DNA of 64,000 nucleotides from Actinobacteria bacterium IMCC26256 (GTDB taxonomy: Bacteria > Actinomycetota > Acidimicrobiia > IMCC26256). Below, piece by piece: positions 1 to 64,000 of this stretch; within the stretch, counting starts at the first letter, position 1, and each line of letters begins with the position of its first letter. The notes under the pieces are model-generated. The model ran no database searches, was not told the DNA's origin, and worked only from the letters and a program-made list of their open reading frames with translations. The position numbers and the translations under genes were made by a program. Where the stretch lies: contig CP011489.1 in assembly GCA_001023575.1 (NCBI GenBank), forward strand, positions 2,107,001 through 2,171,000, given 5' to 3'.

Positions 1-405
1 TGAAACCGTGATTGGCGCAGCGACTGTTGGGAAATAGAGGAAAGGCGTCTTAAACTTCGCAGCATCCTCAGGCTTCACTGTGCTGTCGGAGCCTGCCCAG
101 TCGACTAGCCCGGCTGCGAGGTCTGTCTGTCCTTTACCGGAGCCTCCACCTGCGTATGTCACAGTCACATCAGGCTGTACCGTCTGAAACTTCGCGATGG
201 TTGTCTCGTAGAACGCCTGCGGGAAAGTAGCGCCAGATCCGTTCAGAGTTGCAGCGCTTAACTTTGTGCCTGCGGTGGTGCTTGTGGGTGAGCCTTTATC
301 GCTGCTACTTCCGCCACATGCGCTGATAGCAAGAACCAAAGCCGCTGCGCTCGCAGTGAGTGCAACCCGGCTAGAAACTCTGCGAGCAATTCTGGATTCA
401 TTCAT
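1..405 (-). CDS. pstS: PstS-type phosphate ABC transporter substrate-binding lipoprotein, N-terminal part (runs off the window)
   Basis: This is the extracellular phosphate-binding component of the high-affinity Pst ABC transporter. The frame opens with ATG at 405 (minus) and stays open to base 1, giving 135 residues before the window edge, so the protein is truncated only by the window. The N-terminus has a basic stretch, a hydrophobic segment and a lipobox ending ISAC at about residues 27-30, which predicts a lipoprotein. It is followed by a Ser/Thr-rich linker and then the motif NGSGATFPQ, typical of PstS phosphate-binding domains, and further on GGGSGKGQ. A GAGAGG ribosome site lies upstream. 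It is divergent from phoU, and the shared upstream region holds a Pho box on the correct strand. Function is confident; the C-terminal two thirds are not visible. Confidence 0.93.
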   Translation of the reverse strand, partial: MNESRIARRVSSRVALTASAAALVLAISACGGSSSDKGSPTSTTAGTKLSAATLNGSGATFPQAFYETTIAKFQTVQPDVTVTYAGGGSGKGQTDLAAGLVDWAGSDSTVKPEDAAKFKTPFLYFPTVAAPITVS

Positions 406-643
406 TTAGACGTAGGCCTCTCGTGATAGTTAAAGGGCACCGAAGGCGATCCCCGGCTCTTGCTGCAGGTACCGTAGATAGCTCGGCTTTCCCATCCGTT
501 ACTCTTAGGTAAACGAAACATGAACAAAAGGCAAATGCGCGGGGTTGCAGCCCTAAACTCCACACCAATTTCCCTGTCACCTGCACTCTGGAATGGGGAA
601 AACGGTAGAAACCCCTAAATGAGCCGACTACTGATGGGAGTTC

Positions 644-672
644 TGTGAGCTCATAATGAACGTAGGGTGAAC
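644..672 (-). promoter_or_regulatory. Pho box: three direct heptamers at 11-nt spacing upstream of pstS
   Basis: On the minus strand the heptamers GTTCACC, GTTCATT and GCTCACA follow each other with 4-nt gaps, so the period is exactly 11 nt. This is the arrangement known for actinobacterial PhoP operators. The site is about 240 bp upstream of the pstS start and in the strand orientation that reads towards pstS. The whole 391-bp intergenic stretch from 406 to 796 contains this and no convincing gene. No phoP or phoR gene is in the window. Confidence 0.72.
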
Positions 673-796
673 CCTTAGCGCTGAGAGGCTGAGCGACTCT
701 AGGTTTAAGGCCATACTCATTTAGTCCAGCCCCCAAAACCCCTCGACTAAGACGCCTCCATCAGAACGCCTCCATCAAAAACCTAGGAGATCCAAC

Positions 797-1498
797 GTGA
801 CCGACAAATTGGCCCCACCTAACAGCGAGTCCGGGGCACGGCGCACCCTCCAGGACGAGCTTGCCGATGTACGAACCGACATCATCCGCATGGCCGCTCT
901 CACTACCGAGGCGATCACAGCCGGGACTCAGGCCTTCTTAGGAGGAGACCCCTCCGCTGCAGAGATCGTCATCGATGGCGACGACGCAATCGACGACCTT
1001 TACCACCGAATTGATGACCAACTGCTGCTTGTACTCGCGAGACAATCCCCGGTTGCAGCCGACCTACGCGCAGTAATCACCACGATGAGGATTAGTCACG
1101 AACTAGAGCGCACCGCGGATCTCGTTGTGAACGTAGCCAAAGCCACAAGGCGGCTCTACCCGCATACGCTCGACCCTCGAGTGCGCGGAATCATTGACCA
1201 AATGGGGCAGCAGGCCGTGAGTCAGACCCGTGTCGCGATTGACGCCTTCGCAGATCGAGACCCAACATGGGCCGGCGCACTTACCGATATGGATGATGCG
1301 ATGGATGACTTAACTAAGAGCCTTTTCAGGCACATCCTCGCCGACACGACAGGTGACGAGGCCTCGGTGCTTCGGGCTGTTCAGGTTGCTTTAGTAGGTC
1401 GTCACTACGAGCGTATGGCCGACCACGCGGTAACTATCGCGGAGCGGGTTGAGTTCATGGTGACAGGAAACCACCCTGACAAGAACGAGCAGAAGTAG
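797..1498 (+). CDS. phoU: Phosphate transport regulator PhoU
   Basis: PhoU is a cytoplasmic, all-helical protein that links the Pst transporter to the PhoR/PhoP two-component system and represses the Pho response when phosphate is plentiful. The 233-residue product has the expected two PhoU three-helix repeats, each with a metal-binding-type acidic motif (ELERTADL near residues 104-111, YERMADH near 205-211). The start is GTG at 797, decided by an AGGAGA ribosome site at 785-790. It is divergent from pstS, separated by the Pho-box region, which fits co-regulation. A perfect 9-bp hairpin follows the gene. Length and motifs are normal for the family. Confidence 0.95.
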   Translation: MTDKLAPPNSESGARRTLQDELADVRTDIIRMAALTTEAITAGTQAFLGGDPSAAEIVIDGDDAIDDLYHRIDDQLLLVLARQSPVAADLRAVITTMRISHELERTADLVVNVAKATRRLYPHTLDPRVRGIIDQMGQQAVSQTRVAIDAFADRDPTWAGALTDMDDAMDDLTKSLFRHILADTTGDEASVLRAVQVALVGRHYERMADHAVTIAERVEFMVTGNHPDKNEQK

Positions 1499-1555
1499 CG
1501 ACTCGCACCGCCATAATTACTCTCGAGCACTAATTAGAACTACGAATTAACTCGG

Positions 1556-1581
1556 ACTGGTTCGAGTCTTCGCGAACCAGT
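1556..1581. terminator. 9-bp perfect hairpin between convergent phoU and the small gene at 1598-1867
   Basis: ACTGGTTCG and CGAACCAGT flank an 8-nt loop. There is no T-run on either side, so intrinsic termination is uncertain, but its place between two convergent genes fits a bidirectional terminator. Confidence 0.45.
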
Positions 1582-1597
1582 GCCACTCGTTAGAGAG

Positions 1598-1867
1598 TTA
1601 GTTCTCCTCGTACCCAAGATCCCACTGAAGGATCAAGCGCTCGCGCTCTGCATCTCGAACAACGCGCTCGCGGTTACGTCTGCACTGGGGGTCGTGTGGG
1701 GGAAGAAGCTGCAGGCGAGCAAGCGCGCGCTGGCGAAACTCGCTGATGGTGCGGCTATCGCCGAAGACCTCAACAACTTCCCAGTGAGGTGCAACTGGTC
1801 CCAAGTAGACGACGCGAACGTGCCCTACCGGTTGAGACTGCTCGACTTGATCCTGATCCATAGCCAT
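1598..1867 (-). CDS. Small protein of unknown function (89 aa)
   Basis: No family is recognised with confidence. The frame reads as a real protein: a short acidic lead, then a patterned core containing VVYLGPVAPHWEV, and a long charged, probably helical second half rich in Arg and Glu. A GGGAG ribosome site sits 9 nt upstream of the ATG at 1867. The opposite-strand frame over the same bases (1580-1876) lacks protein-like composition, so the minus frame is preferred. It is convergent with phoU. There are no membrane segments, signal peptide or cysteine motifs. It is probably cytoplasmic. Confidence 0.55.
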   Translation of the reverse strand: MAMDQDQVEQSQPVGHVRVVYLGPVAPHWEVVEVFGDSRTISEFRQRALARLQLLPPHDPQCRRNRERVVRDAERERLILQWDLGYEEN

Positions 1868-2094
1868 ATTCGCTAGCTCCCGCTTTAGTTATCTCTGAGA
1901 CTGGCAACAGCCCACTTCTCCCCTCACCCTATGCGCTCGCAGGGTTGCTCCCCTATGTCGGGCTCGTTCAATAGATGAGTGGGGCACAAAACCAGAGAGA
2001 TTTAGGGGGATCGGAGGCCGGGCCTACCAAAGCAGGGAGGCTTCGGGTTCGAGCTTCACCATTCTAGAGCTGGCCGATTTAGAGCTGGCTGTCT

Positions 2095-3459
2095 CTAACC
2101 AATCTCGCTGAGCGGAACCGCACCGAGTCTCACCTCAATGACCCTGCGAGCTCCATCTCGCTCCACAGTGATCTTGAGCGTCGCCCCTGGGCTCTGCCCA
2201 CGAATAGCCGAGCCGACATCATCTGCTCTTCGAACCTCTTTGGAGCCCACCGCGACGATTACATCGTTGACCTTTAGACCTGCATCTGCAGCTCCAGTCC
2301 CTGGGGTCACTTTCACGATGACCGCACCTGTCTGAGTTACAAGATTGAGGTCCTTCGCTATGGCAGGGGTCACCGTCTTACTTTGAATTCCAAGGTATGC
2401 GAGCTCAATATCCTTACCTGCTCGGAGTTGATCAATTATCGGACGAGCAGAGTCAATAGCGATTGCAAAACCAACATTCTGCGAGTCGCCGGGATCTGCA
2501 ATAGCGGTATTGATACCGATTACCTCGCCCCGTGAGTTAAGAAGTGGACCCCCTGAGTTACCCGGGTTGATCGCAGCATCGGTCTGGAGCATGTTCAAGA
2601 GACTCGTACTTGCACTTGTTGAGACGGTTCGACCCTTCGCTGAGATGATTCCGCGCGTCACACTTAGAGTTCCATCGAGGGCGAGAGCATTGCCGATTGC
2701 GACGACATCATCACCGACAACTAGTTCATCGCTGCTACCGAGTCGAGCGATCGGAAGGCCAGAGACGTTCGCGGCCTGCACTACTGCTAGGTCTAGCTCC
2801 GGGCTGCTCCCAAGAACCTTTGCCTTACGAACAGTGCCATCATTAAAGACAACCTCAATACGCCCGCTCGCACCCTCAATGACGTGGCTGTTGGTGACGA
2901 TGACGCCGTCGGAGGAAATTACAAAACCAGTGCCCTCGCCACCTGAGGATGGCCCTCTCCCCGTGAATAGTCCTTCGTCGACCGCAGCGCCGGTGCGTAT
3001 CGCCACCACGGCAGGCTCGACACGCGCGACGATTCCCTGGACATCTTGGGCAATAGCTAGGCGAGATGTATTGCGTACCTCGGTCACGACGGGATTTGGC
3101 TGAGTGATTATCTGTGTATCCCCGCTTGAGACAAGTGCTGCTACCCCTCCACCGACTGCGCCGCCAATAAGCGCACCGACCACTATCCCAACAACAAACT
3201 GACGCCCGCGTCCGGCCGAAGATGGAGCGGTGTTGGGGATCGGTGCCACATGGTCTGATACCGCACCTGAGAGTGGGGCGGTGCTGGGCGGAGCCCATGT
3301 GTCACGCTCGAAGACTGGCTCCGGCTCCGAGTCATCAGCTCCCTGTGAGTAGTCATCCTCAATCCACCAACCCTCCCCGCTATCTAAAGCATCGGGCGTC
3401 TCCAAGTGCTCCGAATCATTCGGGCTGCTGGAGTTTGAATCGTTGAAGTCAGAACTCAT
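2095..3459 (-). CDS. pepD: Membrane-anchored HtrA/DegP-type serine protease with one PDZ domain (PepD-like)
   Basis: This is a quality-control protease that acts outside the membrane on misfolded envelope proteins. Of its 454 residues, about 85 form an acidic cytoplasmic N-terminus, 88-112 a single Gly/Ala/Val-rich membrane anchor, about 140-340 a trypsin-like domain and 355-445 a PDZ domain. The catalytic triad is visible: His192 in TNSHVIEG, Asp223 in ELDLAV and Ser302 in NPGNSGGP. Downstream of mprA and mprB in the same orientation, it reproduces the mycobacterial mprA-mprB-pepD order, where MprA controls pepD. The 311-bp gap to mprB holds four 16-bp direct repeats, so it may have its own promoter. 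Function is certain; the PepD label rests on synteny. Confidence 0.93.
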   Translation of the reverse strand: MSSDFNDSNSSSPNDSEHLETPDALDSGEGWWIEDDYSQGADDSEPEPVFERDTWAPPSTAPLSGAVSDHVAPIPNTAPSSAGRGRQFVVGIVVGALIGGAVGGGVAALVSSGDTQIITQPNPVVTEVRNTSRLAIAQDVQGIVARVEPAVVAIRTGAAVDEGLFTGRGPSSGGEGTGFVISSDGVIVTNSHVIEGASGRIEVVFNDGTVRKAKVLGSSPELDLAVVQAANVSGLPIARLGSSDELVVGDDVVAIGNALALDGTLSVTRGIISAKGRTVSTSASTSLLNMLQTDAAINPGNSGGPLLNSRGEVIGINTAIADPGDSQNVGFAIAIDSARPIIDQLRAGKDIELAYLGIQSKTVTPAIAKDLNLVTQTGAVIVKVTPGTGAADAGLKVNDVIVAVGSKEVRRADDVGSAIRGQSPGATLKITVERDGARRVIEVRLGAVPLSEIG

Positions 3460-3593
3460 TTGAATCCTCCATGTTGTTATTGATTACTCGCCTTACAGAA
3501 CATTAATTTTCTAGTCTTAATCGTGCTGCTCTTAGGTCATCTGCGATTGAGCGCGCAAAACCCGCGCGCTCGCTCGTCTCATTCGCCTTCCCT

Positions 3594-3657
3594 TATCAAA
3601 ACCCTGCTCTATCAAAACCCTGCTTTATCAAAACCCTGCCTTATCAAAACCCTCGGT
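3594..3657. repeat. Four tandem 16-bp direct repeats between mprB and pepD
   Basis: Units begin at 3594, 3610, 3626 and 3642. The consensus is TATCAAAACCCTGCYT; the first 12 bases are identical in all four, and the last unit diverges at its 3' end. They lie 135-198 bp upstream of the pepD start. The remainder of the 3460-3770 gap shows no convincing gene. The repeats could be an operator array for the adjacent response regulator. Confidence 0.9.
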
Positions 3658-3770
3658 CGAAGAATTCATCATCGAGAGACTCAACGCCGAATGGCTCAGA
3701 AACGTTCCAGAAAAATTGGCATTGTTGAGTAAGGACGAAACTCTTCTCGCCCGCTGCTTTGGGAATACTC

Positions 3771-5156
3771 TCATTCGGCTTCGACCCCGCTGCGCGTAAT
3801 CACATCTGACTGCGGCTGATCCCTCAGAGCAAGCGTGACGATCGCCCCGCCATCCTCTGCGTTCTGGGCACTCACTGCTCCCCCGCACTCAGCGGCTACT
3901 TGAGCAACGATTGCGAGCCCGAGGCCCGATCCCGGGAGAGCGCGAGCCGAATCAGATCTATAGAAACGCCTAAATACACTCGAGATATCGCTAGGGGTAA
4001 ACCCAACTCCATGATCTCTCACAGTTATGACTCCACCCGACTCCCGAATTTCAATGACTGATCCAGCTGGCGAGAATTTGGCAGCATTCTCAAGCAGGTT
4101 CCCGACGGCCCGAAGGACCCGGCCTTCACGGGCCTCCAAGAGAAAAGGCTCAGCAACAAGCGAGTACTTGTGATCGCTACGTCGTGACGCACGATCAACT
4201 GCTCTCTCAATTACTTCAGCTAAGTCAAATGTGTGCGCAACTTCGGAGTCCTGCTGATCTGTAACAAGATTGAGTAACTCCTCTGTCAACGCTGTTAATT
4301 CACGCGCCTCTGAGTCCAAATCCTCGACTACACGCGAGCGAGTCTCGGGATCTAGGTTTGGGTGTCGTGACAGTGTGTCAATATTCGCGCGCAGCGATGT
4401 CAGCGGAGTTCGGAGCTCATGCCCAGCATCTTGCCCAAGTTGCTGCTGCTCTCGACGAGATTGACTAAGTGCCGAGATCATCACTCCAAAAGCGATTGCT
4501 AAGCGACCAACTTCATCATCCCGTCGCCCTCCAATCGGTGTCGTTAAGTCTCCTGTCTGCGCTATTTGCTCGGCGGCTGAGGTCAATTCGGCAAGTGGGC
4601 GCGTAATGAAAACTGCTGTGATCCAACCAAAGACCGCAGCGGCAACTATTACGAAGAACCCAATAAGTAGAGACCTAACGCGCAGAGCATCTAAGGCATG
4701 ATCAACCTCCGCGAGGCTCCGGGCGAGCTGCACCGCCCCTCCACCCGGGACCGCAACAGTGAGGACTCGATATGTCCCCTCCTCAGTCGAGACGGTCGAG
4801 AACTTGGGGGCTCCTCCGGATCGAGCCGCGGAGCGATCGATTCGGCTGAGAGGGAGAGCACCGCTAGTAGCGCTCACCACTCGTTGCCCAGCAGAGTCAA
4901 TGCACTGGACACGTGACCCTGGAAGCTCTGGTATTGGCCCCGCGTGAGCCTCGGCGCCTGTATCTCGGATTCCACAGAGCCCAGAAAGAAACGCTCCGTC
5001 TGGATTCTCAAGTCGCTCGCTATAGCCGTTGAGGGTGCGGTCAATCTCAACCCTTAGGGCCCGAGCGGTTGTCAGGTGTCCGGTAATCGCCACTACTAAT
5101 ACTGCAGTCGCAGCAAAGGCCGCGAAGGAAATTGCTAGCCGCGCGCGCAGGGTCAT
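3771..5156 (-). CDS. mprB: Membrane sensor histidine kinase, MprB-like
   Basis: This kinase probably senses envelope stress and phosphorylates the response regulator encoded just upstream. The 461 residues show a first membrane helix (about 7-27), an extracellular loop with two cysteines (about 30-158), a second helix (about 160-184), a HAMP linker, a HisKA domain with His246 in DAGHELRTPLTS, and an HATPase domain with an N-box at Asn357 (NLLENAAKF) and G-boxes DHGVGF and GSGLGLAI. The H-box wording is close to mycobacterial MprB. The start is 18 nt after the mprA stop, so the two are very likely co-transcribed. The next gene downstream is the PepD-like protease, matching the mycobacterial locus. 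Confidence 0.9.
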   Translation of the reverse strand: MTLRARLAISFAAFAATAVLVVAITGHLTTARALRVEIDRTLNGYSERLENPDGAFLSGLCGIRDTGAEAHAGPIPELPGSRVQCIDSAGQRVVSATSGALPLSRIDRSAARSGGAPKFSTVSTEEGTYRVLTVAVPGGGAVQLARSLAEVDHALDALRVRSLLIGFFVIVAAAVFGWITAVFITRPLAELTSAAEQIAQTGDLTTPIGGRRDDEVGRLAIAFGVMISALSQSRREQQQLGQDAGHELRTPLTSLRANIDTLSRHPNLDPETRSRVVEDLDSEARELTALTEELLNLVTDQQDSEVAHTFDLAEVIERAVDRASRRSDHKYSLVAEPFLLEAREGRVLRAVGNLLENAAKFSPAGSVIEIRESGGVITVRDHGVGFTPSDISSVFRRFYRSDSARALPGSGLGLAIVAQVAAECGGAVSAQNAEDGGAIVTLALRDQPQSDVITRSGVEAE

Positions 5157-5174
5157 TGCTTTCTCAGATTCATT

Positions 5175-5864
5175 TTACCGCTGCTCTCGCAACGTGTAAC
5201 CAATGCCCCGCACGGTCTGGACAAGGCGCGCCTCTCCATCGGCCTCAGTTTTCCTCCGAAGATACCCAACATAAACCGCAAGGCTCTTCGAGTCCGGCCC
5301 AAAATCGTAGCCCCAAATGTCTTCATAGATAGTTGTGTGTGAAAGGACAATCCCTGCATTGCGAACTAATAAGGCAAGCAGATCGAACTCAGTTTTTGTT
5401 AGTTCCAACTCGCGCTCCCCGCGCCAGGCACGCCGAGACGATTCTTCTATGAGTACGTCTGCGGCTATGAGGTTCTGCGCCTCGGATCCGGATTCAGTAG
5501 TTGTGCGCCGAAGGAGTGCGCGCATCCGCGCGAGAAGTTCATCTAGAGCAAATGGCTTAGGAAGATAATCGTCGGCCCCCGCATCTAGCCCTGAGACTCG
5601 ATCGGATACCTCGGTTCGAGCAGTAAGGATAAGAATCGGTGTTCGGTCTCCTTGATTTCGAAGAGCGCGACAGACGCCAAGTCCGTCAAGGCTCGGCATC
5701 ATCACATCGAGGATTAACAGGTCAGGAGAACTGCGGGCAACGGCCTCAAGAGCAGCCACGCCATCGTTGACTAGTTCAACCTCGTAACCCTCTAGACCTA
5801 TTGCCCTCTCTAAAGCATCCCTGATGGCTCGATCGTCATCAGCAATAAGTATGCGAGGTGCCAT
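5175..5864 (-). CDS. mprA: OmpR-family response regulator, MprA-like
   Basis: This DNA-binding regulator is phosphorylated by the adjacent kinase. Its 229 residues comprise a receiver domain (1-120) with the acidic pair at 9-11, phosphoacceptor Asp53 in LILDVMMP and the conserved Lys at about 103 in LPKPF, and a winged-helix trans_reg_C domain (about 130-229) with ELTKTEFDLL and the C-terminal VRGIGYTL hairpin. It is first in the mprA-mprB-pepD run. A GGCGAG ribosome site precedes the ATG. The upstream region, shared with the divergent gene at 6071, contains TTTAGAGA twice and an inverted GGTAAGA/TCTTACC pair that could be autoregulatory, though this is only suggestive. Confidence 0.92.
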   Translation of the reverse strand: MAPRILIADDDRAIRDALERAIGLEGYEVELVNDGVAALEAVARSSPDLLILDVMMPSLDGLGVCRALRNQGDRTPILILTARTEVSDRVSGLDAGADDYLPKPFALDELLARMRALLRRTTTESGSEAQNLIAADVLIEESSRRAWRGERELELTKTEFDLLALLVRNAGIVLSHTTIYEDIWGYDFGPDSKSLAVYVGYLRRKTEADGEARLVQTVRGIGYTLREQR

Positions 5865-6070
5865 GCGCTTATTCTCGCCTGCTTCGTTTAGAGAAGGGTA
5901 AGAACCGAGCAGGGAATCGCGAATTCATACCCTTTTCTCACCTTGACATTTAGAGACTCTTACCTTCGTGGGGCAGAGTGTCCTCATAGAACACAGAGGC
6001 TGACAGATAGTCCAGCCAGCTACTACCTAACTAGCGGCCAATTAACGGCCAAATAAAACGGAAGAATCTC

Positions 6071-6541
6071 ATGAATATTCCAGAGCGAGAACGCCCAGAA
6101 ACCCAACCTAACACTCCATCCGAGTCGGGGAGCCTTAGCCAGCGGCACGCAGGAATTCCCTACTCTCGACTACTCAAGCCTTCTTATATGAATCGGTGGA
6201 GACGGTCGTGGAGGCCGCGCGTCTGGGCTGCAGGAGCCGGGGCTCTAGGCATAATCGCAGGGGCTGGCGTAATCGCCCTTAGCCATCCGGCACAATCCGC
6301 TGCGTCGTCCATCGCCGTTCCTGTGCCCGTCTACCCAACTGCGACTACCACTCCCCAGAGGCTCGTGATACCCCAAAGTGGGGGTTATGACGACCGCTGG
6401 CAGGACGATCTCTTCAATGATGGCTCCTCGAACCCAACCACTACGACGCAGCAATGGGTCAACACCGCGCCGGTTCCAGCCCCGCGCAGTACGTACGTTC
6501 CTACATACCGAGCACCACAAGTAACTACTCGATCTTCATAA
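6071..6541 (+). CDS. Single-pass membrane-anchored protein with Pro/Thr-rich outer part, function unknown
   Basis: The product is 156 residues: a hydrophilic N-terminus of about 50 residues ending in an Arg/Trp-rich patch, a Gly/Ala-rich membrane helix (about 51-70), then a low-complexity Pro/Thr/Gln-rich extracytoplasmic tail. No catalytic motif was found. A GGAAGAA ribosome site precedes the ATG. It lies 125 bp ahead of the ferric-reductase-like gene on the same strand, so the two could be co-transcribed; the gap contains a 12-nt direct repeat (6631-6642 and 6646-6657). It is divergent from mprA, which may make it an MprA target. Function is unassigned. Confidence 0.7.
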   Translation: MNIPERERPETQPNTPSESGSLSQRHAGIPYSRLLKPSYMNRWRRSWRPRVWAAGAGALGIIAGAGVIALSHPAQSAASSIAVPVPVYPTATTTPQRLVIPQSGGYDDRWQDDLFNDGSSNPTTTTQQWVNTAPVPAPRSTYVPTYRAPQVTTRSS

Positions 6542-6666
6542 GGATAATTTTTCGTGTCGCTGACTTCGCGTTGCAGTCTGCATAGCGCCGCGCGTTATTT
6601 GAGCTCTAACTATGACTCCGCGGACAACTGCTTATTAAGCCCCTACTTATTAAGCCCAGATCAATC

Positions 6667-7266
6667 ATGACTCACATTTGGTGGTACATCGCGCGAAGCA
6701 GCGGGCTCACTGCATGGACGCTTCTTGTTGCAAGCCTCGTATTAGGCGCCCTCGCCTCTGGGAGACTCACTGAGAAACGAGGAAGCCTGCGGTGGCTACT
6801 TGACCTGCACCCTTGGGTATCTGGCCTCGCTCTCGCAACTGTTGCACTACATATTGCAGCGATTGTCGCCGATACCTTTGTGAAGATATCTATAAAGCAA
6901 GCGGTAGTTCCCTGGATGTCGCCGTGGCGCGCCACGGCAGTCGCTTGGGGAGCAATTGCATTTTGGCTCATGTTGGTAGTGCAGGTCAGCTCATTGGCTC
7001 GATCTCTCATCCCAAAGCGTTCCTGGCACGCTATTCATATGACTAGCTATTTGTTAGCGGTCCTCGCAACACTCCACTCGATTCAAACCGGAACCGACGT
7101 ATCCAACAAATACGTAGTGCTCCTGATTTCAGGAGGGGTGACAATTGCTGTCGCTGTCAGCCTTCAACGAGCATTCGGTGTCGGGAAAATGCGTCGCGAC
7201 GCCCAGAAGCAAGAGCGCTTAAGAATTGCTGCTCAGCGGGAACCCAACTCGGCCTCAGGGCGTTGA
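6667..7266 (+). CDS. Ferric-reductase-like / cytochrome b-type transmembrane protein
   Basis: This is a polytopic membrane protein of 199 residues with about five to six hydrophobic helices and paired histidines (His48 and His62; His124 and His137) placed as haem ligands in the ferric reductase-like transmembrane family. Members pass electrons across the membrane to ferric iron, flavins or a periplasmic partner. No FAD/NAD-binding domain is fused to it, and no flavodoxin or FMN-binding partner is visible next to it, so the electron donor is unknown. It sits between an anchored Pro-rich protein and a WhiB protein, 10 nt from the latter's start. The family call is good; the substrate is unknown. 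Confidence 0.8.
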   Translation: MTHIWWYIARSSGLTAWTLLVASLVLGALASGRLTEKRGSLRWLLDLHPWVSGLALATVALHIAAIVADTFVKISIKQAVVPWMSPWRATAVAWGAIAFWLMLVVQVSSLARSLIPKRSWHAIHMTSYLLAVLATLHSIQTGTDVSNKYVVLLISGGVTIAVAVSLQRAFGVGKMRRDAQKQERLRIAAQREPNSASGR

Positions 7267-7276
7267 AGAGATAACT

Positions 7277-7579
7277 ATGAATCAAACCGCAACTACCCAG
7301 AGACAAAACAAGGAATATTCAGCTACCAATCAGGCTCCACCGGAGACGACACAGCCTTGGATGGCCGACGGCCTCTGCCGCGACCATGCTCCAGGCATGT
7401 TCTTCCCATCCGATGGTGTTGGTGTTGATAAGGCCAGGCGTATCTGTGGTGAGTGCCCGGTTAAAGAACAGTGCCGGGAGTATGCACTCACCTACCGAAT
7501 AGAGCATGGCGTGTGGGGTGGCACCTCCGAGAGGGAGCGACGCAGAATCCTGCGCGATCGTCGGCTAGCAGCTACCTAG
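7277..7579 (+). CDS. WhiB-family iron-sulphur transcription factor
   Basis: WhiB-like proteins bind a [4Fe-4S] cluster and usually act with the main sigma factor as redox- or NO-sensitive regulators. The 100-residue product has the four cluster cysteines (Cys34, then Cys57, Cys60 and Cys66 in a CxxCx5C arrangement) and the turn motif GVWGG at 78-82 before a basic tail. The chosen start is ATG at 7277 with a GAAGAGA ribosome site. An upstream in-frame start at 7226 would overlap the preceding gene and add nonconserved residues. It begins 10 nt after the ferric-reductase-like gene, suggesting a shared transcript and possibly a redox link. The exact Wbl subclass cannot be settled here. Confidence 0.92.
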   Translation: MNQTATTQRQNKEYSATNQAPPETTQPWMADGLCRDHAPGMFFPSDGVGVDKARRICGECPVKEQCREYALTYRIEHGVWGGTSERERRRILRDRRLAAT

Positions 7580-7594
7580 GCCAGAGGTAGACCA

Positions 7595-7614
7595 CCGCTG
7601 CGCATTCACAGCGG
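7595..7614. terminator. Short hairpin between convergent whiB and rseB-like genes
   Basis: CCGCTG and CAGCGG flank an 8-nt loop in the 81-bp convergent gap. It has no T-run, so this is a weak terminator candidate. Confidence 0.3.
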
Positions 7615-7660
7615 GTGTTGGCAGCGCCGTTTAGCCTTCTCTGCTTGAGGATTACCTGCG

Positions 7661-8785
7661 CTAGCCCCAACTAAATGGCCCGACCAAGAATCTGCTGATC
7701 CTCTCGAACCCTTCAGTCTTTGTATCCTGTGGGAGAGCCGCAACGATTCGAGCCGTCTCGAGTGCAGTTGCTTCACTGACGACTGTAAATGTCATACCGT
7801 CTGCGTCCCAGACACTCACAATTCCAACCGGAGAGTCATAACTGCGCATCTCGCCATTAGGAGCACGGTGCCATTTGCCTCCGGCGGGCAAGGAACCTGG
7901 CTCTATCGAGCCCTCCCACTCAAATACTGAGACGCTATTCAATCCATCCGAGTAAAAAAGTTCACGCCCATTCCCCTGAGCTAGATATTTTCCAACAAGC
8001 GTGAATCCGCCAGGGAGGCGCCTAAAAACCATGAATGGGGACTCAACCGTGAGGGCAGCACGCGGGGCGGCACTCGCATCCTTTGATTTAGTGGGCTTTA
8101 CTCCACCGGGGGTCGTCGCACCAGGCTTGGGCATACCGGACGATTGCTCGGCTTCATTCATTACGCTGATCTTCTCGAAGGCTGTGATCCGCAGCGTCTC
8201 TCCTCTCTCGTCCCGCTGCTCTCTACGGAGCATCAATCCATTCTCGGAATCAATATCGATGAGATCTCGCAGACGCCCTCTGCGATCGGCAATAACTACC
8301 TGAGTAGTAGCACGCCCTGCAACGGTAGAGGAACCGCCGAGTGTCGCAACATACTTTTTAGTTAACGCGGGGCCACGAAGAGTTTCAGGGGTCGTCCAGA
8401 TTGAGTGCCAACTACCTCCGCGCTGAACTGCTCGCAGCGATCCCGAGGAGAGCAACTTTCGTTCACCTACCACGGAGACTCGTTCGCCATTCGCGTTTAC
8501 AGTAATTCTGCGCGTCCTTAATCCGCCCTGCGAGAGCCATGTAGTTGTCAATGTCGCGTCGTATGAATGCGACAACGCCGCGTCTTGGGCAGCCCCCAGC
8601 GGGTTATCAAGATCAATGGCGATACTCGCACCGGCTCCTGTCGACGCAGCGCTCAACGCCATGAAGGACCCAACCCCTACGAGAAATACCCCGAACGGCA
8701 ATCGAGAGAACAAGGATCGACCGTTCATCCTTGTGATCTTGTTTTGCTGGCTGTTTCTTCGCGATTGCGCATGAGATCGATTCAT
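7661..8785 (-). CDS. RseB/MucB-like anchored extracytoplasmic regulator
   Basis: The 374-residue product has a membrane or signal segment at about 31-47 and then a large extracytoplasmic part in two blocks separated by a Pro/Lys-rich linker (about 215-240). The first block is rich in beta-strand patterns like the MucB/RseB lipoprotein-sorting fold; the second resembles the smaller RseB C-terminal domain. RseB-type proteins protect or tune the transmembrane anti-sigma factor in response to envelope damage. Its ATG overlaps the anti-sigma stop by 4 nt, so it is the third gene of a translationally coupled sigma/anti-sigma operon. The family call relies partly on that context. Confidence 0.7.
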   Translation of the reverse strand: MNRSHAQSRRNSQQNKITRMNGRSLFSRLPFGVFLVGVGSFMALSAASTGAGASIAIDLDNPLGAAQDAALSHSYDATLTTTWLSQGGLRTRRITVNANGERVSVVGERKLLSSGSLRAVQRGGSWHSIWTTPETLRGPALTKKYVATLGGSSTVAGRATTQVVIADRRGRLRDLIDIDSENGLMLRREQRDERGETLRITAFEKISVMNEAEQSSGMPKPGATTPGGVKPTKSKDASAAPRAALTVESPFMVFRRLPGGFTLVGKYLAQGNGRELFYSDGLNSVSVFEWEGSIEPGSLPAGGKWHRAPNGEMRSYDSPVGIVSVWDADGMTFTVVSEATALETARIVAALPQDTKTEGFERISRFLVGPFSWG

Positions 8786-9303
8786 CTTAAGAATCCTGCA
8801 CTGACTGAGACTGCCGACATCTTCTCAACAGCGGGTTCGTCGAGACTTGATCGCGCTGCGTGAGTCTGAACCGATGCGGCGATTGGTGGAGATACTGACC
8901 CAGTGGTCGGCATACCAACCACGACAACGAGGCACGCAGCAGCGGCGACTCCAGCGAACCACTTTACGACTCGTCGCTGCGATCTAGACCTCTCACTAAT
9001 CGTTACGACTTCACTCGCGGATTCCCTCTGCTCTGCATCGGCGTTGGGTTCACTGGGGAGGTCTTCAGCAGCACCGACTACAGCAACTATGAGGTTGAGC
9101 ATCCCGGCAGGGATTACTTCGGGGCCATTAGCGCGCAGTAGACCACGAAGCTCTGTTATCTCGAGGAGTTCCTTGCTCAACTCGGGCGATGCATCGAGTT
9201 CTGCTTCAAATGAGGTTGATTCCTCAATGCTCATCTCACTATCGAGATATGCAGACGCGAGGTCGAAGAGTTCTTCTGGGTTCACTGGTGCACCGGTACT
9301 CAC
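8782..9303 (-). CDS. Transmembrane anti-sigma factor
   Basis: This protein is inferred to sequester the ECF sigma factor encoded immediately upstream. Its 173 residues form an acidic helical N-terminal domain (about 1-60), a linker, a single membrane helix (about 112-130) and a short outer tail. The HxxxCxxC zinc signature of many actinobacterial anti-sigma factors is absent, so it would be a zinc-free member. The start overlaps the sigma stop by 4 nt and its stop overlaps the RseB-like start by 4 nt, giving strict translational coupling. Release by proteolysis is possible but no site is evident. Confidence 0.82.
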   Translation of the reverse strand: MSTGAPVNPEELFDLASAYLDSEMSIEESTSFEAELDASPELSKELLEITELRGLLRANGPEVIPAGMLNLIVAVVGAAEDLPSEPNADAEQRESASEVVTISERSRSQRRVVKWFAGVAAAACLVVVVGMPTTGSVSPPIAASVQTHAARSSLDEPAVEKMSAVSVSAGFLR

Positions 9304-9818
9304 TCCATCACCCCTGACTCAACAAGCGCGGTACGGAGCAGGCGCCTACCGCGATGGATCCTCGAACGTACTGTGCCGACCGGTACGCCGAGACTCGCAG
9401 ATATCTCTTCATACGATTGATCAGCCACATCACATAGAACAACCGCGACTCTAAAATCTTCGGGGAGTGAATTAATTGCTTGCTGTATCTCTGCGGAGAG
9501 CCCAGATGCCCTTGAGACATCATCCGCAGATGCGCTCGGCGGAAGCACTAGGTCGGGGTTCTCTGGGAGCGCGCTGGTAGGTCGTCGCCTGCGCTTGCGC
9601 ACATCATCAAGAAAAACATTTGTCACGATGCGAGCCAACCATCCCTCGAGCGTTCCTGGCGTATATGTCTCGAGTCCGCGACGCACCCGCAGAAGCGACT
9701 CCTGCACGATGTCTCTCGCATCCTCTTGATTGCCGGTCAGTCGATACGCAACTGAGTAGAGGAACTGTCCGTGGTTACGGGCAACCTCTTCCCATGTGGG
9801 CACTCCATCTGGCGTCAC
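9300..9818 (-). CDS. ECF-family RNA polymerase sigma factor (SigE-like)
   Basis: This is a sigma-70 family group 4 factor of 172 residues. Region 2 (about 15-85) includes QEDARDIVQE and a basic KRRRR end; region 4 (about 108-165) includes SYEEISASLGVP and the helix-turn-helix VGTVRSRIHRGR. No region 1 or 3 is present. The start is GTG at 9818. The operon continues with an anti-sigma factor and an RseB-like protein, so it is probably an envelope-stress sigma. tatA lies 67 bp upstream on the same strand, an arrangement reminiscent of the mycobacterial sigE-rseA-htrA-tatB neighbourhood. The SigE label is by context only. Confidence 0.93.
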   Translation of the reverse strand: MTPDGVPTWEEVARNHGQFLYSVAYRLTGNQEDARDIVQESLLRVRRGLETYTPGTLEGWLARIVTNVFLDDVRKRRRRPTSALPENPDLVLPPSASADDVSRASGLSAEIQQAINSLPEDFRVAVVLCDVADQSYEEISASLGVPVGTVRSRIHRGRRLLRTALVESGVME

Positions 9819-9885
9819 AACAACGTCGCCGAGGCGTCAGGGGTTCCCAAGGCACTATTAAGGGGGCTAAAGATGCCAAGAAGCC

Positions 9886-10074
9886 TTAATTAGTTGGAGG
9901 GGGCGGATTCTTAGCCGCATCATCATCAGGTTTTCCGCCCTCATCAAGGCCCTTCTTGAACTCTTTCTGGGCCTGACCAAGGTTGCGCGCCAACTTAGGC
10001 ACCTGACTCCCACCAAATACAACAAGAATTACTGCGAGAACTATTAGAAGTTCCGGTGCACCGAGACCAAACAT
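9886..10074 (-). CDS. tatA: Sec-independent protein translocase subunit TatA/TatB type
   Basis: This small membrane protein of the twin-arginine translocation system exports folded proteins. Its 62 residues are a short N-terminus, a membrane helix (about 7-22) with the FGxxELLIVL pattern, a Gly hinge (FGG), an amphipathic helix with basic residues, and an acidic, Pro-rich tail. The start is ATG at 10074, set by a GGGAG ribosome site; an in-frame ATG at 10092 would add six residues and lies ahead of that site. tatC is not in the window. It is 67 bp upstream of the ECF sigma gene. Confidence 0.92.
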   Translation of the reverse strand: MFGLGAPELLIVLAVILVVFGGSQVPKLARNLGQAQKEFKKGLDEGGKPDDDAAKNPPPPTN

Positions 10075-10177
10075 TGGGCTACTCCCTCTCAAGGTAGGGG
10101 CTCAGGGTACCGCGCTTTTACGCCCCCATGGACACATCCCTAGGCTCGATTGCTAGGAATCCTCTAGATTTAGCAGC

Positions 10178-11176
10178 CTAAATTCCTCTAAGGCTCTCAA
10201 CTATTGGGTCGAGATCATCCTTGGCAGCAACCGCAAACGGCACCGATCCAGTACAGACGATGAGCGTCTCGACTCCGAGTTCGGCCCATCCGGATGCCTG
10301 CTCGCGGACCTGCTCAACGGTCCCTACTAATCGACCAACACGCCAATCATCGAGCGTTACTCCGGCGAGGACACCTACCGGGGACTCGGCTCTTAGCCGC
10401 TCAAAGCGTCGAACAAGGTCGGCTTCATTCTCCCCGACTAGTGCATAAAGCCCTAGTGAGCGCCAGACAGTCGACGGGTCGCGCCCTACCTTCTCGCATG
10501 CTTGCTCGAGTACCGCTAGGCGCTCTCGATATGCATCGAAGCTCCACTGCCAGCAGGTATTCCAGCCATCAGCGTGGCGCGCTACTAGGTCAAGGAGTCG
10601 ATCGCCCTTGCCGCCGACAAATACCGGTGGATTTGGGGTCTGAAGCGCGGAGGGAGTGAGCCTCGCTCCAGCAGATGCATGGAACTTGCCTTCGAACGTA
10701 AATGGCTCTGCCTCCGGAGCGAGTAGCCCCTTCAAAACTTGGACACACTCGGCTAGGCGCTCTAAACGCTCACCTGGTCTTGGCATCGACATACCGACCC
10801 CGGTGAAGTCCGGTTCATACCAACCTGCGCCCATCCCAACATCAATACGACCACCACTCACACGATCCATCGTTGAGATTGACTTTGCAAGAAGCGCTGC
10901 AGGGCGAAGTGCCTCAAGTAGCACCAGCGTGCCGAGGCGGACATCAGGTACGTCACGGGCGAGTGCGCTCAGAGTCACTAGCGGCTCGAACATTCCACCG
11001 GGCTCGCTCGGTCCCCCATATTTAGAGACATCCCAGACGAGGTGATCTGCGAGCCAAAGCGAATCAACCCCTAAATCTTTTGCATAACGCGCATAGCCAA
11101 GGAGGGTTGAATACGAAAGCGGCGACTCACTTCGAAGAGAAAAATCGTGTTGGGGAAGAGCGAATCCAATGCGCAT
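10178..11176 (-). CDS. LLM-class F420-dependent oxidoreductase
   Basis: This is a cytoplasmic luciferase-like TIM-barrel oxidoreductase of 332 residues. Family features include the N-terminal strand RIGFALP, DSLWLADHLVW at about 37-47, the RxxxLAKSxxTMDRVSGGR segment, GMGAGWYEPDF and VGGKGDRLLDLVARHADGW. Actinobacterial members normally use coenzyme F420, and this subgroup is usually annotated so, but the substrate cannot be read from sequence. The gene is divergent from the formiminotransferase-like gene at 11286. Its 3' end is 103 bp ahead of tatA with no clear terminator. Confidence 0.88.
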   Translation of the reverse strand: MRIGFALPQHDFSLRSESPLSYSTLLGYARYAKDLGVDSLWLADHLVWDVSKYGGPSEPGGMFEPLVTLSALARDVPDVRLGTLVLLEALRPAALLAKSISTMDRVSGGRIDVGMGAGWYEPDFTGVGMSMPRPGERLERLAECVQVLKGLLAPEAEPFTFEGKFHASAGARLTPSALQTPNPPVFVGGKGDRLLDLVARHADGWNTCWQWSFDAYRERLAVLEQACEKVGRDPSTVWRSLGLYALVGENEADLVRRFERLRAESPVGVLAGVTLDDWRVGRLVGTVEQVREQASGWAELGVETLIVCTGSVPFAVAAKDDLDPIVESLRGI

Positions 11177-11285
11177 TGCTTCCGAGCATACCGGGCCAAG
11201 GACTAAGAAATTCTCCTCAACTCAGTTACTTGAAACTCTCCTGCGCTAACAGACTCGCCGTCGAGGGGATTGGGGGCTCTAGCCT

Positions 11286-12155
11286 ATGGAGATGCTTGAG
11301 TGCGTAGTCAACATCTCTGAGGGTCAAGACGCTGCGGTTCTCGCATCGCTCGATGAAGCATGTGGCGACGCGCTACTTGATCGTCATACAGATGTCGATC
11401 ACCATCGAAGCGTCTTCACTCTCGCTGGGAATGACTCGAGCGCATGCATCGATGCTGCACGAGCGCTTACTGACGCAGCCTCAAGTCGAATAGATATTCG
11501 CACTCACTTCGGAGTCCATCCGCGCCTCGGAGTAATAGATGTTGTGCCCTTTGTCGCACTTCACTCGACACCCTCAAGCGAGGCGACGATTGCCGCAATC
11601 GATTATGCGAAGTGGGTAGTAGAGGCTCACCGCGTTCCGGTATTTCTTTACGGCGATGCCGACTCGGAGAATAGAAGCCTCCCCGACGCGAGACGCACTG
11701 CATTCAAGACGCGCGCACCAGATCTCGGCCCCGATGAACCCCACCCAACCCTCGGGGCTATAGCGGTAGGCGCGCGCCCGCTAATGGTTGCAATCAACGT
11801 CGATATAGATAGGGACGATCTGGCGCTTGCACGCTCTATCGCAGGGAAGGTAAGAGAACGCGACGGTGGACTCCCTGGTGTTCGCTCCCTAGGGTTCGAC
11901 CTGCCCCACCTTGGCCAGGTGCAGGTGAGCATGAACATTGTTGGCCTTGAGCAAACAAGCATTGAGGAGGCCTGCGTAGAGGTCGAGAGGCTGATAGCTG
12001 AGAGCGGCGCCGCTGTTGCGCGTATAGAACTCGTTGGTCTCGTACCCGACGCGGCACTTGCTGCGTGTAGCAAAGAGTTCTTAGAGCGCAGTGGACTCAA
12101 CAGCAATGTGAGCCTTGAGAATCGCGTTCTCAGGCGCGAAGAAAATACGAACTAG
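11286..12155 (+). CDS. Glutamate formimidoyltransferase-like protein (FTCD N-terminal type)
   Basis: The 289-residue protein matches the formiminotransferase N-terminal and middle domains: ECVVNISEG at the start, VDHHRSVFTLAG at about 37-48, THFGVHPRLGVIDVVPF and later RSLGFDL. In histidine breakdown this enzyme moves the formimino group from formiminoglutamate to tetrahydrofolate. The cyclodeaminase half found in animal FTCD is absent, as in many bacteria. No hut genes are nearby, so another one-carbon role is possible. The ATG at 11286 is preferred; a second in-frame ATG lies two codons later. Confidence 0.85.
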   Translation: MEMLECVVNISEGQDAAVLASLDEACGDALLDRHTDVDHHRSVFTLAGNDSSACIDAARALTDAASSRIDIRTHFGVHPRLGVIDVVPFVALHSTPSSEATIAAIDYAKWVVEAHRVPVFLYGDADSENRSLPDARRTAFKTRAPDLGPDEPHPTLGAIAVGARPLMVAINVDIDRDDLALARSIAGKVRERDGGLPGVRSLGFDLPHLGQVQVSMNIVGLEQTSIEEACVEVERLIAESGAAVARIELVGLVPDAALAACSKEFLERSGLNSNVSLENRVLRREENTN

Positions 12156-12228
12156 ACAACTAATAACTACCTGACTCGGCTCTCACTAAATCTGCGCAGA
12201 GCAACCAAGCACAATAACGTCCGGAGAC

Positions 12229-12525
12229 TCAGCCCGTTGAGGCTGCAGCACGACGCGCAAGTGCACGCTGGCGACGAAGTCGGCGGCGCTCTCTCTCGGA
12301 GAGTCCACCCCAGATCCCAAATTTCTCACCGTTATCGAGGGCATACTCAAGGCAATCAGCCTTTACCTCGCAGCCTCCGCAAACGGACTTTGCCTCGCGA
12401 GTACTCGCTCCCCGCTCTGGGAAGAAAAGGTCTGGGTCAACGCCTAAGCAGTTGGCTCGCTCCTGCCAGCGTCGGTCGAGACCCTCGCTATTCATAAAAT
12501 GGCTGATCATGGAGACCTCAGGCAT
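12229..12525 (-). CDS. whiB2: WhiB2/WhmD-type iron-sulphur regulator
   Basis: This 98-residue WhiB-like protein has cluster cysteines at 26, 49, 52 and 58 and GIWGG at 70-74, followed by an Arg-rich C-terminus (ERERRRLRRQR). The segment DPDLFFPERGASTREAK and the GIWGGLSERERRR motif are typical of the WhiB/WhmD subclass, which controls septation in sporulating and mycobacterial actinobacteria. The ATG at 12525 is fixed by a GGGGGAAG ribosome site 5 nt upstream. A 16-bp near-palindrome lies 26 bp beyond the start. It stands alone, convergent with the formiminotransferase-like gene. Confidence 0.9.
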   Translation of the reverse strand: MPEVSMISHFMNSEGLDRRWQERANCLGVDPDLFFPERGASTREAKSVCGGCEVKADCLEYALDNGEKFGIWGGLSERERRRLRRQRALARRAAASTG

Positions 12526-12550
12526 TGGTCTTCCCCCTTGATGTCGAGTC

Positions 12551-12566
12551 TGATGTAATTACAACA
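12551..12566. promoter_or_regulatory. 16-bp near-perfect palindrome upstream of whiB2
   Basis: TGATGTAATTACAACA has a perfect 10-bp core (TGTAATTACA) and one mismatched pair. It is 26 bp upstream of the whiB2 start, well placed to be an operator. It does not match a factor I can name. Confidence 0.45.
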
Positions 12567-12727
12567 GTGTTACTTTGCCTGATAAGTGACCTCCGCCGCA
12601 AGTGGAGATCAGTGATGAGTCGAAATTATTCTCGTAAACCACCCCTTAGCGCGCGAGAATTAACACGCAGCGTAAGGTTTTGGAGGTTCGCGGCGGGGAA
12701 CTCTTCCCAACGGGTTTTCAGGAGTCT

Positions 12728-13699
12728 CTAAGTCTCGGAATTCCGGGCCCGCAGTTCAGCGGCTTTCTCAGCCAATCTTGCGAAATCTTCGGACTCAAGT
12801 ATCTCTGCTACTGCATCTTGGCGGCGCGCTTGATTGATCTCCACTCGAAGTTTCTTTACCTCTTCACGTGCAGAGGCAAGCTCGTCGGCCTGAGCAGCAA
12901 GAAGAGCTTCAGAACGCTTCATGGCCTGCTCCGCTTCCCAGCGATCCGTAACGTCGGTAATTGCGCCCTGCCAATGGGTCACAGACCCGGCTTCATCACG
13001 AATCGCCAGTGTTCTATCTAGAACATGGCATACCCGTCCGTCCGCGGCAATTAAGCGGTACTCGCTCTCGAGGAGATCCTCACCGCTCGCCAGCATCAAC
13101 TCAACTCCATCAAGCACTCGTCCCCGATCGTCCTCGTGGATAAAGTCGGGGAAGCGGAACTTTCCTCCCTTGCAGTCTTCAACCGTGTAACCAAACCGGA
13201 TCACATTTCCCGACGTGTAAATACGCGGAGCTCCATCAACTGCCAACGCTAAATACATGATTGTGCTGCTCTGCTCGACGATGACATTTAGATACCGTAA
13301 TTCTTGCTCTGCTAACCGCCGCTCTGTGATGTCTGTGCTGATACCGCAAATCCCGATTACGGATCCGGCGTCATCAAAAACCGGAGTCTTAACCGTCCAG
13401 TAAAAGCGTTCCTCGCCCGTTGACTGCACAACGTTACGCTCTTCTTGCTCATAAACCTGAGCGTTATCCATTACCCGAGCATCGTTATCTTTTAGCTCGC
13501 TCGACGCCGCAAGATCAAAGAACACGCTGTCGTCTTTACCAATAATATCTTCGAGGGGTAGGTTGAAAAGTTCCCGAACCGATTCGTTGACGTACACATA
13601 TAGCCCATCTCGGTCCTTCAAATAAATAGCTGCACCGACATTATCGAGAGCAGTTTGTTGGCCAAGCTGACTAAGTAAAGATTGCGGAGCATTGTTCAA
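12728..13699 (-). CDS. Soluble double-PAS protein with C-terminal coiled coil and no output domain
   Basis: Two PAS/PAC units are seen: the first at about residues 20-125 (AIYLKDRDGLYVYVNES, later GICGISTDITERR), the second at about 135-255 (ending WQGAITDVTDRWEAEQ). A highly charged helix, likely a coiled coil, runs from about 255 to the end. No kinase, GGDEF, EAL or cyclase domain follows, and no membrane segment is present, so it would act through a partner. The start is read as TTG at 13699 because AAGGGA lies 6 nt before it; another in-frame TTG at 13717 is possible. Standing alone between whiB2 and a macro domain gene, its signal and partner are unknown. Confidence 0.85.
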   Translation of the reverse strand: MNNAPQSLLSQLGQQTALDNVGAAIYLKDRDGLYVYVNESVRELFNLPLEDIIGKDDSVFFDLAASSELKDNDARVMDNAQVYEQEERNVVQSTGEERFYWTVKTPVFDDAGSVIGICGISTDITERRLAEQELRYLNVIVEQSSTIMYLALAVDGAPRIYTSGNVIRFGYTVEDCKGGKFRFPDFIHEDDRGRVLDGVELMLASGEDLLESEYRLIAADGRVCHVLDRTLAIRDEAGSVTHWQGAITDVTDRWEAEQAMKRSEALLAAQADELASAREEVKKLRVEINQARRQDAVAEILESEDFARLAEKAAELRARNSET

Positions 13700-13897
13700 A
13701 ATTGATCCCTTAATCAAGATTTAATTGCCTCAACAATAACCTGCGAGGCGGCAATCTGTTACCTGGAGTCCACGAATGTGATAAATGACAAACCATTTTT
13801 AAAAAGTAACAACCTCTACTCGAATGTCCATGCAGAGACTAATGTTGCCAGATTGCTTTAAAGGGAAGTCTCCATTGAGCGCTAAGGATAGATCAGA

Positions 13898-14398
13898 GTG
13901 AAGAGAATGCGTGCCGAACTTGGAGACATCACAGCCTGCGAAAATGATGTAATAGTCAATGCTGCGAATAGCAATCTCGCTGCAGGGGGAGGGGTCTGTG
14001 GTGCAATCTTCACGGCAGCTGGCCCCGGCCTGTCCGCGGCTTGCATGGAGCAGGCGCCATGCCCTACCGGAGAGGCTCGCATCACTCCCGGTTTCTCTCT
14101 AAATGCTAAATGGATTGTGCACGCTGTCGGGCCGATCTGGCGTGGAGGGGGCGACGCCGAGGCAAGTCTCCTCGCATCCGCATATCGCGCATCGCTCCAG
14201 CTCGCTGTATCCGTTGGGGCGAGCAGCATTGCGTTCCCAGCAATTAGCACGGGCATCTATGGATACCCAATAGAAAGCGCAACCAAGATCGCAGTTGTGA
14301 CCTGCGAGGCGGCACCTGATTTGATCACTGAGATTCGTTTTATCTGCTTCGACGAATCGACTCTAAGTATCTACGAACAAGTACTAGATGCTCTCTAG
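13898..14398 (+). CDS. Macro domain protein, probable ADP-ribose / O-acetyl-ADP-ribose hydrolase
   Basis: This single macro domain of 166 residues shows the diagnostic ADP-ribose-binding segments: GDITACENDVIVNAANSNLAAGGGVCGAIF near the start and AFPAISTGIYGYP at about 110-122. Such proteins deacetylate O-acetyl-ADP-ribose or remove ADP-ribose from targets. The GTG at 13898 is preferred, with AAGGA 10 nt upstream; an ATG at 13907 in frame is an alternative. No sirtuin or ADP-ribosyltransferase gene lies nearby. It is convergent with the DUF222/HNH gene. Confidence 0.9.
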   Translation: MKRMRAELGDITACENDVIVNAANSNLAAGGGVCGAIFTAAGPGLSAACMEQAPCPTGEARITPGFSLNAKWIVHAVGPIWRGGGDAEASLLASAYRASLQLAVSVGASSIAFPAISTGIYGYPIESATKIAVVTCEAAPDLITEIRFICFDESTLSIYEQVLDAL

Positions 14399-14487
14399 AC
14401 GCGCGGTATCAGATTCCAGGCTGCATTTTTAGTGGACTTGGTATTTACCTAAAGCACTCAACATGTAATCAGGGCAGGGGTCGGCGC

Positions 14488-15693
14488 CTACCCGGTGTTT
14501 CTTAGATCGGGCGGTGCTCGCCAAGCCCATGTGCGCTCAGTCCCCGCCTCCGTCTCAATCTTCTCGAGCCTGTATCCGTTATGTGTTTTTTGAAGGTGAT
14601 GACGCTTACAGAGGCGTACAAGGTTCTCGAGGGATGCGGGGCCACCCTCAGCGAAGGGCACGATGTGGTCTATCTCTAGGCCAAGAGTTACGTCACATGT
14701 GGGTACCTGGCAGACGCGGTCGCGCTCCTCAACCGCAGTGCGCAACTTTGCAGGTATTGCTCTACCCATATGTGCAATCGTTCTTATGTCTGTGCCGTCG
14801 AGAATGAGGAGTTTTAAGAATGCTTCACCCAAATACGCTGTCGCAGTCGCCACTGGGATCGGCCCGACGCCTGCGATCTCGCAGACCTCACCATTCTCGG
14901 TACATCCACGCTTGAGTGCATCTATGTCGATACGAATATTCATCACCGCGTTAGGGCGAGTCGCTTTCCCGCCACTTTCGCTCGACTGCTTTGTGGTTGC
15001 TTTCTCGCAGAGTGCCATGAGTGCGTCAGCAGCGTAGGCCTCTGGTCTTTCATGCTCACCACTCTTACGCGCTGACCTAAAGATTTCATCCTGGATCGGT
15101 TTGAGTGCTGCCATTACGAGAGCGCCGTTAGCGACAGTCATGCGCCCTCTTACGTTGAACGAGCCATCGAGATCGGTCCAGGATTTGAAGTAACGACTCT
15201 TGTGTACCTGTCGGTGTCGCTCTGCTTCATCGGTAGCCCCAGCAACTAGACGCGAGGTTGCGTCGCGTAGATCGCGCACGGTTGCGCGTTTCGCGAGGTT
15301 CAAGAGTTGTGTCTCCGTATTAGGCGCAACAATCGCACCGCGTGCTACCTCTACAGCCTGAGCGTTGGAGAGAGTGCCGTTTCTTAAGGCAGCCTGGGTA
15401 ACAGGAAGGTGCTGGAGTTGATTGGCGAGGAGTACTACTGCTTGGGCTTCATACTGAGGACAATCTGTCTCAATAGCGAGCCACTCAGTGATGCTCTTCG
15501 CACCTTCACCCTTCCAGCTATTGGTTCGCTCTACTTGGCCGACAGCAACAGTGCGCAGAGAATCTCCAGCTCGACGAATCTCGTCGGCGATACCAACTAG
15601 CGCAGCGGCATCCTTGCCCGCGACTACATCGATATTGATACGCGAGGAGACCTCTCGTAAGTGGGTGACTGCGCTTTTAAGTTCATCGAACAT
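14488..15693 (-). CDS. DUF222 / 13E12-type protein with C-terminal HNH endonuclease domain, SOS-controlled
   Basis: The 401-residue protein has the actinobacterial DUF222 region (about 1-290) followed by an HNH nuclease domain: paired cysteines in CQVPTC, LEIDHIVPFAEGG, then ENLVRLCKRHH. The nuclease residues look intact. The start is taken as ATG at 15693 rather than an in-frame ATG at 15723: a near-consensus promoter (TTGTAG, 17 nt, TATAAT) ends just before 15693, predicting a leaderless message. A perfect LexA palindrome covers the start codon. Proteins of this family occur in many actinobacterial genomes, some as repeated copies with LexA sites. No mobile-element ends were found around it. 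Confidence 0.9.
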   Translation of the reverse strand: MFDELKSAVTHLREVSSRINIDVVAGKDAAALVGIADEIRRAGDSLRTVAVGQVERTNSWKGEGAKSITEWLAIETDCPQYEAQAVVLLANQLQHLPVTQAALRNGTLSNAQAVEVARGAIVAPNTETQLLNLAKRATVRDLRDATSRLVAGATDEAERHRQVHKSRYFKSWTDLDGSFNVRGRMTVANGALVMAALKPIQDEIFRSARKSGEHERPEAYAADALMALCEKATTKQSSESGGKATRPNAVMNIRIDIDALKRGCTENGEVCEIAGVGPIPVATATAYLGEAFLKLLILDGTDIRTIAHMGRAIPAKLRTAVEERDRVCQVPTCDVTLGLEIDHIVPFAEGGPASLENLVRLCKRHHLQKTHNGYRLEKIETEAGTERTWAWRAPPDLRNTG

Positions 15694-15702
15694 ATGTTCG
15701 AT
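15685..15702 (-). promoter_or_regulatory. Perfect LexA (SOS) box over the start of the HNH gene
   Basis: An 18-bp perfect palindrome, ATCGAACATATGTTCGAT, matches the Gram-positive/actinobacterial SOS box (TCGAAC, 4 nt, GTTCGA) in all 12 defined bases. It overlaps the last bases of the -10 element and the ATG, so LexA binding would block the promoter. Confidence 0.9.
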
Positions 15703-15729
15703 TATAAAACAAGGGTGGGACAACTACAA
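15701..15729 (-). promoter_or_regulatory. Sigma-70-type promoter of the HNH gene, predicted leaderless
   Basis: Minus strand: TTGTAG at 15729-15724, a 17-nt spacer, TATAAT at 15706-15701. The expected transcription start is at about 15694, directly on the ATG at 15693, so the mRNA would lack a leader. Confidence 0.75.
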
Positions 15730-15824
15730 GAGATTTTTAGGTTATTCATGAAATCTATTTCAAAAATCTGCGAGAGGTTTTACTGGTTCAAGCAGCAGAG
15801 ACTCCGCTCTCTCTTTTTTACTTC

Positions 15825-16214
15825 CTAGACGGTGACGTGCGCCTGGCCCTGGGCGAGCACTGTATGTATCTTCGCTATCAAATCATCAGGGGAGTACGGC
15901 TTTGTTACATACGCCGCTGCACCAAGATTGAGTGCACGCTCGCGATCGGCATCTGCGGTCTTTGCAGAGCAGACAATTACCTGAGGCCGGACGGCTCGAC
16001 CCTGCAGTTCAGCGAGGACAAACCAGCCATCAAGTACCGGCATCATTATGTCGAGCAGAACAACATCAAGAGGCTGCTCATCGATGCGACGGAGGGCCGT
16101 CTCGCCATCCGCAGCGAGCGAGGGCTCAAATCCAGCGGCCTCGAGAATTACGCGAAGGCTCAGTAATACATCAGGCTCGTCGTCAACAATTAGGACACGG
16201 TATTTAGTTGACAT
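15825..16214 (-). CDS. Single-domain (CheY-like) response regulator
   Basis: The 129-residue product is a receiver domain only: acidic pair DDE at 11-13, phosphoacceptor Asp55 in VLLDIMMP, and KPYSPDDL near the end. It has no DNA-binding or enzymatic output, so it would act by protein contact or as a phosphorelay stage. The start is ATG at 16214, with AGGAGG just upstream, inside the last codons of the histidine kinase gene (11-nt overlap). The longer in-frame extension to 16397 is antiparallel baggage from the kinase gene. The adjacent GAF histidine kinase is the obvious phosphodonor. Confidence 0.92.
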   Translation of the reverse strand: MSTKYRVLIVDDEPDVLLSLRVILEAAGFEPSLAADGETALRRIDEQPLDVVLLDIMMPVLDGWFVLAELQGRAVRPQVIVCSAKTADADRERALNLGAAAYVTKPYSPDDLIAKIHTVLAQGQAHVTV

Positions 16215-17751
16215 GAGCCTCCTCTCTTCGATCATCGACTGGTGTATGCAGCACGACTCGGAAGGCGGCGCCGCCACCAGGGGCATCCTCAACATAGACC
16301 GAACCCCCTGAGGATTCAACCACTCCTCTAACGATTGAGAGACCCAAGCCGAGACCAGGCTGGACTCCATTGGGGTCTGTTCGATAGAAGCGTTCAAAGA
16401 TTCTGGCTCGCTCAGCTACAGGGACGCCAGGGCCGCTATCAAGGACGGAGAGCATCACGTGCTCTGCGTCGCATTCAAGCGTCACAGTTACAGGGATGGA
16501 TCCATACTTATGAGCGTTCTCAATTAAATTCCCGACCACTCGACGCAGCCCTTCAGAGTCGGCCCTCACTTCGCAGACCGCTGGTGCGTCTACCGTTACA
16601 GGCCGACCAGCAAGGTGCGCATCTAGGGCAGCCAACCGAACCAGTGATGCAAGATCAACTTTTCGTAGCATTACCGGAGCATCATTGCTCTCGCGCTCCA
16701 TGCGCGCTGAGGCGAGTATCTCCTCGACCATTCCTTGAAGACGCACCGACTGGCGTTCAATAACATCCAAGAGTTCACTCCGCTGGGCCGGGTCGTCGAC
16801 GAGTCGTGTCGCAGCAACGGCACCTCTAATCGACGTGAGGGGTGTCCGGAGTTCATGGCTGACTGAAGCGACAAACTGCGACTTCATTCTGTCGCTCTCC
16901 ACCAACTCAACGACATGGGCCTTCTCCGCAGCGTATAAACCTGCCTTGGCGATGGCTGCAGCGACCGGCTCCGCAAAGAGGCTCAGTGTCTGAAGGTCAT
17001 AGTCATCGAACTGGACTGATCCTGCTGCACGAACATTTAACACCCCGAGCAATTGCCCTCGATTGACGAGAGGAACAGACATGGCGCTCCCATCCTCACC
17101 GCCACCTGCACTTCCATCGCGAAGCCCTAAATCAACAGCATCTCCATTTACAAGCAGAGGAGCGCGGGTCTCCGCAACGCGACCAGCTACTGACTCTCCA
17201 ACGCGTACGCGAGCATCGCGAAAAAGGTGGCCTCCCCTTACCGCTACCACGCGCAAGTAGTCATCATCCTCAAGGAGCATCACAGACCCACTTCGAGCGC
17301 TCAATAACTGACTTGCACTCGCAAGAATCGCATCAAGCACTTCATCAAGTTCAAGAGCGGAGTTAAGGGCCTTACCCGCTGCAGATAATGCGCGATTCAT
17401 ATCGAGGCTCTGCGAATACGCGGCATTAAGCACGCGCTCGTCAGTAAGCAGCCGAAGGAGCCTATGGAGGTGAAGCTCTTTCTCAACTGCGTAGGCAACG
17501 AACCCAATGCCGAGTAGTGCTACTGCAGATCTCAGAATCCATTGGCCAGCACCTAGGGAAGACTCGGGCCCAGCCCAAGACGCAAGAGCAGAGGCTGCTG
17601 CTAAGGCCACCACAACAAGGACGGTAAGAATCCATAGTTGCATTCTGCGTTGCTCAATTACTTCAATTGAGGGTGCCTTGCGACGGGAGATACCAGCGAC
17701 TCGCGCCTCACGTTTAATGCGTTGATTGATCTCGCCGGGTAGTTGATCCAT
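16204..17751 (-). CDS. Membrane GAF-domain sensor histidine kinase
   Basis: The 515-residue kinase has a basic N-terminus, two membrane helices (about 39-60 and 70-90) with almost no loop, a GAF domain (about 135-270), a HisKA domain with His299 in SVSHELRTPLTS, and an HATPase domain with NLIENAHKYG, DSGPGVP and GLGLGLSIV. Sensing is therefore probably cytoplasmic through GAF. The response regulator ATG overlaps its 3' end, so the pair is translationally coupled. A 7-bp inverted repeat lies upstream at 17817-17840. The ligand is unknown. Confidence 0.92.
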   Translation of the reverse strand: MDQLPGEINQRIKREARVAGISRRKAPSIEVIEQRRMQLWILTVLVVVALAAASALASWAGPESSLGAGQWILRSAVALLGIGFVAYAVEKELHLHRLLRLLTDERVLNAAYSQSLDMNRALSAAGKALNSALELDEVLDAILASASQLLSARSGSVMLLEDDDYLRVVAVRGGHLFRDARVRVGESVAGRVAETRAPLLVNGDAVDLGLRDGSAGGGEDGSAMSVPLVNRGQLLGVLNVRAAGSVQFDDYDLQTLSLFAEPVAAAIAKAGLYAAEKAHVVELVESDRMKSQFVASVSHELRTPLTSIRGAVAATRLVDDPAQRSELLDVIERQSVRLQGMVEEILASARMERESNDAPVMLRKVDLASLVRLAALDAHLAGRPVTVDAPAVCEVRADSEGLRRVVGNLIENAHKYGSIPVTVTLECDAEHVMLSVLDSGPGVPVAERARIFERFYRTDPNGVQPGLGLGLSIVRGVVESSGGSVYVEDAPGGGAAFRVVLHTPVDDRREEAHVN

Positions 17752-17816
17752 TGCTCCGCCTGCTCTCCTTGGACATCGGGCCTATCGGCCTGCTGCGGGA
17801 GAACCTTGAGGGGCCG

Positions 17817-17840
17817 AGATCAATCATTTACCGTTGATCT
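17817..17840. promoter_or_regulatory. Inverted repeat upstream of the GAF histidine kinase
   Basis: AGATCAA and TTGATCT are separated by 10 nt, 66-89 bp upstream of the kinase start. It is a possible operator; no known regulator is assigned. Confidence 0.35.
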
Positions 17841-17866
17841 ATAGACCATTTATAGGCCTCAATGCC

Positions 17867-17887
17867 TAGAGCGCCGGGGGGGCTCTA
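17867..17887. terminator. Hairpin downstream of the VWA gene
   Basis: TAGAGC and GCTCTA enclose a G-rich 9-nt loop. It lies just past the VWA gene stop on the minus strand. No clear T-run follows on that strand; three A bases precede it. Confidence 0.35.
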
Positions 17888-17895
17888 AAACCGCA

Positions 17896-19893
17896 TTAAC
17901 CGGTGCGCCTTACCCTGCGCTGCTCAAGGAAGTCCACGAGTACGTAATCACCCAAATTATCTGGTGATGTGAAGAACGCCCTCCCGCGATTTAGACGAGT
18001 CAACTGCTCTACAAAATTACGTAGCCCCCAATCAGCATCGAGCATGAAAGTGTTGATCGTGATACCTGCCTTCGTGCAGCGAGCAGCCTCGCGCAAGGTT
18101 TCCTCAACCGTCACAGGCGACGCAGGGTACTGAAAATATGCCTCGCCATCCTCTATGTGTGCGGTCGGCTCGCCATCTGTCACCATAAGAATCTGCTTCG
18201 TGCCACTCTCGCGAGAGAGTTGCCTTCTAGCGAGCATCAACGCATGCTGCATGTTGGTCCCCCACTCGAAGTCCCAGGACAACTCGGGTAGTAATTCCGG
18301 CTTGATATCTCGAGCTACGCGCCCAAACGCGACAAGCCCGAAATGATCTCGCGGAAACTGTGATGTGATCAAAGCATGCAGCGCCATCGCAACTTTCTTA
18401 GCTGGCAAGAAGTTGTCGCGCATCGGCATTGACATTGAGACATCCAATAAGAGGACAGTCGACGACCGCGTCAGGACCTCTGTGCGCTCTACCTCAAAGT
18501 CTTCGGGGAGCAGGCGAACTGGCGTTCCAGCCCCTGCGCGAAATACGGCGTTGCGAATCGTCTGCTCGACATTCAGGTTGAAGGGGTCACCATATTCGTA
18601 TGGCTTGTGCTCGTAGGCGCGCTCATGACCTGCACCGACTTGCTCGACCTCGTGGCGGCCAGCCTGGTCCTTTAGGAGTTTGCGGTAGAGATCCCCGAGA
18701 GCCTTCTGCCCTAGAGCACGTACCGCACGTGGAGTCAGTTCAAGGCGGCCTTCACGCTGATCTATCAGGCCTGCCTCCTGAAGTATTCGAGTCATCTCGC
18801 GCATCTGCTCTAGCGATCGAGCTGCATCGTCTCCAAGTAACTCTCTGGCCCGATCAAGATCTACCTCGGCTAATTGAGCAGGGGTAGAGGCATTCTGAAG
18901 CATGCTCTCAAGTTGGTCTAGATCACCGAGATTCTGAAGCATCTCAGACATCTGCCCGAGCCCCATTGGTTGATCCCCTTGACCACCCATTGACTGCTGC
19001 CAACCCATATCTGGGAACGCATTCTGAAGATTGCGACCCAGCTCATCCATCTGCCAGCGCAGATCAACATCGTCAAGCAGCGCTTCACTAAGTTGCTGCA
19101 ACTGATCGCGCTGCTCAGGGGTCATGCTGTTGAGCATTTGCTGCATGGCCGCCATCGAACGCGCCATCTGCTCAAGCAACTCATCAAGCGTTGCAGGATT
19201 ACCTGGGAAAAAGTCAGAGTACTTAGCCATGAAGGCATCGAAGTCTGGCTCTTCGCCGCGCCCTCTCGCCTCAAGCATTTGGTTTAGATCAGCGAGCATG
19301 TCCTTCATACGAGCCATCTGTTCTGGAGATACGTTGCTCATGCCTTCAGAGAGTTGGTTGAAGTTGCTCTTGATTAACTCCGAACGAATCTCGTCCATGA
19401 GCTCCTCGAACTTCGCGCGAGCGGCGTCGTCCATGAAGTCGTATTCCTGAAGAGCCTTCACTAGCCCGCCAAGGTCTGGAGGCATCATGTCGAGTTCAAA
19501 GTTTCGCTCAGCGCCTAACTCTTCGACGATCTCTTTGCGTCGTTGATCCTGAGATTCGCGCGCGGCCTCAACTCGTCGCTCGATACCGGCACGTTCCTCA
19601 TTGAGTACTTCACGAAGTCGCTCGGCTATCTCCGCGAATGGTCCCCCAAGATCTTTTGACTCAACCTCATCACGCCTGCGCTCACGCAGTCGCTTCATCA
19701 TCTCGCGCAGACCCATCATCTGCTCGCCGTTGCTATCGCGCATCCCCTGCTGGAGGAGTCGCCTAAGAGCGGCGTTGGGGTCGCCGTGGTACGTGAGGTC
19801 GTCGGCCATCTCTGCAAGGAGAGAATCCGCGTCGAGGTTGAACCCAACCTGAGTCCCGTCCCAGCGTGAATAGTCAAATGCCCTGCGCGTCAT
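17896..19893 (-). CDS. Large VWA-domain protein with long helical N-terminal region (MoxR partner type)
   Basis: Of 665 residues, about 1-410 are charged, Met/Gln/Leu-rich and helical with coiled-coil character, and 475-665 form a von Willebrand A domain. The MIDAS metal site is present: Asp484-x-Ser486-x-Ser488 in LLLDVSMSM, plus TDGEP later. VWA proteins of this kind work with MoxR or ChlI-type AAA ATPases as chaperones that insert metals or assemble complexes. Such an ATPase is encoded at 21597-23006 on the same strand, separated by two plus-strand genes. No signal peptide is present, so it acts in the cytoplasm. The client is unknown. Confidence 0.88.
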   Translation of the reverse strand: MTRRAFDYSRWDGTQVGFNLDADSLLAEMADDLTYHGDPNAALRRLLQQGMRDSNGEQMMGLREMMKRLRERRRDEVESKDLGGPFAEIAERLREVLNEERAGIERRVEAARESQDQRRKEIVEELGAERNFELDMMPPDLGGLVKALQEYDFMDDAARAKFEELMDEIRSELIKSNFNQLSEGMSNVSPEQMARMKDMLADLNQMLEARGRGEEPDFDAFMAKYSDFFPGNPATLDELLEQMARSMAAMQQMLNSMTPEQRDQLQQLSEALLDDVDLRWQMDELGRNLQNAFPDMGWQQSMGGQGDQPMGLGQMSEMLQNLGDLDQLESMLQNASTPAQLAEVDLDRARELLGDDAARSLEQMREMTRILQEAGLIDQREGRLELTPRAVRALGQKALGDLYRKLLKDQAGRHEVEQVGAGHERAYEHKPYEYGDPFNLNVEQTIRNAVFRAGAGTPVRLLPEDFEVERTEVLTRSSTVLLLDVSMSMPMRDNFLPAKKVAMALHALITSQFPRDHFGLVAFGRVARDIKPELLPELSWDFEWGTNMQHALMLARRQLSRESGTKQILMVTDGEPTAHIEDGEAYFQYPASPVTVEETLREAARCTKAGITINTFMLDADWGLRNFVEQLTRLNRGRAFFTSPDNLGDYVLVDFLEQRRVRRTG

Positions 19894-19957
19894 ACCTGCA
19901 GCGTAGGCCGAGACCCCCGACTCGGCCCCTACCCTCGGTATCGGCGAGAATGGTCTT

Positions 19958-20344
19958 ATGACTCAATCCCCTCGAAAGCTGGCGCCAATAGCTCTCCTTC
20001 TTTCGGCTGCTCTCCTTGTAACCGGCTGCTCCGGGTCAAGCAAGAAGAACGTTCTCCCAGATCCCAAAAAGGCTTTCTGCGATAAAGGTAAGGAGTATGA
20101 GGCGCTGATTACCTCGGGAAAGAAGGTAAGCGTCGACGAGCAGCTCGCAATCGTGCGAGAGATCAACGCGAATGCCCCTAAAGACATCGCAGCAGATACA
20201 CAAGTTTTCCTGAGCGCTCTAGAGCGAGTCTCCAATGGAGACAAACGTGTAGTCGACGATGCGCAGGTTCGCGAGGCAATCGTGAATGTAAATCGTCGTT
20301 TTGCACAAGGCTGCGGACTCTTCGATCGCAAGTCCGCTATCTAA
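19958..20344 (+). CDS. Small lipoprotein of unknown function
   Basis: The 128-residue protein has a signal peptide with a hydrophobic stretch (about 9-23) and lipobox LVTGC, so Cys24 should be lipidated. The mature part is helical and charged, with two further cysteines (about 41 and 119) that could form a disulphide. No family was recognised. It is divergent from the VWA gene (64 bp apart) and 8 nt upstream of the GH1-like gene, so it is likely co-transcribed with the latter. Confidence 0.75.
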   Translation: MTQSPRKLAPIALLLSAALLVTGCSGSSKKNVLPDPKKAFCDKGKEYEALITSGKKVSVDEQLAIVREINANAPKDIAADTQVFLSALERVSNGDKRVVDDAQVREAIVNVNRRFAQGCGLFDRKSAI

Positions 20345-20352
20345 GGAACTCA

Positions 20353-21585
20353 TTGCCCCAATTTGAGAGTGGCGAGCCCCAAAAAGGATTCACTAGCGAT
20401 TTCATTTGGGGGACCAACTCGTCATCTACTCAGGTTGAGGGAGCGGCACGACAGAGCGACTGGCTCGATTGGGAGATACAGGGCAACGCTCCTCGTTCGG
20501 GAGAAGGTAACGGTTTCAAGACTCAATACTCTGAGGACTTCTCCCTATACGCCTCCTTTGGATTACTTCAGCACAGACTCTCCATCGACTGGGCTCGAAT
20601 TGAGCCATCTGAAGGTCGCAGAGACGGCGCAGAGATTGAGCATGCGCGTTGGGTTCTCGAGTCAGCACGCGATGCGGGGATCGAACCTTGGGTCTGCCTT
20701 CACCACATCGCTCTACCCGGGTGGTTTACAGAGCTGGGTGAAGGCGGGTTCAGAGACGACAAGACACGCTCCTATTTCTGGGCACGCCATGTTGCGTTCT
20801 GTGCTGAGACCTTCGGCGATCTAGTCGCTGGGTGGCAACCACTCCACCATCCGACTGCATACGCATCTGATGCATTTCTCAACGGAGTCCATCCTCCAGG
20901 CTCAAAGCATCCAGCAAAGTTTGCTGAGACGCTGCGCGGCATGGTCTTTGCGTGGCGCGATGCGTGGCGTGAATTGAGAGGCGGCCCTCCTATAGCGACT
21001 GCCCTGAACCTTGCACCAATTTTCGCGATAGATAACTCTCCGGTAGCAGAGCAACACGCACGCGACGCAGACGCAGTGATCTGGAGGGTCTGGATGCGCG
21101 CTCTGCGAGATGGAGTACTAACCATTCCAGGGATGCCCGAGATCGAGATACCCGAGCTGCGCGACTCCTGCGACATGGTGGGTTTCAGTTACGAGTCTGC
21201 AATCGGAGTGACACGCGAAGGGAAATTCGTTAGTTACCCAAACAATCTGAGGAAGACTTCTTTAGGGATAGCTCCATGGGTAGAAGGGCTATCGCTCGTA
21301 CTCCACAGGCTCGCGGAGGAACTACCCGACCGGCCCCTATTAATCACAGGGCTCGGCATCGGCACCGATGATGACGCATGGCGATGCGACTACCTACGCG
21401 AATGCTTCGCAGCCGTTGAAGAGGCAATCGACGATGGCATCGATATTCGCGGCATCTTCCACCAAACAGGGATTGACCAGTACGAGTGGCTAGGCGGCTA
21501 TGAGACTCCGTATGGATTATTCACGCGAGACAGAGAACCGCGCGCGAGCGCGGAGGTAGTCGCCGAGTACGCAAAGAAGCGGTAA
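20353..21585 (+). CDS. GH1-fold (beta-glucosidase-like) protein lacking both catalytic glutamates; probable pseudoenzyme
   Basis: The 410-residue protein follows the glycoside hydrolase family 1 layout: FIWGTNSSSTQVEGA at the N-terminus, HRLSIDWARIEP, CLHHIALPGWF, GVHPPG, and a C-terminal HQTGIDQYEWLGGY. The acid/base site, normally NEP, reads HHP (165-167), with His166 where Glu belongs. The nucleophile site, normally ITENG, reads ITGLG (331-335), with Gly333 where Glu belongs. Other sugar-pocket residues are kept, so binding without hydrolysis is plausible. The start is TTG at 20353, with AAGGA upstream. No signal peptide is seen. It lies 8 nt after a lipoprotein gene, inside a MoxR-VWA pair. 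Confidence 0.85.
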   Translation: MPQFESGEPQKGFTSDFIWGTNSSSTQVEGAARQSDWLDWEIQGNAPRSGEGNGFKTQYSEDFSLYASFGLLQHRLSIDWARIEPSEGRRDGAEIEHARWVLESARDAGIEPWVCLHHIALPGWFTELGEGGFRDDKTRSYFWARHVAFCAETFGDLVAGWQPLHHPTAYASDAFLNGVHPPGSKHPAKFAETLRGMVFAWRDAWRELRGGPPIATALNLAPIFAIDNSPVAEQHARDADAVIWRVWMRALRDGVLTIPGMPEIEIPELRDSCDMVGFSYESAIGVTREGKFVSYPNNLRKTSLGIAPWVEGLSLVLHRLAEELPDRPLLITGLGIGTDDDAWRCDYLRECFAAVEEAIDDGIDIRGIFHQTGIDQYEWLGGYETPYGLFTRDREPRASAEVVAEYAKKR

Positions 21586-21596
21586 AAACCTATTAA

Positions 21597-23006
21597 TTAA
21601 CGGTTGGAGCCCCGAGATCGATAAGTAGCACGCCCATCTACTGCATCCTTGTTGAGGCGCTTCGAAAGATGAAGTCCCTCAAGCAAGAACTCAATTGCGG
21701 ACGCGACGCTTCCCGGAGTCTCAACCACACCTAAGTCTTCTAGAGTCTCTTTCACGCCTGGCAAATCTGAGATCAGAGCGACGTAGTCTGCCGATGGCAG
21801 TTCATCACCGGTATGCACAACACGACCATCGTCAAACGCCTGCACTAACGCAGTAAGGCGCTCTGGTTTTACATGCGCGCGGAATACCTCGAGGATCGCT
21901 GCTTGAATAATTCGCTCGAGTACTTGACCCTCGCGACCGTCATCGAGGGTCTCGATCTCAATCTTCCCGCTAGTACTAGACACCAGGGCCTCTAGGTCGC
22001 TAACACGCGGAACGGCCTCGGCTTCGTGGGTGTGCAGAGCGCGTCGTAAAGCATTCGCAACGAGGGTCTCATAGTTTGCAATCGAGAGCCTCACGGATAC
22101 TCCGGAGCGCTGGTTGACGTGTGGCGACCTTCGTGCCTGCTGACTAATCTCCGCGATGATCTCGACCATAAATGCTGGAACCGTTACCTCAACGCCCGCA
22201 GCCGAGATGACCTGAGCCTCTTGGGCTATTACATCCATCTCTAACCCAACCTCTAATGGGTAGTGAGTGCGAATCTGAGCCCCAAAGCGGTCTTTAAGGG
22301 GAGTAATGATGCGACCGCGGTTGGTGTAGTCCTCTGGGTTTGCAGATGCGACGAGCATCACATCTACTGGCAGACGAATCTTGTATCCGCGAATCTGCAC
22401 ATCACGCTCTTCAAGGACATTGAGGAGGCCGACCTGAATCCGCTCTGCGAGATCGGGCAACTCGTTAATCGCAAAGATTCCGCGATTTGTGCGCGGCACC
22501 ATTCCGTAGTGAATCGTTAGTTCATCTGAGAGGTAGCGACCCTCAGCAACCTTGATCGGGTCGACCTCACCGATGAGGTCCGCTATCGAAGTATCTGGAG
22601 TAGCGAGTTTCTCCCCGAAGCGGCGGCTGCGATGAACCCATGTAATTGGGGTCTCGTCACCCTGCTCCTCGATGAGGGTCCGGGCGTGAGCACTAATCGG
22701 GTTATAGGGATCATCGTTGATCTCGCTCCCAGCGACAATCGGCATCCACTCGTCAAGGAGTTCAGTCAAGGATCGGATGATGCGCGTCTTGGCCTGGCCG
22801 CGCTCGCCGAGCAGGATCACGTCGTGCCCAGCCAGTAGGGCGTTCTCTAATTGAGGAAGAACTGTGTCTTCATACCCAAGCACCCCATCGACAAGTGGTC
22901 GGCCGGCGATGATTCGCTCAATGGCATTGGCGCGCACTTCATCCTTGACCGGACGGGAGACCCAGCCGCTTGCTTTGAGTTCGCCGAGTGTTGTGGGGCG
23001 GGTCAT
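21597..23006 (-). CDS. MoxR/ChlI-type AAA+ ATPase
   Basis: The 469-residue ATPase has Walker A GERGQAKT (about 67-74) and a Walker B-like GIFAINELPDL with the ChlI-type layout, including SANPEDYTNRGRIITPLKDRFG, where the arginine and sensor residues lie. It resembles magnesium-chelatase subunit I-like MoxR proteins that pair with VWA proteins. AAAGGAG precedes the ATG at 23006. The likely VWA partner is at 17896-19893. The absence of chelatase H/D genes argues against chlorophyll synthesis and for a general assembly chaperone. It is divergent from sdhC. Confidence 0.9.
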   Translation of the reverse strand: MTRPTTLGELKASGWVSRPVKDEVRANAIERIIAGRPLVDGVLGYEDTVLPQLENALLAGHDVILLGERGQAKTRIIRSLTELLDEWMPIVAGSEINDDPYNPISAHARTLIEEQGDETPITWVHRSRRFGEKLATPDTSIADLIGEVDPIKVAEGRYLSDELTIHYGMVPRTNRGIFAINELPDLAERIQVGLLNVLEERDVQIRGYKIRLPVDVMLVASANPEDYTNRGRIITPLKDRFGAQIRTHYPLEVGLEMDVIAQEAQVISAAGVEVTVPAFMVEIIAEISQQARRSPHVNQRSGVSVRLSIANYETLVANALRRALHTHEAEAVPRVSDLEALVSSTSGKIEIETLDDGREGQVLERIIQAAILEVFRAHVKPERLTALVQAFDDGRVVHTGDELPSADYVALISDLPGVKETLEDLGVVETPGSVASAIEFLLEGLHLSKRLNKDAVDGRATYRSRGSNR

Positions 23007-23095
23007 GGGGACTCCTTTAGAGATAACGGGTTTACGCGCTCCCCTAGGTTGCCCTAAGTCGCTCCCCGAAACCGTACCAGCGTCGCCTTTCTCCC

Positions 23096-23111
23096 CGTGT
23101 CGTGAGACACG
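23096..23111. other. Stem-loop with a GTGA tetraloop upstream of sdhC
   Basis: CGTGTC and GACACG pair around GTGA, a GNRA-type tetraloop. It lies in the divergent region between the MoxR ATPase and sdhC, 61 bp before the sdhC start. The role is unknown. Confidence 0.4.
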
Positions 23112-23171
23112 TGCGCCCTCTACTACCGTTCACACTGGAACTTGTTGGTCACCGCGAGAGGAATACAGGCC

Positions 23172-23921
23172 ATGACGAAGGTTGAGAATGCGCAGCGGTA
23201 CGTAGGCGCTCCGCAACCAGCACCTGCGAAGAAGGACGGACCCTTCTTTGTGATGTTCTGGCGTTCAGCGGTGGGCAAGAAGTGGATCATGGCCGTCACC
23301 GGCATCATGCTCATCGGATTTGTGTTTGCTCACATGCTTGGGAACCTCAAGATCTTTCTTAGCGCTGACGCTATCGATCACTACGCCGAGTGGCTCCGAA
23401 CCATTGGCTACCCGATACTCCCTAAGACTGGTGTTCTTTGGATTCTGCGCGCCGGTCTTTTAGGCGCCGTCGTACTCCACATCTGGGCAGCGGCATCGCT
23501 AACCAGAATGAATCGTGCAGCCCGACCCAACGGCTACAAGTCGCCGCGTGAGTATGTAGCCGCAGATTTTGCGGCCCGCACGATGCGCTGGACCGGCATC
23601 ATCCTCACACTCTTCATCATCTTCCATCTTCTCGACCTCACTTGGGGACAGACTGGGGTGAAGGATTTTAAGAGCGGGGATGTCTACAACAACATCGTCA
23701 ACTCCTTCACACGAGTCCCTGTTGCGATCGCGTACATCGTCGCGAACATCGCTATAGGAATTCACCTCTACCACGGTGCTTGGTCAATGTTCCAGAGCCT
23801 CGGGATCAACAGCCCGAGATTCAATCCTTGGCGCAGGGGCTTTGCTATTGGGCTCGCATCAATCATCGCCATCGGCAATATCAGCATTCCTCTCCTAGTA
23901 GTAACAAAGGTCGTCAAGTGA
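23172..23921 (+). CDS. sdhC: Succinate dehydrogenase cytochrome b subunit
   Basis: This is the membrane anchor of respiratory complex II, carrying haem b and passing electrons to quinone. Its 249 residues hold five predicted membrane helices with histidines spaced as haem ligands (for example in [30 protein letters not shown]), the pattern of single-polypeptide b558-type anchors. The start is ATG at 23172, with AGAGGA upstream; the longer in-frame start at 23142 has no such site. The sdhA GTG overlaps its stop by 4 nt. No separate sdhD is present, consistent with this type. Confidence 0.95.
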
Positions 23922-25843
23922 GCAACATCAACCTCGATGCAAAGATCCCCGCTGGGGCCCTAGAGGACAAGTGGGATAACCACAAGTTCTCAGTGAAGCT
24001 TGTTAACCCTGCAAACCGACGCAAGTTTCGCGTTGTTATTGTCGGCTCTGGCCTCGCAGGAGCATCTGCGGCAGCAACTCTCGGTGAGCTTGGCTACCAC
24101 GTTCAACTCCTTACATTCCACGACTCCCCGCGACGCGCTCACTCAATCGCAGCACAGGGCGGAATCAACGCAGCCAAGAACTACCCAAATGATGGAGACA
24201 GCGTAAAGCGCCTCTTCTACGACACGATCAAGGGTGGCGACTTCCGCGCACGCGAGGCAAACGTTCATCGCTTGGCACAGGTGAGCGTAAACATCATTGA
24301 CCAGTGCGTCTCTCAAGGTGTTCCGTTTGCACGTGAGTACGCAGGGTTGCTCGATAACCGATCATTCGGTGGAGCGCAGGTTTCACGCACCTTCTACGCT
24401 CGTGGCCAGACAGGGCAGCAGCTTCTTCTAGGCGCATACCAAGCACTTGCTCGCCAGGTGCACCTCGGAAATGTGGAGCTCCACAACCGCACCGAGATGC
24501 TCGACATGGTGATGAAGGATGGACGAGCAGTTGGCGTAGTGGCTCGAGACCTAATCACCGGAGCAATTCACTCGTACTCAGGGCACGCAGTCGTACTTGC
24601 TACTGGTGGATACGGAAACGTCTTCTACCTCTCCACTAACGCAATGGCTAGCAACGTCACTGCAGCATGGCGCGCACACAAGCGCGGTGCGCTAATGGCT
24701 AATCCTTGCTTCACGCAGATTCACCCCACCTGCATCCCTGCCTCAGATGAGTTCCAATCCAAGTTGACCCTCATGAGCGAGTCGCTTCGAAACGACGGTC
24801 GCATCTGGGTACCCCAGAATGCAGAAGACACTCGATCCCCTGAGCAGATCCCAGACTCCGAGCGCGATTACTTCCTCGAGCGTATGTACCCGTCCTTCGG
24901 GAACCTTGCGCCGCGAGATATCGCTTCGCGGGCATCAAAGCGCCAGGTCGATGTTGGTAAGGGTGTTGGGCCAATCAAGAACGGCGTCTACCTCGACTTC
25001 GATGAGGCAATCAATCGTCTCGGCGCACCTGTGATTGAGGAGCGCTACGGCAACCTTCTCCAGATGTACGAGCGCATCACCGGCGAAGACCCATACAAGA
25101 TGCCCATGCGCATCTACCCAGCAGTGCACTACACAATGGGTGGACTCTGGGTTGACTACAACCTAATGAGCAACGTCGAGGGCTTATACGTACTCGGCGA
25201 GGCGAACTTCTCTGATCACGGAGCCAACCGACTCGGTGCGAGCGCTCTCATGCAGGGGCTCTCCGATGGCTACTTCGTGCTCCCTGCCACCATCACTGAT
25301 TATCTTGCTCCTCAGCTTGGAGAGGCCCCCATATCTACTGAGGACCCCATCTTCAAGCAGGCTGAGGCCGCTGTGCGCGACCGCACCAACCAAATGGTCG
25401 CTATCAAGGGCACTCACTCCCCCGATCACTTCCACCGCGAGCTCGGCAAGATCATTTGGGAGCACTGCGGCATGGAGCGCTCGGCGGAGAGCCTCGATAA
25501 GGCCCTCGCTGAGATCCCCGTACTGCGCGAGCAGTTCTGGAACGACGTGCGCGTGCTCGGTGATACTGAGTCATTCAACCAATCGGTTGAGAAGGCTGGG
25601 CGTGTCGCCGACTTCCTTGAGTTTGGTGAGGAGTTAGTGCTCGACGCAAGGCGCCGCGAGGAGTCGTGCGGTGGCCACTTCCGAGTTGAGTACCAGACCG
25701 AGGATGGCGAGGCTCTCCGCAACGACGATGATTTTGCTCATGTCTCCGCTTGGGAGTGGGAGGGCGAGGGCAACGAGCCGACGCTTCACCGCGAGCCGCT
25801 CGTCTATGAGAACGTTCACCTTGCAACTAGGTCCTACAAGTAG
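23918..25843 (+). CDS. sdhA: Succinate dehydrogenase flavoprotein subunit
   Basis: This is the catalytic FAD subunit of complex II, oxidising succinate to fumarate. Its 641 residues carry the dinucleotide motif [14 protein letters not shown] near the N-terminus, [12 protein letters not shown] around the covalent FAD histidine, and the substrate/catalytic segments HPTCIP and HYTMGG. The start is GTG at 23918, overlapping the sdhC stop, with AAAGG upstream; an in-frame upstream extension to 23780 overlaps sdhC and is not used. The next gene, sdhB, follows at 20 nt. Confidence 0.95.
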
Positions 25844-25863
25844 TCGATAGGAGGACGAGGACT

Positions 25864-26628
25864 TTGAAACTCACACTAAAGATCTGGCGTCAAGATGGCC
25901 CCACGGCAGAGGGTCGTTTCGAGACGTATGACATGCCTGCGGTTGTACCCGACATGTCATTCCTAGAGATGATTGACGTCCTAAATGAGAGGCTCATCTC
26001 GGAAGAGTCAGAGCCCATTGCCTTCGACCACGACTGCCGTGAGGGAATCTGTGGCTCATGCTCGATGATGATCAACGGTATTCCGCACGGACCTGAGCGC
26101 GGCACCGCAACTTGTCAGCTCCATATGCGCAAGTTCAAAGACGGTGAGCACATCACGGTCGAGCCATGGCGCGCGCGCTCCTTCCCGATTATCAAAGACC
26201 TTGCCGTAGACCGCAGCCCACTAGACCGCATCATCGAGGCCGGGGGTTACATCTCTGCTCCAACCGGCGCGGCACGAGATGCCAACGAGATATTGATCCC
26301 CAAAGAAGCAGCAGACGCCGCTATGGACGCTGCGGCCTGCATCGGGTGTGGTGCTTGCGTAGCGGCCTGCCCTAACGGAGCCGCCCAGCTCTTTACTGCA
26401 GCAAAATACGGCCACTTAAGCCTTCTCCCACAGGGGCAGCCAGAGCGTTGGACCCGTGCGATTGGGATGGTCGATGAGATGGAGCGTTGGTTTGGGTCCT
26501 GCACAAACTTCGGTGAGTGCGAGACTGCCTGCCCCAAAGAAATCTCGATCGATTTCATTGCACTCCTCAACCGCGACTACATCAAGGCCCAGTTCAAGAA
26601 TCGCCGCCTCTCCGGGCAGAAGTCTTAA
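25864..26628 (+). CDS. sdhB: Succinate dehydrogenase iron-sulphur subunit
   Basis: This is the electron-transfer subunit of complex II. Its 254 residues carry a [2Fe-2S] domain with CREGICGSCSM at about 57-67 and a C-terminal ferredoxin-like domain with CIGCGACVAACP and CTNFGECETACP, which ligate the other two clusters. The start is TTG at 25864, supported by an AGGAGG-rich upstream stretch. It is last in sdhCAB and is followed by two hairpins, the second a good intrinsic terminator. Confidence 0.95.
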   Translation: MKLTLKIWRQDGPTAEGRFETYDMPAVVPDMSFLEMIDVLNERLISEESEPIAFDHDCREGICGSCSMMINGIPHGPERGTATCQLHMRKFKDGEHITVEPWRARSFPIIKDLAVDRSPLDRIIEAGGYISAPTGAARDANEILIPKEAADAAMDAAACIGCGACVAACPNGAAQLFTAAKYGHLSLLPQGQPERWTRAIGMVDEMERWFGSCTNFGECETACPKEISIDFIALLNRDYIKAQFKNRRLSGQKS

Positions 26629-26654
26629 CTCTCCTCCCCTCCTAATATGAGCCA

Positions 26655-26712
26655 AGAGCGGTTACGCTCTGAGCAATAGGTTGTTTGGTCACTTTTTTCT
26701 AGTGGCTTTTTT
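26655..26712 (+). terminator. Tandem hairpins ending sdhCAB
   Basis: First hairpin: AGAGCG-GTTA-CGCTCT at 26655-26670. Second: GTCACT paired with AGTGGC (one G-U) at 26688-26706, followed by six T at 26707-26712, a standard rho-independent terminator. Confidence 0.8.
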
Positions 26713-26726
26713 GTAATGGGGGGAAA

Positions 26727-27863
26727 ATGACTGCCGAGATTGGTACCGCTATCGGAGACACCATTGATGGTGCTGCAGTTGAGCGACTACTCGCACGAGC
26801 ACGCCGCGATATAGACGAAGGTCTTCTGCCGTCCGCGCAGCTCGCTCTTGCGATCAACGGCGAGATAGCCGTTGAGGAGACATTCGGTGCTGCAACCCCC
26901 GAGTCGCGTTACTGCGTCTTCTCATCTACCAAGGCATTCATCGCAAGCTGCTGCTGGATTCTGATTCAAGAAGGCAAACTTGATGTCAGCAAGAGAGTCG
27001 TCGATTACATACCTGAGTTCGGGACCAACGGCAAAGAGGTAGTTACTGTCGAGCAAGTAATGCTGCACCAAAGCGGGTTCCCCTCTGCCCCACTTGGGCC
27101 ACCGGATTGGGAGACCAAGGCGGGGCGCCTTGAAGCTTTTGGTAAATGGCGCCTCCAATGGGAACCAGGAACCATCTCCGAGTACCACCCATCGAGCGCG
27201 CACTGGGTACTCGCCGAACTCATCGAGAGACTGAGCGGAGAAGACTTCCGCGATTTTCTTGAGCAGCGTGTTACCTCGCCGCTTGGGATCCCACGCGTCC
27301 TTGGAGTGACCGATGATGCTCCTGTCATGGTGCCGGTCCCATGTGGCGAGCCCGCTACTGCGGATGAACTGGAGGCTGTGCTCGGAATTCGTGAACTCCC
27401 CGTTACCGAAGTGACCACGAGTGCAGTTGCATACCTGAGTCGATATGAGGCGCGCGCTGTTGGCCTTCCAGGCGGCGGAGGAGTCATGCGGGCACGAGAC
27501 CTTGCGCTCTTCTACCAAGGCCTGCTCCACAACTCTGCTGGCATCTGGGACCCCGAGGTACTTAGCGACGGAACAGGTCGTGTGCGCAGCATGCTGCCGG
27601 ATGCTTGGACAGGCGTTCCAGCGTCTCGCACTCTCGGGCTAGTAACTGCAGGTAGCGATGGCCTCGGCTCGATGCGCGGATTTGGGAAGACAACCTCCGC
27701 ACGAGCATTTGGGCATAATGGAGCATTCGGGCAGATCTCTTGGGCTGATCCTGAGACTGGGATCTCGTTTGCTTATGCCACGGATGGATTAGACGAGCAC
27801 ATACTGCGCCAGGGTCGCAGGGGGATTGCGCTTAGCAGCCTTGCAAATGAATGCGCTAAGTAG
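26727..27863 (+). CDS. Serine beta-lactamase-fold hydrolase (EstB / class C-like)
   Basis: The 378-residue cytoplasmic protein belongs to the beta-lactamase/penicillin-binding fold family. The SxxK motif is FSSTK with Ser66 and Lys69. The second motif is Tyr153-His-Pro in the segment EYHPSSAHW, and the third is GHNG near the C-terminus. No signal peptide is present, so it is more likely an esterase or amide hydrolase than a secreted lactamase. A G-rich ribosome site precedes the ATG. It stands alone between the sdh terminator and pafB. Confidence 0.88.
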   Translation: MTAEIGTAIGDTIDGAAVERLLARARRDIDEGLLPSAQLALAINGEIAVEETFGAATPESRYCVFSSTKAFIASCCWILIQEGKLDVSKRVVDYIPEFGTNGKEVVTVEQVMLHQSGFPSAPLGPPDWETKAGRLEAFGKWRLQWEPGTISEYHPSSAHWVLAELIERLSGEDFRDFLEQRVTSPLGIPRVLGVTDDAPVMVPVPCGEPATADELEAVLGIRELPVTEVTTSAVAYLSRYEARAVGLPGGGGVMRARDLALFYQGLLHNSAGIWDPEVLSDGTGRVRSMLPDAWTGVPASRTLGLVTAGSDGLGSMRGFGKTTSARAFGHNGAFGQISWADPETGISFAYATDGLDEHILRQGRRGIALSSLANECAK

Positions 27864-27935
27864 CTCAACTCGACTCCTAAGCCGCTAGGCCCACGGGATC
27901 TACATATGACATTTCTTCATGCGCGACTTAAATGT

Positions 27936-27960
27936 CCAGAGTAATTAGCCAGAGTAATTA
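27936..27960. repeat. Two 12-bp direct repeats upstream of pafB
   Basis: CCAGAGTAATTA occurs at 27936-27947 and 27949-27960 (13-bp period) and is followed by an A/T-rich stretch up to the pafB start. It is a possible promoter or operator element. Confidence 0.7.
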
Positions 27961-28024
27961 AATGGAATAAATATTTTAATAATTTTTTGATGCAATCCGT
28001 CGGCTCATCTGTAACAATCCGCTG

Positions 28025-28957
28025 ATGCCTAACGCCCCGGATGAAAGAGGATCAGCTCTTGAGCGCACCCTGATTCTCACCGAATGGTTCGCTTCACGAC
28101 GCTCCATCCAGACGACTCTTCAAGATGTAGCCGACAATTTCCCTGAGTATGCAGGCAGCGATACAGAGACGAGCAGAAAGATGCTCGGGAGAGACCTGAA
28201 ACTCATTGAGGAAGAGCTGCAGATTGAGATTCAATGGGACGATTCGAATAACTTTTACAGCGCAAAGCCCCCTGTATTCACTCGAGATGAACGAGCCTCG
28301 CTGCTTCGCGCTGTGGGGACTGTTCGGGTAGATGGAATAGCGGAGGATGCTGATGAGACTGAGATCGGGCACGCCAGAGATCAAAGTGCTGCACAAATAG
28401 CGGTCCGCCTACCTCTAATCGTTTCAGAGTTAGGTGCACCGATTCGCGACAGGCAGATGGTTGAGTTTTGGTACAAAAAGGGCGAGCGTCGTAGGGTTGA
28501 GCCGCATCGGATTGGGCGCGGTGGCGTTGCTTGGTACCTACTTGCTCGGGATAAAAAAGATGGCGCAATCAAGCATTTTCGTCTGGATCGAATTCTTGAG
28601 GTAGCCGGCGCCCCGGCAATTGTTGCGGTAGGCGAGTTGGGGGCATTTGAGGTCCCAGATAATCGCGACCTCGCTGGAGAGTTTGATGTCGATCCAAACG
28701 AATGGGGCAGGGACGCACCGCTCGAGGCAGAGGTCGCTATGAGCAGAGATCTAGCAACAATTTTCTGTAACACAGTTGTTGGTGCACGAATCTCTTCAGA
28801 GCAGGGGGAAAACGCAATCGTCTCTGTAACCGTTCGTCACTACGTAGCGTTTCTCAACCGCGTACTCTCCTTCGGCAGCAATGTGCGACTCGAGAATCCT
28901 CCAGAGTTAGTTGAGATGCTTATTAGTTCCCTAAAGCAGATGAGTGGAGCCAAGTAA
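28025..28957 (+). CDS. pafB: WYL-domain DNA-damage regulator PafB-like
   Basis: The 310-residue protein has an N-terminal winged-helix region (about 8-90), a WYL domain in the middle (about 145-205, with the RRVEPHRIGRGGVAWYLLARD pattern and KHFRLDRI) and a C-terminal WCX-type segment. With PafC it forms the PafBC activator of the LexA-independent DNA-damage response in actinobacteria. The pafC ATG overlaps its stop by 1 nt (TAATG). Unlike the usual layout, no proteasome or pafA gene is next to it. Confidence 0.88.
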   Translation: MPNAPDERGSALERTLILTEWFASRRSIQTTLQDVADNFPEYAGSDTETSRKMLGRDLKLIEEELQIEIQWDDSNNFYSAKPPVFTRDERASLLRAVGTVRVDGIAEDADETEIGHARDQSAAQIAVRLPLIVSELGAPIRDRQMVEFWYKKGERRRVEPHRIGRGGVAWYLLARDKKDGAIKHFRLDRILEVAGAPAIVAVGELGAFEVPDNRDLAGEFDVDPNEWGRDAPLEAEVAMSRDLATIFCNTVVGARISSEQGENAIVSVTVRHYVAFLNRVLSFGSNVRLENPPELVEMLISSLKQMSGAK

Positions 28958-29919
28958 TGGCGCGCGACGCTGTCTCTAAGCAGGCAAGAGTGGTAATGAC
29001 TTTGCTAGCAAGGGCAGAGGAGTCCGGCGATGTTGAGCTTCAAGCCGCTGCAGTCGAGTTTGATGTAAAACTCGATGCCCTAACCAAATGGGTAGAGGAT
29101 TTTGTCTACCTTGAGCGTCGCCTCCTTACCGGGGAGTTGTTCTCTCCCCTTGTCACATTCATGATTGATGACGGATCGCTGATTAGGCATGGAAACAATC
29201 GGTCAATTAGGGATTTAGTAACCAAAGCACCACCTATAGAGGTGGCAGTGGGCCTATTAATTGCAGCGACTCAATACATAACGATGTACGACGATCCGGA
29301 TGAAGACGGACTCCATTATCCACTTATCAGTGCGATAAATATCCTTAGGAAAATTGTCGGGCAGGAGTATCCAGCTACTGCGAAGGCACCCGCTTTGCTC
29401 GCTGACGTTGAGGAGTCAATCGGGAGCCGTGGAAAAAGTAGAGCCCAGATCATCCGCTATATGAAGGATGATTTTTCAGTATCAGAGCGCACGGTTGAGA
29501 TACACCAGACGTACTCAATAGGTGGCTACTGGTATGCGAAGCTTCTCGACTGCGGAGATGGTCGGAAAAAATCATTTCGCGTAGACAGGATCCTTGAGAT
29601 CTCAGATGGTGGCTACTCCTTCCCAACCGCTCCAACAGACGAGATCCCAGATTCTTTCGACCTCTCGGAGCTCGCTAATCGCGTAATTATTCGCACGGAT
29701 GACGAGGCTTTGGATGCTCTCCCCAACGGAGTTGAGATCGACAAGCAGACCACGCTCGGGGATGGTCGCGTCGAGGTTGAGTTAATCGTCTATGGAGAGA
29801 GTCGCCTTGACCATCTTTTACTTGCGATTGGCCCCAATGCAGAGGTCGTCGGTCCCCCAGAAATGATCAAACGCCGAGCAGTCCATGCAGCCTCCTTGCT
29901 CTCCACATATCTGACCTAA
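28957..29919 (+). CDS. pafC: WYL-domain regulator PafC-like
   Basis: The 320-residue partner of PafB has a helical N-terminal part (about 1-140), a WYL core (about 160-215, with GGYWYAKLLDC and SFRVDRILEI) and a C-terminal WCX region. PafBC responds to genotoxic stress, probably by binding single-stranded DNA, and activates recA and other repair genes. It is translationally coupled to pafB through a TAATG junction. No tatA/tatC follows, although that is the common arrangement; tatA is elsewhere in this window. Confidence 0.87.
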   Translation: MARDAVSKQARVVMTLLARAEESGDVELQAAAVEFDVKLDALTKWVEDFVYLERRLLTGELFSPLVTFMIDDGSLIRHGNNRSIRDLVTKAPPIEVAVGLLIAATQYITMYDDPDEDGLHYPLISAINILRKIVGQEYPATAKAPALLADVEESIGSRGKSRAQIIRYMKDDFSVSERTVEIHQTYSIGGYWYAKLLDCGDGRKKSFRVDRILEISDGGYSFPTAPTDEIPDSFDLSELANRVIIRTDDEALDALPNGVEIDKQTTLGDGRVEVELIVYGESRLDHLLLAIGPNAEVVGPPEMIKRRAVHAASLLSTYLT

Positions 29920-30065
29920 ACAAGCGCTCCATTCCCCACTTACCTCGGGACTATCCCCATAAAAGTCCCAGATTTAGGCAATTTTGGGCCCCCGGACGGG
30001 GTAAGCACAGGCGGCGGGGCGTAGCCTCCAAGGGACCCCAACCCTCGCCGACCTTAGGAATTTAA

Positions 30066-31376
30066 GTGCGACCAGAGCACTTCGTCATAGATGGATCCAA
30101 TCTCGCAACTGAGGGGCGCACTGAGCCAAGCCTTGCCCAATTACACGAAGCGATTGAGGCGATCAAGGCCGAGCACCCCGAGGCGATTCTCACAATCGTT
30201 GTAGACGCATCCTTCGAACACCGGATTGATCAATCTGAGTCAAAGGAGTTCGAGCGCATCAAGTCGGCAGGAAGTTTTGTCTCGCCACCTGCCGGTGCAG
30301 TTGGGCGCGGCGATGGATTCCTTCTTCAGATCGCCCATCGAACTGGAGCAACTGTTCTCTCTAACGACTCATTCCAAGAGTTCCACGGCGAGTACGAATG
30401 GCTATTTGATACGGGGCGCCTCATTGGCGGAAAACCTGTACCAGGTGTTGGATGGATATTCTCACTACGTCGACCGGTTCGCGGGGTCACGAGCCGTAAG
30501 GCAGTAGCGGAGAAGAAGAAAGATGGCGATGCCGCCGATGGAAAAGCGCGCCGCGAAGTAAAGCAGGCGATCGCTGAGGCGACTGCTGACGTCATGGAGC
30601 CTCAGGGCACTAGGAGTAAGCGGCGTCGCCCAAGGCGCGGGCAGCAACCCGCTGAGCCGATTAATGATCCAGCGACTTTTCTCAAGTTTGTGATTGATTA
30701 TCGACCAGGCGCAGAGGTAGAAGGCACTATCGATACATTCGCCTCCCATGGAGCCTTTGTCCTCGTTGGGGATGTGCGCTGCTATGCGCCTCTAATAGGG
30801 CTCGGGAGCCCTCCCCCGACACGGGCTCGAGATGTGCTCGCCCAGGGAGAGGTGCGAACCTTCGTGGTTCAGGCAATTGATGCACCACGACGCGGCATCG
30901 AACTCTCTCTCCCTGAGTTTGCGGTCCCTGCGGCGACTCCGAGCGACGAGACTGTTGCAGCCGAGACAACCTCTCAAAAGCCTCAGCGAGGAGCAATCAA
31001 AGCACCAGCTAAGAAGCGCCCCGCTACCAAAGTCACCACTAAGCCTGTAGCGAAGAAGACGCCACGAAAAAAGACGCCAGTTAAGAAAGTAGTAGCAAAG
31101 AAAGCGGTCACTAAAAAAGTAGCAGCCAAGAAAATCGCTAAGCGTGTAGTTGCAGTCAAAGCACCAGCCGCTAAAGCCGCTGCAAAGAACTCCGCAGCAG
31201 GCAAGCAAGTCCCGAAGAAGATGGTCCCGAATAAGATGGTGGCGAAGAAGATCGTAGCGACCAAGAAAGCGCCCGCAAAAATAGTTGCGACTAAAAAGGT
31301 AGTGACTAAGAAAGCAGTGGCTAAAAAACTTGCACCTCGCACTACAGGAAGCAGCAAACCGAAGGGGAAGAGATGA
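30066..31376 (+). CDS. NYN/PIN-like nuclease, S1 domain and histone-H1-like lysine-rich tail fused in one protein
   Basis: The 436-residue protein has three parts. Residues 1-135 look like an NYN/Zc3h12a-type RNase: VIDGSNLA (Asp9, Asn12), VVDASF (Asp47), GRGDGF (Asp83) and VLSND (Asp101). Residues about 213-285 resemble an S1 RNA-binding domain (PGAEVEGTIDTF, GAFVLVGDV). Residues about 310-436 are a Lys/Ala/Val/Pro tail with repeated KK steps, like histone H1 or actinobacterial HupB tails. A basic patch KRRRPRRG sits at about 185-192. The start is GTG at 30066, with AGGA upstream. It overlaps the rhodanese gene by 4 nt. Nucleic-acid processing is inferred. Confidence 0.82.
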   Translation: MRPEHFVIDGSNLATEGRTEPSLAQLHEAIEAIKAEHPEAILTIVVDASFEHRIDQSESKEFERIKSAGSFVSPPAGAVGRGDGFLLQIAHRTGATVLSNDSFQEFHGEYEWLFDTGRLIGGKPVPGVGWIFSLRRPVRGVTSRKAVAEKKKDGDAADGKARREVKQAIAEATADVMEPQGTRSKRRRPRRGQQPAEPINDPATFLKFVIDYRPGAEVEGTIDTFASHGAFVLVGDVRCYAPLIGLGSPPPTRARDVLAQGEVRTFVVQAIDAPRRGIELSLPEFAVPAATPSDETVAAETTSQKPQRGAIKAPAKKRPATKVTTKPVAKKTPRKKTPVKKVVAKKAVTKKVAAKKIAKRVVAVKAPAAKAAAKNSAAGKQVPKKMVPNKMVAKKIVATKKAPAKIVATKKVVTKKAVAKKLAPRTTGSSKPKGKR

Positions 31377-31702
31377 ACGAAGCAATCCCAAGCATCAATA
31401 TTGAAGAAGTCACCCCAGACGACATGCTCTTAGATGTTCGCGAGATAGATGAATGGGAGGCTGGTCACGCTCCTAATGCCGTACACCTTGCCCTCTCAAC
31501 ATTGGCCGAGAATGGACTCGAGGTCCCCGCCGGCTCACGAGTACAGGTCATATGCAAGGTAGGAGGCAGATCAGCGCAGGCAACTAACTACCTGAGGTCG
31601 CTAGGGATCGATGCCGTAAATGTCTCCGGTGGAATGCTCGCTTGGGAGCAGGCCGGCCAAGAGGTCGTCACAGACTCGGGCGAGACCGGATGGGTCTCTT
31701 AG
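31373..31702 (+). CDS. Single-domain rhodanese
   Basis: The 109-residue rhodanese-like protein has the active-site loop CKVGGRS with Cys61 and the usual DVREIDEWEAGH segment. Such proteins carry persulphide sulphur for transfer or detoxification. Its ATG overlaps the stop of the nuclease/S1/tail gene by 4 nt, and the CoA-transferase gene begins 3 nt after it, so it is the second gene of a tight operon. It has no targeting signal. The sulphur acceptor is unknown. Confidence 0.93.
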   Translation: MNEAIPSINIEEVTPDDMLLDVREIDEWEAGHAPNAVHLALSTLAENGLEVPAGSRVQVICKVGGRSAQATNYLRSLGIDAVNVSGGMLAWEQAGQEVVTDSGETGWVS

Positions 31703-31705
31703 AGG

Positions 31706-33037
31706 GTGGCGAGCACCGCGGGGCGCCCTCTCGAAGGAGTTCGAGTTCTCGACTTTTCGCGGGTTCTCTCGGGCCCTATCGCAGGGCGCGTGCTCCATGA
31801 TCTCGGTGCAGAGGTTGTAAAGGTTGAACCCCCTGACGGCGATCTAACTCGCTTCGCATTGCCGAAGGCAGGTATCACATCCGCGTATTTTGCCCAACAG
31901 AATACGGGCAAGCGAAACATCTCTCTTGATCTGCATAGAGGCGAGGCAGTTGAGCTGTTACTTCAACTCGCTACTCACTTCGATGTCGTTATCGAGAACT
32001 CGCGCCCAGGAGTTATGGATCGCCTTGGGCTTGGGTACGAAGCGCTACACGCACGAAACCCAAAGATTGTCTACGCCTCCATCACAGGTTATGGACAGAC
32101 CGGAGTATGGGCTGATCGACGCGCTTTTGCAGTAGTCGTCCATGCAGAGATGGGGCTGCTCGAGGCCGGCGGTCGTTGGCGTGCAGATGCAGCGGGTAGT
32201 CACGACAGTCACGAAGGAGAGGGCCACGCGGACGCTGAAGCGAGACTCAGCATTGAGGAGAGGCGTCTCGCAGAACTGGACAAAGAGAGATTTCATAGAG
32301 CACAAGACCCGATGAGCCACGCAGATGTTTACGCGGGTCTCCACTGCTCCTCAGCAATTCTCGCTGCACTGATTCAGCGTGGACGAACAGGTACAGGCCA
32401 GCACATTGACGTCGACATGGCTGAGTCGCTACTCCACGTAAACGACTTCGCTCACTGGGATCTTGCGGGCGCTAGCGACGATCCTGAGATGACGCGCCCA
32501 AGCCTCGCTCCCGTCTACTCCCCCATCGTCACGACCAAAGATGGCCAGGATCTCGTGCTAGCAGGTGACCCTGTTGCAAATGTCAACTTTGGGCTTTATT
32601 GCAAGGCAATGGAGCGTACGGATCTAGGCGAGCTAGAGATTTTCTCTACAGAAAATCGCGCCCGACATCGCCATGTGATGCTCGATTTGCTCCACGATTG
32701 GGCCGCAACATTCGACCGCGTAGAGGATCTTCAAGCCCGCCTCGATGCGGCTGGAATCGTCAACGGAGTTGTGAGGAGTATCGGCGATGTTGCCGATACT
32801 CAATGGGCACGCGAGCGCGGTGCAATCGCAGAGGTAGACGACCGCCGCGGTGGAACCGTCCGCATACCCCAGGCCCCATGGAGATTCTCTGATGCCGAGA
32901 CAGGAGTACGTGGCGTCCCGGCATGGCGCGGGGAGCACAATCGAGAGGTGCTACAAGAGTTCCTAGGGCTCAACGACGACGCTATTAACAGACTCAAGGC
33001 AGATGGCACGCTCTCGGAGCGCGCACCAAATCCATGA
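31706..33037 (+). CDS. Family III CoA-transferase (CaiB/BaiF)
   Basis: The 443-residue enzyme moves CoA between carboxylic acids. It shows the family N-terminal pattern (LEGVRVLDFSRVLSGP, LGAEVVKVE), NISLDL, and the catalytic aspartate at about 207 in MSHADVYAGLH. A charged insert (about 155-200), rich in His, Glu and Arg, precedes the catalytic loop and is longer than usual. The start is GTG at 31706, 3 nt after the rhodanese stop. The substrate cannot be inferred. It is the third gene of the NYN-rhodanese operon. Confidence 0.92.
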   Translation: MASTAGRPLEGVRVLDFSRVLSGPIAGRVLHDLGAEVVKVEPPDGDLTRFALPKAGITSAYFAQQNTGKRNISLDLHRGEAVELLLQLATHFDVVIENSRPGVMDRLGLGYEALHARNPKIVYASITGYGQTGVWADRRAFAVVVHAEMGLLEAGGRWRADAAGSHDSHEGEGHADAEARLSIEERRLAELDKERFHRAQDPMSHADVYAGLHCSSAILAALIQRGRTGTGQHIDVDMAESLLHVNDFAHWDLAGASDDPEMTRPSLAPVYSPIVTTKDGQDLVLAGDPVANVNFGLYCKAMERTDLGELEIFSTENRARHRHVMLDLLHDWAATFDRVEDLQARLDAAGIVNGVVRSIGDVADTQWARERGAIAEVDDRRGGTVRIPQAPWRFSDAETGVRGVPAWRGEHNREVLQEFLGLNDDAINRLKADGTLSERAPNP

Positions 33038-33050
33038 CCTACATTCGGGC

Positions 33051-34481
33051 ATGACCTCCACTCAGGAGAGAAGAGATGCCGCCTCTCTAAGACCCGTTCG
33101 AGGGCATCTTGCTGCACTCACCGCTTGGAGCCTCTGCTGCGCCCTAATTGCCGCATCAAGACCCTTCGATACAGATGCATGGTGGCATATTCGGGTCGGC
33201 AGCTGGATTGCGCAACATCGCGAGATTCCCTCAACTGACATCTTCTCTTGGACATCTCGCTCTGCCGAGTGGAGGCCAAGCTCGTGGCTATTCGACTGGT
33301 TCCTCGGTGCAACCCATGATGCACTCCCTTCGCGACCGCTACTCATAGGCATCACCTTCATCACATTCGCAGCGGTGGCGTGGAGCGTGTACCGGGCCTC
33401 ACGAAGAGCAGGAGCGGGGCCATGGGCATCTGTGGGGGCGACAGCAGCGTTTGAGTTTCTGATGATTCCATACGTAGCAGAGAGGCCACAGATGCTTAGT
33501 TTCTTACTCTTCGCTCTTGTCTTTGCTCTCGTGTCACGTGCTCTCAGGGGGGATCGCTTGGCTTTTCTTGGGCTCCTCGCGGTATTTATTCTCTGGGCAA
33601 ATATCCACCTGTCTTTCACAATAGGGATGGCTCTAGTTGCGGCTACCGCTCTCGGGTATGCAATTGATGCGCGCAAGTTTCTATGGCCCTCCGCAGTACT
33701 CGGAGCCTCGATACTCGCCGGTCTCCTAAACCCATTTGGAGTAAACGCGTACTCTGCTACTACAGACCTAAGTGCACTGTCGCGAGTACTCGACGAATGG
33801 CAGCACGCGAGCATCCATGAAGTACGCGATGTTTTAATTGTGTTATTGGCGGCAGCGGCGCTCGCATCCATGATCCGCACTCGAAGGTGGAGGCGGCTAG
33901 AACTGCTGCTGCCGATCTTGGCGCTATGCGCGTTCTTCCTTTACGCAATTAGAAACGCTCCCGACTTGCTAATTCTCATTGCTCCTGAGATTGCACTAGG
34001 CCTATGGTCCCTACGTTCGACACGATTAGCGCGCTCGCTCGTGCCGTACGTTAAGCCCATTCGCGATGGCGTGTTTCTTGGCGTACTCGCATTGACTCTC
34101 ATCTCTGCCACGAACGCTATTCCCCCGAGAGCGGCTACAAGTGAGCAATACCCAATCAAAGGGGTCGCCGCTATTCCTTCTAAGTGCCGTCTGCTCAACG
34201 AATACAGCGATGGTGGTTACATTATTTACGAGCGCTGGCCCGAGGTTGAGGTCTCCGAGGACGGAAGGTCGATCGGGGCGAGGTCTGTGCTCAAACAGCA
34301 GAGCGTTATCAGCGGAGAACCCGGTGCGCTGAAGTGGATTGACTCAAACGATGTTCAATGCGTCCTTGTACGCCCCGATCGAGGAATTATCAAACTCCTC
34401 GAGGCTCGCAACTGGACTCGCGTATCTAGCGAATCGAGTGGGGTGCTCCTAATTCGCCCGGGCTTTGTTGGCAGTAATTAA
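33051..34481 (+). CDS. Polytopic membrane protein, GT-C glycosyltransferase-like
   Basis: The 476-residue protein has about ten membrane helices and a soluble C-terminal domain (about 380-476). Its first outer loop carries DTDAWWHIRVGSWI and IPSTDIFSWT, the pattern of a widespread family of GT-C-like membrane proteins that are thought to transfer sugars from lipid carriers. The start is ATG at 33051, just after the CoA-transferase stop; a start at 33003 would overlap that gene. No donor or acceptor is evident. Confidence 0.8.
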   Translation: MTSTQERRDAASLRPVRGHLAALTAWSLCCALIAASRPFDTDAWWHIRVGSWIAQHREIPSTDIFSWTSRSAEWRPSSWLFDWFLGATHDALPSRPLLIGITFITFAAVAWSVYRASRRAGAGPWASVGATAAFEFLMIPYVAERPQMLSFLLFALVFALVSRALRGDRLAFLGLLAVFILWANIHLSFTIGMALVAATALGYAIDARKFLWPSAVLGASILAGLLNPFGVNAYSATTDLSALSRVLDEWQHASIHEVRDVLIVLLAAAALASMIRTRRWRRLELLLPILALCAFFLYAIRNAPDLLILIAPEIALGLWSLRSTRLARSLVPYVKPIRDGVFLGVLALTLISATNAIPPRAATSEQYPIKGVAAIPSKCRLLNEYSDGGYIIYERWPEVEVSEDGRSIGARSVLKQQSVISGEPGALKWIDSNDVQCVLVRPDRGIIKLLEARNWTRVSSESSGVLLIRPGFVGSN

Positions 34482-34538
34482 CACGGGGTAAAAATCCCCT
34501 TGCCAAGGTGTTACTCGCAGCCTTAGCATCTCTCTATC

Positions 34539-34595
34539 CCCAAGGACGGGGGTCTCTATCGATTCAGATCTAGAAGACGACACCCAAGGACGGGG
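34539..34595 (+). repeat. 13-bp direct repeat before the gene at 34599
   Basis: CCCAAGGACGGGG occurs at 34539-34551 and 34583-34595. The second copy contributes the GGGG ribosome site of the next gene, so the first could be a decoy, a pairing partner or a remnant of duplication. Confidence 0.65.
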
Positions 34596-34598
34596 AGA

Positions 34599-35495
34599 AT
34601 GATTACTTCAAAGAAATATCTAAAGCCGAGTACATCTCGCGTAGTGCGCCTATCAATTGTTCTGCTTGTCGTAATCCTCAGCGCATCAGCGTCTTTCGTG
34701 ATCGTCTCTGCCGTGATGCCACGCAGTCAGGTCACGGCAGTCTCAGCCCTCAGCGTTACTCCGGGAGTCTCGACAGACCCGACGGGGGTGCTCGTCACGC
34801 TCGATGCTCGTGGCACATGGCATGAAGCAACCTCTACGTCATCAGGGACAGCATCCTCAGGCTGCTTGCGGACTTGGGTCAAGGCATTTGTCCCCGTCTA
34901 CCTTGATCGCGGAGGGCCTCTCTGGGGAGGTCGACACCCGATGCCTCATGCACCTACCCCTGCCTACGTTGCGTATCACGTCTACTGCGGTGGGATATAT
35001 GTCACTTCGATTTGGGTGCTCCCCTCAGCATTTGAAACAACTGCACCAAATGTTCGAAACCTGGCAGCACAAATCGTTGCTCGCCTTAGATACCCAGCCC
35101 TCGCCATCGCTGTAAACCCTGCACATCGCGGATTGACGGGGCTCAATACGTTGTTGGCGACGAATGGTTTTACCGGAGCACCAATTCGTGATTCGGTTCG
35201 GGGGTTCGGGGCGACTGTCGAGGTTGAGGCAACCCCAAGTGCCGTGCTTTGGCAGACCGGAGACGGCTCGATATCGACACGAGTTCCGTTTACATCTGGC
35301 ACCCGCGGACTTCTGGCCCACCTATACGAGAGGAGATCGCCAGTATCCGGGTACACGATTACTGCGAGCATCGAACTTGCTGTGAGGTGGCGCTTCAACT
35401 CTGGGGGATGGAGCAGTCTCTCGCCAATCGCTCGGACCGCATCCATTGCCTACCCAGTAGTTTCATCCAGGAGTCGGCTTACACCCTCCCCCTGA
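34599..35495 (+). CDS. Membrane-anchored exported protein of unknown function
   Basis: The 298-residue protein has one N-terminal membrane helix (about 16-38) and a large extracytoplasmic part with Thr/Ser-rich and beta-type patterns. It contains NPAHRGLTGL followed by a domain with ATPSAVLWQTGDG, which recalls actinobacterial secreted proteins carrying a GLTGLxxW plus WDFGDG-type module. Three cysteines are visible. It is separated by 117 bp from the membrane protein gene. Function is unassigned. Confidence 0.75.
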   Translation: MITSKKYLKPSTSRVVRLSIVLLVVILSASASFVIVSAVMPRSQVTAVSALSVTPGVSTDPTGVLVTLDARGTWHEATSTSSGTASSGCLRTWVKAFVPVYLDRGGPLWGGRHPMPHAPTPAYVAYHVYCGGIYVTSIWVLPSAFETTAPNVRNLAAQIVARLRYPALAIAVNPAHRGLTGLNTLLATNGFTGAPIRDSVRGFGATVEVEATPSAVLWQTGDGSISTRVPFTSGTRGLLAHLYERRSPVSGYTITASIELAVRWRFNSGGWSSLSPIARTASIAYPVVSSRSRLTPSP

Positions 35496-35602
35496 GAAGC
35501 GGGCCTGAAGAGACGAACTCAGGCGTGGCGTCACCGAAGAGGACTGCTTTCCCCTCACATCTGCTTTTCCCTCAGAATCGAGTTGGCGGGTAATCTGAGT
35601 GG

Positions 35603-37243
35603 ATGCCCGCCGCCGCCGAATTATCAACCTTCAACCGTTCAGACGCTCTTGCACGCCTCGAGAGCGAGGAGTTCGATGTTCTCGTAATTGGGGGCGGGAT
35701 TACTGGGGTCGGGGTAGCACTCGACGCAGTCTCTCGCGGGCTTCGAACGGCCCTCGTCGAGCGTGACGACTTCTCCTCTGGAACGTCATCGAAATCCTCC
35801 AAGCTTGCACATGGTGGACTCCGCTATCTCCAGCAACGCGAGTTTGGCCTCGTCTACGAAGCACTCTACGAACGAACCGTGATGCTGCGCAATGCTCCTC
35901 ACCTAGTTCGCAAACTCCCCTTCCTTATCCCACTCCTCTCACGTGACGGACTCATCAACCCAAAGATCTCGCGAGCACTCGGCTCCGCTCTCTGGATGTA
36001 TGACCTAACCGGTGGCGCTCGCATTGGAAAACTCCACAAGCGCATATCTAAATCTGAGGCGCTTGAGCACATGCCGACACTGCGCGAGGCAAATCTCTCT
36101 GGTGCCTACATTTATTACGACGCCCAGGTAGACGACTCCCGCCTGACGCTCACCGTTGCGCGTACCGCTGCTGAGTTCGGCGCCGCTATTGCGAATCACA
36201 CAAAGGTTGTCTCGCTAAATAAGGACTCGAGCGGTCAGGTAAGCGGCGCGACGGTAGAGGCCGATGGCCGTCAGTTTGAGATCAAGGCCCGGGCTGTTGT
36301 GAATGCCGCTGGGGTCTGGTCTGACTCGATCCGAGCAATGGATGAGGGCAAAGACCCTCACTCCATTCGGCCCGCTAAGGGAATCCATATCACCGTGCCT
36401 TGGAGCAAGGTACGCAATGACATTGCGGCGATTATACCTGTTCCGATGGATAAAAGATCTATTTTTGTAGTGCCTTGGGGTGAACATACATACGTCGGCA
36501 CCACTGATACTGACTACGAAGGAGACATTGATGACCCTCAATGCACACCCGAGGACATCAGCTACTGCATAGATGCAATGAACCTCGTGATGAGCGAGAA
36601 GATCAGCGAATCAGATGTAACGGCGGTCTGGGCCGGACTACGGCCACTCATCTCTGGTGGAACCGTTGGTAATAAAACTACGGACCTCTCGCGCAAGCAT
36701 GGCGTAAGCACCTCAGATGGCGGCGTCACGACAATCACAGGTGGAAAGCTCACAACATATCGACGCATGTCTGCCGATACTGTCGATCGAGTCGCCGATC
36801 GCCTTGGAATCAATGCCAAGTCACGTACAAAGAAAGTCCCTCTATTTGGGGCAGAGGGTGACCACGGATCAGATGAGCATCTCGCAGGGAGATTTGGATC
36901 TGCATCAAGAGAGGTCGCTGCAATTGCTAGCTCCGATCCTGCACTAGCGGAGCCCCTCGTTGAGGGCCTCCCATACTCACGCGCTGAGGCTGTTTACGCG
37001 GTGCGCTTTGAGATGGCGCAGAGTCTCTCGGACGTCTTAGAGCGCAGGACTCGCTCGCGCATTCTTGCTCGTGATGCAAGCCTCGCAGCGGCCCACAGCA
37101 CTGCCTCTATCATCGGTGCGGAGCTCGGCTGGGACTTGAGCCGAGAGCAGGCAGAGGTAAGTGCATACCAAGCATCAATTGAGCATGAACGCAGCGTTGG
37201 CGGGCTTCCGGCGGCGGCTACCGACAACGGTTTTGGAGCCTAA
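35603..37243 (+). CDS. glpD: Aerobic glycerol-3-phosphate dehydrogenase
   Basis: This FAD enzyme oxidises sn-glycerol 3-phosphate to dihydroxyacetone phosphate and feeds electrons to quinone. Its 546 residues carry LVIGGGITGVGVALDAVSRG for FAD binding, FSSGTSSKSSKLAHGGLRYLQ, and the C-terminal TGGKLTTYRRM segment, all typical of GlpD. The stop overlaps the next ATG by 1 nt (TAATG), so it is coupled to the alkyl-DHAP-synthase-like gene. glpK follows, giving a glycerol-use operon; no glpF channel is present. Confidence 0.95.
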   Translation: MPAAAELSTFNRSDALARLESEEFDVLVIGGGITGVGVALDAVSRGLRTALVERDDFSSGTSSKSSKLAHGGLRYLQQREFGLVYEALYERTVMLRNAPHLVRKLPFLIPLLSRDGLINPKISRALGSALWMYDLTGGARIGKLHKRISKSEALEHMPTLREANLSGAYIYYDAQVDDSRLTLTVARTAAEFGAAIANHTKVVSLNKDSSGQVSGATVEADGRQFEIKARAVVNAAGVWSDSIRAMDEGKDPHSIRPAKGIHITVPWSKVRNDIAAIIPVPMDKRSIFVVPWGEHTYVGTTDTDYEGDIDDPQCTPEDISYCIDAMNLVMSEKISESDVTAVWAGLRPLISGGTVGNKTTDLSRKHGVSTSDGGVTTITGGKLTTYRRMSADTVDRVADRLGINAKSRTKKVPLFGAEGDHGSDEHLAGRFGSASREVAAIASSDPALAEPLVEGLPYSRAEAVYAVRFEMAQSLSDVLERRTRSRILARDASLAAAHSTASIIGAELGWDLSREQAEVSAYQASIEHERSVGGLPAAATDNGFGA

Positions 37244-38745
37244 TGAGCATCTCTGGAACGCCTACCCCTCCTATTGCAATCGAGGCTGACCCGAGCAGCG
37301 TCACTTCACACCTGAGCGCATCTCGTGTCGAGATCTCGGAGGCGAACCTAGAGGAACTCATCGCAACCGGAGCAGCGGTGACTACCTCCGATGGCGAGCT
37401 TGTCGAGGCAAGCCGCGACTGGTGGCCTCTTGCGATGATCTGGGCTCTAGACGGAGAGGTTGCAGCCCTTGCCTCTGTAGTCGTGCGCCCGAGTGATGCG
37501 CATCAAGTAGCGGCCGTGCTCAAGGTCTGCAACGATGCCCGTCTCCCCGTTACTCCAGCGGCAGGCCGTAGCGGAGTCTGTGGCGCGAGCGTCCCGCTTC
37601 ATGGAGGCGTGCTACTTGACCTCACATCAATGACCGGGATTGTTGAAGTAGATACTGAGTCTTTGACAGTTCGAGTCCTCCCCGGGACCTTCGGTACGTG
37701 GTTCGAGGAGACACTCCAGTCCGATCACAATGTGACTGTTGGGCACTGGCCGCAATCCATGGCTCTCTCAACTGTTGGTGGCTGGGTGGCGTGCCGAGGA
37801 GCAGGGCAGTACTCAACGCGCTACGGGAAAATCGAGGACATGGTTGTCGCTCTTGAAGTAGCACTCGCAGATGGACGCATCATTCGCACCGGTGATGCTC
37901 CACGCAGCGCGATCGGGCCCGAACTCAACCGTATCTTCGTTGGCTCTGAGGGAACGCTCGGAGTAATCACTGAGGCGACGCTTCGTCTGCACCCGCTCCC
38001 CACCTATCAACGTCGCAGCGCGTATTCACTCGCAACTTTCGCGGACGGACTCGAGGTCTGTCGCCGAATCCTTCATCGCGGGGCGACGCCCGCAGTGCTG
38101 CGTCACTATGACGAGATCGAAGGGGATCGCTCCTATAAGACCGGTGACCGTCAAGTCCTTCTAGTCATGGACGAGGGAGACCCAGCGCTTATTGATGCTG
38201 TCATGGGGATTGTTGACGAAGAGTGCATGTCCATCGGCGCTGAGCGACTTGATGAAGCACTCGTCGAGCAGTGGATGGGGCACCGTAACGATGTGAGCGC
38301 TCTTGAGTCTTTGATTCGACGTGGCTTCGTCGTTGACACAATGGAGATCTCCGCACCGTGGTCAAAGTGTGCAGAGATTTACTCTGCTGCGACGAAAGCG
38401 CTTAGATCGCTTGAGCACACGATGGTTGCAAGTGCGCACCAAAGCCATGCATATTCAGATGGAGCCTGCCTCTATTTCACATTTGCAGGAAACCCTCCTG
38501 CCGATGAGCGCGAGTCTTATTACATCAGCGCGTGGGATGCAGGGCAGCGTGCGGTACTAGAGGCCGGGGGTGCGCTCTCTCACCACCATGGTGTCGGCCT
38601 TAACCGTTCCAGGTTTATGCAGGACGAACTAGGCGAGGGGCTAAGCGTGCTTGGAGACCTCAAGAGCGCACTTGACCCGAATGGCGTTCTAAACCCTGGG
38701 AAACTAGGTCTTCCAGACCCTTGGGGTGGGCCAGAGTGGCCGTAG
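37243..38745 (+). CDS. FAD-linked oxidase of the alkyl-DHAP synthase (AGPS) type
   Basis: The 500-residue flavoprotein belongs to the FAD_binding_4 family. The FAD-binding loop PAAGRSGVCGASVPLHGG lies at about 108-125. It resembles alkyl-dihydroxyacetonephosphate synthase through a Tyr in HAYSDGACLYFTF near 404 and the triple-His motif SHHHGVGLNR near 446-455, and ends with NPGKL. AGPS makes ether lipids by replacing an acyl with an alkyl chain on acyl-DHAP. Between glpD and glpK it could use DHAP-derived substrate, but a D-lactate- or glycerol-phosphate-type oxidase cannot be excluded. Confidence 0.82.
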   Translation: MSISGTPTPPIAIEADPSSVTSHLSASRVEISEANLEELIATGAAVTTSDGELVEASRDWWPLAMIWALDGEVAALASVVVRPSDAHQVAAVLKVCNDARLPVTPAAGRSGVCGASVPLHGGVLLDLTSMTGIVEVDTESLTVRVLPGTFGTWFEETLQSDHNVTVGHWPQSMALSTVGGWVACRGAGQYSTRYGKIEDMVVALEVALADGRIIRTGDAPRSAIGPELNRIFVGSEGTLGVITEATLRLHPLPTYQRRSAYSLATFADGLEVCRRILHRGATPAVLRHYDEIEGDRSYKTGDRQVLLVMDEGDPALIDAVMGIVDEECMSIGAERLDEALVEQWMGHRNDVSALESLIRRGFVVDTMEISAPWSKCAEIYSAATKALRSLEHTMVASAHQSHAYSDGACLYFTFAGNPPADERESYYISAWDAGQRAVLEAGGALSHHHGVGLNRSRFMQDELGEGLSVLGDLKSALDPNGVLNPGKLGLPDPWGGPEWP

Positions 38746-38758
38746 TTAAGGAGCCACG

Positions 38759-40204
38759 ATGAGCATCCTTGTAATCGATGTAGGCACATCATCAATACGC
38801 GCGTCGATAGTTCACGATGACGCGACTGTCTCTAACGAGACGGCGCTTCCTCTTCTCCCAGACTCCCCCGCCCCAGGTCTCGTTGAGTTTGATGCGGCTG
38901 CGATGGCAAGAGCGGCATTAGAACTCGCAGCCAAAGTTGCCGGCGAGGTCAATGGAGCGGTATCCGGAGTTGCAATAACTAACCAGCGCGCGTCAGTAGT
39001 GGTATGGGACCGCGTTACAGGTGAACCCATCGGCCCCGGGATCGGATGGCAGGATCTCCGTACGGTATTTACATGCCTTGAGCTTCAAGCGCAGGGCCTA
39101 CGCTTCGCACCTAATTCATCGGCGACAAAATTCTCATGGTTGCTAGATAACTTTGACCCGGAACGCAGTCGTGATCTCTGCTTAGGCACCGTAGATTCAT
39201 GGATTGCATGGACACTCTCAGGTGGTTCCGTACACGCAATCGACCCTTCAAATGCAGGGGTTACGCTCCTAACGCAGAATGGAGCTACCTCTTGGTCGCC
39301 GAGGCCGCTAGACGCACTGGGCATCTCTGATGCCTCACTACCAAAGATTGTTGACACCTGCGGAGTAATCGGGGTTGCCGAGAGAGTCCCTGGTAAGCCA
39401 CCGATCGTTGCAATGGTCGGCGATCAACAAGCCTCCATGCTCGGTCAGGGCTGCATCGAGCCTGGGCTCGCCAAGATCACATTTGGAACGGGAGGGATGC
39501 TTGATCTCTGCACAGGTACTAACGCTCCAGCGAACGAGACACGAACCGCTGAAGGGACATTCCCGCTAATTGGCTGGCGTCACAATGGAGTCAACACTTG
39601 GGCGACCGAGGCCATCATGCTCTCAGCCGGTACATGCGTTGAGTGGCTGCGCGACGGTTTGGAGATCATCTCTGACGCTGCTGAGAGCGATCCACTCGCG
39701 GCGTCATGCGTGGATTCAGGTGGAGTTGTATTCGTCCCGGCTCTTCTTGGGCTCGGGACCCCTGAGTGGGATTTTGGGGCACGTGGCTCCATATTTGGCC
39801 TCACGCGTGGCACCGGACGCGCTGAGATAGCGCGAAGCGTTCTAGAGGGAGTAGCGCACCGTGGGGCAGACCTAGTCGAGGCGGCGGAGGTTGATACTGG
39901 CCTCGTCCTCAAGACCCTGCGTGTCGATGGAGGGATGAGCGCTAATAAAACCTTTATTCAGGCTCTAGCTAATGCCACCCAGAGGCCCATTGAGTTATCT
40001 CCGGTGCGTGAAGCGACGACGCTTGGCGCAGGACTACTAGGGCATGTCGCTGCCGGCTCCTTCGCATCCATTAGCGATATTGGCCAGACGTGGCGACCAC
40101 GCGAGATAGTTGAACCGACTGCCGTACTTGATCGAGAGCGCTGGAGCGAGGCGATTAAGCGCTCGAAGGGTTGGGAGTCTGGGCTCTCAAGCCTTGAGTT
40201 CTAA
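38759..40204 (+). CDS. glpK: Glycerol kinase
   Basis: This FGGY-family kinase phosphorylates glycerol to sn-glycerol 3-phosphate. Its 481 residues have the ATPase fold with LVIDVGTSSIRASI at the start, AITNQRASVVVWD, KITFGTGGMLDLC, and LRVDGGMSANKTFIQ near the C-terminus. AAGGAG lies 6 nt before the ATG. It is third in glpD-AGPS-glpK. It is slightly short for a glycerol kinase, so a related polyol kinase is possible, but the operon supports glycerol. Confidence 0.92.
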   Translation: MSILVIDVGTSSIRASIVHDDATVSNETALPLLPDSPAPGLVEFDAAAMARAALELAAKVAGEVNGAVSGVAITNQRASVVVWDRVTGEPIGPGIGWQDLRTVFTCLELQAQGLRFAPNSSATKFSWLLDNFDPERSRDLCLGTVDSWIAWTLSGGSVHAIDPSNAGVTLLTQNGATSWSPRPLDALGISDASLPKIVDTCGVIGVAERVPGKPPIVAMVGDQQASMLGQGCIEPGLAKITFGTGGMLDLCTGTNAPANETRTAEGTFPLIGWRHNGVNTWATEAIMLSAGTCVEWLRDGLEIISDAAESDPLAASCVDSGGVVFVPALLGLGTPEWDFGARGSIFGLTRGTGRAEIARSVLEGVAHRGADLVEAAEVDTGLVLKTLRVDGGMSANKTFIQALANATQRPIELSPVREATTLGAGLLGHVAAGSFASISDIGQTWRPREIVEPTAVLDRERWSEAIKRSKGWESGLSSLEF

Positions 40205-40235
40205 CGCTTAACTTCTAAGTAGCTGATTTTCCTGG

Positions 40236-41375
40236 TTAGGCAAGCGGTGCGTAATAAGCCACCGACGGATCGGGCTCAACTGTAGGCGTCTCCTCGATCA
40301 TTGAGAGCAGTTCGTATAGGTCGAGGCTGTCACGAGGAACACTCCAATCGAGTTCGTTCTCAACCCCCGCTATACGCGCGAATGGCAGCAAGAACGAGAA
40401 GTAAACATATGCCCCTGCATCAATTTTCTCTTTACGGGTCATACCCGCAATCATCCGATAGAGCGAACGCTGCGCGCTTAGGACTGATTTAGTAAGCGGG
40501 GCGAGATCTGCGAGGCCGAGTACTCGCCACCCCCCATTAGAGGGGTCGATCATCGCAATCGCCTCAACGTTCTCCATGTAATCAGATGGATTAGTTGTAG
40601 AGGTACCCCAGTCGTTGCAGGTCACCTCTACATCGCGCATGATGAATCCAATTGTCAGATTGGAGTACGGAAGATCGCCACAGATCTCAGCGCTCCAGGG
40701 GAAATGCCCTACCCCCATCTCGTTGAAGTCGCGCACGAGCATCACGCGACCATCGGCGAGTCGGTAAGGGCCTGTGTCTTGATACCCAGCGCGCGTATCG
40801 AAGTAGAGAAGAAATAGGAACGACGTAAGCGACGCATTAGCCCTAGCAATTAAGGGTCTATCTTGATCCGTGACCGCTACAGAGGCATCGACTAATGCTG
40901 CAATGATCTCTGGGCCGTACGCTGGGACGCTGAGCCCGGTGTCCCATGCTTGACGCGTGCCGTCGCCTCGGAATGCTTTTGCTGCAGGATTCCAGAAGTC
41001 GAAAACAGTTGCGAGGGTCTCTAGATCTTCCTTTGGTGTCAGCATCCCTAATGGCTCAAGCACCTGACGCGCGACTAGCGGAAGATTAGAGATTGACCAA
41101 AGATGTACGGCATCAATCTGATTGCCGGGGACTCGACCAGCAGCACCTATCTGCGCTGGGTCCATGGAGGCTGCAATTTCCCGCATCATCTCTGGATAAC
41201 GTCGGTAGCACTCAATGCACGCTACGAGAATGTACGGGGTAACAGGGATAAGCGCAGAGGCGAGAGCGGTGCGCTCCGCAGTCATAGCTTGAGAAATTTT
41301 CCCGTGGTAATCGATGTCTTCCTGAACTCGAGCAGGGACTGGATTGCTTCCCGGAGGCATCTCGACGCCGCTCAC
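40236..41375 (-). CDS. Unrecognised 379-aa protein coupled to a PEP-utiliser swivel domain
   Basis: No family is recognised. The protein is soluble, helical in the first half, and contains conserved-looking blocks such as ITPYILVACIECYRRYPEMM-like sequence near 45-65, DTGLSVPAYGPE and GHFPWSAEICGDLPYS. No ATP-grasp, kinase, or TIM-barrel PEP-binding motif is visible. The start overlaps the stop of the swivel-domain gene by 4 nt, so the two are translated together and probably form one complex. The most likely role is a partner or substrate-binding subunit for that swivel domain. Confidence 0.65.
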   Translation of the reverse strand: MSGVEMPPGSNPVPARVQEDIDYHGKISQAMTAERTALASALIPVTPYILVACIECYRRYPEMMREIAASMDPAQIGAAGRVPGNQIDAVHLWSISNLPLVARQVLEPLGMLTPKEDLETLATVFDFWNPAAKAFRGDGTRQAWDTGLSVPAYGPEIIAALVDASVAVTDQDRPLIARANASLTSFLFLLYFDTRAGYQDTGPYRLADGRVMLVRDFNEMGVGHFPWSAEICGDLPYSNLTIGFIMRDVEVTCNDWGTSTTNPSDYMENVEAIAMIDPSNGGWRVLGLADLAPLTKSVLSAQRSLYRMIAGMTRKEKIDAGAYVYFSFLLPFARIAGVENELDWSVPRDSLDLYELLSMIEETPTVEPDPSVAYYAPLA

Positions 41376-41722
41376 CTGAGACTCGTGACTCTGCCAACAG
41401 CCTCGCTGCAGTCAACCTCGACCATATCGCCATCAGCAGGGATCTCATCGAGGGTCGTGGCCATTATGCAAGGCACTCGATACTCGCGACTCACGATTCC
41501 GATATGACTCATAGGGGTACCAGAGAAGCAGACAACGGCGGTGAGCTCGTCGAAGATCGGGGCGAGGAAGGTTGCCCCTGCATCTTTGACTCCAGCAATG
41601 ACACCCTCGGCGGATTCGTCCATCAAGGAGAGGACATCATCAGGGGTATTGAGCATGCGCCAGAGACCGGTTACCGGCGGATTTGTGAATACAGTGGTTC
41701 CTGATCCGAGGACTCTGCTCAT
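41372..41722 (-). CDS. Stand-alone PEP-utilising enzyme mobile (phosphohistidine swivel) domain
   Basis: The 116-residue protein is a PEP-utilisers mobile domain with the phosphoaccepting His73 in TPMSHIGIVSREYRVPCI. In PEP synthase, pyruvate phosphate dikinase and rifampicin phosphotransferase this domain swings phosphate between an ATP-binding and a substrate site; here it is a separate polypeptide. The start is ATG at 41722, with AGGAGAG upstream; the longer frame to 41767 adds poorly supported residues. It overlaps the following 379-aa gene. No ATP-binding subunit is encoded nearby. Confidence 0.82.
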   Translation of the reverse strand: MSRVLGSGTTVFTNPPVTGLWRMLNTPDDVLSLMDESAEGVIAGVKDAGATFLAPIFDELTAVVCFSGTPMSHIGIVSREYRVPCIMATTLDEIPADGDMVEVDCSEAVGRVTSLR

Positions 41723-41804
41723 CTGTTGGCTCTCTCCTAAGTCATATTCTGGCGGACACTTAGTCACCGAGATCCGAGCCTATCGGCGACGCTGCGGCCA
41801 CATT

Positions 41805-42440
41805 ATGGCTCTCGGGAGCGATCTGGTAGCCGTAGTGGAGCAGCGACTCGACCTAGCGCCGGTATCATCAGGCATCGTGGTTGAGAATGAGCTACTCCAT
41901 ACCCTCCGCCTCGTCGGCTCATCTCTCGATACTGGTGGCTCGGTAAGCGACTCAATCGTTGCTAGCGGATTTGCCCTGCGCCGCAAAGATCGCCTCCTAC
42001 TTACCCCATCTGGCAGGGTCGCTGCCGAGGAGGCAGCTCGCCTTCCGGTGGGCGGCGAGGATGAAGCTGCAGCGAGGCGCGTGTACGAAGGATTTCTCCC
42101 TCTAAATATCGAGTTTCTCAGAGCCTGTACCGAGTGGCAGGTGCACCCTGGTGGCGCCGCTAATGACCACACCGACTCCGTCTACGACTGGGCTGTAATC
42201 GATCGAGTGGTAGCGATTGTGGAGCGCGTTGAGGTACCGGTATCGCGCCTTGGGCGCAGCGTCGAACGGTTTAGTGGTTATAAGAAACGCATGAGCGATG
42301 CCCTGAAGCGCGTCGAGAACGGTGAGCACGACTGGTTAGTCTCCCCGCGAATCGACTCTGTCCACACGGTATGGATGCAGCTCCATGAGGACCTACTGCT
42401 TGCTTTGGGTATCGCACGCGGCGAAGAAGCAGGGGCATGA
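41805..42440 (+). CDS. Helical protein of the PEP-utiliser-associated type with winged-helix-like start
   Basis: The 211-residue protein begins with a winged-helix-like part (ENELLHTLRLVGSSL, RRKDRLLLTPSGRVAAEEA), followed by a helical domain with YEGFLPLNIEF, CTEWQVHP, NDHTDSVYDWAVIDRV and SPRIDSVHTVWMQLHEDLL. I recall the same C-terminal pattern next to or fused with pyruvate-phosphate-dikinase-like proteins in actinobacteria. The start at ATG 41805 is chosen because the upstream frame is antisense to the swivel gene. It is divergent from that module and overlaps the hydrolase gene by 4 nt. Confidence 0.65.
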   Translation: MALGSDLVAVVEQRLDLAPVSSGIVVENELLHTLRLVGSSLDTGGSVSDSIVASGFALRRKDRLLLTPSGRVAAEEAARLPVGGEDEAAARRVYEGFLPLNIEFLRACTEWQVHPGGAANDHTDSVYDWAVIDRVVAIVERVEVPVSRLGRSVERFSGYKKRMSDALKRVENGEHDWLVSPRIDSVHTVWMQLHEDLLLALGIARGEEAGA

Positions 42441-43426
42441 GCGGCATGAATCCTGATACCGGAGTTGGAGCGAACACAGGGAAGACAGAGAAGGCAGAGA
42501 ACGCAGAGAACCGATCGACTACCGGGCAATCGACTACCGGGCAATCGACTACCGGGACGCTAACGATTGACGGTATGACGGTCTTCACCGAGACGTGGGA
42601 GCCAGAGAAGCCTCAGCCTCAAGCCTTCCCCCTCTTATTGATTCATGGCCTTGCAGGCAGCACCACAACCTGGACGCTCGTAGGAGGAGGCCTTGCGAAT
42701 GCTCTCGGGGCTCGAGTCGTCGCAGTTGATCTGGCAGGGTTTGGAAAGACTATTGCATCTGAGCGCGATGCAACTCTTGAGACGAACAAAGCTTTAATCC
42801 TTGGGGCTCTCGATCAACTTGGGCCATCCGTGCTCGTTGGAACATCGATGGGGGGAGCGCTCGCCGTCCAAGTTGGGGTTGCACGCCCGAGCGATGTCTC
42901 CGCTCTCATCCTGGTAAACCCAGCGCTTCCGCGCCCTAGTGGTAACCGCGAGGCTATTAGTCGAACAGTGAAGTTTGCGTTGAGTCTCGCTCCTAAATTT
43001 GCAGAGCCGGTACTCGAGAGGCGCGCACAACTTCTCGGTGCTCAGCGCTGGGTTGACTCAGCTCTTGAAGTTGTAATGGCTGATCCAGAGGCGCTTCCCC
43101 ACGATGTGCGGAGTCGTCTTGTCGAGCTAGCAGAGGCACGTGCATCGGATGAGGGGTCATTCCCTGCATACGTTCAGGCAGCGGGTTCACTATTTAAATA
43201 TCTTGCTGGCCCCATGGTTGACGATATTGATTTCGTGCGGCAGCCGACGCTTCTGATCCATGGGACCCAAGACCGAATGGTTCCTGTCTCTTGGGCACGT
43301 AGCATCATGAGTAGGCGCACCGACTGGACATATCGCGAGTATGAAGACTGCGGGCATATTCCCTCCCTAGAACTCCCTGAGCGCCTAGTAGGGGACATCG
43401 CCGAATTCCTTCAGAATCTGGACTAA
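42437..43426 (+). CDS. Alpha/beta hydrolase
   Basis: The 329-residue hydrolase carries the oxyanion motif LLIHGLAG, nucleophile elbow GTSMGG with Ser137, and a later LLIHGTQDRMVPV plus a C-terminal GHIPSLELP carrying the catalytic Asp and His. A cap region lies between. The substrate is unknown. The first 40 residues are low complexity and include three STTG repeats coded by a 15-bp tandem repeat. The ATG overlaps the preceding stop by 4 nt. Confidence 0.88.
   Translation: MSGMNPDTGVGANTGKTEKAENAENRSTTGQSTTGQSTTGTLTIDGMTVFTETWEPEKPQPQAFPLLLIHGLAGSTTTWTLVGGGLANALGARVVAVDLAGFGKTIASERDATLETNKALILGALDQLGPSVLVGTSMGGALAVQVGVARPSDVSALILVNPALPRPSGNREAISRTVKFALSLAPKFAEPVLERRAQLLGAQRWVDSALEVVMADPEALPHDVRSRLVELAEARASDEGSFPAYVQAAGSLFKYLAGPMVDDIDFVRQPTLLIHGTQDRMVPVSWARSIMSRRTDWTYREYEDCGHIPSLELPERLVGDIAEFLQNLD
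42515..42555 (+). repeat. 15-bp tandem repeat inside the hydrolase gene
   Basis: TCGACTACCGGGCAA begins at 42515, 42530 and 42545 (the last copy partial), coding STTGQ repeats in a flexible N-terminus. Copy number probably varies between strains. Confidence 0.85.
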
Positions 43427-43446
43427 CTCCTAGGGTCTCAGCTCAG

Positions 43447-44022
43447 CTAGTCAGGGAGCACCGTTCCCTCACGCGCTAGCAGAATACGCTTTATAGCTAG
43501 GGACTTTTCGTCGTGTCCGCCACCGTAACCTCCGAGACTTCGGCGACCACTCCCCGCGCTGCGGGCTACTCGGTGGCATGGAATGACGAAAGGAATTGGG
43601 TTGACGGCCATCGCTGCTCCCACCGCTCGCGCTGCGCGTGGATTTCCCGAGAGGGCAGCCAGTTCACCATAGGTAACAACCTCTCCCCAGTGGACTTCGC
43701 GGGCAAGGGTCTCAAGGACTTCGTTATAAAACTCGGGCAACGAAGAGGCTGGCAAGTACCGAGTGAGTTCTGTGAGTGCCGCTTGTGCCTCTGAGGCGTC
43801 GCCATCACACCAGGCTTGGATAGCCGCGGCCACGCGATCATCGCGTCCGAGAGAGTAACCAACAGGTGGTTGAGCCTCTCGTGTTTTCTGGAAGTCGACT
43901 GGGAGAGATATCCGCTCAATGCCTTTTGGGCCAAGGGCTACACCAATCGCGCCGAAACGCGTTTGCTGCGACCACCAAATTGCTTGCGCATTTAGTGGCT
44001 CCGGGGCTTGCCTATCAATCAG
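43447..44022 (-). CDS. ogt: Methylated-DNA--[protein]-cysteine methyltransferase (no canonical start for full-length form)
   Basis: This repairs O6-alkylguanine by moving the alkyl group to its own cysteine. The C-terminal domain has [18 protein letters not shown] and the active site IPCHRV. In frame upstream of a GTG at 43833 the sequence continues with family-like N-terminal residues ([18 protein letters not shown]), but there is no ATG, GTG or TTG before a stop near 44069. The best full-length start is CTG at 44022, which overlaps the mdh TGA by 4 nt and yields 191 residues. Otherwise the protein is a 128-residue short form from 43833, or the start has been lost. Confidence 0.82.
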
Positions 44023-45017
44023 GGGACTAGACCGAGTGCGCGTACATCCTCGCGCTCCCCGAGAAGCTCCTCAGTTGTGAGTCGAATGCGCTCTGCACTA
44101 AACGCGTCATGCGCGAGCCCCTCGACAACTCTCCAGTTACCCGCACCGTCTGAAGAAACGGGGAATCCAAACTGAAGACCTTCAGGGACTCCATACTCGC
44201 CGTTGCTAACGACTGCGAGCGAAGCGAAATCTCCGGCAGGCGTCTCGCGCCAAACTGAGTTCACGGAGTCAATAGCTGCATTTGCAGCAGAGGCTGCTGA
44301 TGATGCGCCGCGTGCTTCGATGATTTTCGCTCCACGTTGCTGAATCGTGGTCAAGAAGTCGCCCTCTAGCCATGCGCGGTCTGTGATGACATCCGTCGCA
44401 GGCTTGCCGCCGATAAGCGTGTTCCCAAAGTCAGGGAACTGCGTCGCCGAGTGGTTACCCCAAACAGCAATATTTGTTACTGCATCGACAGAGACGCCGG
44501 CCTTCTTAGCTAGCTGCGTCTGCGCACGGTTCTGATCGAGGCGGGTCATTGCGAACCAACGCTCTGCTGGGACATCTGGTGCATTGGAGCGAGCGATAAG
44601 GCAGTTTGTATTACACGGGTTTCCAACCACGAGGACTCGAATATCGCTACTGGCGTGAGCATTGATTGCCTCCCCCTGTGGCTTGAAGATTCCACCGTTG
44701 ATCTGGAGCAGGTCGCCGCGCTCCATACCGGCTTTACGTGGGATCGATCCAACGAGCATTGCCCATGAAGATCCGTCGAACGCTGTCTTTAGGTCCGTGG
44801 TCCCCTCCACCCCTGCTAGGAGTGGGAACGCGCAGTCGTCGAGTTCCATGATGACGCCCTCAAGCGCCTTCATGCCTGGCTCAATCTCAAGGAGTCGCAG
44901 AACGACTGGTTGGTCTGGTCCGAGTAACTGCCCTGAGGCGATCCGGAAGAGGAGGGCGTAGCCAATCTGACCTGCTGCGCCGGTGACAGTTATATGAATA
45001 GGAGTTTTAGTAGCCAT
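44019..45017 (-). CDS. mdh: Malate dehydrogenase
   Basis: This NAD-dependent TCA enzyme converts malate to oxaloacetate. Its 332 residues have [21 protein letters not shown] at the N-terminus, [14 protein letters not shown] (the MDH substrate-specific Arg segment), [10 protein letters not shown], and [15 protein letters not shown] with the catalytic His. Its length and motifs match the bacterial/cytosolic MDH group with an extended coenzyme domain. It is downstream of icd and a J-domain gene on the same strand (83-nt gap from the latter). Confidence 0.96.
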
Positions 45018-45100
45018 AGGTTGAATCTATCCCGGAGGAGCGATTACGCCCGAAAATCTGCTCCCTAGTTCTGACCAGTTTGGGTTTTGAGCGACTCCCC

Positions 45101-45895
45101 TTAAATATTCGAGAGAAGTAACGACCGAGCGTCTCCTAGTCGGGCTATCCGATCTGCGGCACCCTCTAGGTCGCCTCCGTGGTCGGGGTGGGCGGTTCTC
45201 AGGAGTCGTCGATACCTGCGCTGAATCTCTTTACGATCAATCTTGGAGTCAGGGCTCATCCCGAGAACCTCCATAGCCCATCTGAGTTCTGCATCTACTC
45301 CGATCCAGCGCTGTTGGTCATGATCCGAGAGCCCAAATCTGTCCCCCGCTCCCGATCCGGCGACTGCCTCGGCAGGGCTCGCCCTCCCCGGCCGCTCCCC
45401 TGCCACACCTTGCTCAAGAAGCCTGATTCGGAGCCCTCGGGTCTGCGCCCCTCGCCGCTTCATTGCTTTTCTAAGAGCCTTCAAATACGGATCTCTATCG
45501 GGTCTAGAAATCTGCGAGATGGCAATCAAAATGCCTAGCACTTGGGTCTCAGGGAGCGCATGTACATCGATCTCTACGATGATTCCCGCTCCGTCATCTA
45601 TTACGCGATGGCGCGACCTATCTAGTCCGTGGGTATCCGACTGGAGTCTGTGTTGGAGATGTATCGAGGGAATCTCAAGGCTCTCATCAGAGATGCTGGT
45701 GATGAGATTCTCAATCTCTTTATATTTTGTTTTATCTATGCGCCTGATGAACTCAGTTGAGACGGCGGTTATTAAATCGGGACCGGGAGATCCAATTGAT
45801 GTTGGAAGATAGGAAGGGTCAATCGCAACTCGACGCGTCGGCATGTGCAGGCGCGTGTGCCGAATATTTAGCTCGGCGAGTACAACTGCGTTCAT
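45101..45895 (-). CDS. Protein with C-terminal J domain
   Basis: The 264-residue protein has an unrecognised N-terminal part (about 1-190) and a C-terminal J domain (about 203-262) with the diagnostic HPD at 236-238 in LRTAHPDHGGDL. J domains stimulate Hsp70 (DnaK) ATPase; the C-terminal placement is unlike DnaJ, and there is no Gly/Phe or zinc region. Its ATG overlaps the icd stop by 1 nt (TAATG), so it is translated with isocitrate dehydrogenase. A client role for the TCA enzymes is conceivable but unproven. Confidence 0.82.
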   Translation of the reverse strand: MNAVVLAELNIRHTRLHMPTRRVAIDPSYLPTSIGSPGPDLITAVSTEFIRRIDKTKYKEIENLITSISDESLEIPSIHLQHRLQSDTHGLDRSRHRVIDDGAGIIVEIDVHALPETQVLGILIAISQISRPDRDPYLKALRKAMKRRGAQTRGLRIRLLEQGVAGERPGRASPAEAVAGSGAGDRFGLSDHDQQRWIGVDAELRWAMEVLGMSPDSKIDRKEIQRRYRRLLRTAHPDHGGDLEGAADRIARLGDARSLLLSNI

Positions 45896-47097
45896 TACAT
45901 CCGGTCTACGACAGCCTGAGCGAACTCGGAGGTCTTGACCTCATGCGCGCCCTCCATTAGGCGTGCGAAGTCATAGGTGACGACCTTGTCCGCGATGGCT
46001 GCCTCGATGCCCGCGACGATCATCTCTGCGGCTGCATTCCATCCAAGGTGCTCGAGCATCATCACGCCCGAAAGGATGACCGAGCCAGGGTTCACCTTGT
46101 CTTGTCCTGCATACTTCGGAGCAGTTCCGTGCGTGGCCTCAAAGATGCCGTGCCCGGTTACGTAGTTGATGTTCCCACCGGGAGCGATGCCGATACCACC
46201 AACCTGTGCTGCGAGAGCATCAGATAGATAGTCACCGTTGAGGTTCATCGTTGCGATGACATCAAAGTCCTCTGGGCGAGTGAGTACCTGCTGGAGGGTG
46301 ATGTCCGCGATTGAGTCTTTTACAAGGATTTTGTCGCCTGGATCTCCACCGCAGTCGTCCCATCCGACTGCCACATCAGCAAACTCATCACGCACAATCT
46401 CGTACCCATAATTGCGGAAAGCACCCTCGGTAAACTTCATTATGTTTCCCTTATGAACAAGCGTCACAGACTTGCGGCCACTTGTCTTTGCGTACTCAAG
46501 AGAGGCACGAATTAGGCGCTTAGATCCAAACTCTGAGATCGGCTTAACACCGAGTCCGGATCCAGGGCGAATCTCCCAACCGAACTCCTCTCGGCAGAAC
46601 TCGAGGAGGCGAGTCGCTTCGCTGCTGCCACCCTCAAGTTCGAAACCCGCATAAACATCCTCCGTGTTTTCGCGGAAGATGACCATGTCTACAAGCTGTG
46701 GTCGCTTGACTGGGCTCGGCACGCCTTGGAACCAACGTACCGGACGTAGACATACGTAGAGGTCGAGGAGTTGGCGAAGAGCAACATTAAGGCTTCGTAT
46801 GCCGCCGCCGATTGGAGTCGTTAGAGGTCCCTTTATTCCAATGAGATGATCGTTAAAGGATGCAACCGTCTCGTCTGGGAGCCAGTTACCAGTCTGGTTA
46901 AATGCTTTCTCTCCAGCAAGTACCTCAAGCCATGAAATTTTTCGCTTGCCTGCGAATGCTTTCTCGACAGCTGCATCGAGCACCAACTGCGCCGCAGGCC
47001 AAATGTCCACGCCGGTTCCGTCACCCTCGATGAATGGGATGATCGGCTGATCAGGGACGTTTAGTACTCCACTGGTGAGGGTTATCTTCTCTGGCAT
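45895..47097 (-). CDS. icd: NADP-dependent isocitrate dehydrogenase
   Basis: This TCA enzyme converts isocitrate to 2-oxoglutarate. Its 400 residues are close to the E. coli-type homodimeric family: [21 protein letters not shown] with the phosphorylatable-type Ser, [11 protein letters not shown], and [17 protein letters not shown], whose Lys-Tyr pair is linked to NADP specificity. The start is taken as ATG at 47097, with AAGG 9 nt upstream; an ATG at 47106 has the site too close. It is followed directly by the J-domain gene. Confidence 0.95.
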
Positions 47098-47151
47098 CTC
47101 GTGCATCCTTGTCTTGGTTTGATATTGATGTTCTTAAATTTTGAAGTCTTC

Positions 47152-47400
47152 TCAGCCGACAATTGCTGCCACTAAGAGAGTTAGGGCATAGACGGCTGCT
47201 ACTCCCCCCATCATGACCCAGAGTGCGCTGCGACCTAGGGGTCGGGGGCGTTCGGGGGCATCGTTTGCTAGCCAGAGGTGGCAGCAGGTGCAGCGATCTT
47301 CGCCGGGGGGGATGAACTTGTCACAGATTATGCAGTGCTCTGCTTCAAATGCCCTATCGCTTGGGTTTGGCGGGAGGTAGCCGTCAAGAGGCCCGGTCAT
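47152..47400 (-). CDS. Small membrane protein with a zinc-ribbon-like cysteine cluster
   Basis: The 82-residue protein has Cys23, Cys26, Cys37, Cys39 and Cys40 in CIICDKFIPPGEDRCTCCH, a likely zinc site, followed by one membrane helix (about 59-81). No named family applies. Its ATG overlaps the folD stop by 4 nt, so it is translated with FolD, and icd follows after 54 nt. Function is unknown; it is probably a membrane-bound zinc-ribbon adaptor. Confidence 0.75.
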   Translation of the reverse strand: MTGPLDGYLPPNPSDRAFEAEHCIICDKFIPPGEDRCTCCHLWLANDAPERPRPLGRSALWVMMGGVAAVYALTLLVAAIVG

Positions 47401-48263
47401 GGCGCCCCGGCGCTTCGCTCTGCGGCCGCTACCGCGTTTGAGAGAAGCATTGCTCTAGTTGTTGGCCCGACTCCCCCTATGCGCGGAGTAATCCACCCTG
47501 CGACCTCGCCACACGCCTCGTCAATATCTGGGATGAGGCGACGACCTTCTCCGAAACTTATTCCGGCGCTCACGAGAGCTGCACCCGGTTTGACCATCTC
47601 CGGCGTTACAACCGATGGGCTACCAACCGCAGAGATCAAAATATCTGCCTGACGCGTGTAGTAACTGAGGTCCGGTACTCCAGTGTGAATGACAGTTACT
47701 GCAGCATTGGCATGGGCACGTTTTAGCGCTAGCAAATTTGCTAGGGGGCGGCCGATAGTCAGGCCGCGCCCGATGATTACAACATGCTTGCCTTCAATCT
47801 CCACTCCGTTGAATGCGAGGAGCGCTTGGATGCCCGCGGGTGTACAAGGAATCGGAGCGTTGGATCCCATAACAAGGCGACCAAGGTTGACGGGGTGGAG
47901 TCCGTCTGCATCTTTACTCGGGTCAATCGCCATTAGAGCTGCCTCATCATCAAGGCCATTTGGAAGCGGCAGTTGAACAATAAACCCATCTATTTCAGGG
48001 TTCACGTTGCAGCGATTTATAGCGGCAATAACATCGGCCTGCGATGAGGTGGCCGGGAGATCCTCGCGGAATGAGTTGATTCCGATCTCTGCACAATCTT
48101 CGTGTTTCATGCGAACATATGCTGCGCTGTTTAGGTCTTCGCCCACAAGAACTGTTGCAAGTCCCGGGGTGATGCCGCGTTCACCTAATGCGAGCGTTCG
48201 TGCGTGGAGATCCGCTTTGACATGGTTAAGGAAAGCATTGCCGTCGAGCAGAGATGCAGTCAC
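47397..48263 (-). CDS. folD: Bifunctional methylenetetrahydrofolate dehydrogenase / cyclohydrolase
   Basis: FolD interconverts methylene-, methenyl- and formyl-tetrahydrofolate. Its 288 residues contain the substrate segment YVRMKHEDCAEIGI with the catalytic Lys, QLPLP, PSKDADGLHPVN and the NADP-binding GRGLTIGRPLANLL. The start is GTG at 48263. It lies 60 nt downstream of purH, which with purN uses the formyl-THF it makes, so the operon links one-carbon supply to purine synthesis. Confidence 0.95.
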   Translation of the reverse strand: MTASLLDGNAFLNHVKADLHARTLALGERGITPGLATVLVGEDLNSAAYVRMKHEDCAEIGINSFREDLPATSSQADVIAAINRCNVNPEIDGFIVQLPLPNGLDDEAALMAIDPSKDADGLHPVNLGRLVMGSNAPIPCTPAGIQALLAFNGVEIEGKHVVIIGRGLTIGRPLANLLALKRAHANAAVTVIHTGVPDLSYYTRQADILISAVGSPSVVTPEMVKPGAALVSAGISFGEGRRLIPDIDEACGEVAGWITPRIGGVGPTTRAMLLSNAVAAAERSAGAP

Positions 48264-48323
48264 GTGTTGCTCCTCAATAGGTTCGTCACAAGATCAAAAT
48301 CTAATTCACTAGGTAGCCGTGCT

Positions 48324-49823
48324 TTAATGCAGAAAGTGACGCTCGCCGGTAAAGATCATTGCCAAGCCGAGTTCGTCTGCTCTCGCAATGACGGCATCAT
48401 CCCTGACTGACCCGCCTGGCTGAACAACCACAGCCACTCCGGAGCTCGCTGCTGCCTCAACTCCATCTGGGAAGGGGTAGAAGGCGTCGCTTGCGCATGC
48501 GCCACCTGCGGCTCGGCCTGCTGCCTTCTTGGCTGCGATCTCTCCGGACTCGACACGGTTCTGTTGGCCTGCGCCGATTCCTACTGCCTGCCCACTACGA
48601 GCGAGCACAATCGCATTGGACTTCACATGCCCACATACTCGCCACGCGAACTCTGCATCGGCCCACTGCTCCTCGGTTGGGGTCGCTTTGGTGACCACAC
48701 GCCACTCATCTCTTGAGGAGATAAAACTGTGGGCCTCCTGAACCAAGAAGCCCCCAGATATTTGTCGGAGGTGCAGTGCATCGCTTCCGGGGGCAGTTGC
48801 TTGGAGCAGCCGAGTATTTTTCCGCTTCTTGCGAAGGATGTCCAGTGTTCCATCTTCAAAACCGGGTGCGATCACTAGATCAGCCTGAGGCCCGTCAGCC
48901 ATTGCTACGGCGGTCTTCATATCAAGGGGCCGATTGAGCGCAATGATCCCGCCGAATGCTGATCGCTCATCACAAGCAAGCGCTCTTTCGTAGGCATTAA
49001 CTAGATCTACTGCTGTTGCGGCGCCGCATGGATTGGCGTGCTTGATGATCGCTACTGCGGGTTCGTTCCCGAGGTCGTGAGCAAGTTGCCACGCAGCTTC
49101 GGTGTCGTAAATGTTCAGGTATGAAAGCGCAACTCCACCATGTTGAATTACATCGTCCCACCAGGAGGTCTCATTCACGCGGCGGTAGCGAGCACCCTCT
49201 TGATGCGGGTTCTCACCGTAACGCAGTACCTCATCAGTTCGAGTGAGCGGGATAACGAGGTGACGCGGAAGCTCTTCGTCGCGCTGAAGCCAAGCAACGA
49301 TCGCAGCGTCATATGCAGCGGTATGGGCGAATGCCTCAAGCGCTAAAAATTTGCGCGTTGACTCCGTCAATGAACCGCGCTCGTTTAGTTCGGCAAGCAC
49401 TTGGTCGTACTGATCTGGACTCGTTAGGACACCTATCCACGCGTGATTCTTTGCCGCAGCCCTAACCATCGCAGGCCCGCCAATGTCAATCATCTCGATA
49501 CCTGGCTGCGATCCGAATGGGTACAGATTTACAACGACAAGGTCGAACGGATCGATTTCAAAGCGCTCAAGGTCCTCTAGGTGTGATGCCTTGGACCGAT
49601 CGGCAAGTATCCCACCATGAATTTTTGGGTGGAGTGTCACAACTCTGTGGTCGAACATCTCGGGCGCACCGGTAACCGCCTCGACCGGCGTGACCTCAAC
49701 TCCTGCTTCCTGCAGAACGCGTGCCGTACCCCCTGAAGAGACGAGCTCTACTCCGGCGGAGCGCAGCCCTTTCGCAAAATCAATCAGTCCAGATTTGTCA
49801 TAGACACTCAGCAACGCGCGCAT
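48324..49823 (-). CDS. purH: AICAR transformylase / IMP cyclohydrolase
   Basis: This is the final enzyme of de novo IMP synthesis. Its 499 residues comprise the N-terminal IMP cyclohydrolase domain (MRALLSVYDKSGLIDFAKGL, SGGTARVLQEAGVEV) and the C-terminal formyltransferase domain (KHANPCGAA, SDAFYPFPDGVE). The ATG at 49823 is 1 nt past the purN stop and has GAGAGG upstream, so the frame extension to 49859 is not used. It is coupled to purN. Confidence 0.96.
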   Translation of the reverse strand: MRALLSVYDKSGLIDFAKGLRSAGVELVSSGGTARVLQEAGVEVTPVEAVTGAPEMFDHRVVTLHPKIHGGILADRSKASHLEDLERFEIDPFDLVVVNLYPFGSQPGIEMIDIGGPAMVRAAAKNHAWIGVLTSPDQYDQVLAELNERGSLTESTRKFLALEAFAHTAAYDAAIVAWLQRDEELPRHLVIPLTRTDEVLRYGENPHQEGARYRRVNETSWWDDVIQHGGVALSYLNIYDTEAAWQLAHDLGNEPAVAIIKHANPCGAATAVDLVNAYERALACDERSAFGGIIALNRPLDMKTAVAMADGPQADLVIAPGFEDGTLDILRKKRKNTRLLQATAPGSDALHLRQISGGFLVQEAHSFISSRDEWRVVTKATPTEEQWADAEFAWRVCGHVKSNAIVLARSGQAVGIGAGQQNRVESGEIAAKKAAGRAAGGACASDAFYPFPDGVEAAASSGVAVVVQPGGSVRDDAVIARADELGLAMIFTGERHFLH

Positions 49824-49824
49824 T

Positions 49825-50448
49825 TCAGATTGACCTCTCAGATTTTTGATTCGATTCATTGACTAGTCCGCGAAGGACGGCAGGATAAAGGCGTCGTTCA
49901 ATTTCTTTAATCCGTTCGTGCAGTGTTGCGACAGTTTCACCGTCGTATATTGGCAACGCCTCTTGAGCCAAGATAGGCCCCTCGTCGACCAAAGTGGTAG
50001 CGATATGAACTGTGCAGCCCGTCTCCGCTACTCCTGCACGAAGAGCGTCCTCCACCGCGTGCCAACCCTTGAAATGGGGAAGCAAGGATGGATGAGTATT
50101 GATGATGCGATCTGGGAACGCATCAAAGATTGCCGGGCCAAGAATCGTTCCAAATCCAGCCATTGCAACAAGATCTATGCCAGCTGCCTGAAGTGCGGAG
50201 ATGACTTGCTCGGTGTACGCATCCCGGTCGAAGTCTCCAGCGAAAGAACCGCGCTCAACGAGTGATGTTCCGATCTGTGCTTCGTGCGCACGCATCAAAG
50301 CAGCGCATTCTCGATCGGCAATGACTAAAGCGATTGGGAGTTCGGCCTCAATTAGGGCCTGCAGAATCGTCCCGGTTCCCGATGCCATCACTGCAATCTG
50401 CACGCCTCGGAACCTACCCCGAGCAGAGCCCGTTTGGGGGACCAGCAC
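49825..50448 (-). CDS. purN: Phosphoribosylglycinamide formyltransferase
   Basis: PurN transfers formyl from 10-formyl-THF to GAR in purine synthesis. The 207-residue product has VMASGTGTILQALIE at the N-terminus, FGTILGPAIFDAFPDRIINTHPSLLPHFKG with the catalytic Asn-His pair, and later TLVDEGPILAQ. The start is GTG at 50448; a GTG at 50403 (residue 16) is an alternative closer to the usual N-terminus. Its promoter region contains a 22-bp palindrome 19 bp upstream and further palindromes. It is first in purN-purH-folD. Confidence 0.94.
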   Translation of the reverse strand: MLVPQTGSARGRFRGVQIAVMASGTGTILQALIEAELPIALVIADRECAALMRAHEAQIGTSLVERGSFAGDFDRDAYTEQVISALQAAGIDLVAMAGFGTILGPAIFDAFPDRIINTHPSLLPHFKGWHAVEDALRAGVAETGCTVHIATTLVDEGPILAQEALPIYDGETVATLHERIKEIERRLYPAVLRGLVNESNQKSERSI

Positions 50449-50466
50449 CTCGGGGGACTAGCCAGA

Positions 50467-50488
50467 GAGACCTGAGGCCTCAGGTCTC
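50467..50488. promoter_or_regulatory. 22-bp perfect palindrome just upstream of purN
   Basis: The left half-site is GAGACCTGAGG and the right half is its exact reverse complement, with no spacer. It is 19 bp before the purN GTG, so it could be an operator or a leader-RNA hairpin. Confidence 0.85.
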
Positions 50489-50498
50489 CGCTGCGGAG
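50486..50498. other. Adjacent 13-nt palindrome
   Basis: CTCCGC-T-GCGGAG overlaps the edge of the 22-bp palindrome by three bases, so alternative hairpins are possible. Confidence 0.8.
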
Positions 50499-50578
50499 CA
50501 ATAGGCCTCAAAGGGCAGGGGATCTCTAAGCACGACGGAAGGCGGTGCTCGACTTTTAGAAAAGGACAGGCCTCCCCT

Positions 50579-50629
50579 CCCAGCCCTGTCGCGCCGAATC
50601 GGCGGCCGATTCGGCGCGACAGGGCTGGG
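50579..50629. other. Very long perfect inverted repeat (25-bp arms, 1-nt centre)
   Basis: The left arm 50579-50603 and right arm 50605-50629 are exact reverse complements around a single G, GC-rich, and extendable by one G-T and one C-G pair. It has no T-run next to it, so it is not a normal terminator. The rest of the 50449-50750 gap holds no gene. Confidence 0.9.
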
Positions 50630-50750
50630 GGCCCCTAGCGCCTATTTTCGTTTTGGTGTCACATTCGACGCCTACCCTCCTCACGTAGACCCCCAAACCC
50701 GCAGCTTCCCCGCTCTGATCTGGAACTAAGACATAGCGAATAGGCCAAAA

Positions 50751-51347
50751 ATGACGCGTTACCGTCCATTCTCACAACCGGGGCGCCGGGAGATTTATCT
50801 TCGCCAGGCAACCCTCATTGCATCAGCTGAACTCCTTGAGCAATGCCACCAAGAGACCGCAAGCGCGATGGCGAAGATCCGCATTGAGCTTAGAGAGTTG
50901 CGTGACCTGCTCCACCCGCCGAATGGAGAGTTCGGGAACGACCGCGGTCGTCGACCTCGCATCCCGGGCCCTGCTCCGATTGGCCCCCCGGCCGATCCTG
51001 CAATTCACGCATGGGGAAAACACCTCAGGTTCGCTGCGCTGGCGGTTCTTGCGCGCGAGCAGCGCCCCCTCACGCTTCCTGAGATCCATAGAGCTCTACA
51101 TGCGAATGGTTACCGACTCCATAATTTCGGAAGCGTTAAACAACTTGCAGATGCTCTCGGATATGAGCACGACATAGGCAGGGCGCGCCGCGTCGCTCGA
51201 GGAATATATGAGATTGCGGAACTATCCCCATACGAGCGTCGCCGCGTCCTTTCAGACGCGGCGACCCCTAAAGATGTAACTCAAATCCCGCCTATGAGAT
51301 CAGACGAGGACTGGAACAAATATCCTTACCCATCTCCGGCTAGCGAA
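50751..51347 (+). CDS. Unknown protein with winged-helix-like core; 3' end unresolved
   Basis: The frame starts at ATG 50751 and its first about 170 residues look protein-like: a helical N-terminus, a Pro/Arg-rich linker, then RFAALAVLAREQRPLTLPEIHRAL and GSVKQLADALGYEHDIGR, which suggests a winged-helix DNA-binding domain, ending with ARRVARGIYEI. No stop occurs before sucD begins on the other strand (51348); the frame stays open antisense to sucD and part of sucC to 52574. The coding part probably ends near 51340, where a TAG sits one frame away, hinting at a frameshift or sequence error. Only the first part is claimed here. Confidence 0.45.
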
Positions 51348-52232
51348 TCAGAGTTTGGCGACGACCTGGGCCATGAGATCTCCGGCCTCCGTCGGGTTCA
51401 TGCCGACAAGAGCTCCAGCGTCGCGCAGAGCCTCCATCTTGGCGTCGGCAGTTCCTTTCCCGCCAGAGACGATTGCACCAGCGTGCCCCATCTTCTTTCC
51501 AGGAGGCGCCGTCACGCCTGCAATGTAGGCAACAACCGGCTTATCCATCTGAGTACGAATGAACTCAGCGGCCTCTTCCTCGGCAGAGCCGCCAATCTCA
51601 CCAATCATCATGACAGCGAGAGTCTCGGGGTCATCCTGAAATGCGCGAAGACAGTCAATGTGACTAGTCCCAGGAACAGGGTCTCCGCCGATACCGACAC
51701 ATGTCGTTACCCCTATATCCTTCTGCTTGAGTTCGTAGAGCGCTTGGTAGGTAAGGGTGCCGGATCGGCTGACGATTCCCACGGGCCCTCCTGCCTTGGC
51801 AATATGACCGGCGGTGATACCGATGTTGGCTTTCCCTGGGCTAATGATTCCGGGGCAGTTCGGCCCGAGAAGCTGAACGTTCGGGTACTTCTGGCGAAGC
51901 TCATTGAAGAACCAAGCCTCATCATGGGCTGGAACACCCTCGGTAATTACAACGATGAACTCGATGCCACCCTCAGCGGCCTCCATTACCGCGGCCTTAA
52001 CACCAGGTGCGGGAATGAATATGCAAGAAGCAGTCGCGCCGGTAGCACTCACAGCATCGGCAACAGTTGCAAAAACTGGGATGCCATCCACGTCGGTCCC
52101 GGCCTTCTTGGGGCTGGTACCCGCTACAACCTGAGTTCCATACTCGCGGTTGAGCAGGCCGTAAAAACGCCCTTGCGAACCAGTAAGTCCTTGGTAAACA
52201 ACTTTGGTGTTCTCGTCAACAAAAATACTCAT
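51348..52232 (-). CDS. sucD: Succinyl-CoA synthetase alpha subunit
   Basis: This is the CoA-binding and phosphohistidine subunit of the TCA-cycle ligase. Its 294 residues show YQGLTGSQGRFYG, the CoA loop, LGPNCPGIISPGKANIGI, and the phosphorylated His in KKMGHAGAIV. It overlaps sucC by 4 nt at its start, normal for the pair. The 3' end is convergent with the unresolved plus-strand gene. Confidence 0.96.
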   Translation of the reverse strand: MSIFVDENTKVVYQGLTGSQGRFYGLLNREYGTQVVAGTSPKKAGTDVDGIPVFATVADAVSATGATASCIFIPAPGVKAAVMEAAEGGIEFIVVITEGVPAHDEAWFFNELRQKYPNVQLLGPNCPGIISPGKANIGITAGHIAKAGGPVGIVSRSGTLTYQALYELKQKDIGVTTCVGIGGDPVPGTSHIDCLRAFQDDPETLAVMMIGEIGGSAEEEAAEFIRTQMDKPVVAYIAGVTAPPGKKMGHAGAIVSGGKGTADAKMEALRDAGALVGMNPTEAGDLMAQVVAKL

Positions 52233-53380
52233 GCTGAAGCCTTTTCTGCGAGCTCGACTGCGCAGCGCGCTGCTTCGAGCATGGTGGGCTGCATCTGCAG
52301 TCGGTCTGAGAGGTGCGGTTTGAGGATCTCTCGACCCTCATCGGCGTTTGTACCATCAAGGCGAATCACGATAGGTGCCTCAATCGTCACTCGACTTAGA
52401 GCCTCGAGTATTCCTTTGGCAACCTCATCGCCCTTTGTGATGCCACCGAAAATATTGATGAAGATTGATCGAACATTCGTGTCGGAGACGATTACCTCGA
52501 GTGCACCCGCCATTACATCCGCGTTTGCACCGCCACCAATATCGAGGAAGTTGGCAGGCGTGCCCCCGACCTGATTGATGATGTCGATCGTGCTCATTGC
52601 AAGCCCTGCGCCATTAGCGATAACCCCGACAGAGCCATCAAGACCGACATACTGCAGGCCCTTTTTATGGGCTGCAAGTTCGCGCTCGTCGCGGTGCTGA
52701 ATGGCGTCATACTGCTCATAGTCGGGGTGACGAAAGAGCGCATTGTCGTCGAGCGTGACCTTGGCATCAAGAGCATGGACTTTGCCCTCAGGAGTAAGTA
52801 TCAGAGGGTTAATCTCAACCAAGTCAGCGTCGGCATCGACATAGACCTTGTAGAGCTTCATGAGAATATCGACAGCTCCCTCAGTGGCAGCGGGATTGAG
52901 CGCAGCACGCTTGACCCAGTCGCGACAAGCTTCTTCGCTGAGCCCAATAACAGGGTCTACTTGGATCTTCGCAATGGCATCAGGGTTCTCGTCTGCAACT
53001 TGCTCGATCTCTACGCCACCCTGCGCTGAGAGCATTCCAAGGTAGGCCTTAGCCGAGCGATCAAGCGTAAATGAGGCGTAGTACTCCTCGGCAATATCGC
53101 TTGCCTTCTCCATCCAAACTGTGCCAACAATGTGTCCCTTAATGTCGAGACCAAGAATGCTCGTCGCGTATTCACGCGCCTCTGCGCTGTTGTTAGCGAG
53201 CTTCACGCCACCTGCCTTGCCACGTCCGCCGGTAAGGACCTGAGCCTTTACAACGACCGGGTAGCCAAGACGATCAGCCGCTGCGACAGCGTCCTCAACA
53301 CTCTGAACTGCTTCACCCGGAGATACGGGAATCCCGTAGCTTCCGAATAGTAATTTTCCTTGGTACTCGAATAAATCCAC
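52229..53380 (-). CDS. sucC: Succinyl-CoA synthetase beta subunit
   Basis: This is the nucleotide-binding ATP-grasp subunit. Its 383 residues begin MDLFEYQGKLLF and show KAQVLTGGRGKAGGVKLA, EINPLILTPEGKVHALDAK and NIFGGITKGDEVAKGI. The start is GTG at 53380, with AAGGAG upstream. It is preceded by a B12-binding gene at 81 nt on the same strand; that enzyme family makes succinyl-CoA, which this enzyme uses. Confidence 0.96.
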   Translation of the reverse strand: MDLFEYQGKLLFGSYGIPVSPGEAVQSVEDAVAAADRLGYPVVVKAQVLTGGRGKAGGVKLANNSAEAREYATSILGLDIKGHIVGTVWMEKASDIAEEYYASFTLDRSAKAYLGMLSAQGGVEIEQVADENPDAIAKIQVDPVIGLSEEACRDWVKRAALNPAATEGAVDILMKLYKVYVDADADLVEINPLILTPEGKVHALDAKVTLDDNALFRHPDYEQYDAIQHRDERELAAHKKGLQYVGLDGSVGVIANGAGLAMSTIDIINQVGGTPANFLDIGGGANADVMAGALEVIVSDTNVRSIFINIFGGITKGDEVAKGILEALSRVTIEAPIVIRLDGTNADEGREILKPHLSDRLQMQPTMLEAARCAVELAEKASA

Positions 53381-53461
53381 AGGGCTCCTTGAGCGTCAGG
53401 TGGGCGGCTGCAGCATGCGCAGATAACTTGGTAACAGGTATTGCATTATGCGAGGTACGAA

Positions 53462-53878
53462 TCAGCTTGAGTGCTGCCTCTCCCTCTCATCTAAGGCGAC
53501 CTCTAACCAATCACTAATCGATTGGAGAGGAGCGCCAGGCGTGAACAAAGCAGCAACACCTTGTTCGCGAAGTATTGGAATATCGGCCTCAGGAATAATT
53601 CCACCGCCGAAAACGAGCACCTCTGGAATTTCTCTCTCGCGCAGATTCTCGATTACGCGCGGAAAGAGAGTTAGGTGTGCACCGGAGAGCAGCGAGATCC
53701 CTACCGCATCGGCATCCTCTTGTAATGCGGTCTCGGCAATCTGCTCCGGGGTCTGATGAAGACCGGTGTAGATAACCTCAAACCCGGCATCACGAAGCGC
53801 CCGAGCGATAACTTTTGCACCGCGATCATGGCCATCAAGACCAGGCTTCGCGATGACGACGCGGTAGCGCCGTTCCAT
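53462..53878 (-). CDS. Small B12-binding subunit of the methylmalonyl-CoA mutase family
   Basis: The 138-residue protein is a cobalamin-binding domain with the DGHDRG motif (DxHxxG; His is the lower axial ligand) near residue 15, [11 protein letters not shown] and [11 protein letters not shown]. It resembles the separate small subunit of acyl-CoA mutases in split enzymes. The start is ATG at 53878, fixed by GGAGGA upstream; an ATG at 53896 lies before it. The large mutase subunit is not in the window. It is upstream of sucC, fitting succinyl-CoA use. Confidence 0.9.
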
Positions 53879-54067
53879 GGGCTTCCTCCGACTCAAATGG
53901 CGATGGTGGGAAACACATGTTCCCGCACCTATTTGCGTTCCGCACCCTAGTTACGCAGGCCCTCGGCTCACCAACGCGGGGCGAATCTAACTATTTGTAT
54001 CCCCAACTCGAGTAATAACTATCCTCCCCGGCTGGCTACTAAGCCCCTATCGCGGTAAACCCATGGG

Positions 54068-54583
54068 GTGAATCAACCCCTGCGCCCTGGCTCCCCGCCA
54101 ACCCAGAACAAGGCAACCCGAGGAGACGTTCGCTTTCTCATCACCACGGCCCTTGCCATCGTGGTAATAGGTTGCTCCATCGCAGCGATCCTCTGGGTCG
54201 TCACAGGACGAAGCGGGGACCCGAAGGGGGACTCAAAGAAGACCACTGTCTTCTCAGCCGGGGAGGCAAAGGCCCTCGAGACACAGATTGAAGAGGGGGG
54301 CCCTGTTTTCTTCGCAGATGTTCTTGCAGGATCAAAAGGCTTCTGGCTCGACTCCGAGAACGGGAAGCTTGTCGCCCTCTCAGTCAACGCTCCAGGGAAG
54401 AAAGACTGCTCCGTGCGCTGGCGAGGCTCAATAGGGAATTATGTCGACTGCGACAAGGTCAATTACAAGTCGATACAGCTGCTGCGCTTCGAGAGCAACA
54501 TCGCGACTACCGGCAACGAAAAGGGCCTATTCATCGTCGATCTCAGGCGATCGCTGCCGCCCATCGAAGCACCACCCCGCTGA
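54068..54583 (+). CDS. Single-pass membrane protein with extracytoplasmic domain, function unknown
   Basis: The 171-residue protein has a short cytoplasmic start, one membrane helix (about 23-46) and an outer domain with two cysteines (CSVRWRGSIGNYVDC) that could form a disulphide. No known family is recognised. The start is GTG at 54068 without a strong ribosome site. It is convergent with pcrA, 13 bp apart. It is conserved-looking but unassigned. Confidence 0.65.
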   Translation: MNQPLRPGSPPTQNKATRGDVRFLITTALAIVVIGCSIAAILWVVTGRSGDPKGDSKKTTVFSAGEAKALETQIEEGGPVFFADVLAGSKGFWLDSENGKLVALSVNAPGKKDCSVRWRGSIGNYVDCDKVNYKSIQLLRFESNIATTGNEKGLFIVDLRRSLPPIEAPPR

Positions 54584-54596
54584 CGGCCTAGAGGCT

Positions 54597-56987
54597 TTAA
54601 ATCTTCGTAATCGGGGCCCATGCAAGAAGCAGTCGCTTCTCGCCTGCATTCGGGAATCGGATCAAGACCTCGGCTTTATCTCCGGTTCCAAAGACGTCGA
54701 GGATCACGCCCTCGCCAAATTTCTCGTGCATCACATCATCACCGACGCGAAGCCCTATTTCCTGAGCACCCCGCGCACCGGCCGGAGGAGTCGGGACTGA
54801 ATAAGGGCCATCATCGGAGCCCTTAACCTCACGCCCACCAGTGAAGGACGACCCGCTCAACGAATCCCTGCGCGACCCAGCGCTAGCACTGCGAAGCGCT
54901 CCGCGCACCACAGCATCCCGAGAGGCCCCAAGCCCACCGCTACTCATTCGGCGCTCCTCGCCTAGTTGGTGAACGAGTTCCTCCGGAATCTCATCTAAGA
55001 ACCTGCTCGGCGGGTTGTAATTAGTCGCCCCAAAAAGTTGACGACTCCACGCGTGAGTTAAGTAGAGGCGCTCACGAGCACGTGTAATCCCGACATAGCA
55101 AAGCCTGCGCTCCTCCTCCATCTCCTCAGGATCCACAAGCGATCGCCATCCGGGGAAGACGCCGTCCTCCAACCCAGTGAGGAATACAACTGGGAACTCG
55201 AGCCCCTTCGCCCCATGAAGCGTCATGAGGGTCACGGCTGCGGTCTCACCATCAACGACATCAAGGTCAGTAACGAGTGATACAGCCTCTAAGAAAGCCT
55301 GGACGCGTGCGATCCCAACTACGACCTCAGCTGAGCCGTTCTCGCCTTCACCCTCTGCAAGATCTAGCCCAGCAATCGCACCGAGCACGCCAAGGTCACC
55401 GCGCTCAACATGCATATCAAAGTCCCGTGCAGCACCCACCAACTCGGCGAGGTTCTCGCGTCGGCCCTCAGACTCAATGGTGCGTTCAGCCTCTAATTCA
55501 GCCAAATAGCCAGTGCCAGCGAGAATCATCTCAATGGCTTTGGCGACACCGAAATCTTCCTCGCCCTCAACGGATTTCATAACAGCGAGCAACTGCGTAA
55601 CGCCAGTCAAGGCCTTGCCAGTTAGGCCTGCGGTCGCACCAGCAACGAGCCCCTCTCGAAAAGTAACCCCAGCGCCACTTCGGTACATATCAACTTTGCG
55701 GACAGAGGTATCGCCGACACCACGTTTTGGAACATTGACAATGCGTTTCCACGCAACCTCATCGTCAGGATTCACGAGTGCGCGCAAGTAGCTCAGAACA
55801 TCCTTGACCTCACGGCGGTCATAGAACTTTATACCGCCGATTACTCGATATGGCACTCCGTTGCGAACAAGTTTCTCCTCGATCACACGGCTCTGAGCGT
55901 TGGTTCGGTAGAAGATTGCGATCTCGCTATGGCGAACCCCATCGGTATCGATCAAACGCTGCAACTCGTTCGCTACGTATGACGCCTCATCCTGCTCATC
56001 CTCGGCCAAGTACCGCAGCATGAGCTCACCACCAAGTTGCTCTGTCCATAGGCGCTTTGGGCTACGCCCAGGATTGTTTGAGATGACCGCATTAGCGGCA
56101 GAGAGAATATTCTGCGTAGAGCGGTAGTTCTGCTCTAAAACAATTGTTGAGAGATCTGGAAACGCCTTCTCAAAGCGCTGAATGTTTCGATAGTCAGCAC
56201 CGCGAAATTTATAGATTGCCTGGTCTGCATCCCCCACGCCCATCACAGCCTTGTGGTCCTCTGCGAGCATGCGCACTATCTCCCACTGCGCAAGGTTGGT
56301 GTCTTGGAACTCATCAACGAGGACATGCTTAAAGCGGCCCCGCCATCTGTTGAGCGCTTCGGTGCTCTCTCTAAAGAGTCGAACAACCAATAACAACAGA
56401 TCATCGAAGTCAACGGCGGATGCCTCAGCAAGCCGCCTCTGGTACTCAACGTATACCTCGGCCTGACGAATCTCAATCGCGTCGCTCGCAGAGTCGCGCG
56501 CCATAGAGGCAGTTATCAGATCATTCTTCTTAGAGGAAATTGCATTATGCAGAGAACGCGACGTAAAGCGCTTTGGATCTAAGTCCAAGTCCTTTCGAAC
56601 GTAGTCAACAAGGCGCAGCGCATCTGCTTGGTCATAGATTGAGAACTCCTTGCGATAACCAAGCAGCCCTGCATCTTGGCGAAGGATGCGCGCGCACGAC
56701 GAGTGAAATGTCGATACCCACATGCGGTTGGCCTGTGGACCTACTAACTCAACAACACGATCGCGCATCTCACCTGCGGCTTTGTTCGTGAACGTGAGAG
56801 CGAGAATCTCGTTGCGCCAAACTCCATGCTCGGCAAGGAGCCAAGCGATGCGATGCGTCAGAACTCGAGTCTTTCCGGATCCAGCGCCAGCGATGACAAG
56901 GACCGGACCATCAGGGGCCGTCACTGCCTCTCGCTGCACGGGGTTAAGCCCGGCTAGTAGCGGGTGCTCTCTGTCGGTGTCAGCCAT
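54597..56987 (-). CDS. pcrA: ATP-dependent DNA helicase PcrA/UvrD
   Basis: This superfamily 1 helicase acts in repair and replication-fork handling. Its 796 residues have Walker A AGAGSGKT near 33-40, motif II VDEFQDTN, TLHGAKGLEFPVVFL, YVGITRARERLYL and a C-terminal Tudor-like domain (HEKFGEGVILDVFG) that contacts RNA polymerase in PcrA. The start at 56987 is preceded by a LexA-like box and a TACGAT that would give an almost leaderless message. Confidence 0.96.
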   Translation of the reverse strand: MADTDREHPLLAGLNPVQREAVTAPDGPVLVIAGAGSGKTRVLTHRIAWLLAEHGVWRNEILALTFTNKAAGEMRDRVVELVGPQANRMWVSTFHSSCARILRQDAGLLGYRKEFSIYDQADALRLVDYVRKDLDLDPKRFTSRSLHNAISSKKNDLITASMARDSASDAIEIRQAEVYVEYQRRLAEASAVDFDDLLLLVVRLFRESTEALNRWRGRFKHVLVDEFQDTNLAQWEIVRMLAEDHKAVMGVGDADQAIYKFRGADYRNIQRFEKAFPDLSTIVLEQNYRSTQNILSAANAVISNNPGRSPKRLWTEQLGGELMLRYLAEDEQDEASYVANELQRLIDTDGVRHSEIAIFYRTNAQSRVIEEKLVRNGVPYRVIGGIKFYDRREVKDVLSYLRALVNPDDEVAWKRIVNVPKRGVGDTSVRKVDMYRSGAGVTFREGLVAGATAGLTGKALTGVTQLLAVMKSVEGEEDFGVAKAIEMILAGTGYLAELEAERTIESEGRRENLAELVGAARDFDMHVERGDLGVLGAIAGLDLAEGEGENGSAEVVVGIARVQAFLEAVSLVTDLDVVDGETAAVTLMTLHGAKGLEFPVVFLTGLEDGVFPGWRSLVDPEEMEEERRLCYVGITRARERLYLTHAWSRQLFGATNYNPPSRFLDEIPEELVHQLGEERRMSSGGLGASRDAVVRGALRSASAGSRRDSLSGSSFTGGREVKGSDDGPYSVPTPPAGARGAQEIGLRVGDDVMHEKFGEGVILDVFGTGDKAEVLIRFPNAGEKRLLLAWAPITKI

Positions 56988-56997
56988 GGGGAGTCAA

Positions 56998-57013
56998 TCG
57001 TACAGGTGTTCGA
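56998..57013 (-). promoter_or_regulatory. LexA-like box upstream of pcrA
   Basis: On the minus strand TCGAACACCTGTACGA matches TCGAAC, 4 nt, GTTCGA at 11 of 12 positions, ending 11 bp from the pcrA start. It overlaps the putative -10 (TACGAT). Confidence 0.65.
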
Positions 57014-57070
57014 TCCCCTTTCTCGGAGTCTTAGAGCTGAGAATGCCTAGATTGTTAAATAATCGAGATC

Positions 57071-57679
57071 ATGAACAACCAAGACCGCTGTGGAGATGTA
57101 GTGATAGATCCAAAATTAAAGCGAGCCCTCGGGCAGGCAGCCAAGGGTGTCGAGATTGTCGCAGCGACGCACGATGGCGTTACGCGTGGATATACGTCCC
57201 ACTGGGTAAGCCAGATCGCCTTTGAGGAGCCCATCGTGATGGCGAGCGTCTCGCCCAAACACGACACCTATCCGCTCATGATCGGAAGCGGTGCGTTTAC
57301 TGTCTCGTTTCTAGCGGGCGACCAGATCGATATTGGTCAGTATTTTTCATACCCAGCACATCGCTTTCACTACATCGCCCCGGAGTATCTGACTGAGGTC
57401 AATGGTCATCCAGTTGTGCCCGACTCTCTCTCTTGGATTCACTGCGAGATTTTTGAGACAAAAGAGATGGGCGACCACGTGCTTCTATTCGCACGAGTAA
57501 CCGATTTCGGTTACGGAAGGCTAAAAGAGTCTCCTCTTATCTACTCATCGCGCCACGGTTGGCGAGTCGCAAACGACAAGGCCCGAACCCCCGGCGAGAG
57601 CCCGAGAGATGCGCTACTAGCGCGTGTAGCAGCGGCGGGCTTCGATACAAGCGCTGCCGGCCCCTACGAAGAGGACTAA
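57071..57679 (+). CDS. Flavin reductase-like domain protein
   Basis: The 202-residue protein fits the flavin_reduct family of FMN-binding proteins: GVTRGYTSHWVSQIAFEEPIVMASV near the N-terminus, FTVSFLAGDQ, and ARVTDFGYGRL near the end. Members supply reduced flavin to monooxygenases or bind FMN as a reductase. The partner is unknown; none is adjacent. It is divergent from pcrA and convergent with guaA, 9 bp apart. Confidence 0.85.
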   Translation: MNNQDRCGDVVIDPKLKRALGQAAKGVEIVAATHDGVTRGYTSHWVSQIAFEEPIVMASVSPKHDTYPLMIGSGAFTVSFLAGDQIDIGQYFSYPAHRFHYIAPEYLTEVNGHPVVPDSLSWIHCEIFETKEMGDHVLLFARVTDFGYGRLKESPLIYSSRHGWRVANDKARTPGESPRDALLARVAAAGFDTSAAGPYEED

Positions 57680-57688
57680 GCCTGAGCG

Positions 57689-59239
57689 TTACTCCCACTC
57701 AATCGTGCCGGGAGGCTTCGAGGTGATGTCGTAGGCAACGCGATTGATGCCCGGCACCTCATTTATTACGCGGGAGGCGATTCGCTCAAGCACGTCATAC
57801 GGGATGCGCGCCCAGTCTGCAGTCATAGCGTCATCAGAGGTAACCGCACGCACAATGAGCGGGTAAGCATATGTGCGGTCGTCACCCATGACGCCGACGG
57901 TGCGCACCGCTGGAAGGACTGCAAAAGACTGCCAAATCTCTCGGTAAAGGCCGGCGCGCTTGATCTCTTCAATGACTACTGCGTCAGCCTCTTGAAGAAT
58001 CTTGACGCGCTCTGGCGTGATGTCTCCAATAATGCGCACTGCTAGCCCTGGACCCGGGAAGGGCTGTCGCCAGACGATGTCCTCAGGTAGGCCGAGCTCC
58101 TCGCCGACTGCGCGTACCTCGTCCTTGAAGAGTTGACGCAGTGGCTCTACAAGTTCAAACGCCATATCTTCGGGTAGCCCGCCTACATTGTGATGACTCT
58201 TGATAACAGCGTTCTCCGCTCCACCTGACTCAACAATGTCTGGGTAGAGAGTTCCCTGGACAAGGTAAGCAGCATCGTCAAGGTCACGCGCTGCCTCCTC
58301 AAAAATGCGAATGAAGAGCTCTCCAATAATCTTTCGCTTCGTCTCAGGCTCAGTTACTCCAGCAAGAGCATTCAAAAAACGGTCAGCGGCCTTTACATGT
58401 ATTAACTCAATATGGAACTGAGCCCTGAATGTCTCCTCAACCTGCTCCGCCTCGTTGAGTCGGAGGAGGCCGGTATCGACGAAGACACAAGTGAGTTGGT
58501 CGCCGATCGCTTTGTGCACAAGTGCAGCCGCAACTGCAGAGTCAACTCCACCTGAGAGACCGCAGATAACACGCGCATCGCCCACCTGAGCACGAATCGC
58601 ATCAACCTGCTGCTCAATGATTGACGTATTGGTCCATGTCGGGCGACAGCCTGCGGCCTCATAGAGAAAACGCTTCAGTAGGTCTTGGCCGAAGGGAGAG
58701 TGCGCAACCTCTGGATGAAACTGCACACCAAAAAGAGAGCGCTCTCTATTCTCAAATGCTGCGGAAGGGGTCCCAGAGGTCGTTGCAGTTGTAATGAAAC
58801 CAGGCGGAGCAGCGACTATCGAGTCGCCATGGCTCATCCAGACTTCTTGCTCAACTGGCAGATCAGAGAAAAGCAGCGTCGAGACCCCAGATGAAACTGC
58901 TAATGCTGCACGCCCGTATTCTCCGCTGCCTGTATGGGCTACCTCGCCACCGAGGTCACGGGCCATGAGCTGACCGCCGTAACAGATCCCAAGAATCGGA
59001 ACTCCTGCGTCGTAGATCGCTGGATCAATCGTAGGTGCGCCATCTGCATAGACAGATGAAGGGCCGCCCGAGAAAATGATCGCCTTGGGCTTGCGCTCAA
59101 GCATCTCCGCCACAGGCATGCGCCGTGAAACGATCTCTGAGTAGACATGCGCCTCGCGAACACGCCGCGCAATTAACTGTGCGTACTGCGCGCCGAAGTC
59201 CACAACGAGGACGGTGTCGTATCCGTACTCGTCGGTCAC
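57689..59239 (-). CDS. guaA: GMP synthase (glutamine-hydrolysing)
   Basis: This enzyme converts XMP to GMP with glutamine. Its 516 residues comprise a class I glutamine amidotransferase domain (GICYGGQL nucleophile Cys, FHPEVAHS His), a PP-loop ATP pyrophosphatase domain ([14 protein letters not shown]) and the C-terminal dimerisation domain ending PPGTIEWE. It lies 10 nt after guaB3, with which it forms a guanine-nucleotide operon. Confidence 0.97.
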
Positions 59240-59249
59240 TGCTCTCTAC

Positions 59250-60416
59250 CTACCGACCCATTCCGATTCCCTGGGCTCGCTGAAGGGACTTGCCCTCAGT
59301 TTGAAGCGCAGGTGCAACCATGACCTCGGCCTTCTGGAACTCCTTCACAGTCTCATAGCCAGTAGTGGCCATTGAGGTGCGTAAGGCTCCAAAGAGATTG
59401 AGGGTTCCATCATTCTCATGTGCTGGTCCGAGAACAATCTCCTCCAGCGTTGCTTTCTGACCGGCGTAAATACGAGCACCGCGGGGAAGAGTGGGGTGGA
59501 ATGTAGCCATTCCCCAGTGGTAACCGCGCCCGGGCGCCTCATGTGCACTCGCAAGCGGAGAACCGATCATCACAGCATCCGCACCACAGGCTATGGCCTT
59601 AGCGACATCTCCACCTGTTCTCATTCCACCATCAGCGATGACATGGACATATACGCCGGTCTCATCTAGGTGACGAATTCGAGCGCCTGCTGCATCCGCA
59701 ATTGCTGTTGCCTGCGGAACGCCGATACCAAGAACTCCGCGACTTGTGCATGCATGCCCCGGGCCAACACCAACAAGTACACCGACTGCGCCGGTTCTCA
59801 TTAGGTGCAGTGCGGTTGAGTAAGACGCACATCCACCAACGATTATCGGGAGATCAAACTCGCGAATGAACTTCTTCAGGTTTAGTGGCTGACGGTCTGG
59901 GTGCTTAGAGACATGCTCTGCGGAGACCACAGTCCCTTGAATTACCAGAATGTCGAGCTCTGCCTCTAGGACAAAACTGGCGAACTGCTCAACACGCTGT
60001 GGCGTCAAAGACGCACATGCAACCGCACCCGCATCCTTGATCTCGCGAATACGCCTAACGATTAACTCTTCTTTAACCGGCTCCATGTAGACCTGCTGCA
60101 TACGGGCAGTGGCCTTCTCGGCATCGAGGTGAGAGATCTCCTCAAGAATTGAGTCTGTGTCCTCGTAACGGGTCCATAGACCCTCAAGGTTCAAACAGGC
60201 AACGCCACCAAGGCGGCCAATCTCAATTGCAGTTGCCGGAGATACGACTCCATCCATAGCGGATGCCATGAAGGGAAGGTCGAATGAGAAGGCATCGAGA
60301 TCCCAGGAGATATCTACATCCTCAGGATCGCGCGTGCGCCGACTCGGCACAATTGCAATGTCGTCGAACCCATAAGCTCGACGACCAGATTTTCCGATCC
60401 CAATCTCAATCTCCAC
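59250..60416 (-). CDS. guaB3: GuaB3-family IMP-dehydrogenase-related protein
   Basis: The 388-residue protein lacks the CBS pair of IMPDH and follows the GuaB3 pattern: [47 protein letters not shown], and VKEFQKAEV. Unlike mycobacterial GuaB3, it keeps an IMPDH-like cysteine loop, [16 protein letters not shown]. The start is taken as GTG at 60416, with GGGAG upstream; ATG at 60431 is an alternative. It is coupled to guaA; a true guaB is not in the window. Confidence 0.9.
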
Positions 60417-60459
60417 CGAGAGCACTCCCATCCGCCGGCTGAATTTGTCATCTTACTTC

Positions 60460-60477
60460 GCTGCATGGCTTTGCAGC
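60460..60477. other. Hairpin in the guaB3 upstream region
   Basis: GCTGCA and TGCAGC flank a 6-nt loop, 44 bp before the guaB3 start; a second short palindrome (CGCTATTAGCG) is nearby. It could be a leader structure or the end of the NUDIX message. Confidence 0.35.
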
Positions 60478-60524
60478 CGAGTCGTGCGAAGCATTCGCTA
60501 TTAGCGAGGCTCGATAATTGATCC

Positions 60525-61208
60525 CTAAAACTCAGTCAAGGCGACCAACAGACCCGTCAGTATCCTGGCCGTCGCACCCCAGACAGTCTCATTCTCAAGC
60601 AAATAAAAGGACATATCAAACTCCTCTCCCCAGAGGTCCCATCGCTCGGAGTGCCACGTCTCAGGGTGGAGCAGCTCAGATAACGCGACCGTAAATACTT
60701 CGTCAACCTCTCGAGGGTCAGCGACTAAGGCCGGTCGCTCTGAAATAAACCCCACGAAGGGCGTGATCGCAAATGCCCCCTTGACCGTTCCTATGGTCGG
60801 CAACTCGGCGAGCACCTCAACTGCCTCAGGACTAATCCCCACCTCCTCATGGGCCTCGCGCAACGCAGTCTCACGTAGGTTCGAGTCGTTAGAACTTCGA
60901 TTCCCTCCCGGGAATGAGATCTCTCCCTTATGCGATGGAGCCGAGTCTGGGCGCTTCATAAGCACCAAGTGGGTCTCCCCTTCCTCGGGGAAGAGCGCAA
61001 CGAGCACTGCTGCTGGGCGAGCATCGACCAAAGCGGATGGGACTCCAAGCGGGGACTCAAGCAACATGCAGCGCTCTCGGACCCAGACTGGATCGAGAAC
61101 CCGATCCTCGTCAGCGAGGTGGCTCCACGGCGCAGGACCCCCAATGCGGGTACCCGCGGGTCTGGGAATTATCTGTTTTCCTCCACGGAGAGGCGGGGAG
61201 ATGCTCAC
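60525..61208 (-). CDS. NUDIX hydrolase of the CoA diphosphatase type
   Basis: The 227-residue hydrolase has the NUDIX box ending LREAHEEVGI and a CoA-pyrophosphatase-like lead segment, KRPDSAPSHKGEISFPGG, where the NudL-type CoA motif lies. These enzymes cleave CoA or acyl-CoA diphosphate bonds. It has no membrane segment. It is divergent from the acyl-CoA synthetase gene, which suits CoA metabolism, and upstream of guaB3 on the same strand. Confidence 0.85.
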   Translation of the reverse strand: MSISPPLRGGKQIIPRPAGTRIGGPAPWSHLADEDRVLDPVWVRERCMLLESPLGVPSALVDARPAAVLVALFPEEGETHLVLMKRPDSAPSHKGEISFPGGNRSSNDSNLRETALREAHEEVGISPEAVEVLAELPTIGTVKGAFAITPFVGFISERPALVADPREVDEVFTVALSELLHPETWHSERWDLWGEEFDMSFYLLENETVWGATARILTGLLVALTEF

Positions 61209-61289
61209 CGCTGGCAGACTAGCGACCCCCGAGCACCCGAGCCCACTAATACCAGCCCACCCAGACCAAACCAGACCAAAGGACCTCGC

Positions 61290-62915
61290 ATGACTGCTTC
61301 TTATAACTTCGCCACCGCATGGGAGTCAATCTCGGATGCGACCCCGAACGCGCGGGCCCTGGTTCAGGGAGAGCGCAGCGTTACTTGGGCTGAGTTCGAT
61401 GACCGCTCAGCGCGTCTCGCCGGTGCACTTACATCGCTCGGAGTAAACGCTGGAGCGAAGGTCGCGTCATACCTCTATAACTCGAACGAATACCTCGAGG
61501 GCGTATTCGCGACTTGGAAACTTCGCGGTGCGCCGGTAAATGTCAACTACCGATACCTCGAGGAAGAACTCATCTACCTCCTTGATAACTCAGACGCAGA
61601 GGTTCTTCTATTCCATGGAGTACTCGGCACACACGTAGCGAGCGTCATGGATCGCGTCAAGAATGTAAAAGTATTCGTTCAGGTTGATGACGGCCACCCG
61701 CTTATTGATGGCGCCCATGCCTATGAGGATCTCATCGCTAACGCCGCACCCATGGAGCGAGTCGAGCGTGACGGTGAGGACCTATACATCCTCTACACAG
61801 GCGGAACTACCGGAATGCCTAAGGGAGTGATGTGGCGCGTTGACGACCTCTACCGTGCGCTGGTTCCTTCGGTACTCTCATTATCTGGCATCTCCGCACC
61901 TGAGCAGAACGAAGAGCATGGAGAGATAGCGCTAAAGGTTGCGGAGAAGGGCAACACGGCTACACATCTTCCAGCCTCTCCGCTCATGCACGGAACCGGC
62001 TTCATGACCTCGCTCCAGTCGCTTACCACCGGCGGATCTATATGCACGCTTGAGCAGCGCAACTTCAGCGCAACTGAGTTATGGGAGGCCGTTGAGACGG
62101 CAAAAGTTACACAGATGGCAATTGTTGGCGACGCATTTGGAAAGCCGATGGTTGCAGCGCTAGAGGAGGCGGAGGCCGGAGGCAAGACCTACGACCTCTC
62201 ATCACTCCGGATGCTCATCTCATCGGGAGTGATGTGGACAGCGCCCGTAAAGGAGGCCCTTATGGAGCGCGGAGAGTTCATCTGCCTCGACTCTCTCGGG
62301 TCGAGCGAGGGCGCAGGCTTTGCTAATCAAGTCTCCACAAAGGGCTCTACCTCCAAGACTGCACGCTTCTCAATCGGCGCATTTACAAAAGTCTTCACCG
62401 AGGACGGACGCGAAGTAGAGCGCGGAAGCGACGAGATAGGCATCCTTGCGCTCGGCGGACCTATTCCGTTTGGCTATTACAAGGATCCAGAGAAGTCTGC
62501 TGCAACATTTCGCGAGTACAACGGCGAGCGTTACTCAGTCCCTGGAGACTTCGCAAAGGTCCTAGAGGACGGAACAATCGAACTACTAGGGCGCGGCTCA
62601 GTTGTGATCAACACCGGCGGAGAGAAGGTCTTCCCCGAGGAGGTTGAGGAGGCGATCAAACTCCACCCTGCCGTGTTTGATGTATTAGTCGTTGGTGTAC
62701 CTGACGACCGTTTCGGCGAGTCGATTACTGCAGTAGTGGCCCTAAACGCTGGCCAACAAGCAACTGAGGAAGAGATCGCAGACGCGGTTCGCGGGCACTT
62801 AGCAGGCTTCAAGCGACCTCGTCGCGTGATCCTTGTAGATCGCGTCGTGCGCGGCCCGAATGGCAAGGCCGACTACGCATGGGCCAAAGAGACCGCTAAA
62901 TCTTCACTGGCTTAA
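61290..62915 (+). CDS. Acyl-CoA synthetase (AMP-forming)
   Basis: This ANL-superfamily ligase of 541 residues has ATP loop LYTGGTTGMPKGVMW, motif DSLGSSEG, and the C-terminal hinge and lysine: YSVPGDFAKVLEDGTIELLGR and PNGKADYAW. It activates a carboxylic acid to its CoA thioester; the substrate is unknown. The start is ATG at 61290, with AAAGGA 6 nt upstream; the longer upstream frame is antisense to the NUDIX gene. The 3' end overlaps cadI by 20 nt. Confidence 0.93.
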   Translation: MTASYNFATAWESISDATPNARALVQGERSVTWAEFDDRSARLAGALTSLGVNAGAKVASYLYNSNEYLEGVFATWKLRGAPVNVNYRYLEEELIYLLDNSDAEVLLFHGVLGTHVASVMDRVKNVKVFVQVDDGHPLIDGAHAYEDLIANAAPMERVERDGEDLYILYTGGTTGMPKGVMWRVDDLYRALVPSVLSLSGISAPEQNEEHGEIALKVAEKGNTATHLPASPLMHGTGFMTSLQSLTTGGSICTLEQRNFSATELWEAVETAKVTQMAIVGDAFGKPMVAALEEAEAGGKTYDLSSLRMLISSGVMWTAPVKEALMERGEFICLDSLGSSEGAGFANQVSTKGSTSKTARFSIGAFTKVFTEDGREVERGSDEIGILALGGPIPFGYYKDPEKSAATFREYNGERYSVPGDFAKVLEDGTIELLGRGSVVINTGGEKVFPEEVEEAIKLHPAVFDVLVVGVPDDRFGESITAVVALNAGQQATEEEIADAVRGHLAGFKRPRRVILVDRVVRGPNGKADYAWAKETAKSSLA

Positions 62916-63357
62916 CTGAAGAGAGGCTCACGCCCGTTACGGCCGATGGAGCGCAGCAAGCTGCATCGGCACTCTCAGGCTGCGCGCTCATGAAATCAGA
63001 GTCCGAAGTCTTCACATACCACTCCCATTGCGCTCCGTCTGGGTCGCTTACCCATGTCTCAACCTTCTCGGCGAAGCAGCAGATTGTGTCGTCTATGCCC
63101 GTTGTAGTGAGCCCCGCTGCACTTAGTCTTGACTCAGCGGAGACAACCTCATCAGCGCTCTCCGTCTCAACTCCAAGATGGTTAATGGTTCCACCTTCTG
63201 CACCCTCAAATAGAACGAGTTTCAAAGGCGGATCGATAACTGCGAAATTTGCGTAACCAGGCTTGCGTTTTGCTGGGCCAACACCAAAGAGACGGGTGTA
63301 GAACTCAACCGCCGCGTCGAGGTCGCTCACGTTAAGGGCTAACTGCAGTCGAGCCAT
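62896..63357 (-). CDS. cadI: CadI/ArsI-family VOC metalloprotein
   Basis: The 153-residue protein is very like mycobacterial CadI: RLQLALNVSDLDAAVEFY, AKRKPGYANFAVIDPPLK, INHLGVE (His60) and the vicinal cysteines TICCFAE (93-94), plus a C-terminal CC near 133-134. The family includes ArsI, a dioxygenase that cleaves carbon-arsenic bonds, and CadI proteins induced by cadmium. No ArsR-type regulator is next to it. It is convergent with the acyl-CoA synthetase. Confidence 0.9.
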   Translation of the reverse strand: MARLQLALNVSDLDAAVEFYTRLFGVGPAKRKPGYANFAVIDPPLKLVLFEGAEGGTINHLGVETESADEVVSAESRLSAAGLTTTGIDDTICCFAEKVETWVSDPDGAQWEWYVKTSDSDFMSAQPESADAACCAPSAVTGVSLSSVKPVKI

Positions 63358-63431
63358 TTGCTCCTGCTTTCACTAGGTCGAGTCGGTCGGTGTTAAATCA
63401 CATTAGCCAATAAGCGGGCTCAGCCGAGCGC

Positions 63432-63463
63432 GAAGAAGCGGCCTATCTCTAGGCCGCTTCTTC
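63432..63463. terminator. 14-bp perfect hairpin between groES and cadI
   Basis: GAAGAAGCGGCCTA and its exact complement flank a 4-nt TCTC loop. It is a strong stem with no T-run on the groES (minus) side, most likely ending the groES message. Confidence 0.65.
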
Positions 63464-63490
63464 AACGTTCACAGCGCGTATCTCTCGCGC

Positions 63491-63507
63491 CCCTCCACGG
63501 AGGAGGG
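63491..63507. terminator. Short hairpin right after groES
   Basis: CCCTCC and GGAGGG around a 5-nt loop begin 15 bp past the groES stop on the minus strand. It may form a composite terminator with the larger stem at 63432-63463. Confidence 0.4.
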
Positions 63508-63521
63508 ATCAAGTAATAGCG

Positions 63522-63830
63522 TTACTTCTTCTTCTTTGTCGTAACAAGCTTTCCAAGAATGTCGCGGCTCGAGAGAATGAGGAGGTCCTCACCATCGACA
63601 GCGACCTCGGTGCCTCCGTACTTGGAGTAGATCACGGTGTCGCCGACAGCAACATCGAGAGGAATTAGCTCGCCGGTAGTCTCAGAGCGACGCCCTGGTC
63701 CGACTGCAAGTACCTCGCCCTGCTGGGGCTTCTCCTTGGCGGAGTCAGGGATTACAAGACCACTAAAGGTGGTCTCCTCGGCCTCGGCGGTGCGAACGAC
63801 GATTCTGTCGTCAAGCGGTTGGAGGTTCAT
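63522..63830 (-). CDS. groES: Co-chaperonin GroES
   Basis: GroES caps the GroEL folding chamber. Its 102 residues have [15 protein letters not shown], the mobile-loop region [22 protein letters not shown] and [12 protein letters not shown], with a short lysine tail KKKK. It is controlled by a CIRCE element 104 bp upstream. groEL does not follow; the next minus-strand gene is cadI. Confidence 0.97.
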
Positions 63831-63933
63831 CTGGTGGAACTCCTAGTGGGGATTGGCCCTTATAGGGCGGGGATCGGATCTGCTCACGTGGACCGGTAGG
63901 TCTTTACCCTGAAGGCCTTGACCCTTGCGGGCT

Positions 63934-63960
63934 TTGGCACTCCCGGGGTGCGAGTGCTAA
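63934..63960 (-). promoter_or_regulatory. CIRCE element (HrcA operator) upstream of groES
   Basis: TTGGCACTC, 9 nt, GAGTGCTAA matches CIRCE (TTAGCACTC-N9-GAGTGCTAA) with one substitution. HrcA represses heat-shock genes through this site. Confidence 0.92.
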
Positions 63961-64000
63961 GGAACCTACCAATTGAAGCGCCCCGGCGGCAAGGCGGGGG

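Follow-up and report, generated by a model that had tools for sequence, protein, structure and literature searches.

A GH1-fold protein predicted to be catalytically dead is retained beside MoxR and VWA genes across a bacterial class

The window, by which we mean the whole 64,000-nucleotide stretch of the Actinobacteria bacterium IMCC26256 genome analysed here, encodes a GH1-fold protein that lacks both catalytic glutamates. The loss is common to the genus, the gene is under purifying selection, and intact and dead orthologues occupy the same place, between a VWA gene and a MoxR-type AAA+ gene, in related bacteria. We tentatively read the protein as a pseudoenzyme of GH1 descent that is retained for its binding, most likely as an accessory of the MoxR-VWA machine.

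Results

The window protein has a GH1 fold and an altered active site

The window lies in a single-contig genome of 2.46 Mb. Its GH1 gene runs uninterrupted from a TTG start at 20353 to a stop codon at 21583-21585 (Table 1), and is preceded by an AAGGA stretch that resembles a ribosome site and overlaps the stop of the lipoprotein gene. The Pfam model PF00232 (Glyco_hydro_1) matches residues 11-397 of the product (E 3.5e-39; 134.9 bits, cut-off 22.6), and the NCBIfam beta-glucosidase model TIGR03356 gives 146.9 bits, far under its cut-off of 478.5. The top PDB matches found by Foldseek for an AF2 model made from six input sequences (pTM 0.78, mean pLDDT 71.6) were all GH1 beta-glycosidases, with a TM-score of about 0.7; in profile and in fold, the protein matches GH1 over its full length. 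Since confidence was below 50 in pocket loops 167-185 and 374-383 of the model, no atomic conclusions were drawn from it. The protein has no signal peptide and is therefore probably cytosolic.

Table 1. Features of the GH1 locus, in window coordinates
Feature	Position	Strand	Length	Basis and remarks
VWA-domain protein	17896..19893	-	665 aa	VWA_2 E 4e-8, DVSMS MIDAS-like motif; divergent, class-wide neighbour
Lipoprotein, lipobox LLVTGC	19958..20344	+	128 aa	8 bp before GH1; beside GH1 in f1, f9, f13
GH1-fold protein, predicted dead by sequence (H166, G333; also E281, Q371)	20353..21585	+	410 aa	PF00232, residue mapping, AF2
Former NEP acid/base motif, now His165-His166-Pro167	20845..20853	+		Sequence and alignment
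Former ITENG nucleophile motif, now ITGLG with Gly333	21343..21357	+		Sequence and alignment
MoxR/ChlI-type AAA+ ATPase	21597..23006	-	469 aa	AAA_5 E 4e-8, weak bpMoxR; convergent, class-wide neighbour
Succinate dehydrogenase/fumarate reductase genes SdhC, SdhA, SdhB	23142..26628	+		By similarity; usually past AAA+ in relatives also

To map residues, we aligned the protein with about 60 relatives and with the Pyrococcus horikoshii beta-glycosidase 1VFF. His166 fell at the acid/base glutamate and Gly333 at the nucleophile, confirming what a preliminary description of this gene had read from the motifs HHP and ITGLG. That description had also held the rest of the fold and sugar-pocket residues to be kept, naming Gln27, the His of HHIALPGW and the QYEW segment. 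Q27, H118, E378 and W379 are indeed retained, and the alignment shows further pocket changes that the description had not mentioned: Phe/Trp has become Ile119, Tyr has become Glu281, Trp has become Gln371 and the adjacent Asn has become Gln376. We take the kept positions to be Q20, H121, E405 and W406 of Thermotoga BglA, in agreement with the alignment to 1VFF. BglA W122, N165, Y295 and W398 correspond to Ile119 (Phe in intact relatives), His165, Glu281 and Gln371, and N293 to Ser279, where intact relatives likewise have Ser.

These changes are concentrated in the pocket. Among 126 sites that are invariant in intact orthologues, 11 of them in the pocket and 115 elsewhere, the window protein is altered at 6 of the former and 7 of the latter (Fisher p=1.2e-4), and most other lineages display a similar pocket-focused change. 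With no acid/base glutamate, no nucleophile glutamate and no intact -1 subsite, the window protein has none of these three sequence marks of an active retaining GH1 enzyme, and its sequence supports well the prediction that it is catalytically dead. The VTGNG motif of SGR_2426 in structure 9U98 was dismissed as a natural parallel because E318G is an engineered mutation.

The loss is common to the genus and the gene is under purifying selection

Three congeners (G001, G002 and G003; G denotes a genome, f a family-level group and L a locus) carry the gene, and loss of catalytic Glu is common to them. G001 has His-Gln-Pro (Q166) with G333; G002, whose protein is 66% identical to that of the window, has His-Glu-Pro (E166) with A333; and G003 has His-His-Pro (H166) in a gene cut at the contig end, its 3' end being absent. 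The nucleophile is replaced by Gly or Ala in every genus copy readable there, residue 166 being His, Gln or Glu. Because four genomes of the genus display related changes, a sequencing or assembly error is ruled out. In public records the congeners are MAGs whose labels read Actinomycetota and, apparently in error, Bifidobacterium breve. Contig CAMDSG010000083.1 (L098), titled as the latter, bears this lineage's locus at 93-99% identity and appears to be mislabelled.

Among the window, G001 and G003 copies, dN/dS (Nei-Gojobori) was 0.03-0.11 at synonymous differences of 0.26-0.45 per site, which indicates purifying selection on the protein and does not favour an ordinary pseudogene. The ratio was 0.06-0.19 in other dead pairs, compared with 0.05-0.11 in intact pairs. 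The gene thus combines a shared catalytic loss with purifying selection, the combination expected of a pseudoenzyme. The preliminary description had seen an open, full-length frame and argued for a pseudoenzyme, not a decayed gene, proposing that relatives be searched for a shared loss of the glutamates. That comparison bore it out, in the related losses across the genus, the full-length frames and the low dN/dS. A paralogue elsewhere on the chromosome (G000:C1:1647210-1648385), 47% identical, keeps both Glu and the entire pocket.

The GH1 gene sits at a conserved MoxR-VWA locus

For intact and dead copies alike the gene order is VWA(-), in some lineages the lipoprotein, GH1(+), AAA+(-) and usually Sdh, and the GH1 gene is flanked by the VWA and MoxR-type AAA+ genes in 15 family-level groups across the class. 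Aquihabitans, a named organism of the Acidimicrobiia, has the same locus, and we infer from this that the class is Acidimicrobiia. Beyond it, two extra matches in the phylum were intact GH1s that are not at such a locus.

The preliminary description, which did not connect these constant neighbours with the gene, had proposed an operon of GH1 with the lipoprotein. Such an operon suits the window genus as well as f9/f13. Yet the lipoprotein gene is conserved at the VWA-AAA+ locus in several families of the order, including places that have no GH1 (f5, f9, f12, f15, f16), and the majority of GH1 copies have no lipoprotein next to them, so it is unlikely to be the main partner. The lipoprotein matched no family in Pfam or NCBIfam and could be another uncharacterised component of the locus. 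GH1, VWA and AAA+ do not form one operon, since GH1 lies on the strand opposite the other two. Nor is their co-occurrence obligate: GH1 is missing at about 27 of the 88 VWA loci examined and is therefore dispensable to the MoxR-VWA pair.

Two further genes lie near the locus. An HNH-endonuclease (DUF222-like) protein is encoded at window 14488-15723, and a close copy of it (L007 192-1412) stands beside the intact GH1 paralogue, about 480 kb off, which suggests that this gene is part of a repeated or mobile module. After sdhB comes a serine beta-lactamase-like hydrolase (window 26727-27863); in G050 and G056 (f17), distant homologues of it are found in the interval from AAA+ to sdh. PADLOC returned no convincing match, and a reading as an anti-phage system was discarded on that ground.

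Intact and dead copies occur side by side in the class

At this locus, 23 sampled copies have both Glu and 41 are without one or both, the dead copies spanning 11 family-level groups. Both Glu are present in f9, f13, f17, f39 and parts of f45 and f28; one or both are lost in f1, f18, part of f28, f34, f42, f44, f51 and f59, as well as in G262 (f45) and G222 (f49). A profile search also brought in strongly diverged dead copies that occupy this position in f20 and f49. In Aquihabitans sp. G128 (L193, NZ_CP077604.1) a dead GH1 adjoins the VWA gene and is split over two frames, either by a real break or by a sequencing error. Away from the locus, all 25 related GH1s checked (6 of a control set and 19 others) keep both Glu and the pocket.

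Some dead copies have lost only one of the two residues. Glu166 alone remains in G002, G057, G262, three f49 copies and Aquihabitans, and Glu333 alone in G335. The G002, G057, G262 and f49 copies hint at a strict order in which the nucleophile goes first, an order contradicted by G335, where Glu333 accompanies Asp166. An acid/base of the Glu166 type without a nucleophile is the arrangement of engineered glycosynthases, and such copies lend something to the idea of a re-tooled enzyme, in which the new pocket charges (E281, H165 and H166 in the window protein) would serve a different reaction, such as transfer from an activated donor, for which no classical nucleophile is needed. Pocket substitutions are, moreover, frequently charged (D/E/R at 281, D/E at 371, and D at 166 in several lineages). 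However, the charges vary even within the genus, from E281/Q371 in the window and G001 to T281/R371 in G002, residue 166 varies with them, and the dead copies have no catalytic pair in common. We regard such re-tooling as improbable.

Most dead copies are full-length and open, and the gene persists across family-level divergence after the chemistry was lost. Both facts, together with the genus dN/dS and the synonymous differences at which it was obtained, weigh against a leftover beta-glycosidase decaying slowly at a stable locus, on its way out and under selection that is residual or for folding only. Such a course would agree with the longer gene-tree branches of dead than of intact copies, with the many VWA loci where GH1 is missing, and with the worn state of some copies: several in f20 are shortened to about 300 aa, which like the split Aquihabitans frame fits slow loss in places. 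As an account of the gene as a whole, slow decay seems unlikely to us. The f20 loci (L136-L140, L168) have GH1-like ORFs with a conserved WPRWVE / AWRDAWRILRGGPPVAT core, which ordinary annotation has difficulty assigning to GH1.

What the worn copies keep is informative. Orthologues at the locus in f28, f44, f20 and f49 have lost most sugar-contact residues and the gene is still present. Residues W80, P85, W113, P122, W124, F125, W143, R145, V147, G160, W161, P163, P167, A200, A204, R206, L208, P213, G254 and D274 are shared by intact and dead copies, among them a large part of f20/f49, and A171, R206, W247 and P259 are marks of the locus family, not of GH1 at large. Because the most worn f20/f49 copies drop the sugar contacts and keep non-pocket residues, the pattern speaks for a role in binding or structure that lies outside the sugar site.

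The same pattern bears on whether the dead barrel is a sugar sensor, which would bind a glycoside in its -1 subsite and signal through the lipoprotein or MoxR-VWA. Gln27, His118, Glu378 and Trp379 of the window protein correspond to sugar-contact residues, the subsite -1 contacts being known in SGR_2426 (PMC12369401), and in f1, f9 and f13 the lipoprotein and GH1 genes form a close, conserved pair. Against this, the four worn families lack most of the contacts, the Trp platform is Gln371 in the window protein and Arg in G002, and the GH1 protein is probably cytosolic, whereas the lipoprotein is exported. The preliminary description had suggested a sugar-binding or regulatory protein; the window protein might indeed hold a sugar, but sugar binding is unlikely as the general reason for retention, since the contacts went in same-locus orthologues and the gene stayed. 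With sister lineages having lost these residues too, sugar sensing appears rather unlikely, and less likely than a MoxR-VWA accessory role.

The catalytic residues were probably lost more than once at the locus

We built a GH1 gene tree without the active-site columns and, as a proxy for descent, a VWA+AAA tree of the same loci. In the GH1 tree the window genus is sister to an intact f9/f13/f17 clade (99/99), and the remaining dead copies fall together in another group with long branches (98/90, a support that such branches may inflate), giving 2 changes of catalytic state. The VWA+AAA tree gives 5 to 6 or more. A single ancient loss, with all dead copies in one clade, was 32 log units worse and only marginally disfavoured by the AU test (p 0.053, just short of rejection at 5%); it also conflicts with the 99/99 support that places the window genus beside intact copies. 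On the best-supported trees the window genus would have lost catalysis separately, and the total number of losses probably lies between 2 and at least 6. Both f28 and f45 mix intact with dead copies. Monophyly of f28 was not rejected (p 0.222), so loss may have occurred in place there; transfer of dead copies into f28 is also possible.

Discussion

We propose that a beta-glycosidase TIM barrel which lost both catalytic Glu and much of its -1 subsite is retained by purifying selection for binding. Its working part would be the non-catalytic barrel, with W113, P122-W124, W143-R145-V147, G160-W161, P163, A200-R206-L208 and P213. To judge from gene position, it is most likely an accessory or adaptor that docks on the MoxR-VWA pair in the cytosol, and that pair may in turn have the adjacent succinate dehydrogenase/fumarate reductase as its target; contact with the pair and with such a target is a prediction. 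Catalysis would be dispensable for docking, so that the pocket would have decayed repeatedly. The loci without GH1, its opposite strand and the shortened or split copies count against an adaptor, and hitch-hiking at a stable locus can also conserve a neighbourhood.

More speculatively, a MoxR-VWA chaperone system may have GH1 as a third component, class-wide and so far undescribed: a metabolic enzyme taken on as a structural adaptor, whose active site was then discarded independently at least six times. If so, the locus would be a natural replicate experiment in pseudoenzyme birth. Pseudoenzymes usually come to light singly, when the loss is already old. In the present case related bacteria carry intact and dead orthologues at one locus, which shows directly which sites were freed and which surface was retained, and allows the two versions to be exchanged in experiments. 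The finding points to a possible unknown subunit of MoxR-VWA machines beside succinate dehydrogenase, and it is a warning that GH1 annotations at a VWA-AAA+ locus should not be counted as glycosidases.

In Mycobacterium, a possible parallel is Rv0958 and Rv0959, adjacent Mg-chelatase-like AAA+ and VWA genes similar in size to the window pair, and no GH1 gene is known beside them. RavA-ViaA and NorQ-NorD likewise consist of AAA+ plus VWA genes. In E. coli the VWA domain of ViaA binds the fumarate reductase subunit FrdA (PMC10585395) and RavA binds the metabolic enzyme LdcI (PMC6987120); sdhCAB adjoins the window pair. The open-access literature searched describes no GH1-fold component of MoxR/VWA systems, and in it we found no paper on a bacterial GH1 pseudoenzyme tied to MoxR-VWA genes.

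With GH1 beta-glucosidases (PF00232, TIGR03356; 1VFF, SGR_2426/8KAP) the window protein shares the full-length fold and about a quarter of its residues with solved members, and intact orthologues are present at the window-type locus; it differs in having neither catalytic Glu, nor the Trp platform, nor the Tyr. GH1 pseudoenzymes as such are already known: the KL domains of alpha- and beta-Klotho have a GH1 fold, lack key catalytic Glu and function through binding (PMC8204227). The Klothos, however, are animal membrane proteins with tandem domains, whereas the window protein is a single, probably cytosolic bacterial domain, tied to MoxR-VWA genes and with losses that can be traced against intact syntenic orthologues.
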